27,984 nt of DNA, from positions 1 to 27,984 of the IMG/VR virus record IMGVR_UViG_3300021375_000124; one strand, 5' to 3'. Numbering within the stretch: the stretch's first letter is position 1; every line of letters begins with the position of its first letter. This document shows, one piece after another, positions 1 to 27,984 of this stretch. Origin of the DNA: a virus. The position numbers were made by a program, and so were the translations under genes. Below the pieces are notes generated by a model. It did not search any database and was not told the origin of the DNA. It saw only the letters and a list, made by a program, of their open reading frames with translations.

Positions 1-2
1 TT

Positions 3-584
3 TCTAAAGAAGAACTTGATAAGATGTTTGACATCTTGTACGATGGTGAGAATAAAAACAGAGTATGGGTTCACTCACACTTTGGCACCAACGACATTGA
101 TGATATCTTTACCAAGCTTCGCTTTATGATTATTGGTTGCGACTGTAAATGGGTAGTAGTAGATCACTTGCACATGTTGGTAAGTGCAGTACATGAAGGT
201 GATGAGAGACGAGCTATTGATACTATTATGACTAGACTTAGAAGTTTAGTTGAAGAGACTGGTGCAGGGATTATCCTTGTGTCTCATCTCAGACGTGTCG
301 ATGGTAATAAAGGACATGAGAATGGAATTGAAGTAAGTCTCTCTCATCTACGTGGCTCCAATAGTATTGGACAACTATCAGATTGTGTTATTGCATTAGA
401 ACGTAATCAACAATCAGATGACCCAGATGAAGCTAGGACTACAAGACTACGTGTTCTTAAATCAAGATACACAGGTGATGTTGGTATGGCAGCTAGAGTT
501 ATCTATGATGCAGAGACTGGTCGACTATCAGAATTAACTGATGCAGATATTGAGTTTGACAACTCAGGTGAAGAGGTATTTTAA
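3..584 (+). CDS. T7 gp4-like replicative DNA helicase, C-terminal part (5' end outside window)
   Basis: Ring helicase that unwinds DNA at the phage fork using NTP hydrolysis. The frame is open to the left edge, so only about 193 C-terminal residues are visible; any primase domain and the Walker A loop lie outside. Visible motifs are a Walker B strand (WVVVDHLHML), motif H3 (ILVSHLRR) and motif H4 (LRGSNSIGQLSDCVIALERN), which match T7 gp4 almost block for block. The protein ends in an acidic tail closed by a terminal phenylalanine (EFDNSGEEVF), as in T7 gp4, where that tail docks on the DNA polymerase. The next gene is that polymerase, and its ATG overlaps this stop by one base (TAATG). The function is secure; whether a primase is fused upstream cannot be seen. 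Confidence 0.93.
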   Translation, partial: SKEELDKMFDILYDGENKNRVWVHSHFGTNDIDDIFTKLRFMIIGCDCKWVVVDHLHMLVSAVHEGDERRAIDTIMTRLRSLVEETGAGIILVSHLRRVDGNKGHENGIEVSLSHLRGSNSIGQLSDCVIALERNQQSDDPDEARTTRLRVLKSRYTGDVGMAARVIYDAETGRLSELTDADIEFDNSGEEVF

Positions 585-2314
585 TGGATTTAGTATTTGA
601 TATAGAAACTGATGATATCCATGCTACTAAAGTATGGTGTATCGTTGCCCAGAATCCTGACTCCGGTGAGATATTTAAGTTCCCACCTAACAAGTTAGAA
701 GAAGGGTATCAGTTTCTTACTACAGCAGACAGACTTATTGGTCACAACATTATTGGATTTGACATCCCAGTTGTAGAAAAGTTTGGAGGAGTAAATCTTA
801 GTGATAAAGAACTCATTGATACCTTAGTTTTATCTAGACTATTTAATCCAACACGTGATGGTGGACACAGCCTTGAGACTTGGGGTTATAAGCTAGGCTA
901 TCCTAAGATTGAGTTTGAAGATTATCTTAATTACTCTACTGATATGTTAAACTATTGTGTACGGGATGTACAGTTAAACACTAGAGTACTACAGGAACTT
1001 CGAAAAGAATCAAAAGGTTTCTCACCTCAATCAATTGAGATTGAACAAGGTGTTGCTAAGATTATGAAACAGCAGGAGCAAGATGGTTTTGATTTTGATA
1101 TGCAATCTGCTTTAAGTTTATTAGCAGAACTTAGAGAAAAGAAACAACTGATTGAGTCAGAGGTACATGAAACTTTTAAACCTAAATGGGTAGACACTAA
1201 ACAGGTCTCACCTTATATCAAGAAAGATGGTAATCTATCTAAGCGTGGACTAACAGATGATGAGTATCAACGTTGCTTAGACACTAACAACTTCAATCCC
1301 TTTATGAGACAAACTTTACAAGAGTTTAATCTTGGTTCTCGTAAACAGATTGGAGAATATCTTATTGACTTTGGTTGGAAGCCAGATAGATTTACACCTA
1401 CTGGTCAGCCTATTGTAGATGAGAAAACATTATCTAAGATAACTCACATCCATGAAGCAAAACTTATAGCAGATTTTTTACTACTGCAAAAGCGTATAGC
1501 TCAGATTGATTCGTGGGTAGAAGCTGTCAAGGATGATGGTAGAATACATGGGTTTGTTATTCCCAATGGTACTATTACCGGAAGAATGACACATAGAAAC
1601 CCTAATGTTGCACAGGTTCCATCGGTAAGTAGTCCGTATGGAAAAGAATGTCGAGCTTGTTGGACTGTACCAGAAGGTTATAGTCTTGTAGGTGTCGATG
1701 CAAGTGGATTAGAGCTACGTATGTTAGCACATTATATGGATGATAAGGAGTACATCAATGAAATTATTAACGGAGACATTCACACAGCTAACCAAACGTT
1801 TGCTGGACTTAAATCAAGAGATCAGGCTAAAACTTTCATCTATGCACTCGTTTACGGTGCCGGAGATGAAAAGATTGGAAGCATCATTAAAGGAAGCAGA
1901 GCAGACGGTAAGCAGTTGCGAGAACGCTTTCTTAGTAGTCTCCCAGCATACAGAACTCTTAAAGACAAAGTTGACAGAGCATCTGGAAAAACGTTCCTCA
2001 AAGGGTTAGATGGTAGAAAGTTATATATAAGAAACAAACACTCAGCTTTGAACACATTGCTTCAAGGTGCCGGTGCTATTCTTATGAAGAAAGCTTTATG
2101 TATTTTATCTAGTAGGCTTAAGCTTAGTGGAACACCACATAAGTTTGTCGCAAACATTCACGATGAATGGCAGATAGAAGTCTTATCTTGTAGAGCAAAC
2201 AAGGTAGGACAAATGGCTGTTGAATCTATCATAGAAGCAGGTGAACATTTTGATCTACGTTGTCCGATGGATGGCGAATTTAAAGTAGGAGGTAATTGGA
2301 GTGAAACACACTAA
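584..2314 (+). CDS. Family A DNA polymerase, T7 gp5-like, with 3'-5' exonuclease
   Basis: Replicative DNA polymerase of 576 residues; T7 gp5 has about 704. The N-terminal proofreading exonuclease shows Exo I (FDIETD, D6 and E8), Exo II (GHNIIGFDIP) and Exo III (YCVRDVQLN). The polymerase domain shows motif A (VDASGLELR, D372), motif B (RDQAKTFIYALVYGAG, K416 and Y420) and motif C (HDEW, D527 and E528). The motif B residue equivalent to E. coli Pol I F762 is tyrosine, as in T7. Start: ATG overlapping the helicase stop, with GAGG seven bases upstream. No thioredoxin gene is in the window, and I cannot tell whether a thioredoxin-binding loop is present. The C-terminal end overlaps the next gene if that gene starts at its GTG. 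Confidence 0.97.
   Translation: MDLVFDIETDDIHATKVWCIVAQNPDSGEIFKFPPNKLEEGYQFLTTADRLIGHNIIGFDIPVVEKFGGVNLSDKELIDTLVLSRLFNPTRDGGHSLETWGYKLGYPKIEFEDYLNYSTDMLNYCVRDVQLNTRVLQELRKESKGFSPQSIEIEQGVAKIMKQQEQDGFDFDMQSALSLLAELREKKQLIESEVHETFKPKWVDTKQVSPYIKKDGNLSKRGLTDDEYQRCLDTNNFNPFMRQTLQEFNLGSRKQIGEYLIDFGWKPDRFTPTGQPIVDEKTLSKITHIHEAKLIADFLLLQKRIAQIDSWVEAVKDDGRIHGFVIPNGTITGRMTHRNPNVAQVPSVSSPYGKECRACWTVPEGYSLVGVDASGLELRMLAHYMDDKEYINEIINGDIHTANQTFAGLKSRDQAKTFIYALVYGAGDEKIGSIIKGSRADGKQLRERFLSSLPAYRTLKDKVDRASGKTFLKGLDGRKLYIRNKHSALNTLLQGAGAILMKKALCILSSRLKLSGTPHKFVANIHDEWQIEVLSCRANKVGQMAVESIIEAGEHFDLRCPMDGEFKVGGNWSETH
2287..2292 (+). promoter_or_regulatory. Ribosome binding site deciding a GTG start
   Basis: A perfect AGGAGG lies eight bases before the GTG at 2301, inside the last codons of the polymerase gene. 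It favours GTG 2301 over the ATG at 2331, which has only a weak AAGAA upstream. The hexamer also encodes part of the polymerase C-terminus (Val-Gly-Gly), so it could be coincidental. Confidence 0.5.
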
Positions 2315-2654
2315 ACAACAAGAATTAAATATGAATTATATTAAACCTAATGATAGCAGTAGAAAGGGAGACTTAGCTGAATACTATGCAGTTACATGGC
2401 TGTGGGATAATGGCTATGAAGTTTTTAAAAACACAGGTTGTACTGGACCAATAGATATGATAGCAATGAAAGATGGTGAAACTATTTTTGTTGATGTTAA
2501 AACAGCACAGCCACAACAACATAAAAAAACTGGTAATAAAGTAACTAAATGTCAAAGTCGTAACGAGATACAAAAAAAATTAGGTGTTCAGTTATTACAG
2601 TTTAATCCTGTTAATAGAAAATTAGCTTGGATAAAACATAGACAGAGAACATAA
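2301..2654 (+). CDS. Small PD-(D/E)XK nuclease, resolvase-like
   Basis: A 117-residue protein (107 if it starts at ATG 2331) with the core of a PD-(D/E)XK nuclease: an N-terminal acidic residue in a helix (GDLAEYYA, E27), a GPID turn (D52), and VDVKT (D65-x-K67) about thirteen residues later. The order E...GxxD...DxK resembles archaeal Hjc-type Holliday junction resolvases and some homing or very-short-patch-like nucleases. It lies directly between the polymerase and a RecB-like exonuclease, so a role in recombination or branch processing is reasonable. The substrate cannot be told from sequence alone. The fold assignment is fairly sure; the resolvase role is a guess. Confidence 0.75.
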   Translation: MKHTKQQELNMNYIKPNDSSRKGDLAEYYAVTWLWDNGYEVFKNTGCTGPIDMIAMKDGETIFVDVKTAQPQQHKKTGNKVTKCQSRNEIQKKLGVQLLQFNPVNRKLAWIKHRQRT

Positions 2655-2655
2655 T

Positions 2656-3528
2656 ATGACTAAATCTAAAAAAACTCTTGACACATTAGTCGAAGATATA
2701 TATAATAAGATAGGTGTACTTGCTGATGGTGAGCACATTGATCTAGACCCTGAGACTATCGATCAGTTTGGTGAGTCTATGAAAGAGATACTTTACAAGT
2801 GGTCTCACCCTGAACCAAGAGGTGATGCAACTTTACGTATGTCTAACATAGGTAGGAAGTCACGACAACTTTGGTTTGATATGAAGTCAGAAGGTACTCC
2901 GGAAAGGATGCCACCTTCTTTATTCATTAAGTTTTTATATGGACATTTACTTGAAGAGATAGTTATATTTCTTATCAAGCTATCTGGACATACAGTTACT
3001 GATGAACAGAAAGAGATCAAGGTATCTGGAATCAAAGGACACATGGATTGTGTTATCGATGGAGAGGTTGTTGATATTAAAACAGCTTCCGGATTTGCTT
3101 TCAAAAAATTCAAGGATGGTACTCTAGCAGAAAACGATATGTTTGGGTACATGGCTCAACTTGCAGGGTATGAAGCAGCACAGGGTACAGACAAAGGTGG
3201 ATTCCTTGCTCTTAATAAAGAGTCTGGTGAGTTAGCTTTGTACAGACCTGATAACTTTGATAAGCCTAACATCAAGAAAAAGATTACAGATATTAAGAAG
3301 GCTGTGAAGTTAGCTACACCACCAGAACTATGTTACAGTCCTGTTCCAGATGGTAAGTCTGGTAATATGCAGCTACCTAGAGAGTGTGTATATTGCAGAC
3401 ATAAGTTTGAATGTCACAAAGATTCTAATGAGGGTAAAGGTTTAAGAGTATTTAAATATTCTAATGGTTTAAAATATTTAACTCAGACACCCAAGCCACC
3501 TAAAGTTATAGAGGTAACACAGATATGA
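2656..3528 (+). CDS. Cas4/RecB-like PD-(D/E)XK exonuclease with cysteine cluster
   Basis: A 290-residue nuclease, probably filling the role of the T7 gp6 5'-3' exonuclease in degrading host DNA, removing primers and driving recombination. Visible RecB-family motifs are GHLLEE (about residues 96-101), GHMD (D131), VVDIKT (D140 and K142) and the QLAGY motif (Q168 and Y172). The C-terminal part has C226, then C244-x2-C247-x5-C253. The CxxCx5C spacing is that of Cas4 and AddB iron-sulfur nucleases, so a 4Fe-4S cluster is plausible, although here all four cysteines are C-terminal. Its start follows the previous stop directly. The next gene's ATG overlaps this TGA (ATGA). No CRISPR array or cas1 is nearby, so it is not a CRISPR adaptation gene. 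Confidence 0.82.
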   Translation: MTKSKKTLDTLVEDIYNKIGVLADGEHIDLDPETIDQFGESMKEILYKWSHPEPRGDATLRMSNIGRKSRQLWFDMKSEGTPERMPPSLFIKFLYGHLLEEIVIFLIKLSGHTVTDEQKEIKVSGIKGHMDCVIDGEVVDIKTASGFAFKKFKDGTLAENDMFGYMAQLAGYEAAQGTDKGGFLALNKESGELALYRPDNFDKPNIKKKITDIKKAVKLATPPELCYSPVPDGKSGNMQLPRECVYCRHKFECHKDSNEGKGLRVFKYSNGLKYLTQTPKPPKVIEVTQI

Positions 3529-3773
3529 GTGGAAGAAGATCAAAACAATTAAGACGTAAAGCAGAAGACTTACTCATAGAGTGGTTAAGAACTATGGTTC
3601 CAGATGGAGAAGATACATCTAAGATACACAGAAAGAATCTAGATGAGTTCTTGCCAGAACAAACACACATCTTTGCTAACAATAGATTTCTTCTTAGTGC
3701 ATATAGTTTACGATGGTTTTACAAACAGGTTAAACGGAATCCACAGCTAACGCTTGGAGACCTTAATGCCTAG
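3525..3773 (+). CDS. Small basic protein of unknown function
   Basis: An 82-residue protein I do not recognise. It starts with a basic stretch (SGRRSKQLRRKAEDLL) and is predicted largely helical, ending in NPQLTLGDLNA. Its ATG overlaps the stop of the exonuclease (ATGA), with GAGG ten bases upstream, and its own stop overlaps the start of endonuclease I by eight bases. Translation coupling on both sides supports a real gene. The basic N-terminus and its place between two nucleases suggest a DNA-binding or accessory role, but nothing in the sequence proves it. Confidence 0.8.
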   Translation: MSGRRSKQLRRKAEDLLIEWLRTMVPDGEDTSKIHRKNLDEFLPEQTHIFANNRFLLSAYSLRWFYKQVKRNPQLTLGDLNA

Positions 3774-4203
3774 AAGAGTACCTAGAAAACCTAGACCTAA
3801 AAAGATTAACGTACCTAAAGGGTATGACAGTCGATGGGAGTATGACATTCATTTAGGTATACTTCAAGACTGGAAACACCATTGGGATGTCATACAATAT
3901 GTCGTTGAACATAAATACGAAGCTGACTTTGTTAGAGACATAGATGGTAAAACAATTTTATTGGAAGCTAAAGGTAGGTTTTGGGACCACGCTGAGTACA
4001 GTAAATATATTCATATTAGAAAAGCACTACCAAAGAATACTGAGTTAATATTTTTATTTCAAAAACCTTTCTCTCCTATGCCGGGAGCAAAGGTAAGGAA
4101 AGATGGGACAAAAAGAACACATGCTGAATGGGCTGAAACAAATAACTTTACATGGTATAGCGAAGAGACTTTACCGAAGGAATGGAAAAATGAGAAAGAG
4201 TAA
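3766..4203 (+). CDS. T7 gp3-like endonuclease I (Holliday junction resolvase)
   Basis: Structure-specific endonuclease that resolves branched DNA before packaging and helps break down host DNA. At 145 residues it is close to T7 endonuclease I (149). Catalytic residues line up with T7 E20/D55/E65/K67 as E25 (SRWEYD), D54 (EADF), E67 and K69 (LLEAKG). The ending (FTWYSEETLPKEW) also matches the T7 C-terminal region. I choose ATG 3766 because GGAG sits seven bases upstream; a longer reading from TTG 3754 adds only four residues and has no comparable signal. It overlaps the previous gene's stop and is overlapped by the next gene's start. The basic N-terminus (RRVPRKPRPKK) fits DNA binding. Confidence 0.93.
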   Translation: MPRRVPRKPRPKKINVPKGYDSRWEYDIHLGILQDWKHHWDVIQYVVEHKYEADFVRDIDGKTILLEAKGRFWDHAEYSKYIHIRKALPKNTELIFLFQKPFSPMPGAKVRKDGTKRTHAEWAETNNFTWYSEETLPKEWKNEKE

Positions 4204-4465
4204 TTATAAATTTAATGAAGACAAACTATTACAAGAGCTTAAAGGATACATTGATGCTACATACAGTCAGCATTATGCATCCGATAAATATCAGGCTACC
4301 GATGTTATTATTGATTCGGGACATGGTGAGGGCTTTAGTCTTGGTAATATTATGAAGTACGCTAAACGCTATGGAAATAAAGAAGGAAAGAACAGAAAAG
4401 ACTTGCTAAAAATCTTACACTATGGTATAATAATGCTTAACATTCACGACACAGAGAACTCATAA
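4190..4465 (+). CDS. DUF3310-like small protein
   Basis: A 91-residue protein. The central part (residues about 24-82: YSQHYASDKYQATDVI, GNIMKYAKRYGNKEG, LLKILHYGIIML) matches the pattern of DUF3310/SaV-like phage proteins, with a His-Tyr near the start, a GNxxKYxxR core, and a Leu-Lys...Tyr helix at the end. That domain also occurs in T7 gp1.7-type nucleotide kinase proteins, which would fit the ribonucleotide reductase genes that follow, but the biochemical role is uncertain. I start at ATG 4190, preceded by AAGGA eight bases upstream; the longer in-frame reading from 4103 lies wholly inside endonuclease I and lacks the family's features. The stop overlaps nrdA (TAATG). Confidence 0.75.
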   Translation: MRKSNYKFNEDKLLQELKGYIDATYSQHYASDKYQATDVIIDSGHGEGFSLGNIMKYAKRYGNKEGKNRKDLLKILHYGIIMLNIHDTENS

Positions 4466-6363
4466 TGGTAGATGATAAAGTAGGTATCAAGGAATATCTT
4501 GGTATAAAAATAAATTATAGTAACGAAAAAAATTTAGATAAGTTCAGCCTTGACACACTTAAGGATAGATACTTATGGGAGAATGAAACACATGCACAAG
4601 AAGCATTTGCCAGAGCATCAGTCTTCGCAGCCACCTACAAAGGGAACACAGATTTTGAATTGGCTCAAAGACTTTATCACTACAGTTCCTCTTGTTGGTT
4701 CATGTTTAGCACTCCTATACTTAGTAACGGGGGAACAAGTCGTGGTCTTCCTATTAGCTGTTTCCTCAATTATGTACCTGATAGCAGGACTGGTCTATCA
4801 GATCATTATGACGAGAATATTTGGTTGGCAAGTTCAGGTGGAGGTATTGGTGGATATTGGGGAGACATCAGGAGTAACGGTGTTTCTACTACTCACGGTA
4901 GTAAGTCTACTGGTTCAATTCCTTTCATCCATGTCGTAGATTCACAGATGTTAGCCTTTAATCAAGGCACCACAAGACGTGGTTCTTATGCAGCTTACAT
5001 GGACATATCTCATCCAGAGATTGAAGAGTTCATTAACATGCGTAAAGAATCAGGTGGAGATATTAATCGTAAGAATCTTAATCTTCACAACGGTATTAAC
5101 ATTACCAATGAGTTCTTGAAAGCTGTTGAAGATGATGCAGACTGGAGATTGGTAGACCCTAAAAGCAATGAAGCTATTAAGGTTGTTAATGCTCGAGACT
5201 TATGGTGGCAGATCATTAATGCTAGAGCAGAGACAGGTGAGCCTTACATGGTCAACATCGATAGATGTAATGAAGCTTTACCAAAAGAACAGAAAGATTT
5301 AGGATTAGAAATCAAACAGAGCAACCTTTGTTCTGAGATTACTTTACCTACCAATGAAGAGAGAACAGCAGTATGTTGTTTATCTTCTGTCAACTTAGAA
5401 TACTTTGATGAGTGGAGTGAGAACCCTGTATTCATTGAAGATTTAATTACCATGCTTGACAATGTTCTTCAACATTATATTGATAACGCTGTCGACACAG
5501 ATAACTTAGGAGAGTACAATGCAAACTTTAAAAGGTTTCAAAAACATATTAAGCCGGGCAAAGAAGGGTTTCTTAAATCTGCCTACTCTGCTTATCGAGA
5601 AAGGTCGTTGGGTCTCGGTGCAATGGGCTTCCATTCGTATCTCCAATCACGCAACATTCCTTTTGAAGGTATCTTCGCTACGGGTTTCAATTATAAAGCT
5701 TTTAAATACATTAAAAAACAGGCAACCAAAGCTTCTGAAAGACTTGCAGACGAAAGGGGTGAAGCTCCTGATGTCAGTGGCAGTGGCAGGAGGAACGCTC
5801 ATCTACTCGCTGTTGCTCCTAACGCTAGTTCTAGTATCATATGTGGTGGTACTTCTCCTTCGATTGAGCCATATCGTGCTAACGTTTATACGCACAAGAC
5901 TCTCAGTGGTTCGTTCCAAGTTAAGAACAAATACTTAGAAGAAATATTAGAAGATAAAGAACTAAGTAAAAAAGAACTTGAGCTAGTGTGGAAAGACATA
6001 GCAGCAAACGAAGGTTCAATACAACACATGGGACATGTCTTCACAGACGAAGAGAAAGACATATTTAAAACAGCCAATGAAATAGATCAGATTTGGATTG
6101 TTGAACATGCAGCTAAACGTCAAGAGTTTATTTGTCAAGCACAGTCAGTTAATCTATTCTTTACTATACCTACAGCCACCGAGCCACAGGAAGTACACGA
6201 TGAGTATATGCAGTATGTTAATGATGTACATTGGTATGGCATGAACAAACTAAAGTCTTTGTATTACTTTAGAACTAATGCTGCTAGAAATGCAGAGAAC
6301 GTAAACATTAAAGTTCAGCGTATTAAATTAGATGATGCTGAATGTATAGCTTGTGAGGGTTGA
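4465..6363 (+). CDS. nrdA: Class I ribonucleotide reductase, large (alpha) subunit
   Basis: Catalytic subunit that reduces ribonucleoside diphosphates to deoxy forms for phage DNA synthesis. The active site is complete: C99 (LPISCFLNY) and C304 (AVCCLSS) as the redox pair, N287/C289/E291 in NLCSEI, and a paired tyrosine (SLYYFRT) near the C-terminus for radical transfer. It ends in a Cys-x2-Cys tail (CIACEG) that would be re-reduced by thioredoxin or glutaredoxin. At 632 residues it is shorter than bacterial NrdA (about 760), and the N-terminus goes straight into the catalytic fold, so the ATP-cone allosteric domain is absent, as in many phage enzymes. It is coupled to the gene before (TAATG) and separated from nrdB by two small genes. 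No nrdI or thioredoxin is visible. Confidence 0.97.
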   Translation: MVDDKVGIKEYLGIKINYSNEKNLDKFSLDTLKDRYLWENETHAQEAFARASVFAATYKGNTDFELAQRLYHYSSSCWFMFSTPILSNGGTSRGLPISCFLNYVPDSRTGLSDHYDENIWLASSGGGIGGYWGDIRSNGVSTTHGSKSTGSIPFIHVVDSQMLAFNQGTTRRGSYAAYMDISHPEIEEFINMRKESGGDINRKNLNLHNGINITNEFLKAVEDDADWRLVDPKSNEAIKVVNARDLWWQIINARAETGEPYMVNIDRCNEALPKEQKDLGLEIKQSNLCSEITLPTNEERTAVCCLSSVNLEYFDEWSENPVFIEDLITMLDNVLQHYIDNAVDTDNLGEYNANFKRFQKHIKPGKEGFLKSAYSAYRERSLGLGAMGFHSYLQSRNIPFEGIFATGFNYKAFKYIKKQATKASERLADERGEAPDVSGSGRRNAHLLAVAPNASSSIICGGTSPSIEPYRANVYTHKTLSGSFQVKNKYLEEILEDKELSKKELELVWKDIAANEGSIQHMGHVFTDEEKDIFKTANEIDQIWIVEHAAKRQEFICQAQSVNLFFTIPTATEPQEVHDEYMQYVNDVHWYGMNKLKSLYYFRTNAARNAENVNIKVQRIKLDDAECIACEG

Positions 6364-6364
6364 T

Positions 6365-6508
6365 ATGGATTGTTGGCATTGTGGAACACAATTAATATGG
6401 GGTGGAGATCACGACATAGAAGATGAGAATGATGAGTATATTATGGAAACTAATTTAAGTTGTCCTAAATGTAATTCTGCTGTTATCGTTTATTTACCAA
6501 AGGATTAA
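6365..6508 (+). CDS. Small zinc-ribbon-like protein
   Basis: A 47-residue reading frame with two CxxC pairs, CWHC at residues 3-6 and CPKC at about 33-36, separated by an acidic stretch (DIEDENDEY). This spacing is typical of a zinc ribbon. It begins one base after the nrdA stop and its stop is one base from the next ATG, so it fits the tight packing of the operon. Small zinc ribbons of this kind are common in phage genomes and may bind nucleic acid or protein; the exact function is unknown. It was found by reading the gap directly. Confidence 0.75.
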   Translation: MDCWHCGTQLIWGGDHDIEDENDEYIMETNLSCPKCNSAVIVYLPKD

Positions 6509-6509
6509 T

Positions 6510-6689
6510 ATGAAACAATCAGAATTTGATAAGGTGTTTAGTCAGAAGTTTTCTGGCTTTACAAGTAGGATGTGGTTAGATTATTGTGATGAAAATAATA
6601 ATCCATTCGCAAAAACAAAAGATTACGCAGGATACGTAATTGAAAATTTAAAATATTTAGTTAAGAGATTTAACAAGGAGAACAGATGA
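6510..6689 (+). CDS. Small protein of unknown function before nrdB
   Basis: A 59-residue frame, not recognised. It is mixed charged and aromatic (SEFDKVFSQKFSGFTSRMW...KYLVKRFNKENR) and predicted helical, without membrane segments or metal motifs. It begins one base after the stop of the zinc-ribbon gene and ends in an ATGA overlap with nrdB, which gives good positional support that it is translated. Sitting between the two reductase subunits, it may simply ride in the operon; no functional claim can be made. Confidence 0.7.
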   Translation: MKQSEFDKVFSQKFSGFTSRMWLDYCDENNNPFAKTKDYAGYVIENLKYLVKRFNKENR

Positions 6690-7669
6690 GCTTATTAGAC
6701 ACGAGAGATTACTACAAACCATTCGATAATCCTTGGATGTTTGACTACTATGTCTTACAAAACCAAATGCATTGGATGCCGGAGTCAGTACCATTACATA
6801 CAGATGTTAAAGATTGGCAAGAGTTAGACTCGAAAGAAAAGAATTTACTAACACAAATCTTTAGATTGTTTACGCAGTCTGATGTAGATGTAGGTGCAGG
6901 TTATGTTGATAGATACATGCGTATCTTTAGAAAGCCTGAAGCTAGAATGATGATGGGTTCTTTTGCTAACATGGAATCTATTCATCAACATGCCTACAGT
7001 TTATTACTTGATACAGTTGGTATGCCTGAGATAGAGTACAAAGCTTTTGCAGAGTACGAAGAGATGGCAGATAAACACGAGTACGTACATAAGATTAAGA
7101 CAACTAAGTCTGATAAGAAAAGTATTGCAAAAACTTTAGCAGTCTATTCAGCTTTTACAGAAGGACTACAGTTGTTCTCAAGCTTTGCAATCTTGTTAAA
7201 CTTTCCAAGGTTCGGTAAGATGAAAGGTATGGGACAGATAGTTACTTACTCTATACGTGATGAGTCTATGCACGTTGAAGCTATGACTAAGTTGTTCAGA
7301 GAATTTATACAAGAGAACTTAGATATCTGGACAGATGATTTTAAAGCAGAACTCTACGAGATTTGTAGACAGATGGTAACACTAGAAGATAAATTCTTAG
7401 ACCTAGTGTTTGATATGGGAGACCTTGAAGGTCTTACCAAGAAAGATATGTATGCTTACAATAGATACATAGCCGATAGAAGATTACTACAGTTAGGATT
7501 AAAAACAAACTATGACCAACGTGAGAATCCTCTAGGTTGGTTGGATGAAGTGATGGGTGTTGAACATCAGAACTTCTTTGAAGGTCGTGCTACTTCTTAT
7601 ATGAAAGCAGGACTACGTGGTAGACAGGATAAAATAACCTTTGCAAACTTGGAGAGTGATAATGGTTAA
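6686..7669 (+). CDS. nrdB: Class I ribonucleotide reductase, small (beta) subunit
   Basis: Radical-generating partner of NrdA, 327 residues. All dinuclear metal ligands are visible: D66, E97 and H100 (MESIH), E159 (FTEG), E193 and H196 (RDESMH). The radical tyrosine is present at Y104 (seven residues after E97), so this is a tyrosyl-radical class I enzyme and not a tyrosine-less variant. The ligand spacing (97 to 159 is 62 residues) is closer to NrdF-type subunits than to E. coli NrdB. No nrdI flavoprotein is in the window to argue for a manganese class Ib system, so metal use is open. The ATG overlaps the preceding stop, and GGAG lies upstream (AACAAGGAGAAC). Confidence 0.96.
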   Translation: MSLLDTRDYYKPFDNPWMFDYYVLQNQMHWMPESVPLHTDVKDWQELDSKEKNLLTQIFRLFTQSDVDVGAGYVDRYMRIFRKPEARMMMGSFANMESIHQHAYSLLLDTVGMPEIEYKAFAEYEEMADKHEYVHKIKTTKSDKKSIAKTLAVYSAFTEGLQLFSSFAILLNFPRFGKMKGMGQIVTYSIRDESMHVEAMTKLFREFIQENLDIWTDDFKAELYEICRQMVTLEDKFLDLVFDMGDLEGLTKKDMYAYNRYIADRRLLQLGLKTNYDQRENPLGWLDEVMGVEHQNFFEGRATSYMKAGLRGRQDKITFANLESDNG

Positions 7670-7880
7670 TAAAAGTGAAGCGAACTTAGTAAGTTTTAAA
7701 GTGCTTCTTACACGTAACAATGATATCGTTACAGAGTTTAGTATGTTACCAGAGGATATGGTGGATGAAATATTTCCACCTGATGAAAGAGATGTTATAA
7801 AAACTATCCTACGTAATGGTAAGTTAAAGATGGGAGACTTACATAATTATTTTCAAAGAGAGTTAAACGTACTTAAGTAA
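7662..7880 (+). CDS. Small acidic protein of unknown function, last gene of the early module
   Basis: A 72-residue protein, not recognised. It has a short beta-like start (LVSFKVLLTRNNDIV) followed by an acidic patch (LPEDMVDEIFPPDERD) and a helical end. I start at ATG 7662, preceded by GGAGAG five bases upstream; the in-frame TTG at 7641 would only extend it into nrdB. It overlaps the nrdB stop by eight bases. Its TAA directly abuts the stop of the opposite-strand FecR gene, so it marks the end of the rightward transcription unit. Confidence 0.75.
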   Translation: MVNKSEANLVSFKVLLTRNNDIVTEFSMLPEDMVDEIFPPDERDVIKTILRNGKLKMGDLHNYFQRELNVLK

Positions 7881-7895
7881 TTAACTTCCTTGAGT
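7871..7895. terminator. Possible bidirectional stem-loop at the convergent junction
   Basis: ACTTAAG (7871-7877) can pair with CTTGAGT (7889-7895): seven base pairs including one G-U, with an eleven-base loop that contains the stop codons of both converging genes. There is no strong T-run on either side, so it is at best a weak intrinsic terminator. It is the only candidate I see where the two modules meet. Confidence 0.25.
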
Positions 7896-8993
7896 AATCT
7901 TTATAACAGAATCTCCACCACCATTTATCTTAACTGTGTTAGAGATACCATTCTGAATAAAGATAACGGTATAGCCTTGACCGGAGTCTAGATCAACCTT
8001 TACTGATTGTTCTACGCTTCGGGTCAAGCTTATCAATTCACCCTGTACCAACGTAATAATTTGAGTAGTAGTATCTTGACCATAAGCTGTACCTACTACA
8101 CGAGTCACAGTCTTTTGTTGATTCAATTCATCATCATTTAATTTATCTAGCTCATCTACAACCTTGAGCATATCTTCAAAAAAGTTTACATCTAAAAAGT
8201 TTACATCTAACTCGGTAAACTCTAAATCATCTTCAGCTAGATAATCTTTTTCAAGCTCATCAAACTCTAACAAATCTACATCTAAAACATTACTTGCTTG
8301 AGTTGATGTATCGTCAGATAATGCTTGAGTTCTTTCAGGAGGATTGACAATCAACATGTTGTCGATTAAGTCTAGAGTTAAATCAAGTATGACAGGTTTT
8401 GTTGGTGCTTGTTCAAAGACATTAGTCACCGTAGATTCAAATGGTTTATTAAGAACAACCAAACCCATTGCAGTTTCGACTGTTATCTCTCCACTTGAAG
8501 TACCATCAGGATTAGGTAGAAGTATAACCAAAGACCTACCGAGTTCATCCACAGTAATGGTAAAGTCTGTTCCTCTTATACCAACAATTGCACTGTTGGT
8601 TCTAATTTTTATATTCTTTTTTGAAACTTTGTTAAGCTTTCCAGTGACAAACCTAGCTGTACCCTTTGCAAAGTTAAGAGCCATCTTAGATTTCTCTGGG
8701 TCAGGGTCAAATACAAACTCATCTATTAAAACTTGGGAATGTTCTGTGAGCCTTATCAGCGTATCATCTATGAAAGTGATAGCCATACGACCATTAGATG
8801 TTTCTACGTTGTCATACGAGAGTATAGGAGCTTCTAGGGCAGCTTCCTGTGGTGTATCTCTAACTACCCTAGCAGAGCCTTTTAGCTCTGTGATATTTCC
8901 TATGTTATCAGCAGCCCAAAGAGGTGCCACCATCATTTTGAATGACACAAACAGTACCACCGTTGCCTGTCGAATCGATGCGTAACCAATCAT
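7881..8993 (-). CDS. Exported FecR-domain protein with curlin-like C-terminus
   Basis: A 370-residue protein with a probable signal peptide (residues 1-27, ending PLWA-AD) and a FecR domain over about residues 30-150. The domain has alternating beta motifs such as ITFIDDTLIRLTEHSQV, a basic GTARFVTGK stretch, and the hallmark AIVGIRGTDF. A very acidic stretch follows (about 215-295). The end contains FIQNGISNTVKI (Q347-x-G349-x-x-N352), the same Q-x-G-x-x-N pattern as the curlin-like neighbour. FecR domains elsewhere act in the periplasm as sensors or wall-associated scaffolds; no sigma or anti-sigma partner is here. Its start overlaps the curlin-like gene by 86 bases with only a weak ribosome site; the internal ATG at 8936 would leave too short a signal peptide. 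It is the last gene of the late operon. The FecR call is firm; the role is unknown. Confidence 0.82.
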   Translation of the reverse strand: MIGYASIRQATVVLFVSFKMMVAPLWAADNIGNITELKGSARVVRDTPQEAALEAPILSYDNVETSNGRMAITFIDDTLIRLTEHSQVLIDEFVFDPDPEKSKMALNFAKGTARFVTGKLNKVSKKNIKIRTNSAIVGIRGTDFTITVDELGRSLVILLPNPDGTSSGEITVETAMGLVVLNKPFESTVTNVFEQAPTKPVILDLTLDLIDNMLIVNPPERTQALSDDTSTQASNVLDVDLLEFDELEKDYLAEDDLEFTELDVNFLDVNFFEDMLKVVDELDKLNDDELNQQKTVTRVVGTAYGQDTTTQIITLVQGELISLTRSVEQSVKVDLDSGQGYTVIFIQNGISNTVKINGGGDSVIKITQGS

Positions 8994-9612
8994 TTGCTAA
9001 TGTACTCTGTTGTTGAATGTTAAATGTTCTTGAATTTCCTGTTTGGTCTAGATAAAAATAACCACCATCAGCTCCATCAGCATCTAAGGTTAAAGTATTA
9101 CTATCACCATCAACATCAATGTAGTTAGTTGCTAAATCATAATCAATATCAATAGTAAACGTATTACTATCTCCTTGAATAATCCAGTCTAAGTCTAAAG
9201 TACTTGCCAAGTCAGCAGTAGCTTGGTCATAATTAAATGTATTACTACTCCCTGTTACATCAATATTAAGATTACTTCCATCAGCACCATAAGTATTGGT
9301 AGGGTCTACTTGTATGTTAAAAGTATTACTACTACCATCAAACTCAAATAAACCTGTGAAGTTATCGGCTGTGATGTCCCCTAAAAACTTATTACTATCA
9401 CCAATCTGATTGATGTCTAGTGTCATAGTTCCACCATCTAAATCAAGTGGTGTCATTGACCCTGAAGTCGCTGAAGTACCACCTATAATATTACTTGAAC
9501 CTAGTTGTTCTAAATCAAGATTTGCTGTGGCTCCACTCTGATTTATATAAATCTCATTATCAGCTACAGCCACCATAGCCAATAATGCAGTTAAACTAAT
9601 TAATCTTTTCAT
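8908..9612 (-). CDS. Secreted curlin-repeat-like protein, candidate CsgG substrate
   Basis: A 234-residue protein with a clean signal peptide (MKRLISLTALLAMVAVA, cleavage before DNEIY). The mature part is built from about eight imperfect repeats of 20-27 residues around a G-[SD]-S-N-[TK]-F-x-I core, for example INQIGDSNKF, IQGDSNTFTI and LDQTGNSRTF. The alternating hydrophobics and the Q-x-G-x-x-N spacing are those of curlin (CsgA/CsgB) repeats, here richer in aspartate. Two cysteines lie near the end (VCVIQ and the last residue) and could form a disulfide. It follows csgG with a 17-base overlap and has GGAA upstream of its start. I infer an amyloid-like or beta-solenoid extracellular subunit exported through the neighbouring CsgG. 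It is not a close CsgA copy, so fibre formation remains unproven. Confidence 0.7.
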   Translation of the reverse strand: MKRLISLTALLAMVAVADNEIYINQSGATANLDLEQLGSSNIIGGTSATSGSMTPLDLDGGTMTLDINQIGDSNKFLGDITADNFTGLFEFDGSSNTFNIQVDPTNTYGADGSNLNIDVTGSSNTFNYDQATADLASTLDLDWIIQGDSNTFTIDIDYDLATNYIDVDGDSNTLTLDADGADGGYFYLDQTGNSRTFNIQQQSTLANDWLRIDSTGNGGTVCVIQNDGGTSLGC

Positions 9613-10417
9613 ATTTCCAATATCCCCTCTCGATACCTATTTTAATTATATTTAATACCCCCGTCTCTATAGCTCTTTGTAAAGCAATAGATACACTCTC
9701 GTTCTCTGTGAAGCCACCTTCAATCTCTACAAGCTCTGTACCCATTTCAATAAATCTAAATACATCTTGTGAAATACCAGCAGATAAAATATTCTTAGAG
9801 ACTAACACCTCCATTAAAACTTCACCTGTTGATACAGATACCAACCTTAACGATACATTGACTGTATCTTCTCTGTATTGTTTGTTACTACCAATACCCA
9901 AGTATCTAGCTCCAACACCACCACTTGTTATATTAGTATCATAACTAACAACACCACCTTGAATTAATAACCCTGCAAATAGCAGAGGTTTTAGTTTCTG
10001 TTCTTCTTCAAACTCTTGTCTTGTACTACGTATAAGCTGACGTTCTTTTGTTAAATCATCTAAGCCTACACGTTCTACAACTTTAAAAAACTTTCCATTT
10101 GCTGCATGTTTTAAAGCTCTGATAAGATATGCTTCCGGAGCTTGTGTTACTGCTGTACTAAATAAAGCAAACGTACTGTTGCTCTTACGCTGCCCTGTCA
10201 AGTCTTTAAAACTATTAGGATAGACAGCCACTGTCGGCTGTGTCAGAGCTGCCGGTAAGTTTTTAAGTTCTGTTGATTGTAATTGTAAAATTTTAGAATC
10301 TTTAATTACAATGTTAGGTGCACCTCCAGAGGTGAGCAACCCATCGTATTTAAACGTACAACTAGAAAGTAAAAGAACCGATAGGTAAAGTAATTTCTGT
10401 AGTATTCCCATCTGCAT
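9596..10417 (-). CDS. csgG: CsgG-like curli secretion channel, outer-membrane lipoprotein
   Basis: A 273-residue homologue of the curli export pore, which forms a nine-fold outer-membrane channel in enterics. The N-terminus is a lipoprotein signal with lipobox LSSC (C20). Strong family blocks follow: FSTAVTQAPEAYLIRALK, a FxxVERxGLxxLxxERQLIR stretch, SGGVGARYLGIGSNKQY, VSTGEVL, VFRFIE, AIETGV and IERGYW. All align in order with E. coli CsgG. The constriction-loop residues differ from E. coli Y51/N55/F56: only the phenylalanine (F86) appears kept, with S and L in the other places by eye alignment. The start overlaps csgF by about 50 bases without a good ribosome site (ATG 10417 or 10411); the signal peptide fixes it near there. 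csgE is not visible. Identity is very sure; use by the phage is inferred. Confidence 0.93.
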   Translation of the reverse strand: MQMGILQKLLYLSVLLLSSCTFKYDGLLTSGGAPNIVIKDSKILQLQSTELKNLPAALTQPTVAVYPNSFKDLTGQRKSNSTFALFSTAVTQAPEAYLIRALKHAANGKFFKVVERVGLDDLTKERQLIRSTRQEFEEEQKLKPLLFAGLLIQGGVVSYDTNITSGGVGARYLGIGSNKQYREDTVNVSLRLVSVSTGEVLMEVLVSKNILSAGISQDVFRFIEMGTELVEIEGGFTENESVSIALQRAIETGVLNIIKIGIERGYWKYEKIN

Positions 10418-10856
10418 CTGTAATTTTTAAAGTAACAAACTCACCGTCTGTTTCGTATTCAATAGTATTTCCTTCTAATTCTACGACTCCACTTGTGGCT
10501 GGTGTCTCACCGAATAAATTATCTACGAGCTGTCTTGATAGCTGGGCATAGATTCTTGATTCTAAATTTCGTATAAACCGTGCAAGAGTTGTATTGTTTG
10601 CTTCTCTTTCTAACTCTTCTTGATAAGCTTTTACTTCTGCTTTAATAGCTTCTTTTCTACTAGCTTCTTGGTTCTCAATGGTTAAGTAATGACTAGATGT
10701 ATTGATACCGCTAAAGCTAGGACTTTTAAACTTGTGTACCATCTCATCAGAAATGCTTTGTATAGAATAAAATACACATAACAAAGACCAAAAGGTAATA
10801 CAGAAATAACAATTCCTTATAGACCTTTCGCTGCTAAATGTTGGTTTAAGTTTCAT
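10362..10856 (-). CDS. csgF: CsgF-like curli assembly factor
   Basis: A 164-residue protein with an N-terminal export signal (hydrophobic residues about 17-33, ending near SIS-DE). The mature N-terminus reads MVHKFKSPSFSG, matching the CsgF segment that plugs into the CsgG barrel (MTFQFRNPNFGG in E. coli). After a helical linker (about residues 60-110, LARFIRNLESRIYAQLSRQL) comes a beta-rich tail with ITDADGNTTEITLPIGSF, which parallels the end of CsgF. In enterics CsgF sits outside on CsgG and couples secretion to nucleation. The gene directly precedes csgG and overlaps it, and its own start overlaps the previous stop (TAATG). The linker is longer than in E. coli CsgF (138 residues). The CsgF call rests on these motifs plus context. 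Confidence 0.85.
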   Translation of the reverse strand: MKLKPTFSSERSIRNCYFCITFWSLLCVFYSIQSISDEMVHKFKSPSFSGINTSSHYLTIENQEASRKEAIKAEVKAYQEELEREANNTTLARFIRNLESRIYAQLSRQLVDNLFGETPATSGVVELEGNTIEYETDGEFVTLKITDADGNTTEITLPIGSFTF

Positions 10857-11206
10857 TAATCTTTTCTCTGATCGTCTCTATCTGCCTTTGCTAATTTGTC
10901 TATATCTATTAAGTTAGGAACACCTAATAAAGTTTTAAGTAACACATCTTGTCTAATACTTTGATTATCTAAAGCTCTGACTCTATCAATCAAAGCTACA
11001 ATAATACCATACTGACTATCAAGTTTTGTGGATACTCGTTCTTCCATAGTGTCTAAACTTGTTTGAACTTTATCATCTAAAGTTTCAAGCTTAGTTTCCA
11101 TACCGTCAATGATTCTATTGATAAGCTTCCAAATGAACAAACCTAACCCTAAAGCTGCTGCAATGGGAAAGCCTACTTCATTTATAAGGCTTACGAAATC
11201 GTTCAT
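10856..11206 (-). CDS. One-TM coiled-coil protein, candidate second holin or lysis accessory
   Basis: A 116-residue protein with one N-terminal membrane helix (about 11-33, GFPIAAALGLGLFIWKLI) followed by a heptad-like coiled coil (about 34-75, METKLETLDDKVQTSL) and a charged tail (KADRDDQRKD). This layout resembles BhlA/UviB-type holin-like proteins and could also be a spanin-like or antiholin protein. It starts inside the stop of the 3-TM holin (ATGA overlap) and its stop overlaps the csgF start. That places it between lysis and curli genes. There is no lipobox, so it is not an outer-membrane spanin. Confidence 0.6.
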   Translation of the reverse strand: MNDFVSLINEVGFPIAAALGLGLFIWKLINRIIDGMETKLETLDDKVQTSLDTMEERVSTKLDSQYGIIVALIDRVRALDNQSIRQDVLLKTLLGVPNLIDIDKLAKADRDDQRKD

Positions 11207-11676
11207 TTGTCTGGGCTGTTAGAAGCTCCAAAGTAAAATGATATGACTGCACTTGCTAGACCACCAAGATAACCAAGCACTAAGTTAATAAGTGCTTCAG
11301 AGTTTTGCTCGGGTGGTTGTAATGTAACTAAGAATATATATCCCATAAATCCACCAACCACAGCTATACCCATAATACGTGCAGTCCAGTCTTTACTAAA
11401 CTTATTACGAGCATCTTGTCCATCAGCCACTTCTAGTTTAAACACATCCACATCAAGCTCTTTCATCTGAACTGCAAAAGCATTCTCAGCTTTTTTAAGT
11501 TCTAACATTTGTTCTGGTGTAGCTTCAGCCACAGCTTTTTCTATGGACTTAGGATTATTAGGACAACCTAGTACATCTGCTATCATATTTGCAGCCATAC
11601 CACCCATTGGTCCACCTAATGCAGTACCTAGTGTTGGTGCTACTGCACCTACTATATTTTTTAATAGTCCTTTCAT
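11203..11676 (-). CDS. Holin of the 3-TM (GTA-type) superfamily
   Basis: A 157-residue inner-membrane protein expected to open the membrane for the lysozyme at the end of infection. It has a glycine-rich hydrophobic N-terminus (about 8-37, VAPTLGTALGGPMGGMAA), a charged central part with DGQDARNKFSKDWTARIMG (near 83-106), and two clear membrane helices (about 105-123 and 131-153). The central D-ARNK..DWTAR pattern followed by two helices matches my recollection of the 'holin of 3TMs' family seen in gene transfer agents. It has an AGGAGAC ribosome site six bases before ATG. It sits two genes after the lysozyme, as expected for a lysis cassette. Confidence 0.7.
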   Translation of the reverse strand: MKGLLKNIVGAVAPTLGTALGGPMGGMAANMIADVLGCPNNPKSIEKAVAEATPEQMLELKKAENAFAVQMKELDVDVFKLEVADGQDARNKFSKDWTARIMGIAVVGGFMGYIFLVTLQPPEQNSEALINLVLGYLGGLASAVISFYFGASNSPDK

Positions 11677-11677
11677 C

Positions 11678-11914
11678 TTAGTCTCCTAGTGTTATTGTTG
11701 ATTCAAGTAAATCGTTTATAGAATCTAATAGATACTCTGGTACATCTGCACCAAGTATATCATCTTCGTTGTATGCAATCATATAAGACTCTATAAGGTC
11801 TTCATACAGTGGTCTAAAATCTTCTCGTTGTATCCAAGGCTCGTTACAAATTGTACGAGCTTTACAATCTATTCTGTAAGCTTTGTCTAATTGTTTCTCT
11901 GTATAGAGTAGCAT
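11678..11914 (-). CDS. Small acidic protein of unknown function in the lysis cassette
   Basis: A 78-residue protein, not recognised, predicted helical and acidic in its second half (YLLDSINDLLESTITLGD). No signal peptide or membrane helix is visible. Its ATG overlaps the lysozyme stop by one base and its stop lies one base before the holin start, so it belongs to the same message. No ribosome site is evident, suggesting coupled translation. A regulatory role in lysis is possible only by position. Confidence 0.7.
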   Translation of the reverse strand: MLLYTEKQLDKAYRIDCKARTICNEPWIQREDFRPLYEDLIESYMIAYNEDDILGADVPEYLLDSINDLLESTITLGD

Positions 11915-12366
11915 TATATTTGATCGAGAACAATCTGTTGTAGTTCAATACTACGTCTACCCACTTGAGTAAACCAACGACTGTCTTGCATTTGAGCAGA
12001 CATTTCTTTCCAGTTGTGTTCTCTACAAGCTTTCAACATGTTACGAAACTTTGAAAGTCTTGTACCACCTAAGTTAAAACACATATTGACTAACACGTGC
12101 TGTATCTTTTCAGGTAGTTTATAAAAAGCTTCTTTGTCTCCAAACACATGTATGGCTTCTGCATAATGCTTATCAAAGTCTATCGTGTAGTATCTATCTA
12201 CAACTGCTTGTGGTACAGGTGTACCGACTTCCCAATCATATTCAGGGTCATTAGGTTGACATAGATGACCAACTCCTAGAGTCTTATAGCCTAAACTATC
12301 CATATAAATCTCTAGGACTTCGCCTTCGTGTCGTTTAATTTCTGCTTTGCATTGTTCTATATTCAT
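11914..12366 (-). CDS. Endolysin, T4-type lysozyme (GH24)
   Basis: Muramidase that cuts peptidoglycan to release progeny. At 150 residues it matches T4 lysozyme (164), with the catalytic triad E14 (HEGEVL), D23 (YMDSLG) and T29 (YKTLGVGHL). Downstream core blocks also fit (VNMCFNLGG, KFRNML, DSRWFTQVGRRS). There is no signal peptide or signal-anchor, so it should need the downstream holin to reach the wall. It begins one base after the stop of the large virion protein. The upstream sequence is A-rich (AAAGAAAAATAAT) with only a poor ribosome site. Confidence 0.95.
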   Translation of the reverse strand: MNIEQCKAEIKRHEGEVLEIYMDSLGYKTLGVGHLCQPNDPEYDWEVGTPVPQAVVDRYYTIDFDKHYAEAIHVFGDKEAFYKLPEKIQHVLVNMCFNLGGTRLSKFRNMLKACREHNWKEMSAQMQDSRWFTQVGRRSIELQQIVLDQI

Positions 12367-12367
12367 A

Positions 12368-15300
12368 TTATTTTTCTTTATTTTTTAAGTATTGTTCAAA
12401 GTTTTCTTGTAATACTGGTAAACTTTCAAAAATTTCTTTTGCTACTCTGTCTTTATAATCATCTCTTATATTATAATTAGAAACTCTAAATTTAATTTGT
12501 TCTTTTAATTCTTCAGAATCTATTTTTTTATTAGTAAGCGTATGATCATAAGAGTGAGCTAAACCTTCATTAATTATATGTGTTAATTGTTTACCTCTAG
12601 CACCAGTTACTTTAGGAGCTATTTTTTTTAAGTTTTTATCCTTATAAAAATTATCTAACCACCCACTTCTATGAGCTGCTCTATGTACAATTTCATGTAT
12701 CTGTGTTCTTTCAGGAGTGTGTGAAGGAAGTATTCCTGTTATATCTTTGTATTGTATTACATCTGTTTCTGAGTTAAAAGTTCCTTTTTGAGAAGGGTTT
12801 ATTAAAGAATCTTCTCCCCTCATTCCCAGTTCTTTTGTAGATAATATTCTACCACTACCTTCTGCTGGAAAAGGCTGCATCCCATACTTATCAATTAATT
12901 CATTTCCAGTTGTTTTAATAAAACGAGGGTCACTATAACCTTCTCCACTCATAGAACTCATCTGAGCTTCTTTAGAAACTAAACGATTTTGTGAAATATA
13001 ATTTTCTAGTTCATTTAATTTTTTTTTATATTCGTCAGCACGACCACCCTTATCAAAACCTAACCTATCCATTTGTTCTTGGTAAGGTTCACCAGTGAAA
13101 GGGTCAACTCTATCTGCTGGGTCTTCTTTAGTAAAGGGTACGTTGTCTTCTCCTTCGACTATACCACCTTTAGCTTGTTGCTCTCTTTCAATTCTTTTAA
13201 CTTTTTTACCTAATGCTTGATTATAAAGTCTCATATAAGCATTCCATTCAGCAATAATTTGAATACGTTTTAATTCAGCATCTTTAAAAGCTTGTTCTCT
13301 TTGCTTGTAAGATATATCACCCTTTTCAAAATCTTTTCTAGCTTTGTAAACTAAACCTTCAACTTCTTTTAAATCTTTATTAAGTTGTATTTCTTTTATT
13401 TTTTGATTAACTGTTGGGTCTTGTGGTCTAAGTTTAATACCCATAGTATAAGCAAAAGCTTCCCAAGGACTATACTCTGTTGCATATTTTGAACCGGGTA
13501 TTAACTCTCCTTTTTCAAATCCTTTTTGTGTTCTAAAAGAACGTCTCATTTTTTCGTAGGCATATGAGCCGGGTATAATAGCTACATTAGGAGTTAATCG
13601 TTTAACAAGACCTTTTGCAATCGCTTTCATATCTTCCCCCACACCCAATCCTTCAACTTCTTGTCCAGTAAATGGGTCGGTTCTAGCTACTGCAACATTA
13701 TAAATATCACCATACAAACCAAAACTAGGTTGTAGTGGAGCTGGAATACCGGGTACTCCTTTTTCTCTTTCTTCAAAAATATCTCCACCCGGTATCCATC
13801 TACTAATATCTAAATATTGAGAATCGCCATCATTAGAATTAAAAGGCATTCTAATAGTAGTAGGTGGCATATATGGAACACCCCATAAAGTTTTAGAAAG
13901 TTCTTCACGCATGGTAATTCTTTCTAATTCTGGGTCTCCTCCTCCTACTTGTTTACCTAATTCATTTAAACCATATCCAATCATTGCCCACTTTGCAAAC
14001 TTGTGAGGTCTTAATGCTGCTGTTTCAGCTAGTAATGGTACAATCCTATATGTATAAGATAAGAAAGGAGTAGCTGTTCTTCTTAAAAAGTTAATTGCTG
14101 GAGCATTAATATCATAATCAATAAACCATTTTCTTGCATCTAAAGCTGCTTCAGTGACATCCATCTTTTTATTTATTCTATCCATAAACACAGCCATTCT
14201 AAATACTTGATCTTCAAGTTGATAAAGATTTTCAAGATTACCAAGGGTAGCCTGTTTAGCTTTCCTAGCTGAATTAAACATGTCTGTAGAATAACCTAAC
14301 ATTTGAGATGGTCTATCTGCATCAGTAATCTTAGCCAAGGCTTGTTCCATAGCTCCACTTGTATCACGTAATTCTTTTGTTACAATATCAACATCAAATA
14401 CACCTTGCTCTCTGGCAAGTCTAAAGAACTCTGAGTTATTTCCTTTACGTAATTCAGAAACTGCTTTAGGTAAAAATGAATATGATGTATCTGCAAAATC
14501 TAAAAGTACCAAGTTAGACATAACGTTATTAGCATGTACTGCTGGATTCCAAGCTGTTTTAGATTTTTTCCAAATTGATTGCATTTTATCAAATTTTTTT
14601 AAGGCATCTTCCATACCTACATTTTCGTTAGTCATTTTAACCATACGACTAATATCACGCATAACATCTTTATGCACATACATTTCTTTGTTAGCCAATT
14701 CTCCATAAGACTTAACAGTTGTTCCTCTTAGTGTTGTATTTGGAACTTGTATAAAATCTTCAGGTTTTCCTTTAGCTTCCCAAGATTTTTTAGTTATAGC
14801 ATATCTTGAATCATTTGATAAGTCTCTAAAGAATTTTGCAGTAGCTATATCATTAGCCATTAATCTACCTGTTTCTGCAATTGCAAAAGATGCATCTTCA
14901 ATCTCACCCATTTGTTTTCTTTCATCTGGTGTAAAGTCTCTACGTATTTTTACTTTACCTGCAGAAGGTTCTCCAATAACTTCCCAGCCTTGAGTTTTCC
15001 ATTTAGAACCTGCTTTATTAAATGCACTCTCAGATATTTCTTCAACTAATCCTCTAGGTCTTAATTCATTTCCAGCAAGACTTACCTGTCTCATTGAATC
15101 AAAGAGTTTTTTACCTTTAGGACTTTTTAAATGTTTAACATAACTTCGATGTAAATATGTATTAATATTATTATTAAAAGTGGCTTCATCTAACAAACCT
15201 AGATCAACATATTTTTGACCCATTTCTTGAATAAGCTTTCTACCTTTTAAATTAATCTCAATTCCTTCTTCAGCCAAATCATCTATCGAATCTAAATTAC

Positions 15301-16990
15301 CTGTCATTAAATGATATAATAATCTTCTTTGAGGTGCTTCTAGTTTTTCGTTTGCTTCTAATGCAACATCTAAAAATTGTTGACCAATGCTATTTTTATT
15401 TACTTGTAATTGTCTTCTAAGTAATTTATAATCAGAAGATAAACCATAATCATCAATTAAAAATCTTCCCATGTGTTCTGCTAACGCATCATCACCAACT
15501 TTTATTTTGCCTAGTCCTTTTGTAAGACCAGCACCTGCTAATCCAGCTATAAAACCCATACCAAACTTTTCAAGTGCTGTAGCATTTGGGTCATCTACAG
15601 AGTTATATCCAGCAATACCAGATGCAGACCCTGTAAGAGCAGAACCCCAATTATCAAACATTTTATTTTTTAAAGCTATACCAAATTTATCTTGATAGAA
15701 TTTGACAACACTATCTTTCATAGATAAACCTTCATCTGATTGCTCAGAAAAAACCTCTTGAACTTTTTTTTCAACAATCTTTTTCTCAACATCTTCTTGA
15801 ATAGGTCGACCTTCTACAGGTTTTACTTCTTCTGCAATATCTTTTTGTTTTCTAACAGTTGGTGGATTAATTGACTCTCTTACAAATTGAGTAGCTTTTT
15901 CTTTACTACCAAAAATTCTAGTCTGCACAGCTTGTTTTTTTCTTCTATTAAAATCAGCTATACTTTCTCCTCTTTTTCTACCACGTAGTGTAGGTTGTAT
16001 AGTAACTTCCCACTGCTTTTCAATAACTTCACCTTGCTCGTCAATAGCTTTTTGAACTGTGTAAAGTGTTTTAGTTTCTTGATCTTTTGTTTTGTACAAC
16101 CATGTCTTAGAATTTGATTTTCTATCTACCACAAAGACAACTTCTTTTGGTGATTGACTCGGTTCAGCTACAGCCCCTTCAGGACTTTTCTTAGCTTCTC
16201 CAGTTTTTGGAGGTTGTAATTCATCTAGTGGAAATTTTTTAGTAGCAGTTGCACCTTCTTTACTAACAAATTGTAAAGTTGCAAATCCTTCATCATCTAT
16301 TTGTATAATAGTTCCTACGTTTTTACGATCTGGAGCAATAACTCTTCTACCTACCGTTAGTGGTTGGTCATTAATTATTACCTGTTCTAACTCTTCTAAC
16401 TCATCTTCGGCAGTCTTTTTAGGCATTTCAATTTCATCAGCCTTTTTAAAGTATCCCTCTTTACCTCTAATCTTTGCTATACCTTCTAAAGCTGCTCCAC
16501 CAAGTCCACCAAGTGCAGTACCGGCTGTAGCACCAATAGCAATATTTTCTAATCTACTTTGTTTTTCACCAATTAAACCCGGTGATTCTTCACTAACATA
16601 TCCCATCCCTGCATGGAAGCCACCAGCCATACCCCCATACTTTGCAAGTTGCCATACATTCTTAGCTTTTTTATATGCTCCTACAATAGGCAAATAACCT
16701 ACAGGGTCTGCAACAACTGCAGAACCTAAGAAAGCTGTCATAGCTTCAGTACCATATTCAGGATTATCTAAGATGGATTGAAGAGTTCTATCTTTTCTTT
16801 TTAATTCTTCAGTAGCATCTTCCATCCCAAATAGACCTGCCCCAAACTGAGCAATACCACGCAATGAATCACTAGCTCCCATTTTGGCAGCATATTTAAT
16901 TGCATCGGATTTTGAAAGTTGAAAAGTCGGGTCGACTGTTGAACGAATGTATTCGATAAATTCTTTATCGTTATCTTTTTGATAAGCCAT
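12368..16990 (-). CDS. Giant internal virion/ejection protein with C-terminal HExxH domain
   Basis: A 1540-residue protein, the largest in the window, in the position and size class of T7 gp16 (1318), which leaves the capsid and helps DNA cross the envelope. Two Gly/Ala-rich hydrophobic stretches lie near 85-175 and a third near 450-500, possible membrane-interacting parts. No N-terminal transglycosylase motif is seen. Around residues 1270-1310 is the motif KEDPADRVDPFTGEPY flanked by KGG boxes. Near the C-terminus is HEIVHRAAH (H1432, E1433, H1436), a zinc-metalloprotease HExxH, with a possible third ligand in INEGLAH about 38 residues later. Ribosome site AAAGG is close to the start. The virion role is inferred from context; the protease call rests on the motif. 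Confidence 0.8.
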   Translation of the reverse strand: MAYQKDNDKEFIEYIRSTVDPTFQLSKSDAIKYAAKMGASDSLRGIAQFGAGLFGMEDATEELKRKDRTLQSILDNPEYGTEAMTAFLGSAVVADPVGYLPIVGAYKKAKNVWQLAKYGGMAGGFHAGMGYVSEESPGLIGEKQSRLENIAIGATAGTALGGLGGAALEGIAKIRGKEGYFKKADEIEMPKKTAEDELEELEQVIINDQPLTVGRRVIAPDRKNVGTIIQIDDEGFATLQFVSKEGATATKKFPLDELQPPKTGEAKKSPEGAVAEPSQSPKEVVFVVDRKSNSKTWLYKTKDQETKTLYTVQKAIDEQGEVIEKQWEVTIQPTLRGRKRGESIADFNRRKKQAVQTRIFGSKEKATQFVRESINPPTVRKQKDIAEEVKPVEGRPIQEDVEKKIVEKKVQEVFSEQSDEGLSMKDSVVKFYQDKFGIALKNKMFDNWGSALTGSASGIAGYNSVDDPNATALEKFGMGFIAGLAGAGLTKGLGKIKVGDDALAEHMGRFLIDDYGLSSDYKLLRRQLQVNKNSIGQQFLDVALEANEKLEAPQRRLLYHLMTGNLDSIDDLAEEGIEINLKGRKLIQEMGQKYVDLGLLDEATFNNNINTYLHRSYVKHLKSPKGKKLFDSMRQVSLAGNELRPRGLVEEISESAFNKAGSKWKTQGWEVIGEPSAGKVKIRRDFTPDERKQMGEIEDASFAIAETGRLMANDIATAKFFRDLSNDSRYAITKKSWEAKGKPEDFIQVPNTTLRGTTVKSYGELANKEMYVHKDVMRDISRMVKMTNENVGMEDALKKFDKMQSIWKKSKTAWNPAVHANNVMSNLVLLDFADTSYSFLPKAVSELRKGNNSEFFRLAREQGVFDVDIVTKELRDTSGAMEQALAKITDADRPSQMLGYSTDMFNSARKAKQATLGNLENLYQLEDQVFRMAVFMDRINKKMDVTEAALDARKWFIDYDINAPAINFLRRTATPFLSYTYRIVPLLAETAALRPHKFAKWAMIGYGLNELGKQVGGGDPELERITMREELSKTLWGVPYMPPTTIRMPFNSNDGDSQYLDISRWIPGGDIFEEREKGVPGIPAPLQPSFGLYGDIYNVAVARTDPFTGQEVEGLGVGEDMKAIAKGLVKRLTPNVAIIPGSYAYEKMRRSFRTQKGFEKGELIPGSKYATEYSPWEAFAYTMGIKLRPQDPTVNQKIKEIQLNKDLKEVEGLVYKARKDFEKGDISYKQREQAFKDAELKRIQIIAEWNAYMRLYNQALGKKVKRIEREQQAKGGIVEGEDNVPFTKEDPADRVDPFTGEPYQEQMDRLGFDKGGRADEYKKKLNELENYISQNRLVSKEAQMSSMSGEGYSDPRFIKTTGNELIDKYGMQPFPAEGSGRILSTKELGMRGEDSLINPSQKGTFNSETDVIQYKDITGILPSHTPERTQIHEIVHRAAHRSGWLDNFYKDKNLKKIAPKVTGARGKQLTHIINEGLAHSYDHTLTNKKIDSEELKEQIKFRVSNYNIRDDYKDRVAKEIFESLPVLQENFEQYLKNKEK

Positions 16991-16998
16991 AGAACCTT

Positions 16999-18882
16999 TT
17001 AAATGTTTAAGTCTTTATATAAATCTGTTAAAAATTTTCTTCTAAAATATATTTTTTTAAATGGGTCATATTTTTTTTCATCTTCTGTAATATAACCTGC
17101 ATTCACTAACATTTCATCTGTTACCAAATCAATTGGGTCTTCTCTACCCGGAGCTTGTTGAGTAACACCACCTATTTTAGGCTTAACATTTTTAAACTTA
17201 GTTATTGTATCTTCATCTATTTTATACTTTTCAGATATATTTATAGGTTCTCCAGTTTCAGATTTACCACCAGTATCACCACCAGCAATATTTATAACAT
17301 TAAATTTACGACTCAAATCTCCTTCAGAAGCTTCGATAAAATATTCTGATGTATCGGTGTCATATTGTATAATGCCTGTGCCTTCAATAATATTAGGGAA
17401 AAATTTAGAAAGTTCTACCGGTTTTCCATCAGTAATATCTACAATACCTGTTTTATCTTTAGTTTGAGTTAATGTAAATTTAGCTAATAATGTATTAGGA
17501 TTTTCAATTAAATCATTATATTGTTTTAACTTTGTTGGGTCTGTAATTTGAGACTCAATAGTATTTAATTTAGTGGTTTCTGTGTCTCCTGATTGTTTAA
17601 CTTGATTAACTGTATAGTTTATACCAAGCTGATTAAGTTGAGTTTGTCTGAATGTTTCAGCATCCCATCCTTCTTTTTTAGCAATTGAACTATACTCTGG
17701 TGACACTTTAAACATCTTACTTTCTTGATCGTACATAGCCATTGGTATACCATCTTTTGTAAATTTACCCTGTAGTATATCTTGATATAACGAATCAATA
17801 ATTTCGTTAGCTTTTTTAGTATCATCTAAATTTATTTTTAAAGCATTATTTGCTAATGCAAAAGAATAGGCTTTAGAAATATTCGTCTTTAAAGCAACAC
17901 CCTTTCCTCCGTCTTTTAAAATATCTACCACTTGATCTTGAAATTCAGGTTTAATCTTAGCTACAAAAGACAGCTCAGTACTAGAGTCTAACATTAAACT
18001 ATCATTGTAATTTTTAGAAGAATTTATTACATCAGCTTTTGTTGAGCCATCTTCATACGTAATAACTGATAGTATATCGTTTGTGACAACTCCCGGTGAA
18101 GAGTTATAACTTATAGTTTTTGTTTCTTGACTTTTAATTTTTTTACCAATCTCCTTACCATCTTTGTATTGTTCTTTCATTTTAGCAATTAAACCGGGTG
18201 TATCATATCCTAGCTTATCATAAGTTTCAGCAACTTCTTTAAACTCTCTAATCTCTTTAAACATAGGAGCATCAAACACTTTATCTTTAGCTACTTTCTT
18301 TTTATAGTCTAAAGTATCTGGAGTTTCGACTCCTATAATATTTTTAAAACCTTTGACTGCTGCACCAAATAAACTTCTAGGAGCTGCTTGTTTAGAAAAT
18401 TGTTCATAACCTTCTATAAACTCTTCTAAAGTTGGTACGTCTCTAGCTTCTAATGCTTTCTTTTCTAATGAACCATACAGATCGTTGGCTTTAGCTTCAG
18501 CTTGTTCATTTAACCAGCTTTGAATATTTTTTACTTCATCAAAAGGTCTTTCATTTTTTGCAGCTTCTAAATACGTATTAAATATTTGTTTTTGTAAATA
18601 ACTTTTACCACCATTTTTTGTAACTGTATCCCAATATGTTAAAGTATCATTAGCATCTTTTATATAACTTTGATACTTAGCTTTCGCAGGTGCATTTGCT
18701 GCATCTAATTGATCTGCTCTATTATTTAAAAAAGAAGTAGCTCCTTTAACTACAGTATCAGCAAGTAATAATTTCTTAGAAAATTTTTCTTGCTCTTTAG
18801 CTGTTTGCTCTCTTCTTTCTCTAGCTGTATCTAGTTGTCCTTGAACAAATTGTAGTTGTTCATCTACATCATATCTTGCCAT
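16999..18882 (-). CDS. Virion-associated protein, gp15-like in position
   Basis: A 627-residue soluble-looking protein starting with a charged coiled coil (DEQLQFVQGQLDTARERREQ) and continuing as a long mixed alpha/beta chain without membrane segments or catalytic motifs that I recognise. It lies immediately upstream of the giant gp16-like gene, the place of T7 gp15 (747 residues), so an internal core or ejection role is a fair inference. The final third is richer in beta strands (TDTSEYFIEASEGDLSRKF). AAAGG precedes its ATG by about ten bases. Homology to gp15 cannot be shown by eye. Confidence 0.7.
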   Translation of the reverse strand: MARYDVDEQLQFVQGQLDTARERREQTAKEQEKFSKKLLLADTVVKGATSFLNNRADQLDAANAPAKAKYQSYIKDANDTLTYWDTVTKNGGKSYLQKQIFNTYLEAAKNERPFDEVKNIQSWLNEQAEAKANDLYGSLEKKALEARDVPTLEEFIEGYEQFSKQAAPRSLFGAAVKGFKNIIGVETPDTLDYKKKVAKDKVFDAPMFKEIREFKEVAETYDKLGYDTPGLIAKMKEQYKDGKEIGKKIKSQETKTISYNSSPGVVTNDILSVITYEDGSTKADVINSSKNYNDSLMLDSSTELSFVAKIKPEFQDQVVDILKDGGKGVALKTNISKAYSFALANNALKINLDDTKKANEIIDSLYQDILQGKFTKDGIPMAMYDQESKMFKVSPEYSSIAKKEGWDAETFRQTQLNQLGINYTVNQVKQSGDTETTKLNTIESQITDPTKLKQYNDLIENPNTLLAKFTLTQTKDKTGIVDITDGKPVELSKFFPNIIEGTGIIQYDTDTSEYFIEASEGDLSRKFNVINIAGGDTGGKSETGEPINISEKYKIDEDTITKFKNVKPKIGGVTQQAPGREDPIDLVTDEMLVNAGYITEDEKKYDPFKKIYFRRKFLTDLYKDLNI

Positions 18883-18883
18883 T

Positions 18884-19486
18884 TTATTGTACCTTTTCTA
18901 ATAAACTATTATTTGTTGGTGGATTTTGTTTTTCTAACAATCCCGGACCTATATCTAAACTTTGTATCTGTTGTGCAATGTCAGTAGGTAATGCTCCTTG
19001 TGGCACCTCAGACATATTACCAAGTTTTGCTCTTGCAACCTCTTGAATATTTTTAGCTTTTTTACTTTCTAAATCTGTCTCTGGTTCTTCTTCCTCTTCT
19101 TCATCCCCATATAAAACATATTGTATATCAGCTTTTTCAGCAAGTGCCATTAACACATACATAACTGGTTCAACTAATAACAATAATAAATCAGGATTCC
19201 ATTTACCTTCTCTAAAACCAACATATAATAACTGTGTAGTTATATCTGATAAAGGAACTCCATCACTGACAGACTGCATCATCGGCATATAATTTTCTTC
19301 TACCAATAACTTATCTGTAATATATTCTAAAGCATCTTTAAAGTTTGTAAATTCTGGAGGACTCTCCCAAGGATAAGATTCATCAGGACTATTTGTTAAA
19401 CTTTGCCCCGGTATAGGTCTGCCGGTATTTTCTGCTAATGCATCAATTCCTACTGCATCGTGTTGTTCAAAAGGTAATCTTTCCAT
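18884..19486 (-). CDS. Acidic structural-module protein of unknown function
   Basis: A 200-residue protein, not recognised. It has a proline-rich start, a very hydrophobic helix (about 98-116, PDLLLLLVEPVMYVLM), then an acidic run of aspartate and glutamates (about 128-137) and a polar tail. The hydrophobic helix next to an acidic run could be a membrane or protein interface. AGGAT lies eight bases before its ATG, and its stop is one base before the next gene's ATG. Its place among the ejection proteins suggests a virion or assembly role. Confidence 0.7.
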   Translation of the reverse strand: MERLPFEQHDAVGIDALAENTGRPIPGQSLTNSPDESYPWESPPEFTNFKDALEYITDKLLVEENYMPMMQSVSDGVPLSDITTQLLYVGFREGKWNPDLLLLLVEPVMYVLMALAEKADIQYVLYGDEEEEEEPETDLESKKAKNIQEVARAKLGNMSEVPQGALPTDIAQQIQSLDIGPGLLEKQNPPTNNSLLEKVQ

Positions 19487-19490
19487 AATA

Positions 19491-20480
19491 TTATCCTGCT
19501 AGTCCAATAGGTTTAAAGACTTGACGTTGAAAATTTTTCATATAAGATTCATACGCAGATGTTCCATCAGATAATAAATCATTAACATATGATTGATTGG
19601 CTAAAGCCCCTCCCATGAAACTATTACCACCTTGAGAAAGTGTTAAATCAACTGTATCAAAAACAGATGGATTTTGAGAACTCATTGCCATTAAAGATGG
19701 TATATTTATAGAAACATAATCAGCAGCATCAGGTTGTTTATAACCAAGAGCTTCTGCTACTTTTTGAGTACCGGCTGCTTTTAATCCACCAATAGCTGCA
19801 TCTGTAACTGAAGATTGAACCGCCTTCTTACCATAATCATAGGCATCAAAACTTGCAATATCTTTTCTAATTGCAGAATCTTTGTCAAATATATTTATGT
19901 TATCAAAGAATCCCGGCTCTTTAGATTTACCAGCTAATAATGAATCTTCTAAACTAAAATTAGTTCCTTTAAAACCAGATACATCTGTTAATCCTGTAAC
20001 ATCAGCCAGTGCATCTGTTTTCTTTCCTAATCCTTTATCAATAATTTTTTGAGCATCTATACCTTTAGTAACTTCACTATCTACTTTTGTTAATACATCA
20101 GCATCATTAGTAATTCCAAAAAATTCTTTAGTAGACTCAAATGCATTACCAATAGTTTCAGTTACTCCTTTATAAATATTACCAACACCAGTACCAGCTT
20201 TATGAATAATATCCATTGTTCTTCCTAAAGCTTTTGAAGCTACATTATTACTTGATAATAGTTTGTTAGCCCACGTACCTGATTGAGAACCTGCAAAGTT
20301 TCCAAAAATACCCTGAAGACCTTTAAAAGCATAAGGCATTAAAAACATCATACCTAGTTGACCAACTATTCCAAGTTTACCAAAAGCTTTACCAACTTTT
20401 TTTACTACCTTTTTAATTCCACGTGCTATTTTTTTAACACCTTTTTTCAAGCCTTTCCAAGCTTTAGATAATATTCCCAT
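19491..20480 (-). CDS. Ejection/virion protein with cationic amphipathic N-terminus
   Basis: A 329-residue protein whose first 36 residues carry 13 Lys/Arg and no acidic residue, arranged so that I3, L4, W8, L11, V15, I18, I22, V25, V29, F33 and L36 fall on one helical face. This looks like a membrane-active antimicrobial peptide. A hydrophobic stretch follows (about 38-60, IVGQLGMMFLMPYAFKGL). The remainder is polar and Gly/Ser-rich with no known motif. It sits between two other presumed internal virion proteins and has a good AGGAGAT ribosome site. I infer a T7 gp14-like part in building the trans-envelope channel; homology is not demonstrated. Confidence 0.7.
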   Translation of the reverse strand: MGILSKAWKGLKKGVKKIARGIKKVVKKVGKAFGKLGIVGQLGMMFLMPYAFKGLQGIFGNFAGSQSGTWANKLLSSNNVASKALGRTMDIIHKAGTGVGNIYKGVTETIGNAFESTKEFFGITNDADVLTKVDSEVTKGIDAQKIIDKGLGKKTDALADVTGLTDVSGFKGTNFSLEDSLLAGKSKEPGFFDNINIFDKDSAIRKDIASFDAYDYGKKAVQSSVTDAAIGGLKAAGTQKVAEALGYKQPDAADYVSINIPSLMAMSSQNPSVFDTVDLTLSQGGNSFMGGALANQSYVNDLLSDGTSAYESYMKNFQRQVFKPIGLAG

Positions 20481-20482
20481 TC

Positions 20483-22663
20483 TTAATCTCCTGTACCAAA
20501 TATTCGATCAACGGTAGCTGATGCGTTGTTAAAATTACTAGACCAGTTTTTAGCTGCATCGCCTTCTGAACTAGCAGCAGCAATCATAGCTTGAGTTTTT
20601 CTATTTGCTGTATCTGTTGCCCATCTAAAATCATAATCTGCTTGATCTCTAAGCTCTTGCCATAAAAATGCTTGTGCTTGTGATGATAGATTAAATGCAT
20701 TCTGAGCATTTTGTTGATTCACTGCATTTTTTGCAGCAGTATCTGCTAGATTGGCTTTACGTCTCCACTCAACATTTGATTGTTGAATTGCCTGTGCATT
20801 TTGAACATTAAATTGTTCTCGTTGAAAATCAATTGTTTCATTAAATTGTTTAGCTTGATTTATTATTGCAGCGTTTGTTTTGTTAATTTCTAACTCATTA
20901 GCAATACGTCTAGCTTCTGCAGCATTTTGTTGTTGTACGTTAAACTGTTTAGCTGCATTCATTTGAGATGCATTAAATTGATTAACCTGTGTATTCAAAC
21001 TTGCCATAAACTGCTGTGTTTGATTTTCACTAGCAGCATTAAACTGTCTCGCAGCATTTGTTGCAGCTTGATTACTTAACAATCTTTGCTGTTCTTGTTG
21101 ACCCTTTAATACGTTTGCTTGTTGTTGATTGCTCAAGTTTTGCATATCCATTGTTAAGAATGCTTGAGCATTTTGTATTTGAGATTTCTGATAAAAGTCT
21201 GCTTCAGCTAAATTAGCTTGAGACATTAGTACAGCATTTTGAATGGTAGCTTGTTGATCTAAATTAGCTTCGGTAATTCCTACAGTTTGTAAGAACTTAC
21301 TATTTGAAAGTGCTATCTGTTGGTCAGAACTAAACTGAGCCATATCCATTTGAAAAACTTGCGAAGCATTTGTTAATGCTGTTTGCTGTTGTCTTGCAGC
21401 ATTAGCTTCTGCTTCTTGAGCTTCTATAGTTTTTTGCTGACTTACACTTGCTTGTATAGCTTGAGCATTTGATTGTGCTAAAGGCATTGCAGCTTGTATA
21501 ATAGTATTGAGCAAGGCATCTCTACCTACAGTGGATGCTGACATACCACGTTGGGCTAACATTTGTTCAACACTAGCTACAGCAGGTGCTGCCCATGTAG
21601 GAACTTCACCCTCTTCAATACCTTTTAATAAACTATCTAACTGATTAGATACTAAGGCTTCTTCTGGTAATCCTTCAATGATACCTCTTTCAGCTTCACT
21701 AAAATCAGCTAGTCTAGCTTCTAAAGTTTCTGGGTCGTTACCCAATTCTGTAATATCTGCATCACTTAGTCCAGCATTCTTTAATTGCTTTTTAGCTCTT
21801 GTAATACGTGATAAAGAACTTCCAGCATTTATAGCTGCTTGAGATTTAGCTTCAGGACTAATCGTCCCTATAACTCTTTCAGTTAATGCTCCGGGTATAA
21901 TTTCTACCTGTGCACCTTCTATGGGAGCTACTCTTTCTACACCTGCAGCTTTTGCAAGAGCATCTTCTGTAATCTCACCTTCAGCTACAGCAATTTCTGG
22001 AGCTTCAGTAACTTGAAAAGCTTCCATTCTTGCAGCTTGTAATTCTTCTGGAGTTGCAGCTCTAGAAATGTCTTTCATTGTTTGAACATTTTCTAAGCCT
22101 ATTTCTTTTACAAACTCTGGTGTAACTCCTTTACGTTGTGCAAGTTGTAAAGCTTCTGCTTCATATTCTGGTCCTGTTGGAACTGCTTCTATTTTAGCTG
22201 TTGGTATAGCACCTTCAGGTATTTCACCTCTAGCAATTGCTTGAGCTTGTTTTCCTGTTTCAATTATTCTAGCTCCCCGTTCCTGACTAAACTCTTCTTG
22301 TTGTTTAGCTTCATCTAACCCTCTAATACGTTCAGCTTCTGCTGCTGCTAATTCTTCATCAGTAGCAGGAGAAGGTGCTGGAGTAGGTTCTGTAGCAGGT
22401 TTAGTTTCTAATGAAGGACTACCTCCACCACCGGGAATATTAGGCATTGTCGGTGCTTGTATGTTTGAAGGCATACCACCACCAATGTTTATATCAGGTT
22501 GATTCTCAAGTTCTCTTTGAGTTCTTTGTCTATCTATTTCTTCACGATCTAGGTCTGTTCGCATATTACGAACAATATCACCCTCTTGATAACCAACTCT
22601 ACCACCTTTACGATAGTCTTGTCTTTCTGATGAACTTCTTTTTCTATTTCTTCTTTTTGACAT
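20483..22663 (-). CDS. Gln/Asn/Ala-rich internal virion protein
   Basis: A 726-residue protein in three parts: a basic head (MSKRRNRKRSSSERQDYRKGG, residues 1-21) with the box KGGRVGYQEG; an acidic, Pro/Glu/Ala-rich stretch (about 30-370); and a long Gln/Asn/Ala-rich helical part (about 380-690) with recurring QFN and QQNAA units such as AARQFNAAS, AAKQFNVQQQNAA and NQAKQFNET. The last part should form long helices or coiled coils. The place ahead of the other ejection proteins suggests an internal core protein, perhaps of the T7 gp14 class, but sequence similarity is not evident. AGGAAAT precedes the start by eight bases. Confidence 0.72.
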   Translation of the reverse strand: MSKRRNRKRSSSERQDYRKGGRVGYQEGDIVRNMRTDLDREEIDRQRTQRELENQPDINIGGGMPSNIQAPTMPNIPGGGGSPSLETKPATEPTPAPSPATDEELAAAEAERIRGLDEAKQQEEFSQERGARIIETGKQAQAIARGEIPEGAIPTAKIEAVPTGPEYEAEALQLAQRKGVTPEFVKEIGLENVQTMKDISRAATPEELQAARMEAFQVTEAPEIAVAEGEITEDALAKAAGVERVAPIEGAQVEIIPGALTERVIGTISPEAKSQAAINAGSSLSRITRAKKQLKNAGLSDADITELGNDPETLEARLADFSEAERGIIEGLPEEALVSNQLDSLLKGIEEGEVPTWAAPAVASVEQMLAQRGMSASTVGRDALLNTIIQAAMPLAQSNAQAIQASVSQQKTIEAQEAEANAARQQQTALTNASQVFQMDMAQFSSDQQIALSNSKFLQTVGITEANLDQQATIQNAVLMSQANLAEADFYQKSQIQNAQAFLTMDMQNLSNQQQANVLKGQQEQQRLLSNQAATNAARQFNAASENQTQQFMASLNTQVNQFNASQMNAAKQFNVQQQNAAEARRIANELEINKTNAAIINQAKQFNETIDFQREQFNVQNAQAIQQSNVEWRRKANLADTAAKNAVNQQNAQNAFNLSSQAQAFLWQELRDQADYDFRWATDTANRKTQAMIAAASSEGDAAKNWSSNFNNASATVDRIFGTGD

Positions 22664-22685
22664 TCTTATTTCCTATATACCTATT

Positions 22686-22928
22686 TTACTTAACTTCAAA
22701 CAATTTGTCAAGCTTTTCACTGATTTTATCCATTCTTTCCATTAAGACTGACATATCATCTTTTAGCTCTATTTTAGTGACATACTCTTTTGCAATCTCT
22801 TCACGTGTCTTATTGACAAGTATTTCGAGTCTTTTAAGTTCTTGAGTGTTGACACGTATGCTGTTTAAGATTGGTACGAACACCAATGTTATTATCATGT
22901 TCCAGACTATCATGGGTATCTCAACCAT
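22686..22928 (-). CDS. Small one-TM coiled-coil protein after the tail fibre
   Basis: An 80-residue protein with an N-terminal membrane helix (about 4-24, PMIVWNMIITLVFVPIL) and a coiled coil for the rest (RLEILVNKTREEIAKEYVTK and MERMDKISEKLDKL). This type of small protein is frequent near the tail fibre in marine podoviruses as I recall, without a settled function. The layout is that of a short inner-membrane spanin or a holin-like protein, yet it is too short for a normal Rz to span the periplasm. A very good GGAGAG site precedes its ATG. Confidence 0.7.
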   Translation of the reverse strand: MVEIPMIVWNMIITLVFVPILNSIRVNTQELKRLEILVNKTREEIAKEYVTKIELKDDMSVLMERMDKISEKLDKLFEVK

Positions 22929-22929
22929 T

Positions 22930-22980
22930 TTAGCTCTCCAGTGCTGTGATTCTAGCTTCTAACTCTTTAGTTGTTGCCAT
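22930..22980 (-). CDS. Possible 16-residue micro-ORF between fibre and coiled-coil genes
   Basis: Reads MATTKELEARITALES and a stop. It fills exactly the gap between the tail-fibre stop and the next ATG. A GGAGA site lies about nine bases upstream in the fibre's last codons. The peptide resembles the end of the fibre itself (ITDLTTRIETLENA), suggesting a small duplication of the C-terminal coiled coil. It may be translated, act as a coupling leader, or be a remnant. Confidence 0.3.
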   Translation of the reverse strand: MATTKELEARITALES

Positions 22981-22981
22981 C

Positions 22982-25900
22982 TTATGCGTTCTCCAGTGTT
23001 TCTATTCGGGTTGTTAAGTCTGTAATGGTTGTAGCCTGTGCTTCTATTAATGCTTGTTGTTCTTGCATGGCTTTAACTAAATGTGCAACTATACCAGTGG
23101 TATCCACAGCCATATCTTTTTGACCATCTGTTCCTGTAGCCACATTACCTTCTGTAATAACTTCTGCAACTTCTTGTGCAATAAAACCAGTTTTTGTGTT
23201 TGTGCTAAAATTTTCTGAAGCTAAAAAGTTATATGTTCTAGGTGTTAATCCATTTATTAACGCTAAAGACCCATCAGGAATATCATTAATGTTTTCTTTT
23301 AAATCTCTGTCTGAAACAGCAGAGCCTTCAAAATAATAATTACCATTTGAACGCACTACATAAAATTGTGCAGTACTTGTGTTATCACAATAAATATGAT
23401 TTGTAGAAGTTGACCCTGTTATATATAAACCCATCTTTCCACTTGCACCGCCAATTAATTGCAAAACATCTCCACCAGTGCCAGATATTACTGCTCGGCT
23501 GCTTCTTGAATTAGAAGTAGTACCCACAAGCATATTTCCAGTCTCACTAATCCTTACACGTTCTGAGTTATTTGTACCAAATCTTAATGGTTCATTGTCA
23601 CTTACCCATAAAAAACCACCACCTGTATTGCCCTCAACATAATAGCCAGAACTTGCTCGTACTGCACCTGTAACATCTAATGGGTGTGCAGGACTTGTAG
23701 TATTAATACCAACTCTATTATTTGTAGCATCTATATAAAGTGTATCAGTATCAAAATAGAAATCACCTGCTGCAATCTTAGCAGGTGTTACAGTATTCGC
23801 AGCCGGTTCGTTAATTGTTGTCTGCGTATGTGTAATAGCTTCTACAGCTACACCAGTTGCAGGGGCTGTAGAGAATGTTAAGGTAGTTCCAGAGATACTA
23901 TAGTTAGCTTTGCTCTGATAAACTCCATCAAAGTATACTTGAACGTTGTTCTCACTTACAGGAGCTACAGACAGTGTTAAGGTTGTATCACTGTTGTCAC
24001 CTGTCATAGTGTCAACAATCATATTAGAACCACTAATGCTGCTTCGTGCATGGTAGACTGTAACGACTCTTGTATTAGCCGGAGCTGTAGAGAACGTTAA
24101 AGTTGTACCTGAAACACTGTAGCTATCGTGTGCTTGGAAAACACCATCAATAAACACAAGTAAATTGTTTTCACTTGTAGGTGCTGAAGTCAGTGTAAAG
24201 TCTACAGTTGAACCATCACCTGCAAAGATTTGAGGTTCAATAGCTGAACCACCACCACCTGAACCTGCAATAGCACCCCAAGCACCATCAGCATAACCTT
24301 CAAACTGAGCATCTTCAGAGTTATATCTAAAGTAACCGTTAGCACCTGTAGGTCTTTGAGCTGTTGTACCACTTGGTACGTGTATAGCATCTGTAGCACT
24401 ACCAACGTCTAATGAAACATCTGGAGAAGCATTTAGAATACCTACACGATTATTAGTTGAATCAACTTTTAAAGTGCTTGTATCGACTGTAAGGTCTCCA
24501 GAGACTGTCAAAGAACCTAAAGTACCTACAGAAGTTATTTGTGTTTGAGCAGCATCTACAGATAATGTATCAGTGCTTAATGTTAAACCTGTTCCTGCAG
24601 TCAATAAAGTTTTAGAAACTGCAATAGACCCTGCAAGTTGTGCATTGGTTATAGTTCCTGTTAAAGAACTTGTCGGGTAATTCGTTGCATCAGTAAGGTC
24701 AAAAGCTGGTGTAGCATCTGAAGCACCTAGTGCTAAACTTACACCACCGTATGAAACTGTAGAGTTTGAAAGTTTATCATTAGCAATACTTCCTGCTAAC
24801 ATAGCGTTGTCTACTGCACCAGCAGCAATCGTTGCAACACCACCACCTGTCATAGTAATATCACCAGATACTACATTGTCAATCCAATTTGAAGAAGTAG
24901 CTTCATAAAATAATAAAGCACCATCAGAAGGCGATGTAATGTTAGTATCGTTTAACTCAGCTAATGTATCTTCTGTTAAGATTTGTGCATCGACATAAGC
25001 TTTAATAGACTGCTGGGTAGCTAATTGTGTAGCTGAATCAGAAGACATATCATCTTCATCTAATATTGCAGTACCTGAAACACCTGTATTGATTACAGGA
25101 CTTGTAAGTGTTTTGTTTGTTAAGGTTTGAGAGCCTGTCAGTGTAGCAACTGTAGAGTCTATATTAACTGTTACAGTGTTACCTGAACCTACTGTATCTA
25201 AACCTGTTCCACCAGCAATTGTGAGAGTCTCTGAGTCGAGGTCAATTGAAAGTGCACCTCCGCTATCTCCTTGAAAATCTAAGTCCTGTGCAGTCACCTG
25301 AGAGTCTACATAAGCCTTTACAGATTGCTGTGTCGGTATAAGTGTTGCAGAGTCTGAAGACATATCGTCTTCGTCTACAAAAGCTGTGGCAGTTATCGTG
25401 CCATCGTTAAGGCTACCAAAAGTTAAATCTGTTATGGTTGTTGCAGCTATTGTGCCACCTTCAACCTTGTCACCACTAATTTGATTATCAGCAAGTGTTA
25501 GAGTACCTGCAGAGACATCTAAAGTTTTTGAAGCTCCTACAGTTATGTCAGATGTAGCAATGGTTGTACCATCTATTGTACCACCGTTGATGTCTGTTGT
25601 AGTCAATACAGAACTTGCAAGTGTTACAATACCTGTAGAGTCTGCTATTGAACCTGCTGAAGTTCCGTCTTTAGCTTTAATGTTTGTGACTTCAATGTTA
25701 GTTGTGTCTACAGTTGTAGCATTAACGTTAGTAACGTTACCAGTTGTTGAAGTTAATGTAGTAACTGTTGTAGCAGCTATTGTACCACCTTCAACTTTAT
25801 CACCTGAGATTTGGTCGTCTGCTAAAGTTAGTGTACCTGATGAAACGTCTAAAGTTTTACCAGAACCTACAGTAATATCTGAGGTTGCTATGGTAGCTCC

Positions 25901-26524
25901 ATCAATTGTACCACCGTTAATGTCTGCTGTATCAGCTACTAAGCTGTCAATGTTGGCAGTACCATCTATGTAAAGGTCTTGCCATTCTTTTGTAGCACTA
26001 CCTAAATCGTAAGTGCCATCTGTGTTTGGTATAATGTCTGAATCAATCTCTGCAGCTAAGTTAATGCTGTCAGTGTCTGCATCACCAAATGTAAGGTTAC
26101 CGGAGATAGTGGCGTTACCTGTAACTGTAAGATTACCACCAACTGCTACATTACCTGTAGTAGTGATAGAATCTATATAAGCATCTTTAAAGTATAATGA
26201 GCTTGTACCTAAATCAACATCACTGTCTGTAACAGGTACAATAGCACCATCGGCTATGTATAGCTGTTGTACAGGTGATGAAGATACTTCTACATAAAAC
26301 TCAATGTAGTTATTTGTTGTATCAATTAAAACCTTATTGTTCGGAGAAGTTTCTCCTGCATCTCCAATCAACCCTATAACAGGTCCTTCGGCTGTTGTGC
26401 CATCGTGTTTGTGCCCTGTAGAGTTGTGAAAAGCGTTTACAAGTTGGTTAAATTCGTTATTAAATAAAGCAGCAGTGATTGTATCACCGTCTGCAAACGA
26501 ACTTTGTCTAGTGTAACTTGCCAT
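22982..26524 (-). CDS. Tail fibre with C-terminal S74 intramolecular chaperone
   Basis: An 1180-residue fibre for host recognition. The N-terminus contains the GHKHDGT motif (residues 37-43) that I associate with the virion-attachment part of marine phage fibres. The shaft is made of beta repeats rich in Thr/Ser/Asp, including an internal duplication of about 57 residues, a doubled SxKAYVD unit, and two tandem modules ending in SGTTLTFSTAPA (about residues 765-900). The C-terminal 110 residues are a peptidase S74 chaperone: SDRDLKENI supplies S1071 and K1076, the Ser-Lys dyad that cuts itself off after trimer folding, followed by GFIAQEV and a coiled coil. GGAGA lies about eight bases upstream of ATG. 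Receptor specificity cannot be read. Confidence 0.92.
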   Translation of the reverse strand: MASYTRQSSFADGDTITAALFNNEFNQLVNAFHNSTGHKHDGTTAEGPVIGLIGDAGETSPNNKVLIDTTNNYIEFYVEVSSSPVQQLYIADGAIVPVTDSDVDLGTSSLYFKDAYIDSITTTGNVAVGGNLTVTGNATISGNLTFGDADTDSINLAAEIDSDIIPNTDGTYDLGSATKEWQDLYIDGTANIDSLVADTADINGGTIDGATIATSDITVGSGKTLDVSSGTLTLADDQISGDKVEGGTIAATTVTTLTSTTGNVTNVNATTVDTTNIEVTNIKAKDGTSAGSIADSTGIVTLASSVLTTTDINGGTIDGTTIATSDITVGASKTLDVSAGTLTLADNQISGDKVEGGTIAATTITDLTFGSLNDGTITATAFVDEDDMSSDSATLIPTQQSVKAYVDSQVTAQDLDFQGDSGGALSIDLDSETLTIAGGTGLDTVGSGNTVTVNIDSTVATLTGSQTLTNKTLTSPVINTGVSGTAILDEDDMSSDSATQLATQQSIKAYVDAQILTEDTLAELNDTNITSPSDGALLFYEATSSNWIDNVVSGDITMTGGGVATIAAGAVDNAMLAGSIANDKLSNSTVSYGGVSLALGASDATPAFDLTDATNYPTSSLTGTITNAQLAGSIAVSKTLLTAGTGLTLSTDTLSVDAAQTQITSVGTLGSLTVSGDLTVDTSTLKVDSTNNRVGILNASPDVSLDVGSATDAIHVPSGTTAQRPTGANGYFRYNSEDAQFEGYADGAWGAIAGSGGGGSAIEPQIFAGDGSTVDFTLTSAPTSENNLLVFIDGVFQAHDSYSVSGTTLTFSTAPANTRVVTVYHARSSISGSNMIVDTMTGDNSDTTLTLSVAPVSENNVQVYFDGVYQSKANYSISGTTLTFSTAPATGVAVEAITHTQTTINEPAANTVTPAKIAAGDFYFDTDTLYIDATNNRVGINTTSPAHPLDVTGAVRASSGYYVEGNTGGGFLWVSDNEPLRFGTNNSERVRISETGNMLVGTTSNSRSSRAVISGTGGDVLQLIGGASGKMGLYITGSTSTNHIYCDNTSTAQFYVVRSNGNYYFEGSAVSDRDLKENINDIPDGSLALINGLTPRTYNFLASENFSTNTKTGFIAQEVAEVITEGNVATGTDGQKDMAVDTTGIVAHLVKAMQEQQALIEAQATTITDLTTRIETLENA
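23820..24235 (-). repeat. Two tandem beta-module repeats in the tail fibre
   Basis: Two consecutive stretches of about 65 residues share the pattern [TV]-L-x-x-A-P-x-S-E-N-N-[LV]-x-V, then DGV[FY]Q, then Y-S-[VI]-S-G-T-T-L-T-F-S-T-A-P-A. Both are in frame inside the 1180-residue fibre. Boundaries are approximate. They are likely paired beta-sandwich modules arising by duplication. Confidence 0.75.
25431..25600 (-). repeat. Internal direct repeat of the fibre gene, copy 2
   Basis: About 170 bases encoding the unit GTIDGTTIATSDITVG, then KTLDVSAGTLTLA and ISGDKVEGGTIAATT. It matches the segment at 25761-25930 with scattered, mostly third-position differences, offset by 330 bases. In the direction of the gene this is the second copy. 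Confidence 0.8.
25761..25930 (-). repeat. Internal direct repeat of the fibre gene, copy 1
   Basis: First copy in gene order of the duplicated shaft unit (GTIDGATIATSDITVG, then KTLDVSSGTLTLA and ISGDKVEGGTIAATT). Divergence from the other copy is mostly synonymous, which points to an old duplication held by selection, or to occasional recombination between copies. Confidence 0.8.
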
Positions 26525-26549
26525 TATTTATTCTCCGTGTGTTTTGTTT

Positions 26550-26846
26550 TTAGGAATTATCTGTGATATAAGTTTTTCCTGTAGTAACTGCTGTTGTATA
26601 GCTAGACTTATCTGCTGAGTCACCTGCTACATCTGGTTCTGTGTAAGCCAAGATAAGTTCGATGTGGTCAACGTTACGTTGTACGGTTTCATTTATCTCT
26701 GCTTGAGTCCATGTAGAAGCTACTACATTTCCTTCTATGTCATTAGATGCTCCTGCATATATTGAATTAGCACCTTGAGTGTTAATGTCATTAATAAGCG
26801 TTACGCTATCGGTTGCTGCTGTTAGTACTTCTGATACTGTTGTCAT
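26550..26846 (-). CDS. Small protein between two fibre genes, unknown function
   Basis: A 98-residue protein, not recognised. It is Thr/Ser/Ala/Asp-rich (SEVLTAATDSVTLINDINT) with one aromatic helix (STWTQAEINETVQRNVDHIE), and no signal peptide, membrane segment or S74 domain. An AGGAG site is placed ideally before ATG, and it starts one base after the upstream fibre's stop. Being sandwiched between two fibres suggests an adaptor, fibre accessory or assembly protein. Confidence 0.78.
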   Translation of the reverse strand: MTTVSEVLTAATDSVTLINDINTQGANSIYAGASNDIEGNVVASTWTQAEINETVQRNVDHIELILAYTEPDVAGDSADKSSYTTAVTTGKTYITDNS

Positions 26847-26847
26847 T

Positions 26848-27984
26848 TTATTCTCCTAGTTGTGATTTAAGTGTTTCAACTTCTGCTGAAAGTTCTTGTA
26901 TAGCTTTTACAAGCATTGGTACTAAAGCACCATCTGCTACATTTTGAACACCATCGGGAGACTCTCTCCAAATAGAATGTCCTTCTTTTATTTCAGGATG
27001 TGCATCTATTGCTGTTTTTACTTCCTGTGCTATAAAACCATGATTGGTTTGTTTAACTTGACCTTGTACTGGTTCTTCTGAATCAGCATCATAATAGTTT
27101 ACAAATTCCTCAGATATATCTTTTTTAGATTTCCAATTATAGGTTATAGGTCTTAAATCGTTAATAAAAGAAAGTCCTGCTGTTGAGTCTTGAATGTTTT
27201 CTTTAAGTCTTTCATCAGAATGAGCAGACCAAGAAGTTGTACTTCCATTAAGTGCAATATGAACTCCATTACCACTAATACCTATTGTTGCTGTTGATGC
27301 TCCTTGTCCTAAAGCATAACGACCATAGACACCCTCATTACTAACCGTAGCTGATGAAGTTCTAGCATAAGCTCCTACAACAGTATTATCAGAGCCTGTT
27401 GTTACAGCATTTTGATAATGACCTGCTTGAAAGCCTAAGAAAGTATTAGTACCTCCTGATGTTACATTGCCCCCTGCTTCATAACCTATAAAGGTATTTT
27501 CAGTACCAGTATTTGAAGTTCCTGCATTATAACCTACAGCAGTATTAGCATTAGTTGTAGTATTGTATGCTAAAGCATTTGTACCCAAAGCAGTATTATA
27601 AGTTCCTGTGGTGTTTCTTGTTAAAGATAGATAACCCAGTGCTGTGTTGAAATTTGCGGTAGTGTTAGCATCAAGAGAACCATTACCAATTCCTGTATTA
27701 CCATATCCTGTGGTGTTTGCATACATTGCATTATTGCCTACTCCTACATTAGAATAACCAGTTGTGTTCAATATCATCGCATAACGACCAATTCCTACAT
27801 TTTGTGCACCTGTTGTAGAAGCATCTAAAGCTGCATACCCTATCGCAACATTGTGACCACCAGTTGTGCAACTTCTACCAGCAGAAGAACCAAGAGCAAC
27901 ATTTTGTGTTCCTGTAGTGTTTGCAGTTAAAGCAGAAGCTCCAACTGCTGTATTGTGGTTTGCTGTGGTGTTTGCTGATAAAGC
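26848..27984 (-). CDS. Repeat fibre with S74 chaperone (5' end outside window)
   Basis: The frame is open to the right edge, so at least 378 residues are visible and the true start is outside; the internal ATG at 27777 is just a methionine in a repeat. The visible N-terminal part is about eleven 17-residue repeats with consensus A-L-x-x-N-T-T-G-x-x-N-T-A-[LI]-G, expected to form a trimeric beta shaft. The last 123 residues are an S74 chaperone: HSDERLKENI gives the Ser-Lys dyad (Ser codon at 27217-27219), followed by TYNWKSKKD, GFIAQEV and a terminal coiled coil. It is a second fibre, or a fibre-tip or head-decoration protein, separate from the 1180-residue fibre. Confidence 0.88.
   Translation of the reverse strand, partial: ALSANTTANHNTAVGASALTANTTGTQNVALGSSAGRSCTTGGHNVAIGYAALDASTTGAQNVGIGRYAMILNTTGYSNVGVGNNAMYANTTGYGNTGIGNGSLDANTTANFNTALGYLSLTRNTTGTYNTALGTNALAYNTTTNANTAVGYNAGTSNTGTENTFIGYEAGGNVTSGGTNTFLGFQAGHYQNAVTTGSDNTVVGAYARTSSATVSNEGVYGRYALGQGASTATIGISGNGVHIALNGSTTSWSAHSDERLKENIQDSTAGLSFINDLRPITYNWKSKKDISEEFVNYYDADSEEPVQGQVKQTNHGFIAQEVKTAIDAHPEIKEGHSIWRESPDGVQNVADGALVPMLVKAIQELSAEVETLKSQLGE
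27368..27984 (-). repeat. Tandem 51-nt (17-residue) coding repeats
   Basis: About eleven in-frame units with period 51 bases encode NTTGxxNTAxG-type motifs. Units are diverged at DNA level but regular in spacing, becoming looser toward the S74 domain. The array runs off the window. It is a protein shaft and not a CRISPR array: there are no unique spacers. Confidence 0.85.

Follow-up and report, generated by a model that had tools for sequence, protein, structure and literature searches.

How short-tailed phages pass their DNA across host membranes has been worked out in only a few model phages, and scarcely at all in those that infect the most abundant bacteria of the sea. The question is raised by an open reading frame (ORF) in the IMG/VR virus record IMGVR_UViG_3300021375_000124, of which positions 1 to 27,984 were analyzed as one stretch of 27,984 nucleotides (hereafter the window). 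A preliminary description had likened the N-terminus of its 329-residue product to an antimicrobial peptide, assigned the product to the virion and suggested that the N-terminal helix could insert into the host inner membrane during DNA ejection. Is this N-terminal arm more than an accident of composition, is it kept by relatives, and what might it do?

Table 1. Positions of the 329-residue ORF, its parts and its module neighbours in the window
Feature	Position	Strand	Basis or remark
Proposed ejection protein, ORF of 329 aa	19491..20480	-	Relatives encoded at 55 IMG/VR loci
Cationic amphipathic arm, residues 1-36, about three 11-residue repeats	20373..20480	-	Composition, moment, AlphaFold2 helix
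Hydrophobic stretch, residues 37-51, near-invariant GxxGxxGMMFLMPYA	20328..20372	-	42 aligned homologues; pN/pS
Second predicted helix, residues 80-116, weaker, nearly neutral amphipathic pattern	20133..20243	-	AlphaFold2, low confidence
Ribosome-binding site AGGAG	20488..20492	-	Within the 3' end of the 726-aa gene; 7 nt ahead of the ATG
726-aa Gln/Asn-rich protein, upstream neighbour	20483..22663	-	27 phage records match
200-aa acidic protein (37 D/E, 14 K/R), downstream neighbour	18884..19486	-	Conserved
627-aa module protein	16999..18882	-	No PHROG match in 11 members
1540-aa protein	12368..16990	-	Virion structural / endolysin families matched in 4 of 10 aligned members, by the syntenic counterparts and not by the window's copy
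Separate lysozyme	11914-12366	-	Last in the gene order

The N-terminal arm and its homologues

Read on the minus strand, positions 20,355-20,480 encode residues 1-42 of the ORF, and two bases separate its ATG from the stop codon of the gene upstream (Table 1). The preliminary description had counted 13 lysines and arginines, no aspartate or glutamate, and tryptophan within residues 1-36, and these counts are correct; the single tryptophan is W8, and the combination of 13 basic with no acidic residues is unique to the arm among 8,159 36-mers from 26 window ORFs. Hydrophobic residues occupy positions 3, 4, 8, 11, 15, 18, 22, 25/26, 29, 33 and 36. The helical moment of residues 1-36, a calculation proposed earlier as a check, is 0.706 on the Eisenberg scale, a value that none of 20,000 shuffles reached (mean 0.18, maximum 0.63), and the best-scoring 18-residue segment of the arm has a moment of 0.74 (Fauchere-Pliska scale) with a charge of +9.

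The N-terminus is present at 54 of the 55 IMG/VR loci, which together with four annotated homologues (HTVC103P gp58, HTVC104P gp60, HTVC115P gp45 and WGH49920 of Pseudoalteromonas phage Slicky01) gave 58 proteins with 48 distinct arms. The DNA polymerase and neighbouring genes led to the annotated relatives, HTVC103P first, which was recognised by its gene order; tblastn of the window protein and one homologue against annotated phages gave no match, probably because this search masks low-complexity sequence. All 48 distinct arms, which are related by descent and so are not independent events, carry 10-15 lysines and arginines and lie above at least 499 of 500 shuffles, and 45 of them lack acidic residues altogether. 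A moment of 0.5 is reached by none of the 263 other ORF N-termini that served as controls. The arm was absent from all patterns of the first homologue search, whereas one pattern of the further-homologue search, KAWKGIKK, does lie within it; the ten more divergent homologues found with the annotated proteins retain the arm, with 10-18 basic and 0-1 acidic residues and moment peaks at 98.75-101 degrees. The proposed antimicrobial-peptide-like character is thus real, far beyond chance and conserved in every detectable homologue that has an N-terminus: the charge pattern, whose conservation had been left to be checked, is shared by 48 of 48 distinct arms, and homologues without the cationic helix were not found.

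A second sample was anchored on the upstream 726-residue family by taking 80 IMG/VR loci, the best 80 of 555 relatives, and reading the next gene (the slot); because these are the best-scoring loci, the sample leans towards the branch of the window, and ten of the 80 are contigs that also occur in the first homologue set. Among the 76 readable slots from these best 80 of 555, 60 pass a strict arm test, set at a moment of 0.45 or more together with a net charge of +8 or more, and 73 have a net charge of at least +7 followed by an uncharged hydrophobic stretch, the arm being measured to the first uncharged hydrophobic window. The 70 distinct slot arms include 60 without acidic residues, 57 that exceed at least 297 of 300 shuffles and 56 that peak at 96-101.5 degrees; those that miss these values are mostly short (22-28 residues). 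The three loci without an arm had either no suitable nearby ORF (L131, L135) or an unrelated ORF (L158). Only two of 369 control ORFs pass the strict test, and since both are slot-type genes of dropped loci (L116 and L124, where blastp had missed the neighbour), the true control count is 0 of 367. At one locus (L164, 5854-6930) the slot protein has an extra hydrophobic stretch ahead of the basic arm and another behind it.

Synonymous sites of the homologues differ at 0.51, and pN/pS is 0.38 over codons 1-34 and 0.12 over codons 35-52 (1,032 pairs); the arm and the stretch that follows are under purifying selection. These values bear on the reading of the arm as a low-complexity accident of an AT-rich genome with many AAA codons, in favor of which one can cite the G+C content of the window (36%) and the use of AAA for 427 of 499 arm lysines. 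Such an accident does not account for protein change being so limited at this synonymous divergence, for the strict positional alternation, or for the absence of arms from all 367 true control ORFs; the counts refute it, and we give it a vanishingly small chance.

An eleven-residue periodicity

The moment peaks at a median of 98.5 degrees over the 48 distinct arms (interquartile range 98.25-98.75), equivalent to 3.655 residues per turn. Eleven residues in three turns correspond to 98.2 degrees and a heptad to 102.9 degrees; the peak lies close to the former angle and away from the latter, so that a heptad coiled coil does not hold as the main description. Lag 11 gives the top self-similarity in seven of the eight arms listed, the window's among them; for charge the autocorrelation is strongest at lag 11 (0.64), and for hydrophobic residues lags 7, 11 and 18 give similar values. 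Split into elevens, the window arm reads MGIL SKAWKGLKKGV KKIARGIKKVV KKVGKAFGKLG. The 3-4 spacing that had been described for the hydrophobic face is present, and an 11-residue (4-3-4) repeat describes it better. Arm length varies by repeats, from about three elevens in the window to four in HTVC103P and five in HTVC115P; over 20 arm clusters, arm length showed no significant whole-turn quantisation at 3.6 (R 0.36, p ~0.08).

Gene neighbourhood

On the minus strand the genes run in the order fibre genes, 80 residues, 726, 329, 200 (acidic), 627, 1540 and lysozyme. Where the contigs leave room to see the neighbours, a homologue of the 726-residue protein lies upstream at 46 of 47 loci and one of the 200-residue protein downstream at 52 of 52. 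HTVC103P has the same gene order, and blastp pairs the window's 726-, 329- and 200-residue proteins with its gp59, gp58 and gp54; the 627- and 1540-residue proteins gave no blastp match in HTVC103P or HTVC115P. Virion structural or endolysin families were matched by counterparts of the 1540-residue protein in four of ten aligned members, one of them an internal virion protein with an endolysin domain, although sequence identity between these four and the window's copy is only 18-19%. Neither the 627- nor the 1540-residue protein of the window matched a PHROG; PHROG scans of the 726-, 627- and 200-residue families found nothing either, and profiles of the 200-, 627- and 1540-residue families gave nothing useful against the PDB. 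The 329-residue gene sits in an HMO-2011-type morphogenesis module, and this context supports a role in the virion and in ejection. The imaged phages that carry the module, CRP-9 and CRP-13, are described as having short tails (PMC8528129).

The homologues of the 726-residue protein themselves start with very basic, non-amphipathic stretches. Together with the 13 positive and no negative charges of the arm, this would suit a basic internal protein that binds the packaged genome, neutralising DNA in the head and being carried in alongside it. For that task charge alone would suffice, however, and both the apolar face, which none of 20,000 shuffles matched, and the hydrophobic segment behind it would go unexplained; we regard a genome-binding arm as improbable.

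Several further observations concern the window and its module as a whole. The DNA polymerase is nearest to that of HTVC103P (53%). A curli-type (type VIII secretion) cluster lies at 7881-10856 on the minus strand, with CsgG (PF03783, 2.4e-51) and FecR (6.2e-12) and, by eye, a curlin-repeat-like protein and a CsgF-like position; such a cluster is known from other pelagiphages (PMC9599517). The window combines this cluster with an HTVC103P-like polymerase and an HMO-2011-type module, and a SAR11 host is likely, to judge from the affinity of the polymerase and from a curli cluster like those of pelagiphages. The 726-residue protein (from residue 19) and the 1540-residue protein (from residues 1274 and 1314) have in common a KGGR(V)/KGGI-type motif, which is confined to these two among the 19 window ORFs scanned. 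Similar GGRVGF/Y stretches are found in relatives, and the motif might act in both proteins as a signal for packaging or docking.

The hydrophobic stretch and the predicted structure

The hydrophobic segment that had been described behind the cationic helix is present and uncharged, at about residues 36-51. In 42 aligned homologues K35, G37, G40 and G43-A51 are invariant, an invariance that is partly selected since GMMFLMPY was one of the search patterns used to collect the homologues. The Kyte-Doolittle maximum over 19 residues is 1.17 in the window protein and 1.12-1.72 over the 48 distinct arms, the usual cut-off for a transmembrane helix being 1.6; the window's stretch is thus of moderate hydrophobicity and weak for such a helix, which counts against a membrane role. 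Other slot proteins of the neighbour-anchored sample have segments that, judged by eye, are plainly transmembrane-like. The stretch comes in unrelated forms, such as LGIVGQIGMMFLMPYA, LGPLGSIALSFILPG and the strongly hydrophobic ALAIAAAVVVTGGAA, and of the 435 pairs formed by 30 diverse slot proteins only 33 still show detectable similarity beyond residue 65. The conserved element is therefore an architecture, a cationic amphipathic arm followed by an uncharged hydrophobic helix.

AlphaFold2, run with 42 homologues, predicts one helix over residues 3-46, with a pLDDT of 83-89 at residues 1-30 and a break at P49-Y50; the pLDDT falls below 50 over most of the protein beyond this N-terminal helix. 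Residues 81-116, in the region of the second predicted helix, have a moment of 0.49, the highest in the window outside the arm. A second model, of an HTVC115P-like protein, was discarded at a pLDDT of 35. Sequence profiles against the PDB found no solved relative, and Foldseek against the PDB, a weak test for a model that is mostly of low confidence, returned one meaningless match; no relation to a characterised ejection protein emerged from PHROGs, Pfam, PDB sequences or Foldseek with this low-confidence model.

Among PDB sequences the arm comes closest to designed coiled coils, at a weak E of 0.18. These matches agree with the main rival to a membrane role, in which the arm is an assembly anchor: its apolar stripe would pack on the portal, a chaperone or some other protein of the virion, and its charge would serve solubility or DNA contact within the head. 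The 11- and 18-residue repeats of tape measure proteins are reported to use tryptophan and phenylalanine as anchors (PMC3271669, PMC5099701). The acidic 200-residue neighbour, found at all 52 loci, could be the partner, but it also occurs in phages without the arm. A periodicity of 98.5 degrees rather than the 102.9 of a heptad also tells against packing of this kind, and a single partner leaves unexplained why the next segment is constantly uncharged and hydrophobic, yet variable. Since this stretch is swapped for unrelated hydrophobic ones while the architecture stays constant, lipid is indicated over a single protein partner, and we consider an assembly anchor unlikely.

Relatives without the arm

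Of the 27 annotated records with the 726-residue family, 20 were inspected, and the arm protein is present in four and absent from 16. The module can therefore work without the arm, and whatever step the arm serves is not universal. As judged from these genomes, the arm marks a large uncultured branch together with a few isolates and does not typify the module as a whole. Slots without it hold a protein of 62-76 residues, a hydrolase-like protein or unrelated ORFs, with a holin-like protein next in two cases; pelagiphage HTVC033P has a 114-residue Gly/Ala-rich protein in the slot and no arm protein, and Sinorhizobium phage phiM6 lacks the arm gene as well.

The hydrolase-like and holin-like proteins mean that the slot is not exclusively one for ejection proteins, and they would be in keeping with a late lysis or membrane-disrupting factor that is not part of the virion. 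We think this very unlikely for the arm protein: the window has a separate lysozyme, the gene is syntenic with those of a structural module, and full-length armed slot proteins are mostly of 200-465 residues with long, variable C-termini, unlike small lysis proteins.

The slots with hydrolase-like proteins include those of several roseophages (L063, 5199-6583; L064, 5266-6195; L070, 4654-6020; L076, 4717-5595), and CRP-2 and CRP-603 have a nearly identical 147-residue membrane protein in the slot after the 726-residue gene; the occurrence of both kinds in roseophages suggests a hot spot for envelope-related genes. A Gly-rich hydrophobic tail on the 726-residue homologue was seen in nine of 16 tails from phages without the arm protein, among them HMO-2011 (L068, 3787-5907), phiM6 (L069, 3529-5265) and MQM1 (L067, 3210-4742), and in 13 of 110 distinct tails from phages with it. 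This trend is too weak to claim that such a tail on the neighbour replaces the arm.

Proposed function

The stripe of isoleucine, leucine, valine, phenylalanine and tryptophan opposite the lysines, the lack of acidic residues, the glycines and the adjoining hydrophobic helix are, as far as composition can tell, the make-up of a membrane-binding helix, and the location of the gene within a module of ejection type suggests an action of the arm during DNA entry. On these two grounds we judge docking on, or insertion into, a membrane by an ejected virion protein to be the most likely role. That the arm is conserved likewise points to a bacterial membrane on which it would dock or which it would enter. 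It is, in our assessment, rather likely that the 329-residue product serves a short-tailed marine phage as an ejection protein, with the arm and the hydrophobic helix acting at a host membrane. A literature search found no virion proteomics of the carrier phages.

In the mechanism that we propose, the 329-residue protein would be an internal protein ejected through the tail, and the lysines of its arm would attach to the negatively charged face of a host membrane, offered either by phospholipid of the inner membrane or by lipid A of the outer membrane. The apolar stripe would then sink into the bilayer and the hydrophobic helix would follow, opening or anchoring the end of a DNA conduit. The inner membrane had been named as the target in the preliminary description; by analogy the outer membrane appears as likely, because DEV gp73, an outer-membrane pore, has hydrophobic helices and many basic residues that are thought to touch and bind lipid A (PMC10925440).

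Conserved amid drifting surroundings, the arm offers a small, defined and testable part for the membrane step, as a 36-residue peptide or as a deletable segment, and as a signature it could reveal ejection proteins that escape searches by sequence. In the titles and abstracts of open-licence papers, we found nothing on such an arm, on antimicrobial-peptide-like parts of internal virion proteins or on hendecads in phages.

Comparison with known systems

Cationic amphipathic alpha-helical antimicrobial peptides of the magainin type are lysine-rich, contain glycine, have a tryptophan near the N-terminus and lack acidic residues. The window arm resembles them as an amphipathic helix of net positive charge; unlike them, it is longer, lies within a larger phage protein and is not known as a released or lytic peptide.

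Siphophage tape measure proteins, described as having 11- and 18-residue repeats, adjacent hydrophobic regions and a role in DNA transit (PMC3271669, PMC5099701), share the lag-11 periodicity and are weakly matched by the profiles of some relatives. The PHROG families of stated function that relatives of the window protein matched are tape measure or tail proteins (best 4.9e-7, also 1.3e-6) and a membrane protein, and the window protein's own tape measure match reaches only an E of 0.022. Unlike tape measure proteins, the window protein has only 329 residues and belongs to a module of short-tailed phages.

The podophage ejection proteins T7 gp14 / DEV gp73, of the outer-membrane pore kind, and T7 gp16, which crosses the inner membrane (PMC8954989), are similar in lying beside large module proteins, in being predicted to be helical and in having a hydrophobic element. 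The 329-residue protein differs from them in having no detectable sequence or fold relation to them, and also in its arm, as no cationic arm of 11-residue repeats appears in the descriptions of the T7, P22 and DEV proteins in the portions of the literature cited here.

The DNA pilot protein H of phiX174 forms a DNA-translocating tube whose coiled coil is reported to start with three 11-residue repeats (PMC7354561, Table 1). The window arm also has about three, and the resemblance is one of repeats only: as described there, the repeats of H are Gln-rich, of mixed charge and internal, whereas those of the window are lysine-rich and N-terminal with a hydrophobic stretch next to them. A bolder idea, which we hold to be quite doubtful, is that several arms might form a short lysine-lined helical pore, with the stripes facing lipid and the lysines inward, that would carry double-stranded DNA across a host membrane. 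If so, this pore would be the counterpart of the phiX174 H tube in a double-stranded DNA phage, built from an antimicrobial-peptide-like 11-residue repeat and set in length by the addition of repeats.
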